A program made the position numbers and the translations under genes. 64,000 nt of DNA from Pseudoalteromonas xiamenensis. GTDB lineage: Bacteria; Pseudomonadota; Gammaproteobacteria; Enterobacterales; Alteromonadaceae. The stretch covers positions 1,240,001 through 1,304,000 of the forward strand of contig NZ_CP099917.1 in the NCBI RefSeq assembly GCF_030994125.1. Direction: 5' to 3'. How positions within the stretch are numbered: position 1 is the first letter of the stretch; every line of letters begins with the position of its first letter. A model generated the notes under the pieces. The model was not told the origin of the DNA, did not search any database, and saw nothing but the letters and a program-made list of their open reading frames with translations. Below are positions 1 through 64,000 of the stretch, piece by piece.

Positions 1-296
1 GCAGTCGGCGCCAACAAGCCTTCTGCTGGGTTAGCTGCAGTGCTGGCATTGATGCTTGAAAGCTCTGCCGCAAGACCTGAAATATCACCGCCCTCGGCCA
101 TAGCTTGTAATTGCAAAGTTGCTTTGCTACCCACTTGATAGAGATGGCTATCACCGCTGTGTGCAGCGACGAGTAAAGGGGTAAAGTAAATGCCCTGCGT
201 AAGGTTGGTAATTTTGACTTCAACGCTTGCTGCCATGACTTGGCTGCTTGCCAAAAAAGAAAGTCCTGTGATGAGTGCACTTGTTGCTTTATTCAT
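1..296 (-). CDS. Spondin-domain secreted protein (N-terminal part, cut by window edge)
   Basis: The first 98 codons of a gene that runs off the left edge. The start is the ATG at 296, preceded by an AAGAG ribosome site. The N-terminus is a signal peptide (MNKATSALITGLSFL..., probable cleavage near residue 22). The mature part begins VEVKITNLTQGIYFTPLLVA and continues through HSGDSHLYQVG to LQAMAEGGD, the pattern of the Spondin_N family: an Ig-like beta fold with a T-x-G-x-x-F-T-P-L-L segment and a downstream EGGD. Such proteins are exported in marine Alteromonadales, but their function is poorly known. The family is inferred from this N-terminal segment only. Confidence 0.75.
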   Translation of the reverse strand, partial: MNKATSALITGLSFLASSQVMAASVEVKITNLTQGIYFTPLLVAAHSGDSHLYQVGSKATLQLQAMAEGGDISGLAAELSSINASTAANPAEGLLAPT

Positions 297-432
297 GTCT
301 TGCTCTTTTAAGTTTGTTAAACACAAATCAAGTGTGCAAGACAGTTATCGCAAAAGGGTGGCTAAATATTCACAAATCTATCACAAGAGTATTTTAATTT
401 TATCTCAAGCTTAGTAGAGCATTTAAAACAAG

Positions 433-455
433 GCGTAGTTCGCAATGAACCACGC
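433..455 (-). terminator. Hairpin between the RAYT pseudogene and the spondin gene
   Basis: Nine-base stem (433-441 with 447-455, one G-U pair on the minus transcript) and a five-base loop, followed on the minus strand by CTTGTTTT. It could end transcription coming from the RAYT pseudogene. On the plus strand it is also followed by five Ts. Confidence 0.5.
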
Positions 456-488
456 TTTTTGAAAGTTAATGAGGGCTAATGGATTGGC

Positions 489-1365
489 TCACCCTCTCGA
501 TTTTATAGTGGCTACGTGTGAATTCATTTTGCACCGTGCAACCGCCCTGCTCACCGTCGAATAATGCACGCCAAATTCCTGCGCGATTTCGCTCATGGAA
601 TATTGCCCGTCTAAATACGCTTTTGCCATACCCTGCTTTGGGTCGTTTTGGTACGTTTGTTTATAGTGGCTAAGTGGCAATGCACTCGCTCGCTTTTGCT
701 TTTTCGGTACTTCGCTGAGTGTTAAATCAGCCTCGGCTTGTGCTGTTTTTAAGTGCAGCTCTACAAACTCGCTACTACCTAAAAACACCTGATTTTCTAA
801 GTTCTGCCAAATATCAACGCCAAGGCCTTGTGCCACAAAGTCGCTGTAGTGCTTGATGGCGGTCTTTCGCGACTTGGCAAATAACAGCAGTAGCGCATCG
901 GTTGCCAACCAATCGGGTGACTTTCGAAGACCGATAGCGTCTTGATAGCTGCTCCACGGCCACTCTACTGGCGAATCAACCATCCCTTTTGCCCGCACTG
1001 GATTAAGCACAATATAGCGGCATAACTCGAGCAAATAGCTGTCTTTATCGACCAAAATGCTTTTATAGCGCCCTTGAAATAGATGACCCACACGCTGGTA
1101 CTTACGATTAAACTGCTGGGTATAGACACCGTTTAGTTGCCGCATCCCTTTGGCCAGATTCGCGTCGGGCGTTTCGACGAATAAATGATAGTGATTGGTC
1201 GTTAAACAATGCGAATAGCTCACCCAGTTAAACCGCTCGCAGACGGATGTGAGCACTGCCTGAAAACGCACAAAATCGTCTTTACTGCGATAAATAGTTT
1301 GGCGTTCATTCCCTCGCGACGTGACACAGTGCCCCCGCTGATTGAAGTCGTAATGGTCGGCCCAT
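489..1365 (-). pseudogene. REP-associated tyrosine transposase (RAYT, Y1/IS200-like), frameshifted
   Basis: A Y1-type HUH transposase of the RAYT class. The long frame (GTG at 1271 to 489) holds the HUH pair in NHYHLFVE, the family block with LCRYIVLNPVRAKG, and a C-terminal helix-turn-helix (near MSEIAQEFGVHYSTVSRA). It lacks the conserved N-terminus. That N-terminus is present in another frame: ATG at 1365 reads MGRPLRLQSAGALCHV and then stops, while the long frame reads back through TSRGNERQTIYR. The two halves meet at about 1315-1325, where CACGTCG appears to have lost roughly five bases. RAYTs are single-copy domesticated transposases that act on REP-like palindromes. This copy is probably inactive. 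Confidence 0.8.
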
Positions 1366-1386
1366 CAAAAGGCCCTAAAAAGAAAA

Positions 1387-1410
1387 AGGTTAACTAACTT
1401 TAGTCAACCT
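1387..1410 (-). terminator. Terminator-like hairpin upstream of the RAYT pseudogene
   Basis: On the minus strand AGGTTGACTA-AAGT-TAGTTAACCT is followed by TTTTTCTTTTT: a ten-base stem with one mismatch and a T tract. It lies just upstream of the RAYT start, where it would block read-through into the transposase. Confidence 0.55.
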
Positions 1411-1417
1411 TTCGAAC

Positions 1418-1680
1418 ATTGCACAAAGCAAGACCTGACCCCATTGGTCCCGTTTGATGACCCCATTGGTCCCGTTTGACTTGCTGCGCGTGTTCATCCC
1501 ATCCAATGACATGAAAGCTAGTCTTGCCTAAATCGATACCAAGAGTTTTTATATGAGTCATGGTTTGCCTCTCTATTTTTGTCTTCTCAACAACACCTTA
1601 GCAGGTGATATTGAGGCGAACCATTTCATTAGACCTGACCCCAAACACCTCTTTGGTTATTACAAGACCTGACCCCATTG
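1418..1680. repeat. Copies of a repeat containing AGACCTGACCCCA, RAYT-associated by inference
   Basis: The string AGACCTGACCCCA occurs at about 1431-1443, 1631-1643 and 1665-1677. The first copy carries an additional upstream arm, CATTGCACAAAGCA. A shorter copy, TGACCCCATTGGTCCCGTTTGA (22 bases), is tandemly duplicated at 1436-1457 and 1458-1479. A related element in the opposite orientation lies at 4736-4760. The clustering beside a RAYT gene suggests REP-like targets of that transposase. Confidence 0.55.
1480..1561 (-). pseudogene. IS110-family transposase, N-terminal stump
   Basis: From ATG at 1561 the minus strand reads MTHIKTLGIDLGKTSFHV, then IGWDEHAQQVKR, the start of an IS110-type DEDD transposase (the first catalytic Asp lies in GIDLGK). 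After about 28 codons the similarity ends in the 22-base tandem repeat. The upstream leader carries an inverted repeat, ATGGTTTGCCTC (1560-1571) with GAGGCGAACCAT (1613-1624), one mismatch. The rest of the element is missing, so this is a decayed insertion sequence cut by the RAYT-type repeats. Confidence 0.65.
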
Positions 1681-1699
1681 GTTATTAGATTATTGATTA

Positions 1700-2233
1700 T
1701 TATTTACAAGCGCTTGGAACTCGACACGCACAACTTGACGGAGCATGGCAAGCGTGGTCATCGCCACAGCGAGCACCTATTTGATCGTCATAAAGCATCT
1801 CTGTTGGAAACTGACCAAAGTGCTTCTCATAGAGTTTTACTGTTTCGTTAAAAGTCTTCTGCAATTTATGATGGTCATCCTCACCAAAGATCCCAAAATA
1901 GGGGTAATGATGAATATAGAAACCGAAAACAGCTTCACAGTCTTTCATATAACTTTTGGTGTCAAGAATATGTTCATGCCAAAACTTATCAATCAGTTTA
2001 CTAGGCACTAGTGGTTGTTTAGGGTACCACTTTTTCAAAGACAAAAATTTACGATATTCCAGTTCGGCTAAAGAACATTGCTCATCTGACCAAGTGCTTT
2101 CTGAAGACTTAGTTAATTTCCACTTTAACTTTTCAAAGTTTAAATTGGCGACTGCTCTGTCTAACTTCAAGAAAGCCTCCGAGGGGTTTTGCATAATACC
2201 AATACTTGTGTTGCCAATAGTTAAAGCTTCCAT
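1700..2233 (-). CDS. WHxH-motif protein (GRDP-like family) with Cys-rich C-terminal tail
   Basis: 177 residues, no signal peptide. The centre carries LIDKFWHEHILDTKSYMKDC followed by FGFYIHHYPYFG, the signature of the glycine-rich-domain-containing-protein-like family (conserved W-H-x-H, a Tyr/Cys pair, then a His pair), which suggests metal binding. The last 24 residues hold five cysteines and two histidines (CGDDHACHAPSSCACRVPSA), unlike the acidic region before them. The start codon overlaps the stop of the small gene upstream (TAATG), so the two are translationally coupled. The function of bacterial members is unknown. The Cys tail could bind metal or be modified after translation. The family call is moderately sure and the role is not known. 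Confidence 0.7.
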   Translation of the reverse strand: MEALTIGNTSIGIMQNPSEAFLKLDRAVANLNFEKLKWKLTKSSESTWSDEQCSLAELEYRKFLSLKKWYPKQPLVPSKLIDKFWHEHILDTKSYMKDCEAVFGFYIHHYPYFGIFGEDDHHKLQKTFNETVKLYEKHFGQFPTEMLYDDQIGARCGDDHACHAPSSCACRVPSACK

Positions 2234-2376
2234 TACTTACCCCCTTTTTGATTGGGGTTTAACTGCTTACCATGATTCCCTTGATTTTGATCATATTGAC
2301 GATTGGTGCCAGACGTACCTTTATTAGCATTAGATTGGTTTGATTGATTGTCACTTGGTTTAATTTGTTTGCTCAT
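2233..2376 (-). CDS. 47-residue Asn/Gln-rich small protein, coupled to the WHxH gene
   Basis: Below the usual length cutoff but convincing: ATG at 2376 follows a strong AAGGAG site at seven-base spacing, and the stop overlaps the next gene's start as TAATG. The peptide begins MSKQIKPSDNQSNQSNANKG and ends HGKQLNPNQKGGK. It is very rich in Asn, Gln, Lys and Gly, has no Cys and no membrane segment, and should be disordered and soluble. The tight coupling implies a stoichiometric partner, substrate or leader for the downstream protein. No function is recognised. Confidence 0.75.
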   Translation of the reverse strand: MSKQIKPSDNQSNQSNANKGTSGTNRQYDQNQGNHGKQLNPNQKGGK

Positions 2377-2421
2377 TACAAGCTCCTTAATTTCAATTTA
2401 ATATTGTGAAACAAGTACGCT

Positions 2422-2685
2422 TCACCTTCGCTTTAAAAAAGAAGTTAAGTTTTTTCTATGAATGAGCACTAAAGGCAAAAAATGGCCATCGACTAATTCA
2501 AAAATCAGACGGTAACAACCTAGTTTGAACCGCACTAAGTGGGGCGCGAGTACCAACCTTTTGCCTCCAATAGATTGGAAATGAGCAAGCGCTAATAGCT
2601 GGTTTTGGATAAGGCGCGCTTGGGAATAATATCTTTGCGCGACTGCTGGCGGAAATTTGGTAAATAACTTTTTAAGTGCGGTCAT
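2422..2685 (-). CDS. ParE/RelE-like toxin, no antitoxin visible
   Basis: 87 residues. The second half, RFKLGCYRLIFELVDGHFLP followed by LVLIHRKNL, fits the ParE/RelE fold pattern (R-x-G-x-Y-R-L-I-x-E, then a beta strand and I-x-H-R). The N-terminal helices are present. The start ATG at 2685 has an AGGAG site. No ParD/RelB-like antitoxin is encoded on either side: downstream is the 47-residue peptide and upstream is an unrelated operon. A palindrome at 2722-2740 sits directly upstream and could be an operator. This may be an orphan or decayed toxin, or may use an unknown partner. Confidence 0.6.
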   Translation of the reverse strand: MTALKKLFTKFPPAVAQRYYSQARLIQNQLLALAHFQSIGGKRLVLAPHLVRFKLGCYRLIFELVDGHFLPLVLIHRKNLTSFLKRR

Positions 2686-2721
2686 GTTTAATAGCTCCTG
2701 TTAACCTAAGAGCTATTATGA

Positions 2722-2740
2722 TTTTGTGCGCCGCACAAAA
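2722..2740. promoter_or_regulatory. Perfect palindrome upstream of the ParE-like gene
   Basis: TTTTGTGC-GCC-GCACAAAA: eight-base perfect arms with a three-base centre, between the stop of the upstream operon (2745) and the toxin start (2685). No T tract follows the arms on the minus strand, so an operator or RNA hairpin is more likely than a terminator. Confidence 0.5.
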
Positions 2741-2744
2741 AAGC

Positions 2745-3488
2745 CTAAACTAAAATTTTTTTCAGATAGTTTAAAGCTTCTTTATTTTCATTTAATTGAG
2801 ATGTAACTCTATCCTCTAACTGATTAATAAATTTGAGTTTTTTTAACTCCAAACGTTTAATTTCAGACAGTTTTTTCAACGCCAACTCAAACTTTTTTGC
2901 ACTTTCTAACTCTTCTACCTTACTAATAATGTCTATTACTTCACGCCAATCTATAGCAACATCAAATAGAAGCTGTATTGGCTCTAATTCAATATCTTGA
3001 CGGCCTTTTTCAGTAAAAGGAGATGGCAATCTATGTTCAAACAAATCAAATTCAGGCTTTTGGAGTGAATCAATAATTGCAGAAATATTAGCCGGTGTTA
3101 CCCCAAAAAAAGAAGTAGCGGCAAGGTGAATATCATAACTTGAACAGAGATCTGAAGCATTTACAATATAAGTCCTTTTAACCTGGATCTTTTGCTTGTA
3201 GAACTCAGTGAAGATACTTTTGACATTTCTAGTTTCTGAGATGCATAAAAGGCATAACGCGTTATAAATAGCGTTTTCACTTCCTCTGTTAACCTCATAA
3301 AAATTTTTACCTCCACTGTCCGTATTTTTCTCAGTGAAGACTTTCTTAGCATAGGGTATTTTGCCTTTGATAAATATGTTGTTCAAAGCGTCATGCAGCT
3401 TCTTAGGTAAATCACACTGAGGATTGATAAGCCCTGTTGCTATCCTTCTAATTGACCTATTGCTATTGGCCTTATTTGTCGCTACCAA
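2745..3488 (-). CDS. Unknown cytoplasmic protein with C-terminal coiled coil (operon gene 3)
   Basis: 247 residues, no signal peptide or membrane segment. The last 60 residues are Lys/Glu/Leu-rich and predict a coiled coil. The start is a TTG at 3488 inside the end of the upstream gene (seven-base overlap), with AAGGA nine bases before it, so translation is probably coupled. I recognise no family. Low GC and many Asn/Lys/Ile codons mark it as different from the core genes to the right. Confidence 0.6.
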   Translation of the reverse strand: MVATNKANSNRSIRRIATGLINPQCDLPKKLHDALNNIFIKGKIPYAKKVFTEKNTDSGGKNFYEVNRGSENAIYNALCLLCISETRNVKSIFTEFYKQKIQVKRTYIVNASDLCSSYDIHLAATSFFGVTPANISAIIDSLQKPEFDLFEHRLPSPFTEKGRQDIELEPIQLLFDVAIDWREVIDIISKVEELESAKKFELALKKLSEIKRLELKKLKFINQLEDRVTSQLNENKEALNYLKKILV

Positions 3489-3961
3489 ATTAGGACTTCC
3501 TTACAAAGTAATTCGCGAACATCTTCCCTGTTCATATCAACCTTGGATGAACTAAGCATGATATCTATCGCTTGCTTACCTCGAATACACTGATATTTAC
3601 GATCTCTACTGCTGTAACTAAGCACTCTTTCGTTATCGTATCGAGTAAAAACCGCATTTATGACACCTACACACATACCAATTTGAAGTGCTTCCTTTTT
3701 TGATAAGCTAAACACACCCAAAATACTACTTTCATCTTCTTTAATCTCAGAGCATGCTTCAGGGATCCAATTAACCCTTTTAGTTTTAATTTGTGCTGCC
3801 CCAATACACTCGCCAAGTTCTATAAACTCTTTTTTGTTCAATAAAATAAGTGAATTTTCTGTCACTTCAGTTAAATCTTGGCAAGTATCAGGCAATAAAA
3901 CCTTAGCGTCTAAAGAGAATGAATAACAAAATAAAAGAAAAGTTATGACTAATAGTTTCAT
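3482..3961 (-). CDS. Secreted Cys-containing protein, unknown (operon gene 2)
   Basis: 159 residues from ATG at 3961, which overlaps the upstream stop as ATGA. An upstream TTG at 3982 would add seven residues before the signal peptide. The N-terminus MKLLVITFLLFCYSFSLDAK is a clear Sec signal. The mature protein has two similar Cys-containing helical segments (LGECIGAAQ and IGMCVGVINAVF) and a late pair of cysteines. The G-x-C-x-G-x-x-x-A pattern faintly recalls Rap1a/Tai-type periplasmic immunity proteins, but this is not secure. It lies between a membrane protein and a cytoplasmic protein in one operon. Confidence 0.65.
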   Translation of the reverse strand: MKLLVITFLLFCYSFSLDAKVLLPDTCQDLTEVTENSLILLNKKEFIELGECIGAAQIKTKRVNWIPEACSEIKEDESSILGVFSLSKKEALQIGMCVGVINAVFTRYDNERVLSYSSRDRKYQCIRGKQAIDIMLSSSKVDMNREDVRELLCKEVLIW

Positions 3962-4620
3962 TCTTCGTAGCTCTTTGAACAAAACCTAAGTGAATAGCCA
4001 TAAACTAGCAATTCGACAATATTGAATAATGCCAAAATTTCATCCGAATTAGATCCATCTAAAACTTGGAAAAAAACATCGTCAAATGACTTTTCGAACA
4101 AGAGAGACCCCAGCAAAATACACGCTAATATAAATAACGAGAGCTTTATCATGTTAATTAAAGTCAAAACGAATGAATTAGCTAACATAGCCAAACCATA
4201 TCGCATTACATCATACTTTTTCACTTCCGATAAAAGCGGCTTTATTTTGTAAAATAGCAAACCAGCAAGAGCAAAAAGATACAAATGATAAAATGGCGTT
4301 GTTGTTGAAACTTCGCCAACTCCCTCTACAAGCTCAGTGTCAAAAGCTATTTCTAAGTAAAGCAGCGTAGCCACACTGCAAATAAGAATACAGAAGTAGA
4401 TGAAGGTGCTTAAGACACTTATGGGGGTATGTCGAAATATATATAACTGCTTTGGGTTGGCAATAAAAAAGCGTTTACGTGATTTTTGAATAAGATCAAG
4501 CTCAGTATCTGAGAGATAAGCTGGCTGAACAGGTGTTTTCGAGTTGAGAGCTTTATTGACATCTAGACCTACAGCGAAATCTGTAACTGAAGATTGCTCT
4601 AGAGAATATTTATACTGCAT
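3958..4620 (-). CDS. Unknown inner-membrane protein (operon gene 1)
   Basis: 220 residues. The first 65 are polar. Hydrophobic segments then lie at about 68-90, 110-128, 145-170 and possibly 195-212, giving three to four membrane helices. The start ATG at 4620 has AAGGAG six bases upstream. A probable promoter lies further up: TTGACA at 4695-4700 (minus) and TTTTAA at 4672-4677 with 17-base spacing. The stop overlaps the start of the secreted-protein gene. No family is recognised. Confidence 0.6.
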   Translation of the reverse strand: MQYKYSLEQSSVTDFAVGLDVNKALNSKTPVQPAYLSDTELDLIQKSRKRFFIANPKQLYIFRHTPISVLSTFIYFCILICSVATLLYLEIAFDTELVEGVGEVSTTTPFYHLYLFALAGLLFYKIKPLLSEVKKYDVMRYGLAMLANSFVLTLINMIKLSLFILACILLGSLLFEKSFDDVFFQVLDGSNSDEILALFNIVELLVYGYSLRFCSKSYEE

Positions 4621-4671
4621 TTACACTCCTTGTGAAAATAGTTACGACAATTCTAACATCAAAAACAGAAG

Positions 4672-4700
4672 TTAAAATATCATTTAAAAAAACATGTCAA
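4672..4700 (-). promoter_or_regulatory. Sigma70-type promoter of the three-gene unknown operon
   Basis: TTGACA (4700-4695) and TTTTAA (4677-4672) with 17-base spacing on the minus strand, about 50 bases upstream of the first start codon. Confidence 0.5.
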
Positions 4701-5160
4701 ATAAATCAGTCCTATACACTATTTTAGTGGAACGATGGGGGTCAGATCTTGCATTGTGCAGTCTTTTCTCAAAACCAGCAGACACTACCCGTCCCCCTTC
4801 TATCACACCTGAAAATAAGCAATTGATGAGTAATGCCAGTGCATGGATGCGCTGCAAGGCTGATTTAGTCCTAGGATGGGCTATTCAGCCGTTTACGTTC
4901 ATATCAATTGATTATTTGAAGATTAAGCGTGATTTAGGGGTGACGAGTAACCGATGCGAAGGATCGCAGCACGAGGAAGTGGAGGCATGGATGCCGACAG
5001 GCGGTTGCTTCATGGATGAATTTCTAAACGTTATCAAATTGAATTGCACCCCCTCTTTGGTTGCCGTCGCCAACGCAACAAAGAGTAAGATTGAAGACTA
5101 ATTTCAATCCTGACGCGCTAATACAAGACCTACACCCACAAAAAACTTCATAGACCATAC
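4701..5160. other. Gene-poor stretch with repeat remnants
   Basis: No convincing gene. An open frame at 4694-5101 has no ribosome site, no family resemblance and runs through a repeat. The stretch holds TGGGGGTCAGATCTTGCATT (4736-4755), an inverted relative of the repeat at 1418-1443. It also holds three short palindromic words built on CATGGATG at 4841-4850, 4984-4995 and 5009-5020, and CAAGACCTACACCCA near 5124-5138. Confidence 0.5.
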
Positions 5161-5166
5161 AAACAA

Positions 5167-5190
5167 AAAAGCCGACTTACGTCGGCTTTT
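5167..5190 (-). terminator. Terminator after gcvP
   Basis: AAAAGCCGAC-TTAC-GTCGGCTTTT: a ten-base perfect stem with a four-base loop. It is symmetric, so it could act on both strands. Confidence 0.85.
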
Positions 5191-5217
5191 CAATTTTTAC
5201 AATTTTAAGTCAAAGAC

Positions 5218-8109
5218 TTACTCTGCATACGTATCCGTTGAAGGACATGAACACACTAGGTTACGGTCGCCGTATACGTCATCGATACGCGTTACCGTTG
5301 GCCAGAATTTGTCTTTCATGACTGACGCAACTGGGAATGCTGCGTAGAAACGGTCGTAGGCACGGTCCCACTCGTTGCCTAGCACATCGCCTTGCGTGTG
5401 CGGAGCAAACACTAATGGGTTGTTTTCTACTGACCATTCGCCCGATTCTACTTTCGCGATTTCGCTACGGATAGACACCATCGCTTCGATAAAGCGGTCG
5501 ATTTCTACTTTCGACTCCGATTCCGTTGGCTCGATCATCAGCGTGCCCGCTACTGGGAACGACATAGTCGGAGCGTGGAAACCGTAGTCCATTAAGCGTT
5601 TTGCTACGTCCATTTCTGTGATGCCAGACGCTTCTTTAAGCGGACGAAGGTCAACAATACATTCGTGCGCTACGCGGTCGTTACGGCCACGGTAAAGAAT
5701 TGGGAAGTGCTCGCTTAACTTTTGCGTTAAGTAGTTCGCGTTTAAAATCGCGATTTCAGTCGCTTGCTTCAAGCCTTCTGAGCCCATCATCGCGATGTAT
5801 GCCCAAGAAATTGGCAGGATAGCCGCTGAACCGAATGGCGCTGCAGATACTGCACCATTCGTTTCTGTTGTGCCCTTTACTGTGATTAGGCTGTGCGCTG
5901 GCATAAATGGCGCAAGGTGTGCTTTAACACCGATTGGGCCAACACCTGGGCCGCCGCCACCGTGTGGGATACAGAATGTTTTGTGTAGGTTAAGGTGCGA
6001 TACGTCCGAGCCGATAAAGCCTGGGCTAGTTACACCGACTTGCGCGTTCATGTTCGCGCCGTCCATGTATACTTGGCCGCCGTGTGAGTGGATGATGTCA
6101 CACACTTCACGGATTGACTCTTCGTATACACCGTGCGTTGACGGGTAAGTTACCATGATACACGCTAGGTTTTCAGACACTTCTTCAGCCTTCGTGCGAA
6201 GGTCGTTCATGTCGATGTTACCTTCTTTGTCACACGCCACCACCACGACTTTCATGCTTGCCATTTGCGCTGTTGCCGGGTTTGTACCGTGCGCAGAGCT
6301 TGGGATCAAACAGATGTTACGGTGCGCATCGCCACGTGACTCGTGGTATTTACGAATTGCGATTAGACCGGCGTACTCACCTTGTGCACCTGAGTTAGGT
6401 TGTAGTGATACGGCGTCGTAACCTGTGATGTTAACCAGCCAGTCGTGTAGCTCGCCCATCATGATTTGATAGCCTTCAGCCTGCTCTAATGGGCAGAATG
6501 GGTGAAGGTTGGCAAACTCTGGCCACGTGACTGGGATCATTTCCGCCGTCGCGTTTAGCTTCATGGTACATGAACCCAATGAAATCATTGAGTGGTTAAG
6601 CGCTAAGTCTTTGTTCTCTAAACGCTTAACATAACGAAGCATTTCTGTTTCGCTGTGGTAGCTGTTGAAGTTTTCATGCGTGAGTACTTTGTCGTCACGA
6701 ACTAGGCTTGCAGGAATACCGGTGATGCCGTTTGCTGCTACGTCTGCGTCTAGTGCAGCTACGTCAAGACCGTGGCCTTCGCCTACGATAATGTCGAATA
6801 GCTCTGCGATGTCAGCGCGTGTTGTGGTTTCGTTTACTGCGATGCTGAACTCGCCTTCACGGTTCACTGCAAAGTTAACGCCTTTAGCTTGTGAGCGTGC
6901 AACGATCTCAGCTTTGTTTGCCGCAACAACCGTGATGGTGTCAAACCATGTGTCGTGCTTAAGCGCGATGCCTTTTGCTTTTAAGCCAGTCGCAAGGATG
7001 CTTGCAAAGCGGTTGATGCGCTCAGCAATGATTTTAAGACCTTGTGGACCGTGGTATACCGCGTAGAACGCAGCCATGTTGGCAAGTAGTACTTGCGCTG
7101 TACAGATGTTTGAGTTCGCTTTTTCACGACGGATGTGCTGCTCGCGCGTTTGCATTGCCATACGTAGTGCGTCGTTGCCTAAACGGTCTTTAGAAATACC
7201 GATAATACGACCTGGTAGTGAACGCTTGTACTCGTCGCGTGTTGCGAAGAATGCTGCGTGTGGACCACCGTAGCCCATAGGCACACCAAAACGTTGTGCA
7301 GAACCGAGTACTACGTCTGCACCTAGTTTTCCTGGTGCTTTAAGTAGCAATAAGCTCATGATGTCTGCGGCCACACAGGCAATCGCTTTTTTGTCTTGAA
7401 CTTGTGCAATGAGGCTTGTTACGTCTACAACTTCACCCGTTGTCGATGGGTATTGGAATAGCGCACCGAAAATCTCGTGGTTTGCTGCATCGCTTGCTGG
7501 ACCTACGATGATGTCGAAACCAAATTGCTCAGCACGTGTTTTTACTACGTCGGCTGTTTGTACGTGTACGTCGTCTGCAATGAAGAAAGCGTTTGCTTTT
7601 TTCGCTTTAGAAACACGTTTTGCCAATGCCATCGCTTCTGCGGCTGCCGTTGCTTCGTCAAGCAATGACGCAGACGCAAGGTCTAGACCAGTTAAATCTA
7701 ATGTCAACGTTTGGAAGTTTAGTAGTGATTCTAAACGACCTTGTGCAATCTCTGGCTGGTATGGTGTATACGCTGTGTACCAACCTGGGTTCTCAAGTAC
7801 GTTACGTAGGATAACGTTAGGAACGTGCGTTGGGTGGTAACCTTGGCCGATGTATGACTTGAATACTTTGTTTTTGCCTGCAACTGATTTTAAGTAAGAA
7901 AGTACTTCTACTTCAGTGCGTGCTTCACCGATTTCAAGTGGCTTTGGTAAACGGATCCCAGCAGGTACCGTTTGCTCGATAAGCTCTTCAACACTCGATA
8001 CTCCAAGAGCAGATAGCATTTCACCGATTTGTGCCGGCGTTGGCCCGATGTGGCGGCGAATAAAATCCTGCTTTTGCTCTAGTTGTGCAAGAGATTTAGC
8101 GTTTGACAT
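5218..8109 (-). CDS. gcvP: Glycine dehydrogenase (decarboxylating), P protein
   Basis: 963 residues, the usual length for the single-chain P protein. It decarboxylates glycine with pyridoxal phosphate and passes the aminomethyl group to the lipoyl arm of GcvH. Two homologous halves are visible: the N-terminal half starts near [13 protein letters not shown], and the C-terminal half carries the cofactor Lys in [16 protein letters not shown]. The ATG at 8109 has AGGAA upstream. It is the last gene of gcvT-gcvH-gcvP, but a strong terminator and about 200 bases separate it from gcvH, so it may have its own promoter or be expressed by partial read-through. Confidence 0.97.
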
Positions 8110-8264
8110 TAGTCTAGATTCCTATGATCCAAATTCGATAGTCTGGCAAATGAGGGCATTGGCCAAATGTGTCATATGTGAGCGTCTGGGTAAAACGCCG
8201 CACGTTCAGAAATCGCGTGCTGTGTATGGGAAGCCGCTCGTTTCTGCCCCCTAAACGGGGTATG

Positions 8265-8293
8265 CAAAAAGCCCCAACAAATTGGGGCTTTTG
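8265..8293 (-). terminator. Terminator between gcvH and gcvP
   Basis: AAAAAGCCCCAA-CAAA-TTGGGGCTTTT: a strong stem just after gcvH. On the minus strand it ends in CTTTTTGC. Its position inside the gcv cluster implies lower or separate expression of gcvP. Confidence 0.85.
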
Positions 8294-8309
8294 CTTTATT
8301 CGCTTACGC

Positions 8310-8699
8310 TTATTCTTCGTCGATAGAGTTCGCGTAGCCTTCAGCGTCAAGAAGGTTTTCAAGCTCTTCTAGATCTGACGCTTTCACTTTGAATAACCAG
8401 CCGTCACCGTATGGGTCGCTGTTTACAAGCTCTGGAGAACCTTCAAGATCTTCGTTGATTGCTACGATTTCGCCACCGATTGGTGCGTAGATATCAGAAG
8501 CTGCTTTTACTGACTCAGCAACCGCGCAGTCTTCGCCCGCGTCTACTTCGTCACCAACTTCTGGAAGCTCAACGAAAACCATATCACCAAGAAGTTCTTG
8601 CGCGTGCTCAGTGATACCTACTGTGTAAACACCGTTGCCCTCGTCGCGAACCCACTCGTGAGAAGACGCATACTTTAACTCGCTAGGAATGTTGCTCAT
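8310..8699 (-). CDS. gcvH: Glycine cleavage system H protein
   Basis: 129 residues from ATG at 8699 ([18 protein letters not shown]). The frame extends upstream, but this start matches the family and has an AGGAAC site. The lipoyl-bearing Lys is in [12 protein letters not shown]. It shuttles the methylamine intermediate between the P, T and L proteins in the cytoplasm. It lies about 60 bases after gcvT and before a terminator. Confidence 0.96.
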
Positions 8700-8760
8700 G
8701 TTGTTGTTCCTTTGGTTAAGACACTGATGCGTACGCACGGGCATACGCATCGTTTTATTA

Positions 8761-9843
8761 TTAAATAACAGCTTTACCGTTACGTACGAAGCAAGGCTTC
8801 ACTACTTTAACGTCAAATAACTTATTACGCATTTCAACTTGCGCTGTTTCACCCGTTGAACGTGGTACACGGGCTAATGCAACACTATAGCCTAATGTTG
8901 GCGAGAATGTACCAGAAGTGATAATACCTTCGCCACCTTCTACGATAACTTTAGTACCAGAACGAAGTACACCTTTGCTTTCAAGCACAAGACCTACTAG
9001 TTTATCGGTGCTTTTCTCTTCACGTTGTTTTTCAACTACAGCACGACCGATAAAGTTACGTTCCGCAGGTTCCCACGCAATTGTCCACGCCATGTTTGCA
9101 GCCAGTGGTGACACGCTTTCGTCCATATCTAGGCCGTATAGGTTCATACCTGCTTCTAAACGTAGTGTATCACGTGCGCCTAGGCCAGCCGGCGCTACGC
9201 CTGCGTCGAGTAATTTTTGCCATAGGTCAGCGGCGTCGTCGTTGTGCACAACGATTTCGTAGCCTTCTTCACCTGTGTAGCCTGTTGTTGCGATGAATAA
9301 ACCACCTGCTTCAACACCGAAGAAAGGCTTCATGCCTTCTACTGCTGCATTTTGTTCTGCCGTGAATACCGCTGCCGCTTTTGCTTTTGCGTTAGGACCT
9401 TGAACCGCAATCATCGCAAATTCAGGACGCTCTGTTACGGTTACGCTGAACTCGGCAGAAACCGCTGCCAAGTGCGCTAAATCTTTTTCACGCGTTGCTG
9501 AGTTTACGACTAAACGGTAGTTTGTTTCGTCAAAGAAGTAGATGATTAAGTCATCAATAACACCGCCCTGCTCATTCAGCATGCCTGTGTAAAGTGCTTT
9601 ACCCGCAACCGTTAATTTTGCAACGTCATTCGCCACTAACTTTTGCAAGAATGCTTTTGCATCCGCGCCTTGCACGTCCACAATCGTCATGTGCGATACG
9701 TCAAACATACCTGCATCTTTACGCACTGCGTGGTGCTCTTCAATTTGTGAGCCATAGTTGATTGGCATTTCCCAGCCGTGGAAATCAACCATTTTTGCGC
9801 CAGCTTCAAGGTGCTTTGCATGTAGTACGGTTTTTTGAGTCAT
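8761..9843 (-). CDS. gcvT: Glycine cleavage system T protein (aminomethyltransferase)
   Basis: 360 residues from ATG at 9843 ([20 protein letters not shown], with AGGAAG upstream). The frame remains open further upstream, but the added residues are not family-like. It transfers the aminomethyl carbon from GcvH to tetrahydrofolate, releasing ammonia. Visible signatures are [20 protein letters not shown], the folate-binding domain, and the C-terminal beta barrel with [14 protein letters not shown]. It is followed by gcvH and preceded by a GcvT-like half gene in the same direction. Confidence 0.96.
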
Positions 9844-9910
9844 AATCTTCCTGCTTGTTGTTTGGCGAACGCTTGGGCGCTCGCGTTGCAATACTGGAGT
9901 CACTGAACGT

Positions 9911-10483
9911 TTAGTTCAGCATAAAACCTTTATCTTGCCAAAGAGCTTGCCACTTTGGCAGTTGCTCAGTCTGGCTGACTAATTGAAATTGTTTTTCTTC
10001 TCCGGCCACCAATGAGGTCACAAATACGTCACCGCTTTGAGCACCATAGCAAAGCTTGATGTCAGTCAGTTGAAGGCCAGGAGTTAAATCAAATGTCTCG
10101 ACTAACGAATCAAACGCCGCGTCACCAGAAATTGTGGCTACCGCGAGATCTTCACGCGCAACGTAGGCAATGTCGTAGTCGGATGCAAAGGTGTTGAAGA
10201 GCTGTAACAAGGCGTGAATAGCCGTTTCATCCGCGATAAAACGGTAGGCTGTGTCACTGAAGTAATACAGGGTGAACGACTCCCCTGTTGCCAGTTTGCC
10301 ATGTAAGCCAAGCCCTGGCGCCATAAGACGGGTAAGCGAAAGACCAAGCTCAGTTTGAAGAAAAGGGGTTGCTTCAAAACCGCTGAAGTCTAAAACAGCC
10401 AGTTTACCCGTTGTGAGTAACTGGTTATTCGCTGCGTTTTGGCCAAGCGTGTGTTTGGCGAACATAGTAGCTGCAAATGGCAT
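9911..10483 (-). CDS. GcvT-like N-terminal-domain protein, short paralogue
   Basis: About 190 residues from ATG at 10483 (CAGGTG site); a TTG at 10504 would add seven. The order of elements mirrors the GcvT/YgfZ folate-binding domain: [20 protein letters not shown], then [16 protein letters not shown], like the corresponding strands of GcvT next door. The GcvT N-terminal motif (HGWEMP) and the C-terminal barrel are absent, so it is about half length and unlikely to catalyse the normal T reaction. It directly precedes gcvT and is divergent from a LysR regulator. It may bind folate or be a regulatory or decaying duplicate. Confidence 0.6.
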
Positions 10484-10548
10484 ACAAACACCTGAACGAT
10501 ACAATATCCCTTGAGTATATTGGGGCGCATGAGCAACAACAAATTGTA

Positions 10549-10572
10549 ATTATTTATCAATTGATAAATAAT
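10549..10572. promoter_or_regulatory. 24-base perfect palindrome, probable LysR operator
   Basis: Perfect palindrome with half-site ATTATTTATCAA and its complement, centred between the divergent GcvT-like gene and the LysR gene. LysR regulators usually bind such sites upstream of their own divergent promoter, so it is a candidate for controlling both genes and possibly gcvTHP. Confidence 0.7.
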
Positions 10573-10612
10573 ATTAATGTAAGCGGGTTTATAAATTTCG
10601 ATTATTAATATT

Positions 10613-11461
10613 ATGAAAAATTTATCTTTAGATGGGTTACGCACGTTTGTTGCGGTAGTTGAATTGGGTGGTTTTGCCAAAGCGGGCGATTTGCTGGGAC
10701 TCTCTCAGCCTGCCGTCAGTTTGCAAATCAAGCGACTTGAGGATTTGCTAGGTCGGCGATTGTTTAAAAAACAGGGTCAACGGCAAGTGTTGAACCAATA
10801 TGGTGAGATGTTGCTGCCGCTTGCTAAGCAAATGCTGCAATACAACGACGCTATATTGCAACAATTCACGTCCGAAAGTGTCACGGGTAAAGTTCGTTTA
10901 GGTATTCCTTCTGAATTTGCCGCCCGTATCTTACCTGCCATTATTGGTGACTTCGTTGCGCTCTATCCCGATGTCGCATTGGAGGTAAAATCGAGACTGA
11001 GTAAACACTTACTTTCTGTGTCACGAAAAGACCAGTTCGATTTAGTGTTAGCGCTGAATGAAGATTTAGACTCCGCTACCCTCCCTTCATTTATGCAAGA
11101 TCAATTGGTTTGGGTTGGGGATTTAAGTTTGTCACATCGTGATGTCATTACCTTAGTGACAGCACCGGAAGGCTGCATCTATCGCCGCCGCGCTACCGAG
11201 GCGCTCGATAAGGCCGGTTTGAAATATCGAATCATATACAGCAATGCGGACTTAACGGGCCTCACAGCGGCACTGAAAGAAGGGTTAGGGATAACGGTAC
11301 TTGCCCGCAGCACCGTTCCAAATGAATTGCCCTATCAAGCGCAATCGGAGGTCCTACCGGAACTAGGCCCGATTGGAATTAGTTTGGTCAAACACACCAA
11401 TGAATCCAGCAATGCCGTGGATAAATTAGCGGAGTTTATTTCAACCAGACTTGTGGTTTAA
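10613..11461 (+). CDS. LysR-family transcriptional regulator
   Basis: 282 residues. The N-terminal winged helix-turn-helix (residues 5-64) reads LRTFVAVVELGGFAKAGDLL then LSQPAVSLQIKRLEDLLG, typical of LysR. The rest is the periplasmic-binding-protein-like effector domain, starting near VRLGIPSEFAARIL. It is divergent from the GcvT-like gene across a perfect palindrome. GcvA, a LysR protein, controls gcvTHP in enterobacteria. This protein is not obviously GcvA by sequence, so the target is inferred from position only. Confidence 0.9.
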   Translation: MKNLSLDGLRTFVAVVELGGFAKAGDLLGLSQPAVSLQIKRLEDLLGRRLFKKQGQRQVLNQYGEMLLPLAKQMLQYNDAILQQFTSESVTGKVRLGIPSEFAARILPAIIGDFVALYPDVALEVKSRLSKHLLSVSRKDQFDLVLALNEDLDSATLPSFMQDQLVWVGDLSLSHRDVITLVTAPEGCIYRRRATEALDKAGLKYRIIYSNADLTGLTAALKEGLGITVLARSTVPNELPYQAQSEVLPELGPIGISLVKHTNESSNAVDKLAEFISTRLVV

Positions 11462-11487
11462 CGCCAATGAACACAATGTCGATAGAG

Positions 11488-11510
11488 TCGCGCGATATGA
11501 GATCGCGCGA
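11488..11510. terminator. Hairpin between convergent lysR and ubiI
   Basis: TCGCGCGAT-ATGAG-ATCGCGCGA: a nine-base perfect stem in the 66-base gap between convergent genes. It has no T tract on either exit side, so it may act through convergent transcription or as a processing site. Confidence 0.5.
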
Positions 11511-11527
11511 AAAATACTGTGCTTACC

Positions 11528-12697
11528 TTACTTGCCTTCTATCGCTTGCTTGGCAAATAAATCTTTAATCGGGCCTAGTTTATCAACCACTGACAATCCC
11601 ACGCCTCGAATGAGTTTTTTCAATGGATTATTGCCTTCAAATAAGGTTTTTAAACCTTGCATCATGGCGATGTGTATTTGGGCATCGAGTTTACGACGAC
11701 GCTCATATTCTCGTAACAGTTTAATACTGCCGAACTCATCCGCAGGCTCACTTAATAGCTCGATAAGCAGCGCGGCGTCCTTTAAGCCTAAATTCATGCC
11801 AAGACCCGCAAGTGGGTGAATGGTATGTGCGGCATCCCCCATCAATACCACTCGTCCTTGTACCCACTCTTTAGCGTAACGCATCGTGAGTGGAAATACC
11901 GCTCGTTCACTGACCAGCGAACAAAGGCCACATTGACCATCAATCGCCTCATGCAATGCTTTGTTAAACTCCATTTCGTCCATTGCCACTAACGCATTTG
12001 CGTGGTGTGGCTCTGTCGACCACACGATAGAGTGGCTATGGCCGTCTTGCAGCGGTAAAAATGCTAATGGTCCTGTTGGCAAAAAGACTTGGCGCGCTGT
12101 ACTGTTGTGCGGTAACTGCGTTTTAATGGTGGCAACAATGGCGTGGTGGTCGTAATCCCAGTACGTAATGGGCATATTGAACTGTTTACGAATTGCGGAA
12201 TTTGCGCCGTCTGCTGCAACAAGCAGTTTAGCCATAATGGGCATGCCTGTTTCTAATGTGACCAACACATCGGTTTGTGTTTGGTGCAACGTCTGATAAC
12301 GCGTGTTGTAATGCAATTCTGCATTCACATTCGCCTTTAACGCATTGTATAGCGCATAGCGAATGGCTTCATTTTCAACGATATGACCAAGCTCTGGTAA
12401 ATCCAGCGTTTTACCACTAAAGGTGATTTTACCTGTGCTGTCTTTGTCGCGTACATCCATTTCATGATAAGGCGCTGCGCGCGTTGCTGCAATGTCGTTC
12501 CACACGCCGAGCGCGTCGAACAGCTGCTGGCTGGCGAGGCTAATCGCTGACACTCGGGTTTCATATTCATCGCCCAAAGCATGAGGGACTTTACCACTGT
12601 CAATCACGGCGACGCGTACGCTCTTTTTCGCAAGGCCGAGTGCCGCAGCAAGGCCTACACATCCGCCACCCACAATACAAACTTGAACTTGCTGCAT
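11528..12697 (-). CDS. ubiI: FAD-dependent 2-octaprenylphenol hydroxylase (VisC/UbiI)
   Basis: 389 residues from ATG at 12697 (AAGGAG eight bases upstream, overlapping the ubiH stop region). The N-terminal dinucleotide-binding GxGxxG reads VGGGCVGLAAALGLA. Later come YETRVSAISLASQQLF and the flavin motif GDAAHTIHPLAGLGMNLGL. It is a class A flavoprotein monooxygenase that introduces the C5 hydroxyl in ubiquinone synthesis. It is the last gene of ygfB-pepP-ubiH-ubiI, the same order as in E. coli. UbiF-like or other UbiH-family hydroxylases are alternatives, but position supports ubiI. Confidence 0.88.
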   Translation of the reverse strand: MQQVQVCIVGGGCVGLAAALGLAKKSVRVAVIDSGKVPHALGDEYETRVSAISLASQQLFDALGVWNDIAATRAAPYHEMDVRDKDSTGKITFSGKTLDLPELGHIVENEAIRYALYNALKANVNAELHYNTRYQTLHQTQTDVLVTLETGMPIMAKLLVAADGANSAIRKQFNMPITYWDYDHHAIVATIKTQLPHNSTARQVFLPTGPLAFLPLQDGHSHSIVWSTEPHHANALVAMDEMEFNKALHEAIDGQCGLCSLVSERAVFPLTMRYAKEWVQGRVVLMGDAAHTIHPLAGLGMNLGLKDAALLIELLSEPADEFGSIKLLREYERRRKLDAQIHIAMMQGLKTLFEGNNPLKKLIRGVGLSVVDKLGPIKDLFAKQAIEGK

Positions 12698-12700
12698 CAC

Positions 12701-13891
12701 TTAAACTCCTTGCGCGATTTTGCCCATTAACTGCTTTGCCAATGGGGATTTTAACGACGGTGAAAGTGTCATGGAAAGTAAACCAAGGCTTCGGCCTAGC
12801 GCCATCACTCGACTTTCATTTGAAAACAATCGCACTAACGCATCGGTCAACGTCATGACCTTTTTGATATCGGGATCCCGAGCGATTTTGTAGGCCTCGG
12901 TAAAACGATAATCGCCCCATTCTGCTGCGGACGTTTCTGTAAACAATTTAGCTAATACTTGGATATCACGAAGACCTAAGTTAAACCCTTGTCCAGCAAT
13001 CGGATGAATCGCATGCGCGGCATTGCCTAAAAATACACAACGATGTTGCACTAACGAATTTACACGCCCCAACACAAGTGGATACGTTGCACGCTGGCCT
13101 ACCTGTACAAATTGTCCCGCTCGATAACCAAACGCGTTTTGTAATTCATGCAAAAACGCTTCTTCTGGCAAAGTTCGGAACGTTTCTAAATCCTCTTCTG
13201 GCATACACCAAACTAAAGAGTAGCGATTTCGACTCATCGGCAATAATGCCATTGGACCGTGCTGAGTAAAACGCTCGAAGGCTTTTCCTTGATGCGGCTG
13301 TGCTAGTCCAACATTCGCTATCAATGCACCCTGTTCATATGCGACACGGTCAAATTCACCTTTCAGTAATTGCCGAGTTGGCGAATTCGCTCCGTCCGCA
13401 ACAACAACCAGCTTTGTCTTCAATTCCATGCCCGAATTAAGGGTAACTTGGCTGAATTCCAAAGTTGGCTCGATACCTTCTACTGTATCAGGACAAAAGA
13501 GAGTAATGTCGTTTTGCAACAACTGTGTATGAAGTTGATGACCAAACGGCGCGACTTCGACCACAATCCCCAAAGCGTCAACACCGTATTCATCCTTATT
13601 GATCCATGTTTTACCAAAGTGACCACGATCAGACACTGCAACATCATGGATCTCAGCCATGTACTCAGTATTCGCAGAGAAAATACCGAGTTCATGAAGG
13701 TATTCAACAGATTGGGCTGCCAATGCAATGCTGCGATCATCAAAACTTGGGTGATATTCACTCTGTGGTTTATTTGCCTCTACCACGGCGATACAGCACT
13801 GTGGCGATTGCTTTTTAATTGCCAGCGCTGCGGTTGCTCCAGCCAGTCCACCACCGACGATCACCACATCAAAATTCGACGTTTTTTCCAT
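12701..13891 (-). CDS. ubiH: 2-octaprenyl-6-methoxyphenyl hydroxylase
   Basis: 396 residues. Rossmann motif VGGGLAGATAALAI at the N-terminus, FDDRSIALAAQSVEYL, and the flavin-binding GNAAHAIHPIAGQGFNLGLR. It is a flavoprotein monooxygenase acting at ring position C1 in aerobic ubiquinone biosynthesis, peripheral to the inner membrane. It follows pepP by 26 bases and is tightly linked to ubiI. The order and the paralogy with its neighbour fix the assignment. Confidence 0.92.
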   Translation of the reverse strand: MEKTSNFDVVIVGGGLAGATAALAIKKQSPQCCIAVVEANKPQSEYHPSFDDRSIALAAQSVEYLHELGIFSANTEYMAEIHDVAVSDRGHFGKTWINKDEYGVDALGIVVEVAPFGHQLHTQLLQNDITLFCPDTVEGIEPTLEFSQVTLNSGMELKTKLVVVADGANSPTRQLLKGEFDRVAYEQGALIANVGLAQPHQGKAFERFTQHGPMALLPMSRNRYSLVWCMPEEDLETFRTLPEEAFLHELQNAFGYRAGQFVQVGQRATYPLVLGRVNSLVQHRCVFLGNAAHAIHPIAGQGFNLGLRDIQVLAKLFTETSAAEWGDYRFTEAYKIARDPDIKKVMTLTDALVRLFSNESRVMALGRSLGLLSMTLSPSLKSPLAKQLMGKIAQGV

Positions 13892-13917
13892 GAGTCCAAG
13901 TACTTCTTCGATTTTTG

Positions 13918-15228
13918 TTATTTCTGCATGATCGCTTCAATGTCAGCGACTGTTTTTGGCACATCTTTCGTCAACACGTCATAACCTGTAGCGGTCACCA
14001 ATAAATCGTCTTCAATACGCACACCAATGCCTTTAAATTCATTGGGTACTTCTGCGTCTTCATCAAAATACAAGCCTGGTTCAATGGTTAGCACCATGCC
14101 TTGTTCAAAAGGACGATCTTTTTCGTCTTGTTTATACTCACCCACATCATGCACATCAAGGCCCAGCCAATGCCCAAGACCATGCATATAGAACGCTTTG
14201 CACGCTTGGCTGTCCATTAACTCATCTACCGTGCCTTTCAATATACCAAGTGAAATCAAGCCTTTTGTCATCACTTGCATAGCCGATTGATTGGCCGCTA
14301 CTAAGGTTCCGCCGGGCTTTACATGTTCAAATGCGGCAAGTTGGGCATCCAGTACTAAGTTATAAATCGCTTTTTGTGCGTCACTGAACGTGCCATTTAC
14401 TGGGAATGTGCGCGTAATATCCGCCGCGTACCCTTCAAGTTCACACCCAGAATCGATGAGGACGAGATCCCCTGACTTTAAAACGTCGTTATTTTCAGTG
14501 TAATGCAGGATATTGGCATTGTTTCCTGAACCAACAATCGTGCCGTAGGCTGGATGTCTCGCACCATTCATTGCATAGTGGTGATGGATTTCGGCTTCAA
14601 GTTGAAATTCTGTCGCGTTAGGCTTTGAAAATTGCATCGCTCGAATATGTGCAGCGGCACTAATTTGTGCAGCTTTGCGCATTACATCAAGTTCAGCTGA
14701 TGACTTAAACAAACGCATTTCATGCACTAATGTACGAATATCGCGAATGATTTCTGGCGCACGGTACCCTTTTTTAGGCGCTCCACGTAGCGTACTGATA
14801 AGCCCCCAAACTTGCTCATCAAAATCAGCATAAGTCCCTTGTGCAAAATACAGCACTCGTTTCAGATTAAGCAGTTCAAGCAATTTGTCATCTAACGAAG
14901 AAAGCGGATACGTCTCATCAAATTTCAATGTGGTTTTTGCTGCTTCATATCCAAGACGGCGCCCGTGCCAAATTTCCGCAACCTTATCTTTATTACGACA
15001 GAATAAGATGCTTTGCGTTTCGCTTTCGCGGCTTTTAGTTAAGACCAACAAAGCATCCGGTTCTTTAAAGCCGGTTAAATAAAAAAAGTCGCTGTCTTGA
15101 CGGAATGGAAACTCCGTATCGCGGCTTCGTGTCACTTCACGAGCAGCCGGAACAACGGCAATAGAATTGGGTTTCATTTGCGCAAGTAAGCGCGCTCGTC
15201 TTTGTACGAACTCAGCAATTTCAATCAT
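13918..15228 (-). CDS. pepP: Xaa-Pro aminopeptidase P (in frame with ygfB here)
   Basis: 436 residues counted from the internal ATG at 15228 (MIEIAEFVQRRARLLAQMKP), the normal start and length of PepP. It removes N-terminal residues that precede proline. The M24 metal ligands are visible: the Asp pair in LIDSGCELEGYAADITRTF, His in HGLGHWLGLDVHD, and Glu in TIEPGLYF and GVRIEDD. As written in this sequence there is no stop between ygfB and pepP: one 624-residue frame runs from 15792 to 13918. One base fewer in the A6 run at 15244-15249 would restore two genes joined as TAATG. A separate PepP is the more likely biological product. Confidence 0.93.
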   Translation of the reverse strand: MIEIAEFVQRRARLLAQMKPNSIAVVPAAREVTRSRDTEFPFRQDSDFFYLTGFKEPDALLVLTKSRESETQSILFCRNKDKVAEIWHGRRLGYEAAKTTLKFDETYPLSSLDDKLLELLNLKRVLYFAQGTYADFDEQVWGLISTLRGAPKKGYRAPEIIRDIRTLVHEMRLFKSSAELDVMRKAAQISAAAHIRAMQFSKPNATEFQLEAEIHHHYAMNGARHPAYGTIVGSGNNANILHYTENNDVLKSGDLVLIDSGCELEGYAADITRTFPVNGTFSDAQKAIYNLVLDAQLAAFEHVKPGGTLVAANQSAMQVMTKGLISLGILKGTVDELMDSQACKAFYMHGLGHWLGLDVHDVGEYKQDEKDRPFEQGMVLTIEPGLYFDEDAEVPNEFKGIGVRIEDDLLVTATGYDVLTKDVPKTVADIEAIMQK

Positions 15229-15792
15229 TAGTGCAACGTCTTCTTTTTTAGTCGTTGAAGTCGTGTCTTTTCCCATTTCAGCGAAACACAGCAAGGAAGA
15301 CACACGAACGTATTCGATGATTTCATGTAGGGCAGCTTCGTCTTCTTCACCGTCATCAAACGTCGTATCCAGACGTGAGATTTCAGTAAAGTCTTTGATG
15401 ATTTCTTTCACATCAGCAGACAGCTTGCCGTAATCTTTTTGTTTAAGCCCAAAACCTAACATAAAGCCCGCCACCCAAGACACTAAGCCGTTGGCTTGAT
15501 CCGTGAGCGTTTCATCGCCAGACGGTAAGTACAGTTCAAAGTGGAACTCTTCATCCGTAAACCCTTCCACTACTTGGGTGTAGAGGTTGCTGAATAAGTC
15601 TTTCAGTTCGGCTGAAAACGCCTGGCCTTCATTAAATACATCGCTTAATAAAGTGAGGTATTCCTTTTCATCAATACTCAGGCCACACGCCAACAAACCA
15701 CTGATGGTGCCATGTACTTCAGATGGTGCGACAAAAATATCTTGTTTTTCTAGAAGCATTTGCGCTTCTTGGTAGTCTGGGAACTCTATCAT
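15228..15792 (-). CDS. ygfB: YgfB/UPF0149 family protein (reads through into pepP)
   Basis: About 187 residues if the frame is corrected. Family signatures: FVAPSEVHGTISGLLACG, LPSGDETLTDQANGLVSWVAG and LHEIIEYVRVSSLL. In the frame as given, the end reads TTKKEDVAL and continues into PepP. In the frame one base over it ends KKKTLH-stop, matching the conserved ...PTLH end of E. coli YgfB, with TAA overlapping the pepP ATG. That supports an extra A in the sequence, or a recent fusion. E. coli YgfB is a small helical protein of the same operon with reported regulatory roles in Pseudomonas; its role here is unknown. Confidence 0.88.
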
Positions 15793-15977
15793 GTATGCAC
15801 GATTCTCGGTTTTGACTTATCTCAATAGTGTAATGCTAACACTAGCTTTTTTCTTTCACCAATGTTTAAAGCAATTACTGTACACCACGTTGATTAGCGT
15901 CTAAACAATCGGTTCAATTTGCAAGCAAACGATACTTTTATTTGAAATTTCCCCTATCGAATACCATAGTTGTTTTA

Positions 15978-15983
15978 TATAAT
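15978..15983 (+). promoter_or_regulatory. -10 element of the 6S RNA promoter
   Basis: TATAAT at 15978-15983 is placed so that transcription would begin at about 15990, where the 6S RNA begins. No good -35 hexamer is visible at 17-base spacing. Confidence 0.65.
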
Positions 15984-15989
15984 TGATTT

Positions 15990-16173
15990 GTTCCCTCGCT
16001 CGCTGGACAGTTGATTAAGTCCCTGAGCCGATACTTTTCTTTCAGGAATGCAGTTTGCTTGCTATTGAGCAGGCTCGGCATGTACCGAGAAGCCTACGGT
16101 GAGCTGTTGCTTTCCGCCTTGAACCTTAGGGTTCAAGGGCTGACATCAGCATCCGCGAAGCTTGGGAACTCCT
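15990..16173 (+). ncRNA. ssrS: 6S RNA
   Basis: About 184 bases. It contains the conserved 6S blocks GTCCCTGAGCCGATA (16019-16033), GGCTCGG, ACCGAGAAGCCT (16086-16097) and the hairpin CCTTGAACCTTAGGGTTCAAGG (16117-16138). The ends pair as TTCCC (15991) with GGGAA (16164). 6S RNA mimics an open promoter and binds the sigma70 holoenzyme in stationary phase. It is divergent from ygfB as in E. coli, but neither zapA (upstream) nor fau/ygfA (downstream) is present here. The ends are approximate. Confidence 0.93.
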
Positions 16174-16319
16174 TCTTTACACTTTCCGATTTTTTTCATT
16201 CCCTCCCTCTAACAATTAACGCGCATTCCACACAACTTTTTTGACTAACTTAACAGTAGCTTTATTGTTAATTACGGTATAATTCATTCTTTTTATTCTA
16301 ATTTTTGCTCGAAGAAGTT

Positions 16320-17282
16320 ATGTCAAACTTAACTAAGATTTGTTATGAATACTTGTCTATTTGCAAACATGTGAAAGGACTATCTAATCTTACTCTTAAA
16401 GCCTACGAAATTGATCTCAAGCAGTTTTCACAACAGTTCCCAAAAAAAACACGCATTGCCGACATAAACAAAGATCAAATCATGGCTTTTCAAAAAGATT
16501 TATTCGAAAAGGGACTTAGCGCAACATCGATAAAGAGAAAAATGGCTTGCTTAAAAAGCTTGTTTAAATGGCTCGAACTGGAAGAGAGGATGCCACTGAA
16601 CCCATTCCACAAAATCAATACTCAAATTAAATTACCTAAACGACTTCCAAAAAATGTTCCATCTCAGGAACTGTATAAAATAATCAACTGCTTGCGCTCC
16701 AAGCTGAATCTAACTGATGACATGCTCTACTGTACAAACGAACTTTCGAGCACAGTGAAATCGCGCTCGGACATGAATATTTTTACAACGCTTGTTGCTA
16801 TAGAAATTATGCTTGTCACAGGCATTCGCGTCAGTGAGCTGACCAACATAAAAATAAGTGACATCGATATTTACAACAAAAAAATTAAAATTTTCGGTAA
16901 AGGTGCACGTGAGCGCTTTGTATTCATTCCAGACGACACTCTCGTCACTTTAATTGTGGCATACATCAAGTCTCGAGCTATCACCTGCTCTGCTCATTGC
17001 CAACTTTTAACAAATAGCAAAGGCAAACCAGCTTCAACACAGTTTATTCGAAAACAGCTCAAATCAGTTTCCATAGAAGCAAACATTACTCCTCATATGC
17101 TAAGACACACAGCAGCCAGTGAGTTACTTGATACTGGATTGGATATTCGATTTGTACAACGTCTTCTTGGACATGCGAATATTTCAACTACAGAAATCTA
17201 TACCCATGTAAGCAACAGTGCACTTCAAAGCAAGATTGAACAAGCGAGTGTAAGGAAAAAATTGCTATTTAACAAGATCTAA
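16320..17282 (+). CDS. XerC/D-type tyrosine recombinase (integrase)
   Basis: 320 residues from ATG at 16320 with AAGAAG upstream (a TTG at 16305 would add five). A SAM-like N-terminal DNA-binding domain (about 1-95) precedes the catalytic domain with the first Arg in TGIRVSELTNI, Lys in GKGARERF, HMLRHTAA, LLGHANISTTEIYTHV: the full R-K-H-R-H-Y set. A -10 TATAAT lies at 16278-16283. It stands alone between 6S RNA and the 3' side of a tRNA-Thr, where fau normally lies. It is AT-rich compared with neighbours, suggesting a mobile-element remnant. No xerC/xerD core identity is implied; xerD is at 62070-62993. Confidence 0.88.
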   Translation: MSNLTKICYEYLSICKHVKGLSNLTLKAYEIDLKQFSQQFPKKTRIADINKDQIMAFQKDLFEKGLSATSIKRKMACLKSLFKWLELEERMPLNPFHKINTQIKLPKRLPKNVPSQELYKIINCLRSKLNLTDDMLYCTNELSSTVKSRSDMNIFTTLVAIEIMLVTGIRVSELTNIKISDIDIYNKKIKIFGKGARERFVFIPDDTLVTLIVAYIKSRAITCSAHCQLLTNSKGKPASTQFIRKQLKSVSIEANITPHMLRHTAASELLDTGLDIRFVQRLLGHANISTTEIYTHVSNSALQSKIEQASVRKKLLFNKI

Positions 17283-17431
17283 ATAAAAAGTAAGCAAAAA
17301 GTAAACTATTATATTGAGAAAGAATAAGGGGTGTGTTGTAAGGGTGTTTGAAGATATTTTGGATGTATTGGACGTAACAGTAAGACTGAGCTTTACATGC
17401 TTGAAAAATTAAGAATTATGGAGGTTATAAA

Positions 17432-17507
<76 letters not shown>

Positions 17508-17526
17508 ACTATACCTTATAAAGGGA

Positions 17527-17602
17527 TGGTGCCCAGAGGCGGAATCGAACCACCGACACGGGGATTTTCAATCCCCTGCTCTACCGACTGAGCTATCTGG
17601 GC
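17527..17602 (-). tRNA. tRNA-Phe(GAA)
   Basis: 76 bases with CCA. The 5' end is GCCCAGATAGCTCAG, the anticodon loop is ATTGAAAAT (GAA) and the T loop is GTTCGATTC. Confidence 0.97.
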
Positions 17603-17638
17603 AAACAAGAAGTGCTAATTTTGGTTCTTAGCGAGAAA

Positions 17639-17714
<76 letters not shown>

Positions 17715-17742
17715 GCACCGAATATCCTACATTAAAGAAGGA

Positions 17743-17818
17743 TGGTGCCCAGAGGCGGAATCGAACCACCGACACGGGGATTTTCAATCCCCTGCTCTAC
17801 CGACTGAGCTATCTGGGC
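17743..17818 (-). tRNA. tRNA-Phe(GAA), second copy
   Basis: Identical to the copy at 17527-17602. Confidence 0.97.
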
Positions 17819-17854
17819 AAACAAGTTTGCTATGTTTTATTTCTTAGCGAGAAA

Positions 17855-17930
<76 letters not shown>

Positions 17931-17969
17931 GCACCTTAATATCTTTAATTCAATAACTTGAAAGAAAGA

Positions 17970-18045
17970 TGGTGCCCAGAGGCGGAATCGAACCACCGAC
18001 ACGGGGATTTTCAATCCCCTGCTCTACCGACTGAGCTATCTGGGC
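17970..18045 (-). tRNA. tRNA-Phe(GAA), third copy, promoter-proximal
   Basis: Identical to the other tRNA-Phe copies. First gene of the array transcribed from the promoter at 18055-18083. Confidence 0.97.
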
Positions 18046-18054
18046 GTGCGGCGT

Positions 18055-18083
18055 ATTAAACGGGTTTTGCCTTTTTAAGTCAA
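18055..18083 (-). promoter_or_regulatory. Promoter of the Phe/Thr tRNA array
   Basis: On the minus strand TTGACT (18083-18078), a 17-base spacer and TTTAAT (18060-18055), followed by the GC-rich discriminator ACGCCGC typical of stable-RNA promoters under stringent control. Confidence 0.8.
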
Positions 18084-18358
18084 CCCTTTTTTTAAATCAA
18101 TGTATCGTTTGCACAGTTTTCACCCAAGATGGATAAATAACAGCTAATTGCAATGATTGAAGGGTAAAAAACACGCAACAAATCTAGCTTGTGGCATTTC
18201 AAAAAGGCATTAAATACTAGTTAAGGGAACAAGGAAAGTGTTAGCATACTTTCAAGATACTGAACATTCGCCGAGGAATTTCGTTTTCTTGGTATATAGT
18301 AGTGTTAGAGCAATAACAAAAAGAACACGAACTCACTCATTGATAGCTGGAAGCAGAG
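18084..18358. other. Intergenic region upstream of the hybrid kinase
   Basis: About 275 bases between the tRNA promoter and the kinase start. No gene or conserved RNA was recognised. It must hold the kinase promoter; TATATAG near 18293 is a possible -10. Confidence 0.4.
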
Positions 18359-21148
18359 ATGCAAAACAAAATGCCTTTTCCTTTTAAGGGAGTAATCCCG
18401 CTCGTCTTATTAACTGCATTAGTTGCAAGCGCTTTTGCTGGTGTTGCAGGGTATATGTGGCCGAGTACCACAACCGTTGTTCAATCACCTTCCTCGTTAG
18501 TTGATAATGAAGCGCTTGCAGAAGGCCTTGCCAACACAATGATGAAGGTTAACTTCAGTCAAGCGAAACAAATTGTGGTGGGTTTAAAAACGTTAACACC
18601 CAATAAAGACTACTACTTATATAGTCACAACGGCATGACTGATGCGTCACTTATTTACGCCACGTCAGAAACACCATCCAAAGCGATTGGGCAAGCACAG
18701 CAATATGAACAAGATGGAAAGATTCAAAATCATCTTTTATTAAAGCTAGACGGCCAGCTCGTTGGTGAACTCGTGATTGCAGAATTACCAACTTCTGCGT
18801 CCAAAGGCTCACCGCTTGCTTACCTCTTTGCATTGCTATCGCTTATCGCGGTCTTTGGTGGAGCCAAGCTTATCTGTTCTCGTGCGGCTGGCTGCATGAC
18901 AAACATTACCGAAGACGTTGAAAGAGAATTACAGCAGATTATTGAGCAGCAAGATTATAGTGCGCAACTCGAAGCTTCTCGATTTGGCAATCTCGAAAAC
19001 TTCGTCAGAACGTTAAACAAATTGCTTAAACAAGTACAAAGTGCCCTAGCTCAAAGTAAAGCCGCAGAGAAAGAGCTTAAGCAATTACAAACAGGTTTGG
19101 AAACCGAAGTGCAGTCTCGTACCCTCGCACTCGAAAAGGCGACCTTAAATGCAGAGCGCGCAAACGAAGCCAAAACCACATTTTTAGCCACGATGAGCCA
19201 TGAGATCCGTACACCAATGAATGGGGTAATTGGCACTATCGACCTCTTGCGCCAAACCGAACTCAATGGTGCCCAACACCGTCTATCTACTATCATTCGC
19301 GACTCTGCATTCTCGTTGCTGGGCATTTTAGATGACATTCTCGACTTCTCAAAAATTGAAGCCGGTAAATTAGCGATTGATAACAGTGCATTTTCGGTCT
19401 CGGAAACGATTGAAGAAGTTGCTCGAGTGCTTTCGTCAGTGGCGAAAAAGCGTAGACTCGATCTACAACTTAGTATTGCACCTGACATTCCCAATAATTT
19501 GATTGGTGATTCTGTTCGCGTCCGCCAAGTGCTTTATAACCTTTGTAGCAATGCAATTAAATTTACGACGACAGATGAAGACCGCCAAGGTTTTGTAAAA
19601 ATTGCTGTGGAAGTGGCTCAAAATACCTCTGAGCACTATACATTGCGATTCACCGTTACGGATAACGGCAAAGGGATGACGCAAGCGCAGCTTCGTGAGA
19701 TCTTTAATCCATTTATTCAAGCAGAAAACTCTATTACTCGTGAATATGGTGGCACAGGCCTTGGTTTATCTATCTGTAAAAGCTTAATTGAACTCATGCT
19801 TGGATCTATCCATGTATCAAGTGATATTGGCATGGGTAGTGAGTTTGTGGTTGAACTGCCATTTAGTACCCAAGGCAAAGTAGAATACGCGAATAAATCT
19901 GTGCTTAATGGCTATCAAGTCGTGTTAATGACGGACAATACAGCAAGAAGCGCTATTTTGAGTCGTTATCTGCGTTTTATGGGTGCAACGGTTGCTTTTG
20001 CTCAAAATGAAACCGAAATGGAAGAATTCCAAAACATCGACAACGTGATTTGGATTCTAGATGCTTTGGATGGCATGAATGCGATCGCCAACCCTCTTCG
20101 TTCACTCCTTTACTCTATCGAACGCTATACGCAGCAGATCATTGTGCTCAGCAAAATGGATGAAGCTGCCATTAATCACCAAAAAGTCTTCTACTTAAAT
20201 GCATCCCCTTTGTGTAAGTCGAGTTTTATGACTTCGGTGTTAGTTGCAGCAGGGTTGCATAAACCGAAAGAGCTCAAACAAACTAGTAGCTTAAACAATT
20301 ACTTGAGCATCGACCAAGCTCGTGCAGAAAACAAACTGGTACTGCTTGTTGAAGATAACATTTTGAATCAGCAGGTACTTACTGACCAACTTCACCTATT
20401 AGGCTATGGCGTAGAAGTAGCAGAGAATGGTCAGCAAGGTTTAGAACTTTGGGAATCTGGTCATTACCCGCTTATTCTCACTGACTTGCACATGCCGAAA
20501 ATGTTGGGCTACGACATGGTGGCGAAAATTCGAGACCTTGCAGAAAAAGACGAAGATCCTAACGCACAACCATACATTATTGCGGTGACAGCCAATGCGC
20601 TTAAAGGTGAGCGTGAACGCTGTTTAGCTGCTGGTATGAACGATTACATTACAAAACCGATAGAATTGAATGTACTCGAAACGACCTTAAATAAATGGAA
20701 AGAGAAATTTGGTGATGCTGCTGAGCAAAGCCCAACTCTTGACCTTGTGCCAAAACAGGACACTGTAGAAGTGATTGAAGCGCCTGCCGTCGATTTGGAT
20801 ACGCTGAATAAGTACGTAAACAATGATGTGAGCAAACGCCAGCGTTTCTTTAAAATGTATTTAGACCAAAGCGCTCAACTTATTAGCGATGTTAATTCTG
20901 GTGTTGTGTCGATGAATCAGGACGTGATCATCGATTCGTGTCACCAGCTCAAGTCCATTTCAAAAACAATCGGTGCAATGGAAGTGGCTGAACAAGCGAT
21001 TGCCTTTGAAGGGAATTGCAAAGCTGAAAAACTTACGAGTGATGATTTGATCAAGCAACGAGATTTGCTTGAAAATGCATACGCTAGAGCGGTTAGCTTT
21101 ATTGAAAAAGTGCTCAAAGAAAGTACGGAGAATAATACACAACTTTAA
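18359..21148 (+). CDS. Hybrid sensor histidine kinase with receiver and Hpt domains
   Basis: 929 residues. Membrane helices at about 11-33 and 152-172 flank a 115-residue periplasmic sensor of unknown type. A cytoplasmic linker and coiled coil (to about 270) follow. The HisKA box FLATMSHEIRTPMNG places the phospho-His at 281, and the HATPase has DNGKGM and GGTGLGLS. A degenerate receiver-like segment (about 520-640) lacks the acidic pocket. A true receiver has its Asp in LTDLHMPKM at about 708, and an Hpt His lies at about 862 in CHQLKSISK. So it is a full phosphorelay chain in one protein, resembling BarA/TorS designs. No cognate regulator is adjacent. A GGAAG site lies five bases before ATG. 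Confidence 0.9.
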   Translation: MQNKMPFPFKGVIPLVLLTALVASAFAGVAGYMWPSTTTVVQSPSSLVDNEALAEGLANTMMKVNFSQAKQIVVGLKTLTPNKDYYLYSHNGMTDASLIYATSETPSKAIGQAQQYEQDGKIQNHLLLKLDGQLVGELVIAELPTSASKGSPLAYLFALLSLIAVFGGAKLICSRAAGCMTNITEDVERELQQIIEQQDYSAQLEASRFGNLENFVRTLNKLLKQVQSALAQSKAAEKELKQLQTGLETEVQSRTLALEKATLNAERANEAKTTFLATMSHEIRTPMNGVIGTIDLLRQTELNGAQHRLSTIIRDSAFSLLGILDDILDFSKIEAGKLAIDNSAFSVSETIEEVARVLSSVAKKRRLDLQLSIAPDIPNNLIGDSVRVRQVLYNLCSNAIKFTTTDEDRQGFVKIAVEVAQNTSEHYTLRFTVTDNGKGMTQAQLREIFNPFIQAENSITREYGGTGLGLSICKSLIELMLGSIHVSSDIGMGSEFVVELPFSTQGKVEYANKSVLNGYQVVLMTDNTARSAILSRYLRFMGATVAFAQNETEMEEFQNIDNVIWILDALDGMNAIANPLRSLLYSIERYTQQIIVLSKMDEAAINHQKVFYLNASPLCKSSFMTSVLVAAGLHKPKELKQTSSLNNYLSIDQARAENKLVLLVEDNILNQQVLTDQLHLLGYGVEVAENGQQGLELWESGHYPLILTDLHMPKMLGYDMVAKIRDLAEKDEDPNAQPYIIAVTANALKGERERCLAAGMNDYITKPIELNVLETTLNKWKEKFGDAAEQSPTLDLVPKQDTVEVIEAPAVDLDTLNKYVNNDVSKRQRFFKMYLDQSAQLISDVNSGVVSMNQDVIIDSCHQLKSISKTIGAMEVAEQAIAFEGNCKAEKLTSDDLIKQRDLLENAYARAVSFIEKVLKESTENNTQL

Positions 21149-21180
21149 TCGCAACTGATTAGATAATGTATTGATAAACA

Positions 21181-21204
21181 AAAGGCCCATACGGGCCTTT
21201 TGTT
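21181..21204. terminator. Terminator between the hybrid kinase and yggX
   Basis: AAAGGCCC-ATAC-GGGCCTTTTG: an eight-base stem with a T tract on the plus strand, in the gap between convergent genes. It probably serves both. Confidence 0.8.
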
Positions 21205-21222
21205 TTGTACACTCAAGAAAAA

Positions 21223-21495
21223 TTACTTCTCAGGTGGACGATAACCTTCAATTTCTACTTCTTTATCTTCGAACAAAAAACCACTCATTTGTTCTTCTAA
21301 CAAAGCACGATGCTCTGGATTCATCATGTTGAGTTTTTTCTCATTGATCAACATCGTTTGCTTGTGTTGCCATTGCTGCCAAGCTTCTTTAGAGATGTTG
21401 TTAAAAATACGCTCACCCAATTCACCTGGGTACAACTGGAAATCTAAACCAGGTGCTTCTTTTTGTAGCTTTTGACAAAATACGGTACGAGCCAT
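21223..21495 (-). CDS. yggX: Fe(2+)-trafficking protein YggX
   Basis: 90 residues, the family length. It begins [20 protein letters not shown] with the conserved Cys7, then [12 protein letters not shown] and [18 protein letters not shown]. It protects Fe-S clusters during oxidative stress and acts in iron trafficking. It lies 26 bases after mutY, an Fe-S enzyme, as in E. coli. Confidence 0.95.
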
Positions 21496-21521
21496 GAAAG
21501 TCTCCTAAATAGTCTTATGGG

Positions 21522-22585
21522 TTAAGTGTACCCTAACAATGAAATCTCTTTAACCATCTTTTTCGTTGGCGTTGATAATCCGACCGATGGTGGCTGTGCG
21601 ATATCAAACCAGATAATGGCGTTATCATGCACTACATCTGGAATGCGACTTAACGCCAAAACACTTGGGGTGATCGTCAGTTCAAAGTGACTAAACACGT
21701 GAACGAAAGGCTCAAGGTAACTTATCTCACCGTCCAATCCTTGCTGTGCAATAAAGACGTTCATGGCTTCTAACGTTTCAAACTCGAAAAAGCTAAAGAG
21801 TCCCCCCAAATACCACTGTTTGGACGTTTTTCCATTAACAATTTATCTGTCGATTTTATAATTAAGTGATACGCCTGCTTTTTTGGCTTTTCTTTCTTAG
21901 GCTTTGAGTTTGGAAATTCCTTCGTTTTCCCTTCTAAATGCGCACGGCATTTTTCCTGAAGAGGACATGCAAGGCAATTTGGCTTTGTACGCGAACAGTG
22001 ACTTGCGCCTAAATCCATCATCGCTTGATTGAATTGTGTCACGTTGTTTTTCGGCGTCACAGAATCGCTTAACGACCAAAGTTCGTTTTCAACTGCTTTT
22101 ACGCCATACCAACCGCTAACGAGAAAAAATCGCGCCAAGACTCGTTTTACATTACCATCCAATATTGGATGCGGCTGCCCTAATGATAAAGACAAGATAG
22201 CCCCAGCGGTTGAACGGCCTACCCCTGGTAAATCCATTACCGACTCAAGAGACTCAGGGAACTTACCAGCATAATCATCTCGAATTTTCTTGGCGGCTTT
22301 GTGTAAATTTCGTGCTCTTGCGTAATAACCCAAGCCAGTCCAATGATGCAAAACTTCGTCTTCTGGCGCATTGGCTAAGTCTATAACATTGGGGAAACTT
22401 GTCATAAACCGCTCAAAATAAGGTATTACGGTAGCAACCTGAGTTTGTTGCAACATCACTTCCGACACCCAAACTTTGTATGGTGTTTTACCTAGTTGCC
22501 AAGGAAGTGTTTTTCGCCCATGAATTTCATACCAATCCACAACCTGCTGTGAAAACCAATTTGCCTCTTTTGCAGAAATGCCCAT
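21522..22585 (-). pseudogene. mutY: Adenine DNA glycosylase MutY, split by a one-base frameshift
   Basis: Removes adenine opposite 8-oxoguanine. The N-terminal part (ATG 22585) has the helix-hairpin-helix [15 protein letters not shown], the catalytic Asp in [10 protein letters not shown] and the 4Fe-4S ligands [17 protein letters not shown]. At NSGIWG the frame goes wrong and ends 14 codons later. The rest ([16 protein letters not shown] onward, the 8-oxoG-recognition domain) continues in the next frame to 21522. The break is a run of six G (21802-21807); seven G would give one frame of about 354 residues (...[12 protein letters not shown]...). Either a homopolymer sequencing error or a real slip that would give a mutator phenotype. 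The catalytic domain is intact in both cases. Confidence 0.9.
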
Positions 22586-22711
22586 GCCATTCGACTATAT
22601 TATTTTGTACGTCGCGCCAGTCTAGTGGGCAAATATAAAAGGTCAAGCTCTTGTGCTTGCGCGTCCTTACAGGGATAATATGCGACCATTTTTTTAGCCA
22701 GTGTGAAGACC

Positions 22712-23437
22712 ATGTCAGAATCAAGCAAATTGACTATTGAGCAAGCCGAACAAGACGGCAAATACATGCGCAGAATTCGCAGCTTCGTAAAACGCGAAGG
22801 TCGTTTGACCAAGGGCCAAGCAGCCTCAATTGAAAAATGTTGGCCTACAATGGGCCTAACGCATGACATGGGCATGCTTAATTTCGAAGAAGTTTTCGGT
22901 AACAACAATGATGTTGTTTTGGAAATCGGTTTCGGTATGGGTAAATCGCTGGTTGAGATGGCGAAGAACAATCCACATTTGAACTACATTGGTATCGAAG
23001 TGCATAAACCAGGCGTTGGCGCTTGTTTAATGGATGCTGATGCGCAAGGCGTAACGAATTTACGACTTTTTGAACACGATGCTGTGGAAATTTTAGCGGA
23101 TTGCATTCCTAACGGCAGTCTCGCTACATTACAATTATTCTTCCCTGACCCTTGGCACAAAAAGCGCCATCACAAACGTCGTATTGTTCAACTGGAGTTC
23201 GCAGAAAGCTTACGTTCAAAGCTTCGAATCGGCGGTGTCTTCCATATGGCTACGGATTGGGAAAATTACGCTGAACATATGCTTGAAGTTATGTCGCAAG
23301 CTCCAGGTTACGAAAATACGTCGGCAACGAATGACTACGTACCTCGTCCTGATCACCGCCCATTGACCAAGTTTGAACAACGAGGCCATCGCCTGGGCCA
23401 CGGCGTGTGGGACTTGATGTTTAAGCGCACAGCTTAA
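22712..23437 (+). CDS. trmB: tRNA (guanine-N7)-methyltransferase
   Basis: 241 residues from ATG at 22712 (an in-frame GTG lies three codons upstream). It methylates G46 in the tRNA variable loop using SAM. The SAM motif is [16 protein letters not shown]. Family signatures are [20 protein letters not shown] (20) and [15 protein letters not shown]. It is divergent from mutY, the arrangement seen in E. coli (yggH/mutY). A terminator follows at 23517-23537. Confidence 0.95.
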
Positions 23438-23516
23438 GTGATAATCTACGTAAAATGTTATATCGCTCACAGCAATAAGATTTTTTCGCTTTGAGAAGTA
23501 AAAACGAGTTAGATTT

Positions 23517-23537
23517 AAAGGGCCTTTAGGCCCTTTT
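23517..23537 (+). terminator. Terminator after trmB
   Basis: AAAGGGCC-TTTA-GGCCCTTTT: an eight-base stem with a T tract, just before the rsmC start. Confidence 0.8.
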
Positions 23538-23555
23538 CTGTTAAAAGGTTTAGAT

Positions 23556-24590
23556 ATGTCTGGTTCTATGGAAAATCCGAGTTTATTGCTTCTTAGAAAT
23601 GAGCATGAGCTCATTGGTAACGATATCCTCGTCATTAATTTTGAGCGAGATGGATTTGTACGCAAACTGCGAAAACTGAATCCCGAATCTAAAATTACTG
23701 CATTTAGCTACAATATTGCCGACATCGATTCTCTGGATAAGAGCGCAAATGTTGAAGCAATTGTTGATGTAGAACTTCCGAAACGCGACTTTGACTTGAT
23801 TATTTACTACTACCCGAAATCAAAGCATGAAGCACAAATGATGTTTGATAATGTTCGGGCGATTGCATCACCACAAACGCGCTTGCTGGTCGTTGGTGAC
23901 AATAAAGGTGGAGTCAAATCCGCTCAAAAGCAATTAGAGGAAAAAGCTGAAGTCTGCTACAAACTCGAAAGCGCCAAACACTGCATTCTATTTGAATTCG
24001 GTGGTCTTTTTGCACTAGATAAATTTGAGATCGACAGTTATTTAAAACGCTTTGAGGTGCAGATTGACGAACTGACGTTCAAAGTGGCAAGCCTACCAGG
24101 TGTCTTTAATCACGGCTCCCTTGACTCTGGCACCGCTTTACTACTTAGCGCACTAAATACCAACGCCTTAACAGGCAATGTCTTAGATTTCGGATGCGGC
24201 GCAGGAATCATCAGTGCATTCATGACGCTAAAAAATCCGTCTATTTTTCCAACCGCACTCGATGTAAGTGCACTTGCAGTTTATGCAACGAATGAAACAT
24301 TCAAACTGAATAACATTAGAGGTGCTACACTTTTAAGCGATGGTCTCAATGCAGTTGCTGATACTTATAACGCGGTGGTGAGTAACCCGCCATTCCATAC
24401 CGGTCTCGCAACGGACTACTCTATTTCTGAACGTTTTTTCAAAGGCGCAGCTTCAATATTGAATAAGAAAGGGCAACTTATTCTTGTAGCAAATTCGTTC
24501 TTGAAATATTTACCAATTCTCCAAGAAAGTTTTAAAACGGTTGATATTCCAGCGAAAAATAACAAGTTTACTATTTATCAATGCCTGTAA
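23556..24590 (+). CDS. rsmC: 16S rRNA (guanine(1207)-N2)-methyltransferase
   Basis: 344 residues, the RsmC length. The N-terminal half is the degenerate substrate-binding MTase domain. The C-terminal half has VLDFGCGAGIISAF (SAM) and the N2-methylation motif SNPPFHTG. It acts on assembled 30S subunits. The start is ATG at 23556 (MSGSMENPSL); an alternative start lies at the second Met. Confidence 0.93.
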   Translation: MSGSMENPSLLLLRNEHELIGNDILVINFERDGFVRKLRKLNPESKITAFSYNIADIDSLDKSANVEAIVDVELPKRDFDLIIYYYPKSKHEAQMMFDNVRAIASPQTRLLVVGDNKGGVKSAQKQLEEKAEVCYKLESAKHCILFEFGGLFALDKFEIDSYLKRFEVQIDELTFKVASLPGVFNHGSLDSGTALLLSALNTNALTGNVLDFGCGAGIISAFMTLKNPSIFPTALDVSALAVYATNETFKLNNIRGATLLSDGLNAVADTYNAVVSNPPFHTGLATDYSISERFFKGAASILNKKGQLILVANSFLKYLPILQESFKTVDIPAKNNKFTIYQCL

Positions 24591-24599
24591 AACACTTCG

Positions 24600-24629
24600 A
24601 ATAATGTGGCCTTCTAGGCCTCATTATTT
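24600..24629 (+). terminator. Terminator after rsmC
   Basis: AATAATGTGGCCT-TCT-AGGCCTCATTATTTC: a 12- to 13-base stem with one mismatch. Confidence 0.75.
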
Positions 24630-24822
24630 CTCTATACCCTCCTGTGAAATTTTTCTGCTTTTCCAAGCTAGGTCGAATTCCTCTCAGTTTTGTGCCTTTT
24701 CGGCAACTTGTTACCATAATCCTCAGGATTGTATTGCCGATGAAAATTTTTTGTTTTTTTATTTTAACTGTTTGCTACACTTGAATAAGTAACCGAAACG
24801 GGCAAGAGAACTATTACAAACA

Positions 24823-26448
24823 ATGCCAAAGCCAGGATCTAAAACAAGTATCAGAAAAGCCCTGATAAGCGCGGTTATGCTCGTTACTGCATTATGCTTA
24901 TCCCTGTCCATTTCTATTTCCACCTACCTAGACGTAAAAGAACAAAAACAACTTCTTATTGAAAAGCTAGGCATTCTTGCCGAAATTGTCGCTTTTAACG
25001 CGCAAATCACGCTTATCTTTGATGACCGAAAAACGGAAGATAAGCGCCTTCAATCGTTTAGCAATATTGAATTAGTTAAAAACATTCACATTTATGCGAT
25101 TGATGACATCACCAATAAGCCGGTTTTCTTTACTAGTTATAATGCGAGCAAAACCCCTCCCGTTCCTCTAAAGGTGAATAATATAGATGAGTTGTTAACG
25201 CCAAAAATCAGCGGTGACTATATTGAACTGATAAAACCTGTCGTTTATGAAGGAAAAACGGAAGGTTATGTATATATAAGGGGAGGATTAGAGCGATTAA
25301 ACAGATATATAAAACGTAAAATATTAGTTGATATTTGTTTAACGATATTCGTCTTAGTACTGGTTCTCTTTGTGGCGAGAGGGATACAAAAACGAATAGC
25401 GACACCAATTGAAGCATTAAGTTTATTACTTCAAGACGTATCCAAAAATCACAATTACAGTGCTCGTGCAGATAAAAATAACATTGAAGAAATTAATATC
25501 CTCGCGAATAACTTGAATTTAATGCTTGCTCGCACGCAAAACCAAATAGAACGCCATAAAGCCGATAAATTGGAGATTAAGCAATTAAACCAAAGTCTTG
25601 AAGAAAAGGTAAACCAGCGCACCATCGCTCTTCGTGAAGCAAACCAAGAACTCTTAAATACGCTGGAGCGTATGCATCAATACCAAAACCAAATCGTTGA
25701 AAACGAAAAAATGGCGTCTCTTGGTCAAATGGTCGCAGGGGTTGCGCATGAAGTTAACACCCCTATCGGTCTTGGTGTAACGGGCTCTACCTTGTTGAGA
25801 GATAAACTTTCCGATATCAAAATGGCGTTCGAAAACAAAGCGCTTACGTCAAAACAGCTCGAACGATTCATCAACGATGGTATTGAGAATTTAGATCTTA
25901 TTTATCGAAACCTTAACCGTGCTGCTGAGCTTATCTCCGCCTTCAAGAAAGTCGCAGTAAGTCAAGATTTAGAACTGAGTACGAACATTCAAGTTGAGAA
26001 TCTATTGCGGGATGTTGTCACCTCTATGCGCGCGGAGCTCACGCTTAAACGTGCCGATGTCAGCATCGATTGCCCAGATAAATATGTTTTCAATAGTAAA
26101 TCTGGACCGTTGCATCAGATATTCGAACAATTGATCTCTAATTCTCTAATCCACGCGTTTGGCGATTCAGAGAGCCATGACCACCACATTAGCATCCAAA
26201 TAGAGCCTTCTGAACACGAAGTACAGTTCATTTATGCGGACAATGGTTCTGGTGTACCAAACAGTATCCGCAAGCGTATCTTCGATCCATTCGTTACGAC
26301 GCGTCGTGGCGAGGGTGGCAGCGGTCTGGGCATGCACTTGGTCTACAATTTAGTTACACAAGCGCTTAATGGTTCTATTTATTTAGATGAGCATACTGAG
26401 AAAGGTAGTCGATTTGTAATCACTTTACCCTTGAAAGAGGTGTTGTGA
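24823..26448 (+). CDS. Sensor histidine kinase with CHASE8-like periplasmic domain
   Basis: 541 residues. Membrane helix at about 14-34; a periplasmic segment (about 35-165) beginning KLGILAEIVAFNAQITLIFD resembles the CHASE8 sensor of YfiN-type proteins; second helix about 168-186; HAMP about 187-240; coiled coil; HisKA box with His in AGVAHEVNTPIG; HATPase with YADNGSGVP and GEGGSGLGMHLVYNL. No receiver domain. It overlaps the YfiR-like gene (TGATG), so the two should act together. By analogy with YfiR-YfiN, the periplasmic partner may hold the kinase inactive. No cognate response regulator is assigned; arcA lies downstream but has its own kinase next to it. Confidence 0.88.
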   Translation: MPKPGSKTSIRKALISAVMLVTALCLSLSISISTYLDVKEQKQLLIEKLGILAEIVAFNAQITLIFDDRKTEDKRLQSFSNIELVKNIHIYAIDDITNKPVFFTSYNASKTPPVPLKVNNIDELLTPKISGDYIELIKPVVYEGKTEGYVYIRGGLERLNRYIKRKILVDICLTIFVLVLVLFVARGIQKRIATPIEALSLLLQDVSKNHNYSARADKNNIEEINILANNLNLMLARTQNQIERHKADKLEIKQLNQSLEEKVNQRTIALREANQELLNTLERMHQYQNQIVENEKMASLGQMVAGVAHEVNTPIGLGVTGSTLLRDKLSDIKMAFENKALTSKQLERFINDGIENLDLIYRNLNRAAELISAFKKVAVSQDLELSTNIQVENLLRDVVTSMRAELTLKRADVSIDCPDKYVFNSKSGPLHQIFEQLISNSLIHAFGDSESHDHHISIQIEPSEHEVQFIYADNGSGVPNSIRKRIFDPFVTTRRGEGGSGLGMHLVYNLVTQALNGSIYLDEHTEKGSRFVITLPLKEVL

Positions 26449-26966
26449 TGAAACGGCTGGGAATTCTGCTATTTTTGATAATATGTGGCCAAGCTGCTGC
26501 AAAATCACCAGAGCAGGTACGTTCCGCGTTTTTATTCCAAATGGCTAAATTTATCGAGTTTCCAAAATCTCAAACTGAAAATAGTCTAAGATTTTGTTTT
26601 TATACATTAAAAGAAGGTCCTGGCTCGGTATTATCATCAAACACTGGACTTAGTATTAATGATAGACCCATTCAGGTTAAAGAAATAAATAGTGCATTAT
26701 CATTAGTTGATTTATCAGATCGTTGTGATATTACTTACGTTGATGAAAGTCATGAAAATGATATACTGAATGCTTGGACTGAGCCAATGGCATTAAATAC
26801 CGTAACTGTGGGTGAGAGCCTTGCGTTTTTAGAACACGGTGGTGTTGCAGCGCTAGTCCAAGAAGGGAGCAAAATTCGTTTGTATATCAATAAGCAAGTT
26901 ATGAATAGACACAATTTTAAAGTGTTATCTCGTTTGCTTGCAGTAGCAAAATTTCATCCGGACTGA
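26448..26966 (+). CDS. YfiR-family periplasmic protein
   Basis: 172 residues from ATG at 26448, overlapping the kinase stop (a GTG one codon upstream is possible). It has a signal peptide (LGILLFLIICGQAAAK). The DUF4154/YfiR core is seen in VRSAFLFQMAKFIEFP, FCFYTLKEGP and the C-terminal LYINKQVMNRHNFKVLSRLL. YfiR proteins are periplasmic repressors of a CHASE8-domain partner; in Pseudomonas that partner is the diguanylate cyclase YfiN, here it is a histidine kinase. Confidence 0.88.
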   Translation: MKRLGILLFLIICGQAAAKSPEQVRSAFLFQMAKFIEFPKSQTENSLRFCFYTLKEGPGSVLSSNTGLSINDRPIQVKEINSALSLVDLSDRCDITYVDESHENDILNAWTEPMALNTVTVGESLAFLEHGGVAALVQEGSKIRLYINKQVMNRHNFKVLSRLLAVAKFHPD

Positions 26967-27074
26967 TTTTTCTTGTTAACATTTGAATATGCTCCTATAA
27001 TCATCAATATTCGGTTTTTATTATACTGTACCGAATTTAATGTAAATAAAATATTCCCAAAAGGTTAATATATA

Positions 27075-27791
27075 ATGCAAACGCCAGTCATTCTGATCGT
27101 AGAGGATGAAGACGTAACTCGGCTGAACCTCGTTAGTTTATTCGAAGCTGAAGGTTACAAAGTTCTTGAAGCCATTGATGGTGATGACATGCACGACAAG
27201 CTGACGTCAAATGATGACGTAAGCCTCGTAATTATGGATATCAATCTTCCAGGTAAAAACGGTCTGATCCTAGCTCGTGAACTTCGCCAGAAGAGAAACA
27301 TCGGATTAATCTTCTTGACCGGACGTGACAACGATGTCGATCGTATCTTGGGTCTTGAGATCGGTGCTGATGATTACATCACTAAACCATTCAACCCGCG
27401 TGAGCTTACTATCAGAGCTCGCAACTTGATCTCGCGTACAGGTTCAACTGCAGAAGAATCAAAGCTAGAAACCAACGGCGTATTAACGTTTAATGGTTGG
27501 GAGCTTGATGAGAATAGCCGTTGCCTAACTTCACCTGCAGGCGTTGCTAAGCGTCTACCAAAAGGTGAATACCGCGCGCTACGCTTGATGCTCGACTCAC
27601 CAGGCCGTATTTTCAGCCGTGAACAGCTTATCAAGCATATGACGGGCCGTGAGCTACGTGCAAACGACCGTACGGTTGACGTAACAATTCGTCGTATCCG
27701 TAAACACTTTGAAAGCGATGCGAATACACCAGAGCTTATTAGCACTATCCACGGTGAAGGCTATCGCTTCATTGGGAAAATCGATAACTAA
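27075..27791 (+). CDS. arcA: Two-component response regulator ArcA
   Basis: 238 residues, same length as E. coli ArcA. The receiver begins [20 protein letters not shown], has the phospho-Asp in [14 protein letters not shown], then [20 protein letters not shown]. The C-terminal winged helix contains [20 protein letters not shown], nearly the E. coli sequence. It is a global regulator of respiratory and TCA genes under low-oxygen or reducing conditions. Its stop lies three bases from the stop of the convergent arcB-like kinase. An AAGG site precedes the ATG. Confidence 0.95.
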
Positions 27792-27794
27792 GTA

Positions 27795-29747
27795 TTATTC
27801 GGTTTCAGCCAGCTTTGCAATTAATGAATGAAGGGCTAACTGCCCTTCATTTATTTTTGCGGTCAACTCATCTACCCACGCTGACAATACTTCAGCTGAC
27901 TCATTCGGCGAATCCAATTCCATCGTTTTTGCATGTAATTGAACTTGTAATAATCCTACAGAACCCGCAGCGCCTTTCATTTTGTGTGCTACCGAGCCAT
28001 ATTCCTCAATATCACCGTTTACAAGTGCGTCACGCAGCTCCTCGCAATATTTCGGATTCAGACGGCCGAACAGTTCTGTACTGCGTTGGAAAGCAGTTAC
28101 GCCCATTGACGCAACAAAATCACTAATCGTTTCAAGATCTAAGTGGCTGGCCTGTGCTTCATCAACTAGCTCATATACATGCAGTTCATCAGGATTTGCA
28201 CTCTTTTGCGCGTTGAGTCCAAATAATTCGCCAAGCATACGGTCTAGACGCGTCGTGTTTATTGGTTTAGCCAACGCACCTTGAATACTTATACCTTCCA
28301 GCTCTTGCTCTGCACTGCGAACGTTCGCGGTAAGCGCAACAATAGGTAAATCATCAAAACGACTGTCTTCGCGAATATGTCGAGCAACTTCATCTCCATT
28401 AATATCCGGAAGCTGCATATCTAACAAAATAAGATCTAAATCATCTTCGGTTTCCACCAAGCAAAGCGCGTCTTCACCTGTTTCCGCCCAAATGACCTCA
28501 TGGCCTCGTTGCTCGAGCAGATTTGTCGCAATTTCTGCATTGAGAGGAACGTCTTCAACCAATAGGATATTTAAACTTCTGCCAGCATAACTCTGAGCTT
28601 TAGGTGCAGTGGTCAGCTTAAGCGGCAATTTAACGTCAAAACGACTTCCTTCGCCTTGCACGCTAGAAACCGAGATAGTACCGTGCATTGCCTCCACTAA
28701 CGCTTTAGTCACGGCGAGTCCAATGCCCGAACCGATGGCATTCGCGCCCGTGGAATCTGGCGCTTTGTAATACATATCAAAAATTTTCTCGAGTTGGTCT
28801 TCTGGAATACCAACACCAGTGTCGATTACACTAATGTATAACCAAGGACCTTCTTCTAAATTTTCGCGGTGACACAATAATGAAACTCCACCTCGATGAG
28901 TGAACTTCACGGCGTTGTTAATTAAATTCCACAACACTTGGCGCAAACGAGTTGGGTCAAGTAGTGCATAGACATCCAAAATACCTTGGCGCTGAATATT
29001 AAACTCAAGGCCTTTTTGATCGGCAATAAGTCCCGCGAAGTTGACCACGTCATTAATAAAGTCAGAAACGTTTATGCTATCAGCAGCAATATCCAATTGT
29101 TCACGGTCTATTTTGTCTAAATCGATTATGTCGTTAAAAATATTGCCAAGCGTTTCTGCGCTCGAAAAGACCGTGTTACACCAACTTTTTTGTTGTTTAT
29201 TTAATTCAGTATCGAGCAACATGCGTGTTAGACCGACAATCCCATTGAGTGGCGTGCGTAATTCGTGGCTCAGGGTGGCAATAAATTTCCCTTTGTCTTT
29301 ATATGCCGTTTCTAACGCTAACTGTGCTTTTTTACGTTCAGTGATTTCTTTTCGTAATTCATCGATTGCACGGTGCTTTGCGTGAAGGGCTATTTTTCTT
29401 TCATCAATCTCGCTGTTCAAGCGATTGATGTTATCTTTAAGTGTCTGGTTTAAGAGTTTTTCTTGTTGTGTAGCTGACTCAATGTAGGCACGCGAAGAGT
29501 GTAATCCTTTCAGCGCTTGAATAGTCATCATAATCAACATGGGAGATGCAATTGCTGCAAAGAACACAACAGATAACACATCGAGAAGATTGATCTCGCC
29601 AAGCGCCACGTAGAGAAACATACAACCCGTAACTAACGCAACAAGCAGCACTATTGCGTAGCACGCCAGTCCAGCTTTTAAATCACCATGTTTTTCAAGA
29701 AGATTGGATACTAATCGCGTCCAAGGATCCATTGAGGAATCTATCAT
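27795..29747 (-). CDS. arcB: ArcB-type hybrid histidine kinase lacking the PAS domain
   Basis: 650 residues against 778 in E. coli. Two membrane helices (about 26-50 and 56-76) with almost no periplasmic loop and a coiled coil (90-150), as in ArcB. HisKA His161 in TLSHELRTPLNG, HATPase with DTGVGIP and GSGIGLAV, receiver Asp in LILLDMQLPDI, and Hpt His in AHKMKGAAGSVG. The roughly 130 residues between coil and HisKA that form the PAS domain in E. coli, with its redox cysteines, are missing, so quinone sensing must differ. It is convergent with and adjacent to arcA, which supports the pairing. A different hybrid kinase is the alternative. Confidence 0.82.
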   Translation of the reverse strand: MIDSSMDPWTRLVSNLLEKHGDLKAGLACYAIVLLVALVTGCMFLYVALGEINLLDVLSVVFFAAIASPMLIMMTIQALKGLHSSRAYIESATQQEKLLNQTLKDNINRLNSEIDERKIALHAKHRAIDELRKEITERKKAQLALETAYKDKGKFIATLSHELRTPLNGIVGLTRMLLDTELNKQQKSWCNTVFSSAETLGNIFNDIIDLDKIDREQLDIAADSINVSDFINDVVNFAGLIADQKGLEFNIQRQGILDVYALLDPTRLRQVLWNLINNAVKFTHRGGVSLLCHRENLEEGPWLYISVIDTGVGIPEDQLEKIFDMYYKAPDSTGANAIGSGIGLAVTKALVEAMHGTISVSSVQGEGSRFDVKLPLKLTTAPKAQSYAGRSLNILLVEDVPLNAEIATNLLEQRGHEVIWAETGEDALCLVETEDDLDLILLDMQLPDINGDEVARHIREDSRFDDLPIVALTANVRSAEQELEGISIQGALAKPINTTRLDRMLGELFGLNAQKSANPDELHVYELVDEAQASHLDLETISDFVASMGVTAFQRSTELFGRLNPKYCEELRDALVNGDIEEYGSVAHKMKGAAGSVGLLQVQLHAKTMELDSPNESAEVLSAWVDELTAKINEGQLALHSLIAKLAETE

Positions 29748-29929
29748 AATTACGTCTTACCACTCCGGTTTCTTCTATTATACTCATGCAGCCCAAAGAG
29801 GCGAGAAATGTATCTGAAAATGCACAAAACGTGAGTTAATCTCTCTCACGCCATCTCGATTATTTTCCACTTTCGCTCAAATTTCATGTAGTATGCGCGT
29901 TTTTTAAAGTTCTACGAATAGAGGAAACT

Positions 29930-30850
29930 ATGCCCGCTAGCATGCCAGACATTGCACACAGTGCTGAAGCGTTAGAAACCGGCCGTCTCGATTGGGTTGG
30001 TATGAGCAATATTGAGTTACCTATTCTGTTGGAGACCAAAGGGCTTGCACCTTGCTCGGTGTCTGCGAAAGCCGATGCTTTTGTGAGTTTAGATGATGAA
30101 CAAGCTAAAGGCATTCACATGTCTCGCCTTTTTTTAGCCTTGGATGAACTCTCTAACGAATCAACGCTATCTCCTCTATCAATAAAGACGCTGCTTGATC
30201 GCTTTATCACAACTCACGAAGGCTTAAGCCAAAGTGCAAAAGTGAGTTTCCGATTCGAGTTGTTATTGCGTCGGAAGTCACTTTTAAGTGGTAAACAAGG
30301 TTGGAAAGGTTACCCCGTAGAAGTAAACGCCTCGCTCGCTCAAGGCGTTACCAAGATTGAATTAAGTGTAGGTGTGACCTACTCATCGACCTGCCCATGT
30401 TCAGCCGCGCTTGCGCGTCAACTTATCCAACACGCATTCGATGCTCGATTCTCAGATACCAGCATTGACCGAGAAGAAGTTCGCCGCTGGTTAGGAACCA
30501 CTGAAGGCATTGTGGCGACACCACATTCTCAACGCTCAGTAGCAACGGTCAAAGTGGTTTTAGACAATACCAGTCAAGAATTTGACATCGTTGATCTCAT
30601 CGATTCAATTGAATCAACCCTAAAAACACCAGTCCAAGCAGCGGTGAAACGTGAAGATGAACAAGAGTTTGCTCGTTTAAATGGCCAAAACCTGATGTTT
30701 TGTGAAGATTCGGCAAGAAAATTGAAGGTTCTCCTTGATGCGAAGACATTTCAAGATTTCTATATTCGCGTAGATCATTTTGAATCACTACATGCACATG
30801 ATGCCGTCGCCATCGCAGTAAAAGGTATCTCGAACGGCTTTAAACCATAA
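29930..30850 (+). CDS. folE2: GTP cyclohydrolase I, type IB
   Basis: 306 residues. It catalyses the first step of folate (and queuosine) synthesis, GTP to dihydroneopterin triphosphate, in the metal-flexible FolE2 form. The active-site Cys is in [15 protein letters not shown]. Other blocks are [13 protein letters not shown] and [21 protein letters not shown] at 29930 has AGAGGAA upstream. FolE2 is often Zur-controlled; no clear Zur box is visible here. Confidence 0.93.
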
Positions 30851-30862
30851 TCTTCAAATGAA

Positions 30863-30927
30863 ACACTCCACTTCGGCACAGGTTTTGCTTAATAAAATCA
30901 GTTGTCAAAATGTTGAAAGTGGAGTGT
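30863..30927 (+). promoter_or_regulatory. Inverted repeat covering the ribosome site of the DUF2726 gene
   Basis: ACACTCCACTT (30863-30873) and AAGTGGAGTGT (30917-30927) are perfectly complementary. The right arm includes the GGAG ribosome site of the next gene. It could fold to hide that site or end folE2 transcription, although no T tract follows. Confidence 0.4.
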
Positions 30928-30930
30928 CTT

Positions 30931-31524
30931 ATGGAACTTGCTTTATTAGCTATCCTTGCTTTAGTTATCATTGCCTCAGTTGTTGCTGCTAAATATAACG
31001 ACAATACAGGTAATCCATATCCATTTAGTCGTAAAGAAAGTGTATTTACTGCGGTTGAGTCTTCTTTTCTGCATTTAATTGAGCGGGCGATCGGTGACCG
31101 TTATAAGGTTGTGAGCCGTGTGAAGCTGGTTGACCTTATTGAGTGTAAACCGGGTCTTTCGCCAAAAGCCCGCCGCGCTGCAATTACCAAAGCTAAAAAC
31201 AAACAACTGGATTTTGTCCTCGTGGACAAAGATTCGTTAAACATCGTGGCTGCGGTTGACTTAGTCAACAATTCCAATAAATCTGGCCACAAGGCACAAA
31301 AAGATTGGTTTGTCACTGGCGCATTAGAAGCCGCTGGCATACCTCATATTCGTATGAAAGTGCGCGCTGGCTACAAACCAGCGGAAGTACGCGCTGCTAT
31401 TCTGTTCAAACTAGGTAAAAACGAGCGTCCGGAACCTCGTGAAATGCGTAATCGCACCTATAAACCAGCTGTATTATCCAGTTCGCAAGTTAAGGCAATG
31501 TCCACTCAGCTTGCTGAAATTTAA
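30931..31524 (+). CDS. DUF2726-domain protein with N-terminal membrane anchor
   Basis: 197 residues from ATG at 30931 (GGAGTG site). One membrane helix at about residues 2-20, then a DUF2726 domain: ESVFTAVESSFLHLIERAIG, VDLIECKPGLSPKARRAAI, LDFVLVDKDSLNIVAAVDL and WFVTGALEAAGIPHIRMKV. The fold resembles a PD-(D/E)xK nuclease-like core with D and E/D-x-V positions, but activity is unproven. It is membrane-tethered with the domain in the cytoplasm. Confidence 0.8.
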   Translation: MELALLAILALVIIASVVAAKYNDNTGNPYPFSRKESVFTAVESSFLHLIERAIGDRYKVVSRVKLVDLIECKPGLSPKARRAAITKAKNKQLDFVLVDKDSLNIVAAVDLVNNSNKSGHKAQKDWFVTGALEAAGIPHIRMKVRAGYKPAEVRAAILFKLGKNERPEPREMRNRTYKPAVLSSSQVKAMSTQLAEI

Positions 31525-31554
31525 AGAAAGAACGGTTTTCAACTTGTAAGCGTG

Positions 31555-31589
31555 ATGCGAGTTTGGTCAAAGGCTAAACTCGCATTTTC
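31555..31589 (+). terminator. Terminator after the DUF2726 gene
   Basis: ATGCGAGTTT (31555-31564) pairs with AAACTCGCAT (31576-31585), followed by TTTTC. Confidence 0.75.
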
Positions 31590-31637
31590 ATTTTGGTCAC
31601 GTATAATATTCGACATTATTGAAATAGGATATAAGAC

Positions 31638-32345
31638 ATGAAAGTAGGCATTATCGGCGCAATGGAGCCGGAAGTTGCAATATTGCGTGATACGATGCAA
31701 AACGTAAAAACCTTAACTAAAGGCGGCTTTACGTTTTACTCTGGCGACCTTGCAGGTCAACAAGTTACTTTAGTTCAATCTGGTATTGGTAAAGTAGCCT
31801 CAGCACTTGCGACGGCTTTGTTAATTGATAACTTTACGCCTGATTGCGTAATTAACACGGGTTCTGCCGGCGGTTTTGAGCCATCGTTGAATGTAGGTGA
31901 TGTCGTTATATCTGACGAGGTCCGCCATCACGACGTAGACGTAACTGCTTTTGGCTATGAAATTGGTCAAGTTCCACAGATGCCCGCCGGCTTTAAAGCG
32001 CACCCTGAGCTAATTAATGCAGCAAAAATCAGTGTCGCTGAAGTTGAGAACGTTCAAACAATGGTTGGTTTGATTTGTACAGGTGACACTTTTATGTGTG
32101 ACCCAGTGAAAATAGACAAAGCACGTCAAGATTTCCCATCAATGCTGGCCGTTGAAATGGAAGGAGCAGCTATTGCGCAAGTTTGTCACTCATTACAAAC
32201 CCCTTTCGTTGTGATCCGTTCACTTTCTGATATAGCTGGCAAAGAATCACCTCAGTCATTTGAAGAATATTTAGAAGTTGCGTCTAAGAATTCTTCTAAA
32301 ATGGTGGTTGCACTACTTGAGAAATTAACCTCGGTAACGCTATAA
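31638..32345 (+). CDS. mtnN: 5'-methylthioadenosine/S-adenosylhomocysteine nucleosidase
   Basis: 235 residues. It begins [20 protein letters not shown], and carries [41 protein letters not shown], the [12 protein letters not shown] substrate motif and the catalytic Asp in RSLSDIAG. It cleaves MTA, SAH and deoxyadenosine in methyl-cycle recycling and AI-2 precursor formation. Its stop abuts the GTG start of the next gene. Confidence 0.96.
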
Positions 32346-33311
32346 GTGATACTCTCTGTACTGCAAGCCCATGAGGGCTTGCTTGTTTTCCTCGGTGCAG
32401 TTGCGCTTTCCCAACTCCTTCCTCTTAACAGTTGGTATCACCCTAATTCATTTTTAAGCCATCTATTTAAAACCATTGCCAAACGCGTTTATAAAAAATC
32501 ACATCCTGGTCATCAATTGATGATTTCAGGTACTCTCGCTTTTGTGTTACCTGTAGCGGTCATTTTGGCGTTGATATTTGGTATTAAAGCATTCGCACTA
32601 TTCCCAAATTGGATAGATGGTTTGTTACTGTATTTGTGCTTGGAAACAAGTACTGGGCTCAGAAAAGTCGACAAAATCGCTCGTTTTTTGGAACTCAACC
32701 AGAAGGCAACAGCGAAACAAATGACGTCTCAACTTGTCGCCCGAGATACCGCTTCCCTGTCTGAAATGGGGATTGTCAAAGCGTGCGTGGAATCGATTAG
32801 CCTAAATCACATTCGCCAATTTTGGCTGGTCATTTTGTTTTACGTTATTGCAGGGCCTTGGCTTATGGTGATATATAAACTTCTACTGCTGATTAACCAT
32901 GCTTGGCGCACTTTCATATTACCAAACAGCTATTTCCTAAAACCGCTAAATAAAACGCTTTTTATTTTAGAATATCCTTTAATTCGGGGTTTAATCGCGC
33001 TGTTGTCTATTTTCCAGAATTACAAAAAAACCTGGCACTACATACATCATTATGGAAGGCACGCTTATCAGTCTAATAGTGGCTGGATACTGTCACTCTT
33101 TGCCGCAAGTTTGAATATTCAAATTGGCGGCCCTGCACATTACCTTGGTGAGAAGCTACAAAAAACGCGCATCGGGCTAGAGCGTCCTCCCGTACCTGAC
33201 GACCTAAAAGTCGCGACCGCGCTTATTCGGCAACTTCAATGGTTTGGCGTACTGTTCATCGCCCTAATTTGGGTGTTGTTCACATTTGCGCTCAGTTTCA
33301 AATTTAAATAA
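32346..33311 (+). CDS. CobD/CbiB-like membrane protein
   Basis: 321 residues starting with GTG directly after the mtnN stop, so co-transcribed. Hydrophobic segments lie at about 10-25, 58-90, 155-180 and 295-315. It shares CobD/CbiB features: an early PLNSWYHP-like segment, LETSTGLRKVDKIARFLE, VARDTASLSEMGIVKACVES and the late GSNSGWILSLFAASLNIQIG-like block (here QSNSGWILSLFAASLNIQ). CobD/CbiB attaches the aminopropanol arm to cobyric acid, but no other cobalamin genes are here. This is the divergent mtnN-linked member of the family, possibly with another role. Confidence 0.75.
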   Translation: MILSVLQAHEGLLVFLGAVALSQLLPLNSWYHPNSFLSHLFKTIAKRVYKKSHPGHQLMISGTLAFVLPVAVILALIFGIKAFALFPNWIDGLLLYLCLETSTGLRKVDKIARFLELNQKATAKQMTSQLVARDTASLSEMGIVKACVESISLNHIRQFWLVILFYVIAGPWLMVIYKLLLLINHAWRTFILPNSYFLKPLNKTLFILEYPLIRGLIALLSIFQNYKKTWHYIHHYGRHAYQSNSGWILSLFAASLNIQIGGPAHYLGEKLQKTRIGLERPPVPDDLKVATALIRQLQWFGVLFIALIWVLFTFALSFKFK

Positions 33312-33394
33312 GTCGTTTTTTTGTATGAGCTCGAATCATTGATTATTCGGTTTGAACCTCAATGATCATCCTTAATCGGCTGTACGCAAAATAA

Positions 33395-33420
33395 AAAAGC
33401 CAGCGAATGCTGGCTTTCTT
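33395..33420. terminator. Terminator between the cobD-like gene and tyrS
   Basis: AAAAAGCCAGC-GAAT-GCTGGCTTTCTT: a nine- to ten-base stem between convergent genes, usable on both strands. Confidence 0.8.
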
Positions 33421-33435
33421 GTATCATCCGGGCAA

Positions 33436-34638
33436 TTAAGCCACGGTCACGTTTGCAAACTTTCGTTTACCGACTTGGTAAATTGCCGTTGTGCCTTTTG
33501 CGACCATCATCTTAGCATCAGTGATTTTATCTTCGCCATTTAGCTTCACTGCGCCTTGTTTAATCATACGCATCGCTTCTGATGTGCTGCCTACAAGCCC
33601 AGCTTCTTTTAGCAGAACAGAAATTACCATTTCAGGCTCTTCGCTCGTTACTGTTACATCCGGAATGTCATCTGGTAATGCATTTTTAGAGAAGCGTTGA
33701 ATGAAGTCCTCGTGAGCCGCTGTCGCGTCAGCTTCACTATGGAAACGTGCAATCATTTCTTTCGCGAAATCAATTTTGATGTCACGTGGGTTTTTGCCGT
33801 TTGTCACTTCTTCTTTCAGTGCTGCAATTTGCTCTAAACTCAACGCACTCAGTAGCTCGTAGTAACGCCACATCAAATCATCAGAAATAGACATGATTTT
33901 GCCAAACATTTCTGTTGGCGCGTCAGTAATACCGATGTAGTTGCCAAGTGACTTTGACATTTTTTGTACGCCATCAGTCCCTTCAAGCAACGGCATCATC
34001 AATACTGTTTGAGGAGTTTGACCTTCTTCTTTTTGAAGTTCACGACCCATTAATAGGTTGAAACGTTGGTCAGTACCACCTAATTCAACATCGGCTTCAA
34101 GCGCGACGGAGTCCCAACCTTGAACAAGTGGGTAAAGGAATTCGTGAATCGCAATTGATTGTCCATTCGTGTAACGCTTTTTAAAATCATCACGTTCAAG
34201 CATGCGCGCAACGGTTTGGCGTGCCGCTAGTTTGATCATGCCCGCTGCACCTAATTTTTCCATCCATTCAGAATTGAATGCAACGGTCGTCTTGGCTGGG
34301 TCTAGAATTTTAAATACCTGTTCTTTATATGTTTCAGCGTTTGCTAACACATCTTCACGGGTAAGAGGTTTACGCGTGACATTTTTTCCCGTCGGGTCAC
34401 CAATCATTCCTGTGAAATCACCAATTAGGAAAATAACTTCATGGCCTAAGTCTTGGAAGGTCTTCATTTTATTGATAAGTACAGTATGACCTAAATGCAA
34501 ATCTGGTGCTGTTGGATCAAAACCGGCCTTAATGCGCAGTTTTTTACCAGATTTTAATTTATCTTTTAACTCGTCTTCCAATAAGATCTCTTCCGCACCG
34601 CGTTGAATCTCTGCGAACGCGGTTTCTAAGTCCACCAT
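33436..34638 (-). CDS. tyrS: Tyrosyl-tRNA synthetase
   Basis: 400 residues. Class I signatures: [11 protein letters not shown] (HIGH) and [11 protein letters not shown] (KMSKS), plus [12 protein letters not shown] at the N-terminus. The C-terminal S4-like RNA-binding domain is present ([15 protein letters not shown]). It charges tRNA-Tyr. It is divergent from the M23 peptidase gene with a 148-base gap. Confidence 0.96.
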
Positions 34639-34786
34639 CTCTCACTCCAAGTTTGTATTCGGCTTTTGCCCGATTCTAGCCTATATTCGCGCGAGTTTAA
34701 ATCAACAAAATACTGGTATTAGTGCTTTATAACGTATATCCTGCAATATTAGATACGAAATTTCTTGACAGCAGAAAAGGCGCATT

Positions 34787-36115
34787 ATGGTTCACGTTGT
34801 TCATAAGCTCCCTAAAAAACACAAAGTGCTTATTTTGGGTATTCTCGCTGGCATTGTTGGCATTGCACTTATCCCATCAGAAAAAGCAACCGCGTCGAAA
34901 GACAACGATGCTTCAGCACTTGAAATTGGCAAACGCTACGAACTCCCAATTACCGTAACTGAGCCTAACATCGCAACAGAAGTAACTCTTGAATCTGACG
35001 AAGAACAAATAAAAGAACCAGCTCAAGAGTTAAGTTTCAATGATTTCACGGTGAAAGCAGGCGATAGTCTCGCTGTGCTATTTAAAAAGGCGGGATTATC
35101 CGCACAAACCCTACATAGCATCGTCAATCTTGATAAAACGTCCGAGCAACTGACTAAAATTCACCCAGGTGAAACGATAAGCTTCGCAAAAGATGATAAT
35201 GGTGAATTGTTGCAGCTTAAGTACGTGCTTTCAAAAACCGAAACACTACTTGTTACTCGAGATACGGCTGGTCAATTTCACTCACATGTCGATACCAAAG
35301 AAGTCGACACGGTTTCACAATCTGTGAGTGGGGAAATCAAATCAAGCTTTTGGACTGCGGGTATTTCGGCCGGACTGAGCGAACGTCAAATCATGAATTT
35401 TGCCGACATTTTTGGGTGGGACGTCGACTTTGCAAACGATATCCGTGAAGGCGACCAATTTTCTTTACTCTATGAAACGCATTATGTTGATGGGGAATTT
35501 GTCGGTACAGGCGACATTCTTGCGGCTGAATTTATTAACCAAGGTGAACGCTTTGCTGCCGTAAAACATCATGATGGTAATTTCTACACACCTGAAGGTC
35601 GGAGCATGCGCAAAACCTTCTTGCGTGCACCCGTTAATTTTAAATACATCAGTTCTAGTTTTAATCCACGTCGTTTACACCCAGTAACAGGAAAAGTAAG
35701 CGCACATCGAGGCATTGATTATGCTGCACCAGTAGGCACCCCTGTTGTTGCATCTGGTGATGGTAAAGTCATTAAATCCGGCAGAAATAATTTAAACGGC
35801 AACTATGTATTTATTGAACATGGTTCGCAATATGTGACGAAATACCTTCATTTGAATAAACGTACCGTGAAGACCAATGACAAAGTCAGACAGGGTCAAA
35901 AAATTGGTACTGTTGGCGCGACTGGCCGAGTAACAGGCGCTCATCTGCATTATGAGTTTTTAGTAAATGGCCAACATAAAAATCCTAAAACCGTGAAACT
36001 GCCTAAATCAGAGTCATTACCAAAATCTGAATTAGCGACGTTTACACCGTTAGCAAACGAACGACTAGCTATGCTAGAACGCAATCGTTCACTTCAATTG
36101 GCTTTAAACAACTAA
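34787..36115 (+). CDS. M23-family peptidoglycan endopeptidase with OapA/LysM-like domain
   Basis: 442 residues. N-terminal membrane anchor at about 14-32 (VLILGILAGIVGIALIPS). An OapA/LysM-type domain lies at about 78-125 (FTVKAGDSLAVLFKKAGLS). The M23 zinc endopeptidase domain lies at about 285-390 with HRGIDYAAPVGTPVVASGDG and the HLHYEF motif, so the Zn ligands are intact. It cleaves cross-links in the periplasm during wall growth, like MepM. AAGGCG precedes the ATG. In related marine genomes it sits between tyrS and anmK, but anmK is not here. Confidence 0.92.
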   Translation: MVHVVHKLPKKHKVLILGILAGIVGIALIPSEKATASKDNDASALEIGKRYELPITVTEPNIATEVTLESDEEQIKEPAQELSFNDFTVKAGDSLAVLFKKAGLSAQTLHSIVNLDKTSEQLTKIHPGETISFAKDDNGELLQLKYVLSKTETLLVTRDTAGQFHSHVDTKEVDTVSQSVSGEIKSSFWTAGISAGLSERQIMNFADIFGWDVDFANDIREGDQFSLLYETHYVDGEFVGTGDILAAEFINQGERFAAVKHHDGNFYTPEGRSMRKTFLRAPVNFKYISSSFNPRRLHPVTGKVSAHRGIDYAAPVGTPVVASGDGKVIKSGRNNLNGNYVFIEHGSQYVTKYLHLNKRTVKTNDKVRQGQKIGTVGATGRVTGAHLHYEFLVNGQHKNPKTVKLPKSESLPKSELATFTPLANERLAMLERNRSLQLALNN

Positions 36116-36143
36116 TAAAAAGGCGCTCAAGCGCCTTTTTATT
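36115..36143. terminator. Terminator after the M23 peptidase
   Basis: AAAAAGGCGC-TCAA-GCGCCTTTTT: a ten-base stem with a T tract. Also usable by the convergent small membrane genes. Confidence 0.85.
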
Positions 36144-36322
36144 TAGCCATGAATCCAGACATAAAGCATTTTTACGACGAGTGTTAAGAAGACCAAAGGA
36201 AGGATCCACTTTGCTAGTTTCGGATAACTAGGACTCGGTTTACCACCCGTTGCCTTCTCAATTAAGGGGACTAACAAAGCCAGCAAGACAAAAACGGCGA
36301 CAATAATCAGTATTGCTTTCAT
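36143..36322 (-). CDS. 59-residue membrane protein
   Basis: A small gene with two hydrophobic helices: about 2-21 (AILIIVAVFVLLALLVP) and 40-57 (WILPLVFLTLVVKMLYVW), joined by a basic, Pro/Ser-rich loop. ATG at 36322 follows the stop of the 25-residue gene by ten bases, so the two form a tandem pair. The stop lies at the edge of the terminator shared with the M23 gene. No family is recognised. Confidence 0.65.
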   Translation of the reverse strand: MKAILIIVAVFVLLALLVPLIEKATGGKPSPSYPKLAKWILPLVFLTLVVKMLYVWIHG

Positions 36323-36332
36323 CGTGCGAAAA

Positions 36333-36410
36333 TTAGCCTGCTTTCTTAATTAAATAAATAATTGATGCCATTGCAGCTACGATTGCTCCAGCAATTAACA
36401 GAACGTACAT
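36333..36410 (-). CDS. 25-residue single-helix membrane peptide
   Basis: A very short gene: ATG at 36410 with an AAAGGAAAG ribosome site at good spacing, and TAA at 36333. The sequence MYVLLIAGAIVAAMASIIYL then IKKAG is one membrane helix with a positive C-terminus. It lies just upstream of the 59-residue gene in the same direction. It is similar in style to small accessory subunits of respiratory or transport complexes, but no match is claimed. Confidence 0.55.
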   Translation of the reverse strand: MYVLLIAGAIVAAMASIIYLIKKAG

Positions 36411-36660
36411 AAGGCTTTCCTTTTGTCATTGAACTTATTACCTACCTCTAGACTAAACCTAAATCACGCTTTAAACCAAATCAAAGATGTAACGAAATTA
36501 TATCTCGCCGTAGAGGCCAATAAAGTGAGATCTTCCCATTTAAACAGCACCGATTAACGCGAAGGGACTGAAATCCACTGGATACATTGCTGTTTAGAGA
36601 GAACTTGAGCACATTGATGAGTCTGATACATCAACCATAAAGTGATTAACACTGACAGAT
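36411..36660. other. Intergenic region between small membrane genes and the oad operon
   Basis: No gene was recognised. A possible stem pairs AAACAGCA (36542-36549) with TGCTGTTT (36590-36597). The promoter of the small membrane genes should lie at the left end. Confidence 0.4.
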
Positions 36661-36684
36661 AAAAAAAGCGCAGCTATGCTGCGC
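36661..36684 (-). terminator. Terminator of the oad operon
   Basis: On the minus strand GCGCAGC-ATA-GCTGCGC followed by seven Ts: a strong terminator about 35 bases after oadB. Confidence 0.85.
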
Positions 36685-36717
36685 TGTCATATACTGACCA
36701 AGTCGATTGGAAAACCA

Positions 36718-37848
36718 TCAGCCAACTAAGGCAAGTAAAATCCCCGCCGCAACTGCACTGCCAAGTACACCAGCCACATTAGGCCCCATTGCATGCATCA
36801 GTAAGAAGTTGTGCGGGTTGCTTGCTAAACCTACTTTGTTAACAACGCGCGCTGCCATCGGCACAGCAGAGACCCCTGCAGCGCCGATTAAGGGGTTTAT
36901 TGGATCGCTTGAGAAACGATTCATCATTTTTGCCATATAAACTCCAGACGCTGTTCCTATGGCAAAAGCAATTGCTCCAAGCGCCAATATGCCGAGAGTT
37001 TCTAATTGCAGGAACTTATCTGCCGCCAACTTTGAACCAACCGCAAGTCCCAAAAAGATGGTGGTAATATTGATCAACTCATTTTGTGCTGTATTACTCA
37101 AACGTTCTACCACACCCGATTCACGCATCAAATTACCTAAACAGAACATACCCACTAAGGGTGCCGCAGAAGGGAGAAAGAGCGCAGTCATCGCCAACAC
37201 CACTAAAGGGAAAATGATTTTCTCTTTCTTTGAAACGTAACGCAGCTGCGGCATTTCAATTTGACGTTCTTGTTCTGTAGTTAAAGCTTTCATGATTGGC
37301 GGTTGAATAATCGGTACCAAAGCCATGTAGGAATACGCGGCTACCGCTATTGCACCAAGTAGCTCTGGCGCTAATCGAGAAGCAAGGAAAATCGCAGTCG
37401 GGCCATCAGCACCACCAATTATGGCAATTGCCGAGGCGTCTTTGAGTGTAAATTCAAATCCCGGCACTAAATTCAGTAAGATTGCGCCAAATAAGGTCGC
37501 AAAGATACCAAACTGCGCAGCTGCGCCTAATAGGAGCATTTTCGGATTTGCGATAAGTGCACTAAAGTCGGTCAATGCACCAACTCCCATAAAAATAAGC
37601 AGAGGAAACACTCCACTATCAATACCAATGTAGTATACGTAGTAGAGTAACCCACCTGGCTCCGCAAGCCCTGCTACTGGGATGTTTGTTAAAATGGCAC
37701 CGAAACCAATGGGTACTAACAACAACGGCTCAAACCCTTTGGCAATTGCCAAATATAGTAACAAACCACCCACTGCCATCATGATAAGTGCAGACACAGT
37801 AAAGTTGGCAAGACCCGTTGCTTGCCATAAATTTAACAACCCTTCCAT
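36718..37848 (-). CDS. oadB: Oxaloacetate decarboxylase, sodium-pump beta subunit
   Basis: 376 residues, all membrane. It decarboxylates carboxybiotin and exports Na+. Conserved blocks are [20 protein letters not shown], the ion-site [12 protein letters not shown], and the late [14 protein letters not shown] and [26 protein letters not shown] is five bases before the ATG, and the gene starts nine bases after oadA. It is shorter than the enterobacterial 433-residue form but complete in its motifs. Confidence 0.95.
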
Positions 37849-37857
37849 GACGTCTCC

Positions 37858-39639
37858 TTAGGCAAGCTCGATTAGCGGATCGCCTGCAGAGACAGAATCA
37901 CCTTCCGACACCAACATTGTTGCGATTGAACCAGAATGAGTCGCGCGAATTTCCGTTTCCATCTTCATTGCTTCCATAATGACAACAACATCCCCTTTTT
38001 CGACAGTATCACCTGCGCGAACTCTGAGTTTAACGATGTTACCAGTCAATGGCGCGTTTAACGTCTCTCCTGGAGATACTGACGCAGACTGAGGCACTAT
38101 CTCACTATGTTGAACGTTCACTTCCTGAAGCTCTCCACCTGGTGCTACAACCACGTCATAGACTTTACCGTCCACTTTCACGCTGTAATGTTCTATTGCA
38201 TTTGAACTTGGTTTTGTCACTACATGGGCTTTTGCTTCATCCGCTGGTTTAATTAGACCTGGAGCCGGTTCAAACGCCTCTGGATTATTTCTATTTTTCA
38301 GAAACTTAAGTCCGACTTGAGGGAAGAGCGCGTAAGTGAGAACATCATCAATGTGGGATTCACTTAACTCAATACCTTCTTGCTTCGCCTGTGCTAATAA
38401 GTCTGCCTCTAGTTGATCTATTTCGGGTTTCAACAAGTCGGCAGGACGGCAAGTTATTGCGTCGTTGCCTTCTAACACCCGTGCTTGTAATTCTGAATTA
38501 ACTGGGGCTGGAGTAGAACCATATTCCCCTTTTAATACACCCGCCGTCTCTTTCGTAATCGATTTATAACGCTCACCAGTAAGCACATTCAGTACAGCTT
38601 GAGTTCCCACAATTTGCGACGTTGGAGTTACCAGTGGAATGAAACCGAGATCTTCGCGAACTTTTGGTATTTCGAGTAATACTTCATCCAAACGAGCTCC
38701 TGCACCTTGCTCTTTGAGCTGGTTTTCCATGTTAGTCAGCATACCGCCTGGCACTTGTGCGGTAAGAATACGCCCATCGACCCCTTTAAGACTACCTTCA
38801 AATGCAGCGTACTTTTTACGAACATCTCTGAAATATGCGGCAATTTCTTCTAACGCATTCAGGTCCAGCCCAGTATCTCGTTCAGTTCCTTCAGTGATTG
38901 CCACTAGCGTTTCCGTCGCGCTGTGCCCGTATGTCATACTCATCGACGAGATTGCGGTATCCAACATGTCGATGCCAGCATCAATCGCTTTTTGATACGT
39001 GGCTGTACTCAAGCCTGTTGTTGCGTGACATTGCATCGCGATTGGAATAGAAACCGTGCTTTTCAACCCTGAAATCAACGCATCAGCATCATACGGCTTC
39101 AACAGACCCGCCATGTCTTTGATACAAATAGAATGACAGCCCATTTCCTCTAATTTTTTTGCCTGTTCTAACCACATATCAAGTGTGTGAACAGGACTCA
39201 CTGTATAGGAAATCGTTCCTTGTGCATGCGCGCCAACATTCACCGCCGCACGAATAGCGGTCTCTAAATTGCGCACGTCGTTCATTGCATCAAAAATACG
39301 GAATACATCTACACCGCTGTGATGAGCCCTTTCAACGAACTTTTCAACAACATCATCAGCATAATGGCGGTAACCCAACAAGTTCTGTCCACGTAATAAC
39401 ATTTGTTGTTTTGTTTTTGGCATTGCCTCTTTCAGTGCGCGAATACGATACCAAGGGTCTTCGCCGAGATAGCGGATGCAAGCATCAAACGTCGCACCTC
39501 CCCAAGATTCAACTGACCAATAACCAATGTTGTCAATCTTCTCTGCAATAGGAAGCATGTCTTCCAATCGCATACGAGTTGCGAGGAGAGATTGGTGAGC
39601 ATCGCGTAGAACGAGTTCTGTAAGTTTAAGCTGCGCCAT
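37858..39639 (-). CDS. oadA: Oxaloacetate decarboxylase alpha subunit (biotin-carrying)
   Basis: 593 residues: N-terminal carboxyltransferase TIM barrel ([19 protein letters not shown], metal ligands in [10 protein letters not shown]), a conserved central domain, an Ala/Pro-poor linker and a C-terminal biotinyl domain with the target Lys in [11 protein letters not shown]. It transfers CO2 from oxaloacetate to biotin. It is the middle gene of oadGAB, three bases after oadG. Confidence 0.96.
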
Positions 39640-39642
39640 GAT

Positions 39643-39897
39643 TTACCCCTGTTGATGTTGTTTTTTATATTGCGCGACTGCTGCGCTAATTGCTGCAACG
39701 TGAGCTGGGGATACCCCCTCTGCTACTTTTGGTAAAGAGGTTTTCTTAACATTCTTCGTTTCAATTGGTGCTTCTTCGCCAACTAACTTAGCGACCAATT
39801 TGACGATAAAAATGAGTAAGACCAGAAAAACAAATACACCAACCATGCCAGTTAACATGATATTTGCTGCTGTAATAAGCGTCGATGTGACGTCCAT
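39643..39897 (-). CDS. oadG: Oxaloacetate decarboxylase gamma subunit
   Basis: 84 residues. One N-terminal membrane helix (about 9-36, IMLTGMVGVFVFLVLLIFIV) and a polar C-terminal tail ending AVAQYKKQHQQG that contacts the alpha subunit. AAGGGGAG precedes the ATG. First gene of the operon; the two palindromic operators lie upstream. Confidence 0.92.
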   Translation of the reverse strand: MDVTSTLITAANIMLTGMVGVFVFLVLLIFIVKLVAKLVGEEAPIETKNVKKTSLPKVAEGVSPAHVAAISAAVAQYKKQHQQG

Positions 39898-39986
39898 CCC
39901 TCTCCCCTTAAATAATATTTACGCTGTTTTTTTGAATAATTATTCTTAGATAATATCAAATTAGCAACAGCTGTCCACTTTATTGT

Positions 39987-40004
39987 AAATTGGTATTACC
40001 AAAT
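39987..40004. promoter_or_regulatory. GntR-type operator 1 upstream of oadGAB
   Basis: AAATTGGTATTACCAAAT with a perfect TTGGTA-T-TACCAA core. The pattern matches the TTGGTNNNACCAA operators known for PdhR/LldR-type regulators that sense pyruvate or lactate. It lies about 90 bases upstream of oadG. Confidence 0.7.
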
Positions 40005-40030
40005 GCAATTCATATTGATTTCATAAAGAT

Positions 40031-40099
40031 AACGGTAAATTAACGAAAAAAGACCATTTACATGAAAAATATTCAAAATACCTTTCGTTAATAACCGTT
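40031..40099. repeat. Long inverted repeat between the two operators
   Basis: AACGGTAAATTAACGAAA (40031-40048) and TTTCGTTAATAACCGTT (40083-40099) are complementary apart from one gap and one mismatch. They are centred between the two GntR-type operators, so could be another regulator site pair or a cruciform. Confidence 0.45.
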
Positions 40100-40134
40100 C
40101 TCTTTAACTTTGTTTTCTGCAACTAAAGAAACAG

Positions 40135-40152
40135 AAATTGGTATTACCAAAT
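40135..40152. promoter_or_regulatory. GntR-type operator 2
   Basis: A second copy of AAATTGGTATTACCAAAT, identical over 18 bases to operator 1 and 148 bases from it. Two identical sites suggest cooperative binding or looping, and it could also affect the divergent YcxB-like gene at 40264. Confidence 0.7.
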
Positions 40153-40263
40153 AACTACATCCTGCTTCACTCATAATATCAATTTAGGAAAAACGCCACG
40201 ACGAAAAGCCATTGTCTTTCGATTGCGGTATAATCAATTCTGCTATCAAAGAGTGAGTTTCAC

Positions 40264-40731
40264 ATGCAGTTTTCTTATCAATACACTTTGGATAAAACGT
40301 TTTATCGCGAGTGTTTTCAACAATGCGCACCCTACAGTGCGGCAAACAAACCCAAGTATTTACTATTGATTAGCTTAGTCGCTCTGGGCTTGTTTTCCAT
40401 TTACGGACTAAACAATCATTACTTGGGTAACTTTATGATTTTACTCGCAGTGCTTGAATGCATAGCTTATTACTTCAAAGAAGCTTGGTGGGTACAACGA
40501 CAGTTATGGTCACGAGCCGGTGGTTCAAAAGTAGAGGTTAATGTCACCAACAAGGGCATTGAAACGAAAAACCGTGGAAACACGATGAGTTGGACATGGG
40601 ATGAATTTTTGCAGGTACATCGAACCGACAAAGGCATCGTGTTAGTAAGCAACAAAGGGAACCATTATCTGAGCGATGCTCACATGCCGGACGGTTTATT
40701 AGAACAAATCCTCCAGAAAGTAAAAAAGTAG
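40264..40731 (+). CDS. YcxB-like membrane protein
   Basis: 155 residues. Membrane helices at about 32-48 and 54-70, then a cytoplasmic domain with KVEVNVTNKGIETKNRGNTM, SWTWDEFLQVHRTDKGIVLV and YLSDAHMPDGLLEQIL, the pattern of the YcxB-like C-terminal domain. The function is unknown. Divergent from oadGAB; a -10 TATAAT lies at 40229-40234. Confidence 0.75.
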   Translation: MQFSYQYTLDKTFYRECFQQCAPYSAANKPKYLLLISLVALGLFSIYGLNNHYLGNFMILLAVLECIAYYFKEAWWVQRQLWSRAGGSKVEVNVTNKGIETKNRGNTMSWTWDEFLQVHRTDKGIVLVSNKGNHYLSDAHMPDGLLEQILQKVKK

Positions 40732-40751
40732 CCAATGGCTACTTTTTTTAA
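40724..40751. terminator. Terminator between the YcxB-like gene and csrA
   Basis: AAAAAGTAGCC-AAT-GGCTACTTTTTTT: an 11-base stem with a T tract, in the gap between convergent genes. Confidence 0.85.
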
Positions 40752-40776
40752 TATGGTTTTACGCGATAACGCATAA

Positions 40777-40968
40777 TTACATGCTATCTGAAGAAGGACC
40801 CGTCTTCTCCGCTTGGATTCGCATGTAGATTTCTTCACGATGCACTGACACATCTTTAGGCGCATTTACGCCAATACGTACTTGGTTTCCTTTCACACCT
40901 AGCACAGTCACAGTTACCTCATCTCCGATCATGAGGGTTTCACCAACTCGACGAGTAAGTATTAGCAT
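40777..40968 (-). CDS. csrA: Carbon storage regulator CsrA
   Basis: 63 residues, typical. It begins [20 protein letters not shown] and carries [20 protein letters not shown] (RNA-contact Arg44 region). A dimeric RNA-binding protein that blocks GGA-containing leaders. AGGAG precedes the ATG. It follows alaS as in E. coli, separated by a terminator and 260 bases. Confidence 0.97.
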
Positions 40969-41187
40969 TCTCTTGCTCCTGTTATTCCGATTAATTCAAA
41001 AGATTCCGCTGCAATTACATTTTAAAGAAAAGTTCTTATAAAAGTAAGTAAAACTCAACAACTAAATACTTTCCAGAAAAAAATCTTCGGTTTTACGCAA
41101 AAATTACAGCAAAACGCCCTTTTCCTTAGAATCAGCCCCAACATGACACACTAAACCTATTTCGTAGACAAGTTTGCGACGAAAAAC

Positions 41188-41214
41188 AAAAAAGCGCCAT
41201 AAGGCGCTTTTTTG
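41188..41214 (-). terminator. Terminator after alaS
   Basis: AAAAAAGCGCC-ATAA-GGCGCTTTTTT: an 11-base perfect stem. It ends the recX-alaS transcript before csrA. Confidence 0.85.
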
Positions 41215-41228
41215 TCATCCATCATCGC

Positions 41229-43832
41229 TTACTTTGTTTGCTCTTGAAACCAAGCTTCGACAGAAGAAAGTGCAGCATCAAGATGCTCAGGTTGAGTACC
41301 ACCAGCTTGTGCCATATCAGGGCGACCACCGCCTTTACCGCCAACAAACGAAGCCATGTGATTAACTAGATCACCCGCTTTAACTTTACCAGTAAGGTCT
41401 TTCGTCACGCCAGCGATCAAACTGACTTTCTCGCCATCAGCAACACCTAGCGCAATTACGCCTGATCCTAATTTCGATTTTAGATCGTCAACCATGCCGC
41501 GTAAGGCTTTAGATTCCGTGCCAGCTACGTTTGCAACAAGTAACTTGATACCGTTAACGTCTTTCGCGCTTTCAATCAATGATGCGCCAGCAGCAGACGC
41601 AAGTTTGTCGTTCAATTGAGCAACTTGCTTTTCTAAACCTTTGGCTTTTTCAAACAACGCATTCACTTTATCGAACGCTGAAGCAATATCGCCTTTAAGC
41701 AACGACGCAATTTCAGATAACTGTTTTTCTTGCTCTGCTACATACGCGATTGCATCCGCGCCTGTGACCGCTTCAATACGACGCACACCCGCAGCAATAC
41801 CGCTTTCAGACACGATTTTAAATAAACCGATATCACCGGCACGCGTTACGTGCGTACCACCACACAATTCAATTGAGTACTCGCCGATTGTAACAACGCG
41901 AACTTCATCATCGTATTTCTCACCGAATAAGGCCATTGCACCTTTTGCTTTCGCGTCGTCGATGTCCATCAATTCTGTTTTCAATTCAAAATTGCGACGG
42001 ATTTCCGCATTGACCGCATCTTCAATTTTACGAAGTTGATCTTTCGTCACACCTTCAAAATGCGAGAAGTCAAAACGTAAACGATCAGGCATCACTAATG
42101 AACCTTTCTGAGCAACATGCTCACCAAGTTCTTGACGAAGCGCTTCATGAAGAATATGCGTCGCTGTGTGGTTTTTCTTCACTCGATCGCGGCGTTCAGC
42201 ATCAATCTGTGCATCAACTTTATCGTTTACACCAATACGGCCAATCACTTTACCTTTGTGAGCAAACGCGTTACCCAACTTAGTTGTATCCGCCACAACA
42301 AATTCGCCGCCAGACACTTTCAACACACCCGTGTCACCAACCTGACCACCTGATTCCGCATAGAATGGTGTTCTGTCTAGTACCACAATACCTTCTTGAC
42401 CATCTTCGAGTACATTAACGTGCTGGCCTTCGTGGAACATTTCGACCACAGTACCTGTGAAGTGTTCTGCTTCATAACCTTTAAAATCAGTCGATTTGTC
42501 TGACTTTAATAATTCGTTGTAATCTGCTCCGAACTTACCGGCTTGTTGTGCCTTACGTCGTTGCGCTTCCATATGTTCGTGGAAACCACGCTCATCAATA
42601 GATAAGAAGCGTTCACGTGCAACATCAGCCGTTAAGTCCGCAGGGAATCCATAAGTGTCATAGAGTTTAAAGACCAATTCACCTGGGATAATCGAACCTT
42701 CTAATGAGCTTAAGTTTTCTTCTAGAATAGCTAAGCCACGGTCTAGCGTTTTACCAAATTGCTCTTCTTCAATTCGTAGTACTTTTTCGATAATGGCTTG
42801 TTGTTTTACGAGCTCTGGATACGCTTCACCCATTTGCTCGACAAGCGCTGCAACTAGTTTATAGAAAAACGGTTCTGTTGCACCGAGTTTGTTACCATGA
42901 CGAACTGCACGGCGGACAATACGACGGAGCACGTAACCACGACCTTCATTCGATGGCATAACACCATCAGCCACTAAAAATGCACATGAACGGATGTGGT
43001 CAGCGACAACACGTAACGATTTGTCTTCTAAATCCGTCGCGTTTGTTACTTTTGCCGTTGCATTGATTAAACCTTGGAACAAATCAATTTCATAATTCGA
43101 GTGAACGCCTTGCATAATTGCCGAAATACGCTCAAGACCCATACCAGTATCTACTGATTGTTTTGGTAGAGGTTCCATTGAACCGTCTGCGTGACGGTTA
43201 AATTGCATGAAGACCAAGTTCCAGATTTCAATAAAACGGTCACCATCTTCTTCTGGTGAACCCGGAGGACCACCCCAAATATGGTCACCATGGTCAAAGA
43301 AAATTTCAGAACATGGGCCACATGGACCGGTGTCGCCCATCGACCAGAAGTTGTCTGACGTGCTGATACGAATAATCTTTTCAGCAGGAAGACCTATTTC
43401 TTTGTTCCAAATATCGAATGCTTCATCGTCTTCGTGATAAACCGTTACAAGCAGCTTTTCAGCAGGCAGTTGGAGAACCGTTGTAAGGAAATTCCAGGCA
43501 AGTGAAATAGCATCGCGTTTGAAGTAATCACCAAAACTAAAGTTTCCTAACATTTCGAAGAATGTATGGTGACGCGCTGTATAACCCACGTTTTCGAGGT
43601 CATTGTGCTTACCGCCAGCACGCACACAACGCTGAGAACTTGCCGCGCGTGTATATGGACGCTTTTCGGCGCCTAAGAATACATCTTTGAACTGCACCAT
43701 ACCCGCATTGGTAAACAACAACGTGGCGTCATTGCCCGGGATGAGTGAACTTGAAGGTACAACTTGATGTTGATTACTTGCGAAAAAATCTAAAAAACTC
43801 TGCCTGATTTGGGCGGTCGTCATGTGCTGCAT
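41229..43832 (-). CDS. alaS: Alanyl-tRNA synthetase
   Basis: 867 residues from ATG at 43832 ([23 protein letters not shown] eight bases upstream); a GTG at 43844 would add four. Class II core with [20 protein letters not shown], editing domain with the [12 protein letters not shown] zinc site and CGGTHV, and C-Ala domain ending the protein. It charges tRNA-Ala and clears mischarged Ser and Gly. It lies four bases after recX. Confidence 0.96.
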
Positions 43833-43836
43833 GTGA

Positions 43837-44301
43837 TTATTCACCTATCTGTGCTACTTGCATTGCATATTCTATTTCGTCAAAGCCAAAGCCTCTACCT
43901 ACCATGTAGCGTTGTCGCTTGGCTTTTTCTTGATAATTTTTCTTATCAAAGGCGCTAAAAAACTTCTTATTATAGGCATTGCAGGCGTGTTCATACCAGT
44001 CTATTTCGAGACCATTTAAACATTTCTCAACCTGCTTTTTATCAATGCCTTTTCCATAAGCGTCTGCCAGCAGTCTTTGTTTACCCAGTCCTTTTTCAAT
44101 CTGTCGTCTCACATACTGAGCACAGAAGCGGTCATCATCGACATAACCAAGTGATTCACACCAGCTAATTAGGCTCTGGACAAATTGTTCGTCTTCACAT
44201 TTGCTACGAAGCTTATGTTCTAGCTTTGTTCGACTGTAGTCTCTTCGCGATAACAGCCAGACGGCATAGCGTCGAAGCTTCGCTTGCTCTTTGTCATCCA
44301 T
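43837..44301 (-). CDS. recX: Regulatory protein RecX
   Basis: 154 residues with three RecX three-helix repeats: [39 protein letters not shown] and the C-terminal [19 protein letters not shown]. It limits RecA filament growth. recA, its usual upstream neighbour, is not here; instead a BPSS1780-like gene precedes it with TAATG overlap. Confidence 0.92.
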
Positions 44302-45082
44302 TAAGCGTCAAACCGACCATTGTCGGGTGTATGTACCGTTTGCGCTGTTTTCGTTGGTGTATTTTCGCTAAAGTTGAAAATCGATTTAAACGCCAAAAAG
44401 AATCCAATATAAGAAACGGGCATAATGACTAACAAAGGAAGCAACTGCAATGGTATCGAAATCACCATCAACAGTGCAACTAAACCACCGAAAACACTAA
44501 GTGCCCCCATATTTCCAAAAATACCTTCAAAGACAGCTGTATTGCAGTAACAAGCGGTGTTTTTTTGAAGAAAACTAAAGGCAATGCAAAGGCAAAAGCG
44601 GCGTAATTGATGATCATAACGGCCATAAATATAAGAAAGTTCACCGGATTAAATTGGCCAATTAAGTCAGTAATCAGGGTTCCCACGTTCATGTTTTCTT
44701 CTGCATTAACCAACACTTCGATCATGTCAGAAAAAAGGAATTGAGCTAACAACGAAATCAGTAATGCAACAACCACTTGGCACATCGCAAGATGAAAAAC
44801 CGCACGCCTTTGGCCTTTTGCAAATAAAGGTGCCGTAATATCAGAAAGTTGTGTTTTATTGTTTGCTTGAACCTTTAAGATAGCTTGATAAAAACCAATG
44901 GTCAGAAATGGCGCCACCAGTGAGGCGGCAATATTTAAAACAGGTGCTAGCATAGGGAGCAAGCCGACAACAATGATGAACACATGCATCATAATAAACG
45001 TAAAAGGTTGACGTTTAAAAATAGACCAAGCCTCTTTTAACCACGCCACGCCCACACTGGCGTTTAAAACATTGTAACTCAC
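44301..45082 (-). pseudogene. BPSS1780-family membrane protein, split by a one-base frameshift
   Basis: Repaired length about 260 residues, five to six membrane helices. The first part begins MSYNVLNASVGVAWLKEAWS and runs to SLKVFLEIW, where it leaves its frame and ends VFSVV. The second frame reads GIFGNMGALSVFGGLVALLM and ends at 44301, where its stop overlaps the recX start (TAATG). One extra base near 44523-44531 (AAGG to AAAGG on the minus strand) would join them. The conserved TAATG overlap suggests the downstream frame is the real one, so this is either recent damage or a sequencing error. Function unknown. Confidence 0.75.
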
Positions 45083-45157
45083 CTAAATTCCTTATTTTGA
45101 CTCAACTCACCAAAGTGCCGAGGATGACTTCATACCAGCAAAGGATACTATTTCAGA

Positions 45158-45781
45158 CTACGGTTTTGCTACCTTTTTGATGTCTAACATATGTGAGCCA
45201 TGTTTCACTTTCGTCTCAAGGTATGCTTTATTGCCGACGTGTCCCGCTTTGATATGTGCTTGAGTACCAACGACCATATCAACGTCTACGCCAGCGTCTT
45301 TTAACGCTTTAATTTTGCGAGGATTATTTGTCATTAATCGAACTTTTGGCACATTGAGCGCTTGTAACATAAGTACAGCGTCACCAAATTCTCGAAGATC
45401 GTCCGCAAAACCCAAATGGTTATTTGCTTCGTAAGTATTCATGCCTTGAGATTGGAGCACATAAGCATCAATTTTATTGTATAAACCTATTCCACGGCCT
45501 TCTTGACGTAAATAAAGAAGAATTCCACCTTGTTGATGCATCGTTTCAATGCATTCATTCAGTTGCTCACCGCAATCGCAGCGTGAAGAATGAAAAACAT
45601 CACCAGTAAGACATTCTGAATGCATACGAATCAGTGGTGTTGCCTCCAACTCGTCAGCTTTATTAAATATTAAAGCAACATGCTCTTGACCATCTTTTAA
45701 ACCGGAAAATGAAACAATTTCTGCAGGAATATGACTATGCTGTCCTACATTCAGCGCAACTCTTGCTCTAACTTCAGCCAC
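45158..45781 (-). CDS. ribA: GTP cyclohydrolase II
   Basis: 207 residues. Zinc ligands in [20 protein letters not shown], then [20 protein letters not shown] and the Arg/Tyr catalytic region. It opens GTP to start riboflavin synthesis. Stand-alone RibA without a RibB domain. It is divergent from the porin operon. Confidence 0.95.
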
Positions 45782-45939
45782 GACGAATTAACCTTTGGTT
45801 GGATTTCGTTATATTATCACATAGGTATACTATCATTACTACCGCCTATATGGGTGCGCAAACCACGATTAACAACCACGCAAGCCTAACTTTCTATGCT
45901 ATTCTCTATAAGATAATGAATTCTAACAAAGCTAGAGAC

Positions 45940-47160
45940 ATGCGCTTCATTGTTGCCTTGTTTATAACAGTATACTCTATGCCAAGCATTGCTTCGCTAA
46001 AGCTCGACGGATTTGCCAATATCGGTGCAAGTCTGACTGATTCTAAGTACGCGGGGATTCGCACTCAAGTAAGCCAACATGACGCACTTTTTGCCGATGA
46101 AATCGACTGGCGACAAATCTCCTCGGCCGGCTTACAAGCTGAATGGCGCTTTTCCAATCAAGTACAGTTCGTTTCTCAACTGGTATTAAAAGATAGCGCG
46201 GATCACAGTCTCGACGACAAGATCAAAATGGCCTTTTTACGCTATTCCCCCTCACCAGAACTCACGTTAAATCTGGGTAGAACAGCCATAGATTTGTACA
46301 TGATGACGGACTATCGTGACATTGGTTATGCCTATGTTCCGGTGCACTTGCCTACAGAGTTTTACGGCATCATTCCACATGAGTCTCTCAATGGTCTCGA
46401 TATTAGTTACAAACATGTCAGTGATTTTGGGTTAATCACCTCTAAGTTTTTCTACGGACGAAGCAAAGCGCCAGTCATCAGCGATGGTGATTTTACGTGG
46501 GAAGTTCGCTTGAAAAACATTTTTGGTTTCACTTTTCAATTGGAACAGCAAGATTGGCTGGTACGAGTCAATCACACACAAACGACCGCCGAAGATGGCT
46601 ACCCAGGCCAAAATGAGCTCGTGTCCGCACTCAATCAAGTGCCTGATGCTATTTGGCCGTCAGTAATGTCCGTAAAAGAGTCGTTGCTTTTTCAGAACTC
46701 AAAACTAACTTATTCTGCTGTTGGAGTGCGTTATGATAATGCCGACTACATACTGCAAAGTGAGTTGTCATTAGTTGACTCAAAAAGTATTCTTTTGAAT
46801 GACTTGCTCAGTGGGTATGTCAGTATCGGCAAACGTCTGGGTTCACACACATTCATGCTCACCTATTCACACATCCAAGCTGATGCACCGACTATCGAGC
46901 CTCCGCTTATTTCTGACCCAAATCTAAATGCGTTATATACCGCAGTAAAAAGCGCCACTGATTTTTACCGCCTAAGACAAAACACCAGCTCACTCTCGTG
47001 GCGATACGACTTATCGGACACTTGGTCACTGAAGGCACAGTTCGATCATACTCACGTCAGGTATCAGCCTTCAGGATTGTACCTACATGATTTCTCACGT
47101 AATCCTGACGGCAGTTTTTCAACTCTCAGTATCTCTAGTCATTGGATATTTGACTTATGA
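45940..47160 (+). CDS. Outer-membrane porin-like protein
   Basis: 406 residues from ATG at 45940 (MRFIVALFITVYSMPSIAS is a signal peptide); ATG at 45916 would lengthen the N-region. The mature protein alternates polar and hydrophobic residues like a beta barrel, with DGFANIGASLTDSK at the start, LRYSPSPELTLNLGRTAIDL in the middle and a terminal SSHWIFDL ending in a bulky hydrophobic strand. The next gene's ATG overlaps its stop. The substrate is unknown; the adjacent phosphate-binding-like protein suggests an anion or small ligand. Confidence 0.75.
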   Translation: MRFIVALFITVYSMPSIASLKLDGFANIGASLTDSKYAGIRTQVSQHDALFADEIDWRQISSAGLQAEWRFSNQVQFVSQLVLKDSADHSLDDKIKMAFLRYSPSPELTLNLGRTAIDLYMMTDYRDIGYAYVPVHLPTEFYGIIPHESLNGLDISYKHVSDFGLITSKFFYGRSKAPVISDGDFTWEVRLKNIFGFTFQLEQQDWLVRVNHTQTTAEDGYPGQNELVSALNQVPDAIWPSVMSVKESLLFQNSKLTYSAVGVRYDNADYILQSELSLVDSKSILLNDLLSGYVSIGKRLGSHTFMLTYSHIQADAPTIEPPLISDPNLNALYTAVKSATDFYRLRQNTSSLSWRYDLSDTWSLKAQFDHTHVRYQPSGLYLHDFSRNPDGSFSTLSISSHWIFDL

Positions 47161-47582
47161 GCATGCTTTTGCGTCTACTGATAGCCTTAGCGTTACCTAT
47201 GCATTGCTATGCACAGCAGAGCATTGCTGTGATTGTAAATAAAGCAAACCCCGTCATTCACGTAAGCCAACGGGCACTGATTGATTTATACATGGGTAAA
47301 TACCAAGCTTTTGATAATGGCATGCCTGCTCAACCAATTGATATTGAATCTAAAATGCCACTGAAAGAAACCTTTTATATGCGTTTAACAGGCAGAGATC
47401 TCAGTCAAATCAACGCATACCGATCTCGAATCAAATTTAGTGGTAAAGCCTCGTTTCCTATTGCGATGCCTAATTCGGATGCCATAATAAAAGCTGTACA
47501 AAAAGACCCGTTAGCAATAGGTTATATCTGGGCTGAAGACGTCACAGATCAGGTGAAGGTGGTATTTACGCTTGATAAATAA
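47157..47582 (+). CDS. Periplasmic phosphate-binding-like protein (PstS-type, short)
   Basis: 141 residues with signal peptide (MLLRLLIALALPMHCYA). The mature part, QSIAVIVNKANPVIHVSQRA then LIDLYMGKYQAFDNG and AIGYIWAEDV, matches the short PstS-like family often annotated as phosphate ABC transporter substrate-binding. No ABC transporter genes are adjacent. It overlaps the porin by four bases and the diguanylate cyclase by 11, so the three are co-translated. It is a likely ligand sensor for the cyclase. Confidence 0.8.
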   Translation: MSMLLRLLIALALPMHCYAQQSIAVIVNKANPVIHVSQRALIDLYMGKYQAFDNGMPAQPIDIESKMPLKETFYMRLTGRDLSQINAYRSRIKFSGKASFPIAMPNSDAIIKAVQKDPLAIGYIWAEDVTDQVKVVFTLDK

Positions 47583-49131
47583 ATCTAGTTTAATCATTCG
47601 ACTGACTATTGCACTTGCATTAAGCGGTTTTTTGTTTGGCGTAATTTACTCCAAGTTGTATTACAAAAGCGTATACGCAGACGAACTCGCTCGCTCGAAA
47701 ACCACCATTGAACAAATTGGACAAACAGTCTCGACTACAGCGTCTATTGCTGCGTATTTAGAAGACGCGGATCTTGCGATTGAAGTACTCAATGGTTTGA
47801 TCAGCAATGATGTCATTCTCGCAGCGAAAATCGATACTGATACCCAAACGCTTGCAAAAAGCTTGCTTTACAAAGGACAGCCCGGCAATCAATTCGTTTT
47901 GTCACACCCTTTTATCCCCACCGCAAATGTCGGGGTCATATTACTCGTTCCAAACGAAGTATTTATACGCCAACAAGCCTCTTCTATCGCCAGTGACAGT
48001 GTCGAAACGTTGGTTTTGCTCATCATTCCTATGCTGGTTTTGTTTGTTAGCTTAGCCTACATCATGATCACACGTCCGATGGGGGTATTATTTAAGCAGC
48101 TTCAAGAGATCCCCCCGGGGGAGTCTCAGCGCTTGCGTTCTCCGGCCAATCACAAAGACAGCGAAATTGGCCAAGTAACCAAAAGCATTAACCAACTTTT
48201 AGACAAGACTCAAAGTCTATTCAATCAAGAGCGTGAACTGCGTAAAGCCATATCCGTTCTTGAACAACGGTTTCGGTTAATGTTCGAAAGAGCGTCAACA
48301 CCGACCTTATTGGTAAAGTCATCTGGACTCATCGAACTTGCTAATGATGCCGCACAGGACTTGTTGGTTGGTCTAAATGTATCTGCCGAAGAAACGTTTC
48401 CGGAATGCTTAATGCCATTATGCAAATCGCCTGACTCACTGGATAGTCTAATAAACGACGCGACCAATCAGGGGCAAGTTAAACAAATGGAAATCGAGTT
48501 CGAGAGCGCTTTAACGCATTTACCTGTTTGGCTGAATATCGTCATCATTCCGACCGAAAGTGAAGAAGGCTTGTATTTGCAGATATTCATCAATGACGTT
48601 AGTTATCGTCGTAATATGATTAACGAGTTAAAGCAAAAAGCACAGTTCGATCCACTAACTAACTTGAACAATCGGTATGGTGCGGAGTTGAAACTGCGTT
48701 TTTGGCTAGACAATCAAATTCCCTTTGCCTTGTTGCTTGTCGACCTCGACAAATTCAAACCCATTAACGATATTTACGGGCACAATGCAGGGGATGAAAT
48801 GCTTAAACATATCGCTGCCAACCTAAAAGAATGTGTGCGCAATGACGACCTTGTTGCACGTTGGGGTGGGGATGAATTTATTGTTGCTGTGCCTCATATT
48901 GCAAAAGATGGTTTACAAAAAATAGCGTCCCATCTCGTTGCAAAGACCGCAATGCCCATGCCCTACGAAAAGGACAATCAATCATTGGAACTCAAAGTGA
49001 GCGCCAGCATTGGGATTGCATGCTATCCAGACCACGCAGAGACGCTACATGAGCTTATCGAAAAGGCTGACAACGCGATGTACAGTGTAAAACTCGCGAC
49101 GAAGAATGATTTTGCGTTTTATCATCTCTGA
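47572..49131 (+). CDS. Membrane diguanylate cyclase with PAS-like and GGDEF domains
   Basis: 519 residues starting with TTG at 47572, with AAGGTGG at nine-base spacing. Membrane helix about 8-27, periplasmic sensor about 28-140, second helix about 143-165, HAMP to about 215, PAS-like domain about 225-355, and a C-terminal GGDEF domain with the intact active site in RWGGDEFIVA and FDPLTNLNNR. It makes c-di-GMP. No RxxD inhibitory motif is seen directly before the active site. The periplasmic loop could contact the small binding protein encoded just upstream. Confidence 0.9.
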   Translation: MINKSSLIIRLTIALALSGFLFGVIYSKLYYKSVYADELARSKTTIEQIGQTVSTTASIAAYLEDADLAIEVLNGLISNDVILAAKIDTDTQTLAKSLLYKGQPGNQFVLSHPFIPTANVGVILLVPNEVFIRQQASSIASDSVETLVLLIIPMLVLFVSLAYIMITRPMGVLFKQLQEIPPGESQRLRSPANHKDSEIGQVTKSINQLLDKTQSLFNQERELRKAISVLEQRFRLMFERASTPTLLVKSSGLIELANDAAQDLLVGLNVSAEETFPECLMPLCKSPDSLDSLINDATNQGQVKQMEIEFESALTHLPVWLNIVIIPTESEEGLYLQIFINDVSYRRNMINELKQKAQFDPLTNLNNRYGAELKLRFWLDNQIPFALLLVDLDKFKPINDIYGHNAGDEMLKHIAANLKECVRNDDLVARWGGDEFIVAVPHIAKDGLQKIASHLVAKTAMPMPYEKDNQSLELKVSASIGIACYPDHAETLHELIEKADNAMYSVKLATKNDFAFYHL

Positions 49132-49157
49132 CGGCGTTTTACACCGCAGGGTAACGT

Positions 49158-49664
49158 TTAGAATCGCTTTAATAGTTTCGCGTCGTAGCTCGTTGCATCA
49201 AGCGTGACGTGATATTTTTCCGCGAGTGTATTTAACTCTGTTTGCCAAAGCCCGAGTTCTTCCATCGTGATCGTATTGTCATCCAGTGTCCAAAGTTGGC
49301 GAGAGCCAGCGTAGCTGTAATGGATAGCCTGCATCGCATCAACATCCCCGTTTTGCGCTGCCACTTTCAGTTTAACCATTTTGCGCGTAATTTGATTAAG
49401 CGCTTGCTTTAATTCCCACACGTAAACCACTTCAGTCATAAATGGGTGATTACGGTACTTGTTGAGCACAAACCCAATGAATACTGCAGTAATAATCACG
49501 CCCGTCAAATTCCAGTGGAAATGCGTCCCACTGCCGTCAGGAAAGAGCGCGATCAAGAGTTGTGCGATGCCAAGACTGCCTGCGGTTAAACTCAGTACAC
49601 AGGCATAAATAACCTTGTTTAAATGCTTGCGATAACGTGTTTTATCTATTTCTTTGAGTTTCAT
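49158..49664 (-). CDS. DUF3087 family membrane protein
   Basis: 168 residues from ATG at 49664 (MKLKEIDKTRYRKHLNKV); the frame extends upstream without a family-like sequence. Two membrane helices (about 17-38 and 50-68), then FVLNKYRNHPFMTEVVYVWE and a soluble helical part, typical of DUF3087. Function unknown. Faces the porin-DGC operon convergently. Confidence 0.8.
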   Translation of the reverse strand: MKLKEIDKTRYRKHLNKVIYACVLSLTAGSLGIAQLLIALFPDGSGTHFHWNLTGVIITAVFIGFVLNKYRNHPFMTEVVYVWELKQALNQITRKMVKLKVAAQNGDVDAMQAIHYSYAGSRQLWTLDDNTITMEELGLWQTELNTLAEKYHVTLDATSYDAKLLKRF

Positions 49665-49800
49665 GCAACGTCCAATGAAAAGTACGAAAGCTAATTTGGC
49701 AGGCATTGTACGAAGGTCGATAAAAAAAGAAAATGTTTCACCCCTTTTTACGCACTTATTCGTTTTATCCATGCACTAAAACAAAAAGAGGGATAATACG

Positions 49801-50427
49801 ATGATTATTTTGATTGAACAAAACGCTTGGACAAAACCTGTGGTAGCTATTTCTGGCGCGATCGTTTTAACACTCGCTACATTTGCTTTAATGCAGCATC
49901 TCATTTCACAAGACAACACTCGAACGCTGGTTAATGAAAAAATGCCCGTTGCCTTACTCTTAAGCGCTCAAACCGACTCAGAGGTGAAAAAAAAGTCTAA
50001 GGTCCTGACACCTCCACCTCGGATTAAACCCATGCCACCTCGAGCAACAGAAGTACCAGAAGAAACTAGCTCGACTACGGAGTTAGGCATCATCGATGCA
50101 GGCGATATTCGCATTGATAACGTTCTAATTAGGGATTTTGGTCAGCCGAATAATTACGATGCAAACCCTATCGTTCGGATCACACCAAACTACCCTCTCC
50201 AAGCTGCCCGTGATGGTTTAGAAGGTTGGGTCAAACTGTCTTTTTCTATCTCAGAGATTGGCGCCGTTGTTGATGCAAACGTAATTGCTTCTGAACCTGC
50301 GAAAGTTTTTGACAGGGAAGCCTTAAAGGCGTTAAAACGCTGGAAATACAGACCTAAAGTACAAAATGGAAGTGCTGTGATACAAGAAAATCAGACCGTC
50401 GTACTTGAATTCTCTCTGTCTAATTAG
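49801..50427 (+). CDS. TonB-family energy transducer
   Basis: 208 residues. Membrane helix about 14-33, a short proline-rich spacer (LTPPPRIKPMPPR) and a C-terminal TonB domain (about 125-205) with TPNYPLQAARDGLEGWVKLS and ALKRWKYRPKV. GAGGGA precedes the ATG. It heads an operon with a sigma factor and a membrane protein. No ExbB/ExbD here, so it must use partners elsewhere. Confidence 0.9.
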   Translation: MIILIEQNAWTKPVVAISGAIVLTLATFALMQHLISQDNTRTLVNEKMPVALLLSAQTDSEVKKKSKVLTPPPRIKPMPPRATEVPEETSSTTELGIIDAGDIRIDNVLIRDFGQPNNYDANPIVRITPNYPLQAARDGLEGWVKLSFSISEIGAVVDANVIASEPAKVFDREALKALKRWKYRPKVQNGSAVIQENQTVVLEFSLSN

Positions 50428-50439
50428 GTAAAACTGCCT

Positions 50440-50991
50440 ATGCTGCTTGTCTTAAAACAACTATTCAAGCCAATGAACCATCAGGTTGATTGGCTTTTAG
50501 AATACAAATTAAATGGCGACCCTTCACATCTCGAAGCGTTGGTTGATTTGTACGCCAATGATTTACTACACTTTTTACAGTCAATTACCGATAACGAAAG
50601 CGCCAAAGATCTTGTGCAGCGCACTTGGCTAACCTTGATCACAAAGCGTCATTACTACAAACCGCAAGGCACACCTAAAGCCTATATTTTTACCATTGCA
50701 CGTAATGCATTGCATGACGACCATCGTTACAAAAGTAAGTTTGTCGGGCTAGAACACGAAATTAATCTTATACAAAGTAATCATTCAAGCGACCAAGAAA
50801 ATACCATGAACCTTTACCAAGCTATTTGCTTGTTGCCCTTTGAACAAAAGGAAGCATTAACGCTCCAGCTTGAAGGCTTTTCGTTAGAAGAAATTGCGCT
50901 TATAACCACTACAAACCAAGAAACGATTAAAACCCGTTTGCGTTATGCGAAACATAGCTTAAAAAGACATTTGGGGAACCTAAATGAATGA
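50440..50991 (+). CDS. Extracytoplasmic-function RNA polymerase sigma factor
   Basis: 183 residues. Region 2 spans about 25-100 (YANDLLHFLQSITDNESAKD and the -10-contact helix) and region 4 about 125-180 (LPFEQKEALTLQLEGFSLEE then TTNQETIKTRLRYAKHSLKR). No regions 1 or 3, as expected for ECF sigma. Its stop lies inside the next gene's start (eight-base overlap), the usual sigma/anti-sigma coupling. Confidence 0.9.
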   Translation: MLLVLKQLFKPMNHQVDWLLEYKLNGDPSHLEALVDLYANDLLHFLQSITDNESAKDLVQRTWLTLITKRHYYKPQGTPKAYIFTIARNALHDDHRYKSKFVGLEHEINLIQSNHSSDQENTMNLYQAICLLPFEQKEALTLQLEGFSLEEIALITTTNQETIKTRLRYAKHSLKRHLGNLNE

Positions 50992-51583
50992 CTTTGAAAA
51001 ACAATTAGCGCAGGCCTATCTAAAAGAAAAGCAAAAAGTCGACACGGATAAAGCAGCCTTAAAACGTGCAATTCGACATAAACATGTCGATGATCGCCGT
51101 GAAACTCAACAACTTTTAAATTATTTACGCTGGATTGCCGCAGGATTTGCTCTAACCTGCTTTGGCTACTTTAGTTTGCACGTCGCGGATCCGGTTTCAT
51201 CTTTGACGTCTGTAGATACCGTCGAAGTTGAAGCCAATGTAGAAGTACATGAAGTCATCAATGGAGAATATCGGCGTTATATTGCAAAGCAAAAACAGCA
51301 ATTGGATGAAGCGTATCAGGCACGAGTCAAGTCACTCTCAACCATTAACTCCGATAATGTCGTTTTCGTGAAAGTGCTCAAACAAGATGCTCAAGCCTGG
51401 TTAGTTGAAACGTGCGAACAGCAAACTCGCTTAATGGTGAAAATGAGTGTTTTAAATTCGCTTGAACAAAGTACGCCAAGCATAGGGGAAACGTTGTTGG
51501 CCATTCGAGAAAATGAAAGGGGCGAAATCATTCAGATTTTCACCCCAAATATCTCAAGCACATCGCGGCAAATCTGCCCTTAG
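50984..51583 (+). CDS. Probable anti-sigma factor (single-pass membrane protein)
   Basis: 199 residues. A cytoplasmic N-terminus with charged helices (about 1-45), one membrane helix (about 47-66, WIAAGFALTCFGYFSLHV), then a periplasmic domain with a Lys/Gln-rich helix and two later cysteines. Overlap with the sigma gene and the topology suggest an anti-sigma factor. No zinc HxxxCxxC motif is seen. The assignment is from context. Its stop overlaps the stop of the convergent antiporter gene. Confidence 0.7.
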   Translation: MNDFEKQLAQAYLKEKQKVDTDKAALKRAIRHKHVDDRRETQQLLNYLRWIAAGFALTCFGYFSLHVADPVSSLTSVDTVEVEANVEVHEVINGEYRRYIAKQKQQLDEAYQARVKSLSTINSDNVVFVKVLKQDAQAWLVETCEQQTRLMVKMSVLNSLEQSTPSIGETLLAIRENERGEIIQIFTPNISSTSRQICP

Positions 51584-52956
51584 AGCATCACGATGCTGGC
51601 GATAAAAAACGCGACAAGCGATAACGCCCCACCAAAGAGTGCGTATGGCAACTGTGTTTTCACATGAGTGAGCAGGTCACACCCTGAGGCCAACGCCGAG
51701 ACCGCGGTGGTATCGCTTATGGGTGAACAATGATCACCAAAAATACCGCCGCTCAAAATCGCTCCGACAACTAAACTCGGAGGCAATCCCAATGACTGAA
51801 TGAGCGGCACACCAATTGGGATTAAAATAGCGAAGGTTCCCCATGAAGTACCTGTAGTAAAGGACATCACCGCACCAGTCAAAAACAACACAGGTACGAT
51901 GAAATAGACAGGTAAATAGTCACCCACAACAGAGGCGACAAACACGCCCGTGCCGAGCTCTTTTAAACTTGCACCTAAGGTGAGGGATAATAAAACAATA
52001 CTAACCAAAGGCAGGAGTTCCCCCATACCTTTAAAGCCAAGCTCCATCAGTTCTTTGTGTTCAAAACGTTTAGATTGAAGCAGTAATAGATAGGCCGCCG
52101 TGCAAGCAAGAACGGTTGCATATAGTACTGACTTAGATCCACTGCCATTCGCAAGCACACCGTCTCCCGTCCAATACATAAACCCTATCATACTAGCAAT
52201 CAAGGTCAGTAATGGTAGCAACATAAAACGTGCTTTCGTCGCAGTCGCCACCGCTTCCACCTCAAATTGCTGATGTTGCAACTCAAGCTCAGCCTGTTTC
52301 ATGGGACCATGCACTTTGTCAGAGATGATGGTGTAAGCAACTAGAGCAAGCGCAATAATAGCGTAAAAGTTGAATGCAACACTGCCCCACAAAATACTAA
52401 CAGCCGATTGTTCTAATTCATAGTTACTCAGAAGCCCAAGAACATAGGCCCCCCAACCGTTGAGCAAAATAAGGATACACACCGGCGCACTAGTACTGTC
52501 AATGATGTACGCCAAACGTGCGCGACTCATTTTGAATTTATCGAATAAACCTCGTGCCACAATGCCCGAGGTTAGGACACTCATATTGGATTCGATAAAC
52601 ACCGCAATACCGGTAAACATCGTCAAAAAACCAACCTGACGCTTGCTTTTCGCTACGCCACGACGCATCAACATGTTGACCGTCGCTGCTACCCCTCCTG
52701 ATTCACGGATATAGGCTAAAAGCGCCCCAATAACAATGCTGAAAATCAGTATTCGACTGTTGCCCGCGGAGGTTGCGATACTGATGACGCGTTCAATACT
52801 CCCAATAAACGTACCGCTCAAAACCGATGTGTCATTTTGAATGGCGAGCAAAAATTCAGATGAGATAAGCGCAAGTAAGAGCGCCAAAATGACCTCTTTA
52901 CGCCAAAATACCACAACTATTGCAATCAGTGGCGGCAAAATAGAAACCCAACTCAT
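51580..52956 (-). CDS. NhaC-type Na+/H+ antiporter family protein
   Basis: 458 residues from ATG at 52956 (MSWVSILPPL, AAGGGGA site); the frame extends 16 residues upstream. About 11-12 membrane helices. Family blocks include SWGTFAILIPIGVPLIQ and the conserved GGIFGDHCSPISDTTAVSAL. Members exchange Na+ for H+ or import amino and organic acids. Divergent from the RpiR-type regulator, so regulation by it is possible. Confidence 0.88.
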   Translation of the reverse strand: MSWVSILPPLIAIVVVFWRKEVILALLLALISSEFLLAIQNDTSVLSGTFIGSIERVISIATSAGNSRILIFSIVIGALLAYIRESGGVAATVNMLMRRGVAKSKRQVGFLTMFTGIAVFIESNMSVLTSGIVARGLFDKFKMSRARLAYIIDSTSAPVCILILLNGWGAYVLGLLSNYELEQSAVSILWGSVAFNFYAIIALALVAYTIISDKVHGPMKQAELELQHQQFEVEAVATATKARFMLLPLLTLIASMIGFMYWTGDGVLANGSGSKSVLYATVLACTAAYLLLLQSKRFEHKELMELGFKGMGELLPLVSIVLLSLTLGASLKELGTGVFVASVVGDYLPVYFIVPVLFLTGAVMSFTTGTSWGTFAILIPIGVPLIQSLGLPPSLVVGAILSGGIFGDHCSPISDTTAVSALASGCDLLTHVKTQLPYALFGGALSLVAFFIASIVML

Positions 52957-53191
52957 AAGTCCCCTTATTATAATTATGTCCAATTTACCTATCGGCAATG
53001 GCAAGACAGGTAGCTTAATTTGTTCTATTCACCTTGCCAAGTTTTTGAGGGCGATGACAAATTCCAACATCATCTTTCAAAGCCAATTTAGCCATCTAGC
53101 CATTTTTACGTAAAAGTTACTGGTTGGACTATCGTAACGATCTAAATGTTCCTATAATAAAACCAACAGCAGTAAACGTTACCAAGGTCCC

Positions 53192-54037
53192 ATGTCACTT
53201 TTCATCAAAATTAAGGCGCTTCGGGCTAGCCTTTCAAACAGTGAATCAAAACTTGCCGATTACACATTGAACAACCCCGAACTCATCCGAAACCAATCTT
53301 CAATCGAACTTGCGAGTGCCGCAAATGTCAGCCAATCAAGTGTTGTGAAGTTCGCTCAGAAGCTAGGTTATAAAGGGTTCCCCGAATTTAAATTTGCCGT
53401 GGTCGATGCACTCAATCAACAATCAAAACAAGAAACGAGCCCACTTACGGCATTCACTCATCAAGATGATATAACTTTAGTGTCGCAAAAACTGCTCTCA
53501 AAGCAACACACTATTCTTTCTCATACTCAACAGCTGAATGAAGCGATTCAGATAGAAAAGGCCGTTGATGCGTTAAAATCGGCAAATCGAGTCTTATTTG
53601 TGGCGCAAGGTAACTCGTCTCTAGTCGCGAGAACCTGTGTTTTTAAGTTACAAAAACTCGGTGTTGCAGCGCAATGTGAAGCCGATCTTATTCAAGCAGC
53701 CAATGCCTTAAGTGTATTAGGTAAAGGGGATGTGCTGTTTGTGATCAGCCATTCTGCACATCCACGCAGCCTACGCACGCTCGTTGAGTTGGCCAAACTG
53801 GAAGGCGTCACGGTGATCTCGATGACAAAGTTCACCCAAAATGCAATATCTGACTTAGCGGATCATCGTTTATTTTCGGTGTCGGAAGAAGAACCCGTTC
53901 CACACAGCGGCATTTTAACGAGTTCATCTCAACACTATATTGTTGATTTGATCGTTATCGCGCTTTCGAATTCCAATTTACATTTACAAAAACGCGTTGC
54001 GCAAGCGAACGGCTTTATCGAATCACTTGGGATCTAA
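53192..54037 (+). CDS. MurR/RpiR-family transcriptional regulator
   Basis: 281 residues. N-terminal helix-turn-helix (about 1-75) reads NSESKLADYTLNNPELIRNQ then AANVSQSSVVKFAQKLGYKG, and the C-terminal SIS sugar-phosphate-binding domain (about 120-260) has VLFVAQGNSSLVARTCVFKL and LFVISHSAHPRSL. A -10 TATAAT lies at 53153-53158. It is flanked by a NamZ-type muramidase and an antiporter, which suggests control by MurNAc-6-phosphate or a similar ligand. Confidence 0.9.
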   Translation: MSLFIKIKALRASLSNSESKLADYTLNNPELIRNQSSIELASAANVSQSSVVKFAQKLGYKGFPEFKFAVVDALNQQSKQETSPLTAFTHQDDITLVSQKLLSKQHTILSHTQQLNEAIQIEKAVDALKSANRVLFVAQGNSSLVARTCVFKLQKLGVAAQCEADLIQAANALSVLGKGDVLFVISHSAHPRSLRTLVELAKLEGVTVISMTKFTQNAISDLADHRLFSVSEEEPVPHSGILTSSSQHYIVDLIVIALSNSNLHLQKRVAQANGFIESLGI

Positions 54038-55180
54038 AATCCGCTCATAAATTAAATAAGGGGCTCGGCGAGTACGAAAAGCAATTAGATCGTCTTGCCA
54101 GTCCTTCATTATCTGCTCGCTTGATTTCCCTGCTAATATTCCTAGTCGTAACTTGTCCGTTCCAGCTAACTTATCGAAAAAGCTGGCCGCGGTGAAAAAA
54201 GGTTCATTTGCAGCGGCAAATTTCGAATAGCTGTTGACTAGCCATTCCAACGAGAGTCCATGGACATTACTTTGACGAAGGTCGTTAGCATAAAGCAATT
54301 GACCATTTAACTTGGGATTGGACGCTCCTTTATTTGGTTGCGGTGTAATATTGAACGTTCCAAGCGCTACCTTATTGTGACCATAGAGCTGAAAAGGCCA
54401 AGACGTTCCTCTGCCTACGCTAACGGCAGTCCCTTCAAAAAAGCATAATGATGGGTACAACTGGATAGCTTGGTCATTGGGTAAATTCGGGCTTGGTGGA
54501 ATTGACAGGGAGACTCGTACGTTTTCGTTATAATCAGACATCGGCACAACGGTAAGTTGCAATTTTTCAGCCTGTGTAATCCATCCCTCTCCTTTTATCA
54601 TTTTTGCCAACTCGCCAACTGTCATTCCATGTAATACGGGTATCGGATGCATACCAACAAAAGAACGAAATGCAGGCTCTAGTACTGGACCATCAACAAA
54701 CGCCAAATTAGGATTTGGTCTATCAAGGACAATCAATGGGATCCCATATTCCGCAGCGGCCTCCATGACGTAATGCATTGTGCTGATATAGGTATAAAAC
54801 CGAACACCAACATCTTGAATATCGAAGATCAACACATCGATATTAGCCAGCGATTCAGGCGTTGGCTTTTTGGTTTTTCCATATAATGAAAAGATTGCAA
54901 CGCCCGTTTGAACATCCTGTCCATTCGCAATTTTAGCTCCAGCATCTTGGTCACCACGAAACCCATGTTCTGGCGAAAAAATCCGTACTACTTTTATGTT
55001 CTTCGCGAGCAAGCTATCGACCAAGTGGACACCTTGATATTGAGATGTGTGATTGACGACAACACCGACTCGCTTGTGGTTTAGGTCAGGCACAATCGAA
55101 TCAAGCTTTTGAATGCCCAGCGTGAGTGAAAAAACCTGAAAGGAAACCGCTAAACATAAGAAAAGAAACAGTACGCGCAT
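54023..55180 (-). CDS. NamZ-type exo-beta-N-acetylmuramidase (DUF1343)
   Basis: 385 residues. Signal peptide (MRVLFLFLCLAVSFQVFS) exports it to the periplasm. The DUF1343/NamZ pattern is seen in VGVVVNHTSQ, VVRIFSPEHGFRGDQDAGAK, DVLIFDIQDVGVRFYTYIST, LDRPNPN and PSPNLPNDQAIQLYPSLCFF with EGTAVSVGRGTSWPF. NamZ releases MurNAc from peptidoglycan fragments. It overlaps the RpiR gene tail to tail by 15 bases, supporting a MurNAc recovery unit. Confidence 0.88.
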   Translation of the reverse strand: MRVLFLFLCLAVSFQVFSLTLGIQKLDSIVPDLNHKRVGVVVNHTSQYQGVHLVDSLLAKNIKVVRIFSPEHGFRGDQDAGAKIANGQDVQTGVAIFSLYGKTKKPTPESLANIDVLIFDIQDVGVRFYTYISTMHYVMEAAAEYGIPLIVLDRPNPNLAFVDGPVLEPAFRSFVGMHPIPVLHGMTVGELAKMIKGEGWITQAEKLQLTVVPMSDYNENVRVSLSIPPSPNLPNDQAIQLYPSLCFFEGTAVSVGRGTSWPFQLYGHNKVALGTFNITPQPNKGASNPKLNGQLLYANDLRQSNVHGLSLEWLVNSYSKFAAANEPFFTAASFFDKLAGTDKLRLGILAGKSSEQIMKDWQDDLIAFRTRRAPYLIYERILDPK

Positions 55181-55275
55181 GAAGAGGTATCAAAATTTTT
55201 AAGTATGGTCATTTTAACGTGGTTTAGAAAAGCTTCAACACGATGAGGTGGTTTACGTGAGCGAATTTCGGGCAC

Positions 55276-55299
55276 AAAAAAACCGACTTTCGTCGGTTT
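55276..55299 (-). terminator. Terminator of the tRNA-Ser/Arg operon
   Basis: On the minus strand AACCGAC-GAAA-GTCGGTT followed by TTTTTGTG, about 17 bases after the last tRNA. Confidence 0.8.
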
Positions 55300-55315
55300 C
55301 TTCTTCAAGTGAAGA

Positions 55316-55392
55316 TGGCGGACGCGAGAGGATTCGAACCTCTGACCGCCTGGTTCGTAGCCAGGTACTCTATCCAGCTGAGCTACGCGTCC
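55316..55392 (-). tRNA. tRNA-Arg(ACG), copy 4 (distal)
   Basis: 77 bases with CCA. Acceptor GGACGCG, then TAGCTCAGCTGGATAGAGTA, anticodon loop CTACGAA (ACG), T loop GTTCGAATC. Confidence 0.97.
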
Positions 55393-55429
55393 GCATCGGT
55401 GTTCTTCATCTTTAACCACTTGAAGTAAG

Positions 55430-55506
55430 TGGCGGACGCGAGAGGATTCGAACCTCTGACCGCCTGGTTCGTAGCCAGGTACTCTATCCAGCTGAGCTAC
55501 GCGTCC
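55430..55506 (-). tRNA. tRNA-Arg(ACG), copy 3
   Basis: Identical to the copy at 55316-55392. Confidence 0.97.
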
Positions 55507-55546
55507 GCATTAGGTTGTTCTTCATTTTTTACCACTTGAAGAGAAG

Positions 55547-55623
55547 TGGCGGACGCGAGAGGATTCGAACCTCTGACCGCCTGGTTCGTAGCCAGGTACT
55601 CTATCCAGCTGAGCTACGCGTCC
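55547..55623 (-). tRNA. tRNA-Arg(ACG), copy 2
   Basis: Identical to the other tRNA-Arg copies. Confidence 0.97.
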
Positions 55624-55661
55624 GTATTGGGTGTCTTCATTTTTTACCACTTGAAGAAAAG

Positions 55662-55738
55662 TGGCGGACGCGAGAGGATTCGAACCTCTGACCGCCTGGT
55701 TCGTAGCCAGGTACTCTATCCAGCTGAGCTACGCGTCC
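55662..55738 (-). tRNA. tRNA-Arg(ACG), copy 1
   Basis: Identical to the other tRNA-Arg copies; directly follows tRNA-Ser. Confidence 0.97.
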
Positions 55739-55750
55739 GTTTTACGAGAA

Positions 55751-55842
55751 TGGCGGAGAAGGGGGATTCGAACCCCCGATAGGGCTACAAACCCTATACT
55801 CCCTTAGCAGGGGAGCGCCTTCAGCCTCTCGGCCACCTCTCC
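55751..55842 (-). tRNA. tRNA-Ser(GCT)
   Basis: 92 bases with CCA and a long variable arm. 5' GGAGAGGTGGCCGAG, anticodon loop CTGCTAA (GCT). First gene of the operon. Confidence 0.97.
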
Positions 55843-55856
55843 GTCTCGTGGGGCGT

Positions 55857-55884
55857 ATAATAATGGGTTGAGAAAATAAGTCAA
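55857..55884 (-). promoter_or_regulatory. Promoter of the tRNA-Ser/Arg operon
   Basis: TTGACT (55884-55879), 16-base spacer, TATTAT (55862-55857), then a GC-rich discriminator ACGCCCC typical of stable-RNA promoters. Confidence 0.75.
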
Positions 55885-55977
55885 ACACTTTTCTTGTAAA
55901 AACAGTCTATATGGTGATAGATTGCACAGCTCGGCCTAAAAAAGTGGACTTAGCGGTTCAAAAAAGTGTTTTTTGGC

Positions 55978-56232
55978 CTATTTATCTTTTCCAATGGTCG
56001 ATTCTTCGGTAGGTGAACATGAAGATTTTATGGATCGGTCAAATTCCCTAAGCTCTTCAAGGTAGCCCAACGTGTGAAATTGACTCATGCAAGCGCGGTA
56101 ATAAGATTGACGTTCGGCTTCAATATCTTTTGTTTCTTTTTTTCTGTAGACATTATTAATCCTGAGAGTTAGCTTTCGCAAAGCAGCATCCAGTATAAAA
56201 GACTCTTCATATTGCGCCACGATATCCCCCAT
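55978..56232 (-). CDS. 84-residue hypothetical protein
   Basis: A charged, mostly helical soluble protein (MGDIVAQYEESFILDAALRK then YRACMSQFHTLGYLEELREF). An AAAGGAAA site lies ahead of the ATG at 56232. I recognise no family. It stands alone between the tRNA operon and lysS, in an AT-rich gap. The ribosome site and amino acid composition favour a real gene, but this is not certain. Confidence 0.5.
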   Translation of the reverse strand: MGDIVAQYEESFILDAALRKLTLRINNVYRKKETKDIEAERQSYYRACMSQFHTLGYLEELREFDRSIKSSCSPTEESTIGKDK

Positions 56233-56557
56233 TTGGGCACTTTCCTTTCATTGCTAATAAAAAACCAAATTGATTTAAATTCATACAACTAAGAAGTGAA
56301 TTTTTGAATTTGTACGATATATCTCACGGAATTATACGAAAAAGGCACCACCAGCTCCTTTTTTTTCAAGCCAAATGTATGTACCCAATTCGAATTTGAA
56401 GGGACATATCCAAAATGGAAAATCTATCTGAAACCTCGTAAAACGAACAGCAGCGATAGAGATTTCGAAAATGAAGATTTAGTATGAAGAACCAATCTAG
56501 TTTTTATGCCATGGGGCAATGATTAGCGAAATACCAAGAAATAGACGCTCTAAAACA
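56233..56557. other. AT-rich intergenic region
   Basis: About 325 bases between the 84-residue gene and the lysS terminator. No gene, RNA or repeat was recognised. It should contain the promoter of the 84-residue gene. Confidence 0.4.
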
Positions 56558-56585
56558 CAAAAAGGCGCCGAAGCGCCCTTTTTGA
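56558..56585 (-). terminator. Terminator after lysS
   Basis: AAAAAGGCGC-CGAA-GCGCCCTTTTT: a strong stem with one bulge and an A/T flank on both sides. Confidence 0.8.
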
Positions 56586-56601
56586 CTACTCAAAAGCCAA
56601 C

Positions 56602-58140
56602 TTATTGCTCGACTTGCGGACGCATGTGCGGGAATAAGATAACGTCTTTGATGCTTTGTGAATCAGTAAACAGCATAACCAAACGGTCAATACCGATACC
56701 CTCACCTGCTGTTGGCGGAAGACCGTACTCAAGCGCATTGATGTAATCACCATCGTAGTGCATTGCTTCGTCGTCACCTGCGTCTTTTTCTTCAACTTGA
56801 CGCATGAAACGAGCCGCTTGATCTTCTGCGTCATTCAACTCAGAGAAACCATTTGCAAGCTCACGACCACCTACGAAAAACTCAAAACGGTCAGTAATGA
56901 ATTCATTCTCATCATTACGACGCGCAAGTGGAGACACTTCCCACGGATATTCAGTGATAAACGTAGGTTGAATTAACATGTGCTCAGCCGTTTCTTCGAA
57001 GATTTCACACAAAAACTTACCTGGGCCCCATACGCAGTTCTCAGGGATCTTAACGTGAATTTTCTTCGCGTATGCTTTCAATTCTTCAAAGTGATTTACA
57101 GGGTCTTTGAAAATTGCCGGATCAACATCTGGGTTGTATTGAATACAGGCATCTGACATTGAAAGGCGAGTGAACGCTTTACCAAAGTCGTACTCAATCG
57201 TCTCTAACACGTCACCATCAGCATTACGCTTTGTATTGATAATGGTAGTCGTACCTAACACATCTTGAGCTACTGTGCGTAGCATGTCTTCCGTTAAGTC
57301 CATCATGTCGTTGTAATCAGCGTACGCTTGGTAGAATTCAATCATCGTGAATTCTGGGTTGTGACGCGTTGATAAACCTTCGTTACGGAAGTTACGGTTA
57401 ATTTCGAACACACGCTCAAAACCACCAACCACTAAACGCTTCAAGTAAAGCTCTGGAGCGATACGTAAGTACATATCGATATCCAACGCGTTATGGTGAG
57501 TCACGAATGGGCGTGCAGACGCACCACCAGGGATCACCTGAAGCATAGGCGTTTCGACTTCCATATAGTCACGGTCAGTTAAGAAACGGCGAATACCATC
57601 AATGATTTTCGAACGAATACGGAATGTTTCACGCGTATCCATGTTCGTGATTAAATCAACATAACGTTGGCGGTATTTCATTTCTTGGTCTGTTAGGCCA
57701 TGGAATTTCTCAGGTAGTGGACGAAGTGACTTTGTCACTAATTCGAACTCAACCATATCAACGTAAAGGTCGCCTTTACCTGATTTATGCAATGGGCCTT
57801 TAACACCGATGATGTCACCGATATCTAACACACCGTATTTGTCTTTTAATACCGTTTGAGCTTCTTTTGACGCATACGCTTGGATACGGCCTTTCATATC
57901 TTGAAGTACAAAGAAAGGACCACGTTTAGCCAAAATACGACCTGCAACCGCAACTTGGTGATTAAGGGCTTCTAACTCTTCCTTAGTCTTATCACCAAAC
58001 TTAGCTTGTAGATCACCAGTGTAGTCTTCACGGCGGAAAGTATTCGGATGGCCATTAGCCGGGCACTTTTCGCGGATAGCGTCTAATTTGCCACGGCGCT
58101 CAGCGATAAGTTTATTTTCATCTTGAATATGATCTGTCAT
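56602..58140 (-). CDS. lysS: Lysyl-tRNA synthetase
   Basis: 512 residues. N-terminal OB-fold anticodon-binding domain ([20 protein letters not shown]) and a class II core with motif 2 in [20 protein letters not shown] and motif 3 in [19 protein letters not shown]. It charges tRNA-Lys. It follows prfB by 26 bases, the conserved prfB-lysS pair. Confidence 0.97.
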
Positions 58141-58166
58141 TTTCTAGCTCTTGTTTAGCTTGTGGA

Positions 58167-59264
58167 TTACAGGCCTGATTTCAGGCTGGCTTCGATAAAT
58201 CTGTCTAAATCGCCGTCAAGGACTGCTTGGGTGTTGCGATTTTCAACACCTGTACGCAAATCTTTGATACGTGAGTCATCCAATACGTAAGAACGAATCT
58301 GGCTACCCCAACCGATATCTGATTTAGCGTCTTCTTGCGCTTGTTTCTCGGCATTTTGCTTTTGCAATTCTAGTTCAAACAATTTTGCTTTTAACTGCTT
58401 CATTGCTTGATCTTTGTTTTTGTGTTGTGAACGGTCATTTTGACACTGAACAACGGTATTCGTCGGTAAGTGCGTAATACGTACAGCTGATTCTGTCCGG
58501 TTAACGTGCTGACCACCCGCGCCCGATGCACGATATACGTCGATACGTAAATCAGACGGGTTAATATCAATTTCGATATTGTCATCAATTTCTGGATAGA
58601 TAAAACAAGATGCAAACGACGTATGTCGGCGACCACCTGAATCAAACGGGCTCTTACGTACTAAACGATGTACGCCGGTTTCTGTGCGTAACCAGCCATA
58701 AGCGTATTCGCCTGAGACGCGTACCGTTGCACCTTTAATACCTGCAACGTCACCGTCTGTTGCTTCGATGATTTCCGTTTTGAAGCCTTTCGCTTCCGCC
58801 CAGCGCAGATACATACGAAGCAGAATATTACACCAATCTTGCGCTTCCGTACCGCCCGATCCGGATTGCAAGTCGATGTACGCATCAGACGCATCATGAT
58901 CACCTGAGAACATACGACGGAATTCAAGTTGTTCTAATTGCGTCACTAAGCTTTTTACTTCAGCCTCAGCTTCTGTAAACGTATCCTCATCTTCAGCTTC
59001 AACCGCAAGCTCTACAAGACCTTCGGCGTCATCCGCACCCGACACTAAGTTATCAATCGTTTCAACAACCGCTTCCAACGCTGATTTTTCACGACCTAGT
59101 GCCTGTGCACGTTCTGGTTCGTTCCATACTGCTGGGTCTTCAAGCTCTGCATTTACTTCTTCTAGGCGCTCTTGTTTTAGCGCATAGTCAAAGATACCCC
59201 TAAGCAGTTCTGTGCGTTCGCGAATTTCCTTGATTTGATTAATCACAGGATTCACTTCAAACAT
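58167..59264 (-). CDS. prfB: Peptide chain release factor 2 (frameshift site lacking one G)
   Basis: 365 residues. The stop-codon SPF motif is in [14 protein letters not shown] and the catalytic GGQ in [19 protein letters not shown]. It terminates at UGA and UAA. In most bacteria the gene needs a +1 frameshift at AGGGGGTATCTTTGAC. Here the site is kept at 59190-59205 as AGGGGTATCTTTGAC with four G after the A, not five, so codon 22 onward reads RGIFDY in a single frame with no stop and no need for a shift. Either a real loss of autoregulation or a missed base. Confidence 0.95.
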
Positions 59265-59404
59265 TTACATCACTCCAAAAATTGCTTAAATTTCACGCCA
59301 TTCGTCGGCTAAAAATCGATAATTTATAAAACGGGTAATCCTAGCAAATTTCCGTGCATTTGCAGAGTATAAAATCACCTGAATTGTGGACTTTTTATCG
59401 GAAT

Positions 59405-61129
59405 TTAAAGAGCCTGAAGCTCTCTAACCATTAATTGCAGTGAAAACTTACCTCTGAATTCATTAATATCGAGTTGAAAGGCAATATGAACGTGCTGCGC
59501 GGAACTGTTTGGCCATGCACGCACGTCAACATTGAAGGCAATAGCATCAAACAATTTACCGTCCGCGTGTTTCACCACTAGCTTTAAGTGTTTTTCACCC
59601 ACCAAACGCTGTTGAATGATCTCAAACTTGTCTTCAAATAACGGCTCTGGAAATTTTTGTCCCCATGGACCGGATTGTTGAATCAGTCCCGCAAAGTCCA
59701 AACTAAAACACGTTGCAGGTAACACCCCGTCCGTAAGCACCACACATTGCTTGTGTTCTTCGCTTAATTCATTTGCTGCAAAAGCCGTAAATACACTTTT
59801 AAATTCGTCGAAGCAGCCTGGGTTCAGCGTCAAACCAGCAGCCATCGCATGCCCACCAAATTTGGCGATCAACCCTGGATGTAACGTGTTTATCCGCTCT
59901 AGCGCATCGCGCATATGAAACCCTTCAATAGAACGACACGATCCTTTTAACGCGCCATCATCGCCTTGTGCAAAAATCACGGTTGGACGATGAAAATGTT
60001 CTTTTAAACGACCAGCCAAAATGCCGATGACACCTTGATGCCAATCATCTTGAAAAAGACATACTGCGTCAGGAATTGTTGATGTCTTGTTGACCAAGCG
60101 ATCAAGTAGCGCCATAGCCTCTTGCTGCATACCTTGCTCTATTTCGCGGCGTTCGTGGTTAAGTCCGTCTAATTCATTCGCAATTCGACGGGCCTGATAC
60201 TCATCTTTTGAAAGCAAACACGCTATGCCCAAACTCATGTCGTCAAGCCGTCCCGCTGCATTCAAACGCGGTGCTAAGGAAAAACCAAAATCACTCGCAC
60301 TCAAACGTGCACTGTTCCGGTTCGCCACTTCAATCAGAGCTTTTATGCCTGGACGTGTTTTACCGCTACGAATGCGCGCGAGCCCTTGGTGTACTAACGT
60401 GCGATTGTTTGCATCTAGCGCCACGACGTCCGCTACAGTGCCAAGCGCAACAATGTCGAGCAAATCGGCTAAATTGGGTTCAGGAACGTGGGTCTCACTA
60501 AAGTAGTTCTGTTGTCTTAAATAGTTCCTAAATGCGACAAGGAGATAAAACGCAACGCCAACACCTGCTATGGATTTTGAAGGGAATTGGCAGCCATGCT
60601 GGTTCGGATTCACGATGGCATCTGCAACTGGTAATTGTTCGCCTTGTAGATGATGGTCAGTGACAAGAACTTTAATGCCTGCCGCTTTTACTTTGGCAAT
60701 GCCTTCAACACACGAGATACCATTGTCTACTGTAATCACTAAATCGGGTGAAAGCGTGATGATGTGCGCGGCCAGCGCAGGACTTAGTCCGTAACCAAGA
60801 CTGAATCTATCCGGCACAAGATAATCAACCGAGTTAAAACCAAACCACGGCAAGCCCGTCATCAACAACGCAGTGCTAGTCGCGCCGTCTGCGTCGAAAT
60901 CCCCCACGATTAATACTCGTTCGTGATTTTTCAACGCATTGTCGAGCAACGAGCACGCTTTATCGATGTCTTTGAACAACCGAAAATCAAGCAAACCAGA
61001 CGCTGAGTTATTAATTTCTTCAATATGTTGTACACCTCGAGAGGCATAGATTTGACGAATTACAGGGTGAAGGTGAGCTGGCAAATGGTCATCACTAACA
61101 GGATGTCTAGCTTGGATCAGTCGTTTCAT
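59405..61129 (-). CDS. recJ: Single-stranded-DNA exonuclease RecJ
   Basis: 574 residues from ATG at 61129 (MKRLIQARHPVSDDHLPAHL), which aligns with the E. coli start; ATG at 61153 would add eight. DHH-family motifs: VGDFDADGATSTALL, ITVDNGIS, VTDHHLQGE, and DHHA1 with the KFGGHAMAAGLTL block. A 5'-3' exonuclease in RecF repair and mismatch repair. Member of the conserved dsbC-recJ-prfB-lysS order. Confidence 0.96.
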   Translation of the reverse strand: MKRLIQARHPVSDDHLPAHLHPVIRQIYASRGVQHIEEINNSASGLLDFRLFKDIDKACSLLDNALKNHERVLIVGDFDADGATSTALLMTGLPWFGFNSVDYLVPDRFSLGYGLSPALAAHIITLSPDLVITVDNGISCVEGIAKVKAAGIKVLVTDHHLQGEQLPVADAIVNPNQHGCQFPSKSIAGVGVAFYLLVAFRNYLRQQNYFSETHVPEPNLADLLDIVALGTVADVVALDANNRTLVHQGLARIRSGKTRPGIKALIEVANRNSARLSASDFGFSLAPRLNAAGRLDDMSLGIACLLSKDEYQARRIANELDGLNHERREIEQGMQQEAMALLDRLVNKTSTIPDAVCLFQDDWHQGVIGILAGRLKEHFHRPTVIFAQGDDGALKGSCRSIEGFHMRDALERINTLHPGLIAKFGGHAMAAGLTLNPGCFDEFKSVFTAFAANELSEEHKQCVVLTDGVLPATCFSLDFAGLIQQSGPWGQKFPEPLFEDKFEIIQQRLVGEKHLKLVVKHADGKLFDAIAFNVDVRAWPNSSAQHVHIAFQLDINEFRGKFSLQLMVRELQAL

Positions 61130-61210
61130 ACTGGGTACTTTCAGTCCTTCCATTACGGCGTGTAAAGCTCTCTTTGTAGCTCAACATAACATAGCAAAAC
61201 ATTATACTAA

Positions 61211-61236
61211 AAAAGGGCCCTAAGGCCCTTTTTTAT
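61211..61236 (-). terminator. Terminator between dsbC and recJ
   Basis: AAAAGGGCC-CTAA-GGCCCTTTTTT: a nine-base stem with T tract, between dsbC and recJ on the minus strand and therefore possibly only a partial stop. Confidence 0.7.
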
Positions 61237-61260
61237 GAGACTCAATGTCAATATTTCATT

Positions 61261-62007
61261 TTACGACTTCTTAGCATGCTCATCTAAAATTTGAGCAAGG
61301 CTATCCGCTGGTTGATAACCTGGGATCATCGTACCATCTTCTAAAATAATCGCTGGCGTACCAGAAATACCAAAGCTTTGACCTAATTGATAATGTTCTG
61401 CAACTGGTGCATTACAACCCTCAACTTTAGCCACATCATTACCTGCTTTTGCTTCAGTAAGCGCTTTGTGATTATCTTTTGCACACCATACATTGCGAAG
61501 ATCTTCGTAGCCTTTACCACGCAGACCACCGCGAGGGAAAGCCATATAGCGTACTGTAATGCCAGCGTTTAGGTAATCTTGAAGCTCACGGTGTAATTTA
61601 CGACAATAACCACAGGTAATGTCCGTAAACACGGTAATTTGGTGTTTTTCATTTTCAGCTTTATAAACGATCATTGAGTCTTCAAATTCTGAAACGCCCG
61701 CTTTACGGACATCACTCAATGCATTTTCCGTTAGGTTTTCACGGCTATCAATGTCCAAAAGAGTACCCTGAATAAGATACTGACCGTCAGGACTACCGTA
61801 CAACACACCTTTATCCGTAATTAACGTGACTAAACCCGCTATTGGATTTGAACGCACTTCTTTTACCGCTATGCCTAATTGCGCAAATTTCGCCACAACT
61901 GGTGAGGGCGTAGCTGCCACTTCCGTTGATGGTGCAGCTTGTACTTCCACGTCAGCCTGAGCACCAAAGCCACACAAAAGTGCCGCCGCTAATACTATTC
62001 TTTTCAT
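61261..62007 (-). CDS. dsbC: Thiol:disulfide interchange protein DsbC
   Basis: 248 residues from ATG at 62007 (MKRIVLAAALLCGFGAQA signal peptide); seven more codons are open upstream. The active site is CGYC in TDITCGYCRKLHRE, with the cis-Pro in SGTPAI and the N-terminal dimer domain before it. A periplasmic disulfide isomerase. Position between xerD and recJ is conserved. Confidence 0.95.
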   Translation of the reverse strand: MKRIVLAAALLCGFGAQADVEVQAAPSTEVAATPSPVVAKFAQLGIAVKEVRSNPIAGLVTLITDKGVLYGSPDGQYLIQGTLLDIDSRENLTENALSDVRKAGVSEFEDSMIVYKAENEKHQITVFTDITCGYCRKLHRELQDYLNAGITVRYMAFPRGGLRGKGYEDLRNVWCAKDNHKALTEAKAGNDVAKVEGCNAPVAEHYQLGQSFGISGTPAIILEDGTMIPGYQPADSLAQILDEHAKKS

Positions 62008-62069
62008 CAATATGTCTCTTATTCTCAATTACTGTCTATATAGACCGAAATATTTGCTAAAAAATTCCG

Positions 62070-62993
62070 TTACGCACGAGGGTGATGAGTTTGATGCAGT
62101 GATTTCAATCGCTCACTTGCCACATGCGTGTAAATTTGGGTAGTCGACAAGTCACTGTGACCTAACATCATTTGTACCACTCGAAGATCCGCACCATGAT
62201 TTAACAAATGTGTAGCAAATGCATGGCGTAACGTGTGTGGTGATAACGGTGACACAACTTGTGCCAAAATAGCATAGTGTTTGATTCGATGCCAAAAAGT
62301 TTGTCGCGTCATTCCTATTCCACGCTTAGATGGGAATAGAAAATCGGTCGCGTGTTTGATCATACTTGGCCTACCTTCTTGCAAAAATCGCAATATCCAA
62401 TCTTGCGCTTCTTCCCCCATTGGCACCAAACGCTCTTTTCCGCCTTTACCTCTGACCAGAACCACCCCTTGTCGTAAATTAACTTGCTCCATTCGCAGCC
62501 CTACAAGCTCACTCACACGAAGACCTGTGGCATAGAGTAGTTCAAGCATTGCCTTGTCGCGCATCCCCATCGGTTCCGACACATCTGGCGCGCTTAGCAA
62601 CGCATCAACCTCTGATTCTGTAAGGGTCTTTGGTAACGATTGCCCTATTTTCGGCTGAGCAATATTCTTTAAAGGTGAGTCGGACAACTGATGGTCGCGT
62701 TGCATATACTGAAAGAATCGCTTCAGAGCGCTGAGCGCACGCGCTGTACTTCTAGATTTAAGTCCAGTATCAGTGCGATAAGCCAAATAAGTTTCTATCG
62801 TTAAATGCTGAACGTCGGCCCACTGTACTTCTCCAATAAAGCGTGCAAACTTAATTAAATCGTTTCGGTAAGATGAGATTGTGTTGTCACTCAAGCCTTG
62901 CTCAAGGTACAAGTTGTCTAAAAACTCTTCGATAAGTGTTTCATTCCTTGGATCTATTTGTTTAACCAACGACTCGTCGTTACTTGTACTCAT
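62070..62993 (-). CDS. xerD: Site-specific tyrosine recombinase XerD
   Basis: 307 residues. Catalytic residues in [13 protein letters not shown], the Lys hairpin [27 protein letters not shown] and [15 protein letters not shown]. With XerC it resolves chromosome dimers at dif. It is upstream of dsbC and divergent from fldB, as in E. coli. The recombinase at 16320-17282 is a distinct family member. Confidence 0.95.
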
Positions 62994-63064
62994 ATATCAA
63001 TTTTCATCTGCATAAGGTAGACTCTGCCTCAATCATAACAGCCCTTGAGACAGTGATAAACACT

Positions 63065-63589
63065 ATGAATATAGGCTTATTCTATGGCTCGACAACGTGT
63101 TATACCGAAATGGCCGCAGAAAAGATGCGCGATATCCTCGGTGATGACCTCGTCACGCTTTTTAATATAAAAGATGAGTCACTTAAAAAGGCAGAAGACT
63201 TCGACTTTGTGATTTTCGGTATTTCAACTTGGGATTTTGGCGAACTCCAAGAAGACTGGGAATCACATTGGGATGACATAGATGCAGTAAACCTTACAGG
63301 TAAAACCATCGCTTTGTTTGGCATGGGTGATCAGCAGGGTTACGGCCAGTGGTTTCAAGACGCACTCGGCATGTTGCACGCCAAAATAGCACCTCAAGGT
63401 GTTCATTTTGTTGGATTATGGCCAAACTCCAGTGACTATGAATTCGAAGCATCGAAAGCGCTCACCGAGGATAAGGCTCACTTTGTAGGCCTTGCGCTAG
63501 ATGAAGATAGTCAGTACGACAAAAGTGATGCACGCATCGCGACATGGATAGAGCAAATCCTCAATGAATACAGCGAGAGTTTGGCATAA
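63065..63589 (+). CDS. fldB: Flavodoxin FldB
   Basis: 174 residues from ATG at 63065 ([20 protein letters not shown], the FMN phosphate loop). FMN-binding loops are seen in [18 protein letters not shown] and [13 protein letters not shown] cytoplasmic electron carrier. Divergent from xerD, as in E. coli fldB-xerD. Confidence 0.94.
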
Positions 63590-63604
63590 ATCCGCATGTA
63601 CTCC

Positions 63605-63631
63605 TGTAAGCGCATAAAATGTGCGCTTACA
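63605..63631. terminator. Hairpin between fldB and the DNA ligase gene
   Basis: TGTAAGCGCA and TGCGCTTACA form a ten-base stem with a seven-base loop, overlapping the ligase stop codon. Likely shared by the two convergent genes. Confidence 0.65.
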
Positions 63632-64000
63632 AAACGTCTCGAACTCGTAAAAAGCGCGCAAAACGCGGCTTGCCATTCTTAGTCTTACCTTGATAGCGAA
63701 ATGTAACGATACTGCCAATTGCAGGGGGCTTTATTCGCTCACTCATGTTAAACCCTGTTCCCAACTCAAATATTAGACCTTGTTTATTTTCCACAATTAA
63801 TGCACCAAGCATATTTCGGAACTTGCCCTTTCCTGGTTGATGGCCAATGACCTTAGCTTCTTCATCTTGATATGGCTTATATTTCAAGACTGCGCCAGTA
63901 CGCCCTGCTTGATGCAATGCATCTTTGCGATGCAATATAAGACCTTCGCCTCCCCGTAATACAACTTCTTGTAACCAGCGTTCAAGCAACTGCTCAGAGG
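63627..64000 (-). CDS. ATP-dependent DNA ligase (C-terminal part, cut by window edge)
   Basis: The last 123 codons of a gene that enters from the right edge. Nucleotidyltransferase motif IV is in LRGGEGLILHR and motif V in VLKYKPY, followed by an OB-fold (GALIVENKQGLIFELGTGFN, then SIVTFRYQGKTKNGKPRF). The compact form matches Lig E-type bacterial ligases, which are often exported; the N-terminus is not visible, so localisation cannot be judged. Confidence 0.9.
   Translation of the reverse strand, partial: SEQLLERWLQEVVLRGGEGLILHRKDALHQAGRTGAVLKYKPYQDEEAKVIGHQPGKGKFRNMLGALIVENKQGLIFELGTGFNMSERIKPPAIGSIVTFRYQGKTKNGKPRFARFLRVRDVL

Follow-up and report, generated by a model that had tools for sequence, protein, structure and literature searches.

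A Cys-tailed WHxH protein occupies the viperin slot of a conserved, probably anti-phage operon

Introduction

Viperin is an antiviral enzyme that makes chain-terminating nucleotides. A reference for the operons of its prokaryotic form, pVip, is Bernheim (Nature, 2021). A later article (mBio 2024, PMC10865869) describes pVip operons with RelE/HicA genes; its section 10 states that RelE-type genes accompany pVip genes and poses their role as an open question. The locus described here resembles pVip operons in placing a small RelE/ParE-type gene beside an effector gene, and several viperin loci in our data carry secreted and SPF genes upstream, with zinc-ribbon, NYN or kinase-like genes near by. 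It differs from them in that WHxH-Cys, a protein with no radical SAM match, replaces viperin, and in that a small Asn/Gln-rich peptide is added. The available part of PMC10865869 contains no mention of WHxH, SPF or the peptide, and the literature searched yielded no account of the shared upstream module, of a ParE–viperin fusion or of WHxH-Cys.

Two other described systems come close. GRDP-like/DUF1399 proteins (PF07173; PF27765.1) share the WHxH helical domain, with a structural match to a Harvfovirus protein; plant GRDPs are described as glycine-rich in the abstract of PMC4299439, whereas WHxH-Cys has a five-Cys tail and no glycine-rich part. Type II toxin–antitoxin systems of the RelE/ParE superfamily (PMC11980606) resemble the locus through its small, putatively ParE_like protein and its defence-type setting, but here Pfam recognised no antitoxin beside the ParE-like gene of the window, and the partner is a multigene operon or, by fusion, viperin. 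By architecture, the locus would be a variant of viperin-type defence operons, its function predicted rather than proven.

Results

The peptide and WHxH-Cys genes close a six-gene operon

Six genes follow one another on the minus strand of the window, the whole 64,000-nucleotide stretch of Pseudoalteromonas xiamenensis DNA that was analysed, in the order membrane protein, secreted Cys protein, SPF, ParE-like, peptide and WHxH-Cys. The presumed first gene (3958..4620) encodes a 220-residue membrane protein with two hydrophobic segments. The small secreted Cys protein (3482..3961) has a signal-peptide-like N terminus by eye and a probable ATG at 3961 that overlaps the stop of the upstream gene; its two forms (families A5 and A7) are homologous by hhalign (E 1.2e-9), and searches returned neither a confident Pfam match nor a PDB match. 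SPF (2745..3488; about 247 residues), named after its LPSPF motif, belongs to no known family. Its two subfamilies are homologous by hhalign (E 8.6e-12); its AlphaFold2 model has a mean pLDDT of 84, and searches gave no convincing PDB match. The ParE-like protein (2422..2685) has 87 residues. Of the 24 members of its family, all but one match PF24732 (ParE_like) at E<=0.1, the best with 2.2e-14, and the window copy alone reaches 16.2 bits, below the cut-off of 24.4. The core gene gcvP (5218..8109, minus strand, recognised from its translation) bounds the island.

The last two genes overlap. The peptide gene (2233..2376) encodes 47 residues, 17 of them Asn or Gln by hand count; its stop overlaps the WHxH-Cys start as TAATG, and a Shine-Dalgarno sequence, AAGGAG, precedes its ATG at 2383..2388. 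WHxH-Cys (1700..2233; 177 residues) has a Shine-Dalgarno-like AGGGGG at 2240..2245, within the end of the peptide gene (AAAAAGGGGG upstream of the ATG), and its last 24 residues hold five Cys and two His. An earlier note on this DNA had picked out the same overlapping reading frames, the peptide's ribosome site and the composition of the tail, all of which are as it described them.

Codon comparisons indicate purifying selection on both. The reference was the nearest relative, Pseudoalteromonas phenolica S3663 (L021). The peptide is identical at 38 of 47 positions (dN 0.096, dS 1.02), and because its dN/dS is about 0.094 the 47-codon frame is very probably a real gene. WHxH-Cys is identical at 144 of 177 positions (dN 0.103, dS 0.928, dN/dS 0.11), and dN also lies well under dS for the remaining four operon genes. 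By these measures the peptide and WHxH-Cys frames both look translated and selected. The earlier note had singled out the two as a pair. Read from gene order, the pair is the 3' end of a six-gene operon, and the peptide is also found in other defence-type loci.

By eye, a stretch of about 14 kb flanking the operon on one side holds several near copies of an IS200-like (Y1) transposase gene (window 489-1271, and L165).

WHxH-Cys joins a helical GRDP-like domain to an invariant Cys/His tail

The tail recurs throughout the listed homologues of WHxH-Cys. A homologue search found 209 proteins, and in all of the best 120, which were listed, the motif RC-x(1-3)-H-x-CH-x4-C-x-CR-x4-C lies at most 12 residues from the C terminus. 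The earlier note had proposed looking for a conserved Cys tail in relatives, and these 120 homologues bear it out. In the window protein the tail comprises residues 154-177 (1703..1774, minus strand). Its Cys and His residues are invariant in a 43-sequence alignment, as are W85, H86, H88, D91, C99 and H109 of the domain, and the tail is more conserved than the domain. The WHxH motif itself occupies residues 85-88 (WHEH, in FWHEHILDT; 1970..1981, minus strand).

The AlphaFold2 model (mean pLDDT 80.6) is all-helical and ordered over about residues 21-149, while the tail has low pLDDT and no confident structure. Foldseek matched the model to a GRDP-like protein of Harvfovirus, a giant virus (E 3.7e-5, TM 0.73 by target length). 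PF27765.1 is precomputed on all of the best 120 of 209 homologues and PF07173 on some of them, but the window protein scores 18.7 bits with PF07173 against a cut-off of 22.7, and PF27765.1 was not reported in its Pfam scan. The GRDP-like label given by the earlier note therefore stands for the fold and the WHxH motif but falls short at the family threshold. On the strength of the model, WHxH-Cys is a protein of predicted GRDP-like helical fold with a WHxH motif, though below the PF07173 cut-off.

Family and structure searches matched WHxH-Cys to no enzyme family and no PDB fold. We also considered whether the protein is itself a viperin and rejected this, as the scan gave no match to Radical_SAM or to the viperin model NF038283.

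The gene order of the operon is conserved across genera

We compared tail-bearing loci with relatives that carry other tails. Relatives were fetched from one genome per species (133), and the best 80 loci were kept. Group A comprises 47 tail-bearing loci (L004, L021-L064, L067, L072); because it was selected by the tail, the presence of the tail in 47 of 47 is circular and is not evidence. Two loci, L002 and L003, were excluded because they come from the same genomes as L021 and L023. Group B consists of 39 relatives whose tails differ; L005 and the four viral contigs L101-L104 are among them. Neighbouring open reading frames were clustered and then labelled by HMM.

The upstream genes travel with the tail. 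Group A loci carry SPF (36 of 47), the secreted Cys protein (35), the membrane protein (32) and the ParE-like gene (28) upstream, and each of these four is found at 0 of the 39 group B loci. Runs of four to six genes keep their order and strand in Pseudoalteromonas, Colwellia, Marinobacter, Marinobacterium, Pseudomonas and others. Eleven tail-bearing loci have no SPF: two of these (L051, L067) have almost no upstream sequence, and three are from Acinetobacter, where WHxH-Cys occurs without the other operon genes. One explanation for the cluster is hitchhiking, in which unrelated small genes with no joint function have gathered in genomic islands. Such islands do collect genes, and the peptide occurs in many contexts, but the constancy of order and strand across several genera and the empty control loci make this very unlikely.

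A survey of a single order, covering 394 genomes with our own included, gave a similar picture, although the two samples are not independent since some genomes are in both (for example G363 and L034). SPF occurs in 7 of the 394, all 7 with membrane and secreted genes upstream. Tail-bearing WHxH proteins also occur in 7, with SPF upstream in 6 and absent in G358; we counted G358 as lacking SPF because its WHxH tail is identical to the one in L027, a locus with 6 kb of upstream sequence and no SPF.

WHxH-Cys and viperin exchange in one operon frame

What follows SPF is either WHxH-Cys or viperin. Of the seven SPF-bearing genomes in the order, five have WHxH-Cys after SPF (our own, G301, G317, G323, G363) and two have viperin (G036, G337). 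In the latter two, viperin carries a C-terminal ParE-like domain (about 1e-15 with our own HMM for both; PF24732 4.5e-6 for G337), so that two genomes encode natural viperin–ParE-like fusions (L149:5777-6946 and L150:5716-6873). The order there is membrane protein, secreted protein, SPF, fusion and peptide, with three further genes 3' of the peptide: a B12-binding radical SAM protein, a thymidylate-kinase-like protein and an NYN/OST-HTH protein.

Several viperin loci of the order show parts of the same frame. Viperin exceeded the NCBIfam cut-off in 23 of the 394 genomes searched; 22 of the 23 loci were inspected, G328 being left out, and the 16 with E <1e-88 were taken as high-scoring. A viperin at L234, just outside the seed cut-off, was included in a later check. 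In six of the 16, viperin is preceded by SPF and the secreted gene (G585, G466, G383, G298, G337, G036), the SPF matches beside the first four being weak (E 1e-5 to 4e-7). One (L226, in G293) reads ParE-like, viperin, zinc-ribbon-like protein, and three have only a zinc-ribbon gene after viperin, two of them with NYN (G376, G357, G485). The order at L221, L223 and L224 is viperin, zinc-ribbon-like, with NYN in two. No cassette label was found at 6 of the 16 high-scoring loci, nor at any of the six weaker ones inspected.

The same neighbours surround WHxH-Cys, in the order ParE-like, (peptide), WHxH-Cys, or WHxH-Cys, zinc-ribbon-like, NYN (L034); L058 has another NYN-like gene. At two loci (L046, L050) the B12 radical SAM and kinase genes come first, followed by ParE-like and WHxH-Cys, and one (L024) encodes WHxH-Cys and then viperin (NF038283 E 1.4e-98), so that both stand in one locus. 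WHxH-Cys and viperin exchange in one operon frame, because both occupy the same slot by the orders of SPF, ParE-like, zinc-ribbon and NYN genes.

The radical SAM genes also bear on whether WHxH-Cys is RiPP-like, with the WHxH domain as a folded leader and the Cys tail as a core peptide subject to modification and perhaps release. A C-terminal tail that has no confident structure and is more conserved than the domain would suit such a precursor, as would the repeats, such as AYCAV or AYCAITPG, borne by relatives, many of them Burkholderiales. Nearby maturation enzymes are nonetheless scarce: the B12 radical SAM gene occurs at only two of the 47 loci (L046, L050), viperin at one (L024), and we recognised no recurrent maturase by eye among the neighbour clusters. 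RiPP core peptides usually vary, and this tail hardly does. We regard a RiPP-like role as improbable.

A protein of about 900 residues starting FPTFESVL was also observed beside viperin, on the other strand, at five loci (L221, L223, L224, L225, L293), and beside tandem peptide genes in L163.

The Asn/Gln-rich peptide is shared among many defence-type loci

The peptide has a reach far beyond WHxH-Cys. Its family numbers 228 proteins at E<=1, of which the best 120 were listed, and among the matches listed are homologues in Vibrio, Pseudomonas, Treponema, Porphyromonas, Pseudodesulfovibrio and others. They share a common core, NANKGTSGTNRQYDQ-QGNRGKQLNPNQ, and even in other phyla the peptide is about 65-83% identical to the window copy despite its low-complexity sequence. 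Some databases give homologues names such as 'alpha-amylase'. The peptide sequence also occurs within longer open reading frames (L111, L159).

Its neighbours in the order are varied. We inspected all 23 places, in 22 of the 394 genomes, where the peptide occurs. Eight adjoin operon genes (our own, L145, L146, L147, L149, L150, L151, L153), four lie no more than about 4 kb from HsdM/HsdS-like genes (L156, L157, L172, L173), three adjoin a ThsB-type TIR protein (L148, L152, L154; PF08937 E 5e-16 to 2e-22) and one a WYL-like regulator (L171); the remaining seven carry no assignment. On a Treponema plasmid (L110) the peptide lies beside a zinc-ribbon gene, with viperin 4.5 kb off.

Seen from WHxH-Cys, the association is partial. 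The peptide directly precedes WHxH-Cys at 8 of the 47 tail-bearing loci (L004, L021-L023, L025, L026, L029, L030), all from marine Alteromonadales, and directly follows it at three (L049, L055, L057); at the other 36 no peptide adjoins it, although L062 has one on the opposite strand, about 0.8 kb away. Of the two outcomes that the earlier note would have taken as a refutation, neither occurred: the genes keep together in marine Alteromonadales, and every close homologue listed has the tail. Yet the pair is not the unit. Since the peptide also keeps company with viperin, ThsB-type TIR and restriction genes, its neighbourhoods mark it as an accessory found at many defence-type loci in different phyla and not as a partner dedicated to WHxH-Cys. 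The same two facts, its other contexts and its absence from 36 loci, make it unlikely that the pair is a chaperone and its substrate or that WHxH-Cys modifies the peptide, both of which the earlier note had entertained.

These distributions also speak to a toxin–antitoxin module, with the ParE-like protein as toxin and the peptide or WHxH-Cys as antitoxin. The PF24732 matches across the ParE-like family are what one would expect of such a module, and the peptide directly follows the ParE-like gene at eight loci. Yet 17 of the 28 loci with ParE-like have no peptide, the window ParE-like protein stays below the Pfam cut-off, and a Pfam scan of the window's genes found no antitoxin family match among the neighbours. 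The fusion of ParE-like to viperin in two genomes further argues against an antitoxin pair, and we consider this module quite improbable.

A peptide copy is also present in an integron cassette array on a Klebsiella plasmid (L109:5836-6222).

Tail-bearing loci recur among defence genes

Restriction-modification genes recur beside the operon. HsdM- or HsdS-like genes are present at 10 of 47 group A loci (HsdM-like at 9) versus 2 of 39 in group B; the HsdM-like protein of L063 is a 1038-residue N6 methylase. As a guide only, since the baseline was drawn from different genomes by a different kind of search, about 51 strong N6_Mtase matches (>97 bits, hand count) in 41 relatives (about 177 Mb) would predict by hand about 0.16 in the 0.54 Mb of group A. 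Other group A neighbours include, by eye, DUF3800-like genes and GHKL-type and OLD-like ATPases, and L072 has a helicase with a PLD domain in the family scan.

The insertion site varies in a similar way. The window operon lies directly after gcvP, which is present in 30 of 30 genomes of the genus. We took the downstream flank from 28 other genus genomes, two of the flanks being under 3 kb (L289, L294) and G014, with 201 bases on that side, being excluded. These flanks differ: two hold HsdM and HsdS (L290, L300), one holds viperin and a zinc-ribbon gene (L293), and no further label of the set used was found in the 28. In G040, from another family, a related operon with the peptide sits at the same place after gcvP (L151). 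The gcvP 3' flank thus varies in content and in some strains has acquired defence genes, and by this flank and the Hsd counts the tail-bearing loci are recurrently located among defence genes.

Known defence models capture little of the cassette. PADLOC 2.0.0, run on five cassette proteins (all but the peptide), gave a single weak match, Specificity_I on SPF (E 0.016), so that none of the five convincingly matches a known defence model. Its tallies for neighbours, 144 of 346 proteins in group A against 128 of 294 in group B, do not cleanly separate the groups.

The neighbourhood can be set against a metal-handling unit, in which the tail would scavenge metal as a metallothionein does, or carry it, with the operon serving metal stress. 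The invariance of the five Cys and two His is in keeping with this, and 38 of 39 divergent WHxH relatives have at least two Cys after the domain. Against it, a single conserved tail is little for a scavenger, no metal transporter or regulator was recognised by eye among the recurrent neighbour clusters, and the neighbours with an assigned family are restriction, viperin, TIR and NYN genes. A metal-handling unit is, on balance, unlikely.

Discussion

The six-gene operon is probably anti-phage, with WHxH-Cys in the viperin slot; we favour this reading on the evidence of gene order and neighbourhood. Speaking against it are the WHxH-Cys copies that stand alone, the viperin loci that have none of these genes, and the PADLOC results for both the cassette proteins and their neighbours. 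Two proteins, the membrane protein and the secreted Cys protein, may watch the cell envelope, and SPF, in the cytosol, could pass on their signal. ParE-like would act with, or dock, the effector in the last slot, which is viperin in some operons and would be WHxH-Cys here. For WHxH-Cys, for which the searches returned neither an enzyme family nor a PDB fold, it is gene position that suggests an effector role. Metal (Zn or Fe-S) is most likely bound by its helical domain, with the invariant WHxH, D91 and H109, and by its Cys/His tail. A metal-binding effector is our best guess for the protein, and its target would most likely be a nucleotide or nucleic acid. The Asn/Gln-rich peptide would be a translationally coupled accessory common to many defence-type loci.

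A broader proposal is more tentative, and we hold it as a possibility on the doubtful side of even: WHxH-Cys may be a new class of antiviral effector that replaces viperin behind a shared envelope-sensing module, with the peptide a general small defence cofactor and the other-tailed WHxH proteins of viral contigs and giant viruses its relatives.

If the operon is antiviral, viperin would have at least one counterpart with which it exchanges behind a common upstream module that is so far undescribed. The natural fusion and the viperin-free form would then allow a direct test of what RelE-type genes do beside viperins. A first function would also follow for bacterial Cys-tailed WHxH/GRDP-like proteins and for a tiny peptide conserved across phyla.

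WHxH relatives with other tails form conserved sets of their own. One set, mostly from Burkholderiales (L066, L068, L075, L077, L079, L083, L086, L089, L091, L093-L095, L100), ends in many Cys repeats such as AYCAV, AYCAITPG or AYCARMAK, and eight of its members have a gene of about 1138 residues, sensor-like by eye, directly upstream. In a second (L076, L078, L081, L082, L084, L085, L092, L096, L098, L099), the WHxH protein ends RSCxPQRCP-like (or SCGCRSGNGSSCR) and its neighbours are a methyltransferase (at 10 loci), a dioxygenase-like gene (at 8; Pfam identifies one member as TauD) and a UvrA-like ATPase about 1400 residues long (at 9; identified by Pfam in one member). The GRDP-like proteins of giant viruses have the same fold as the WHxH proteins, and the viral contigs L101-L104 encode WHxH proteins with CGGGG-type tails.
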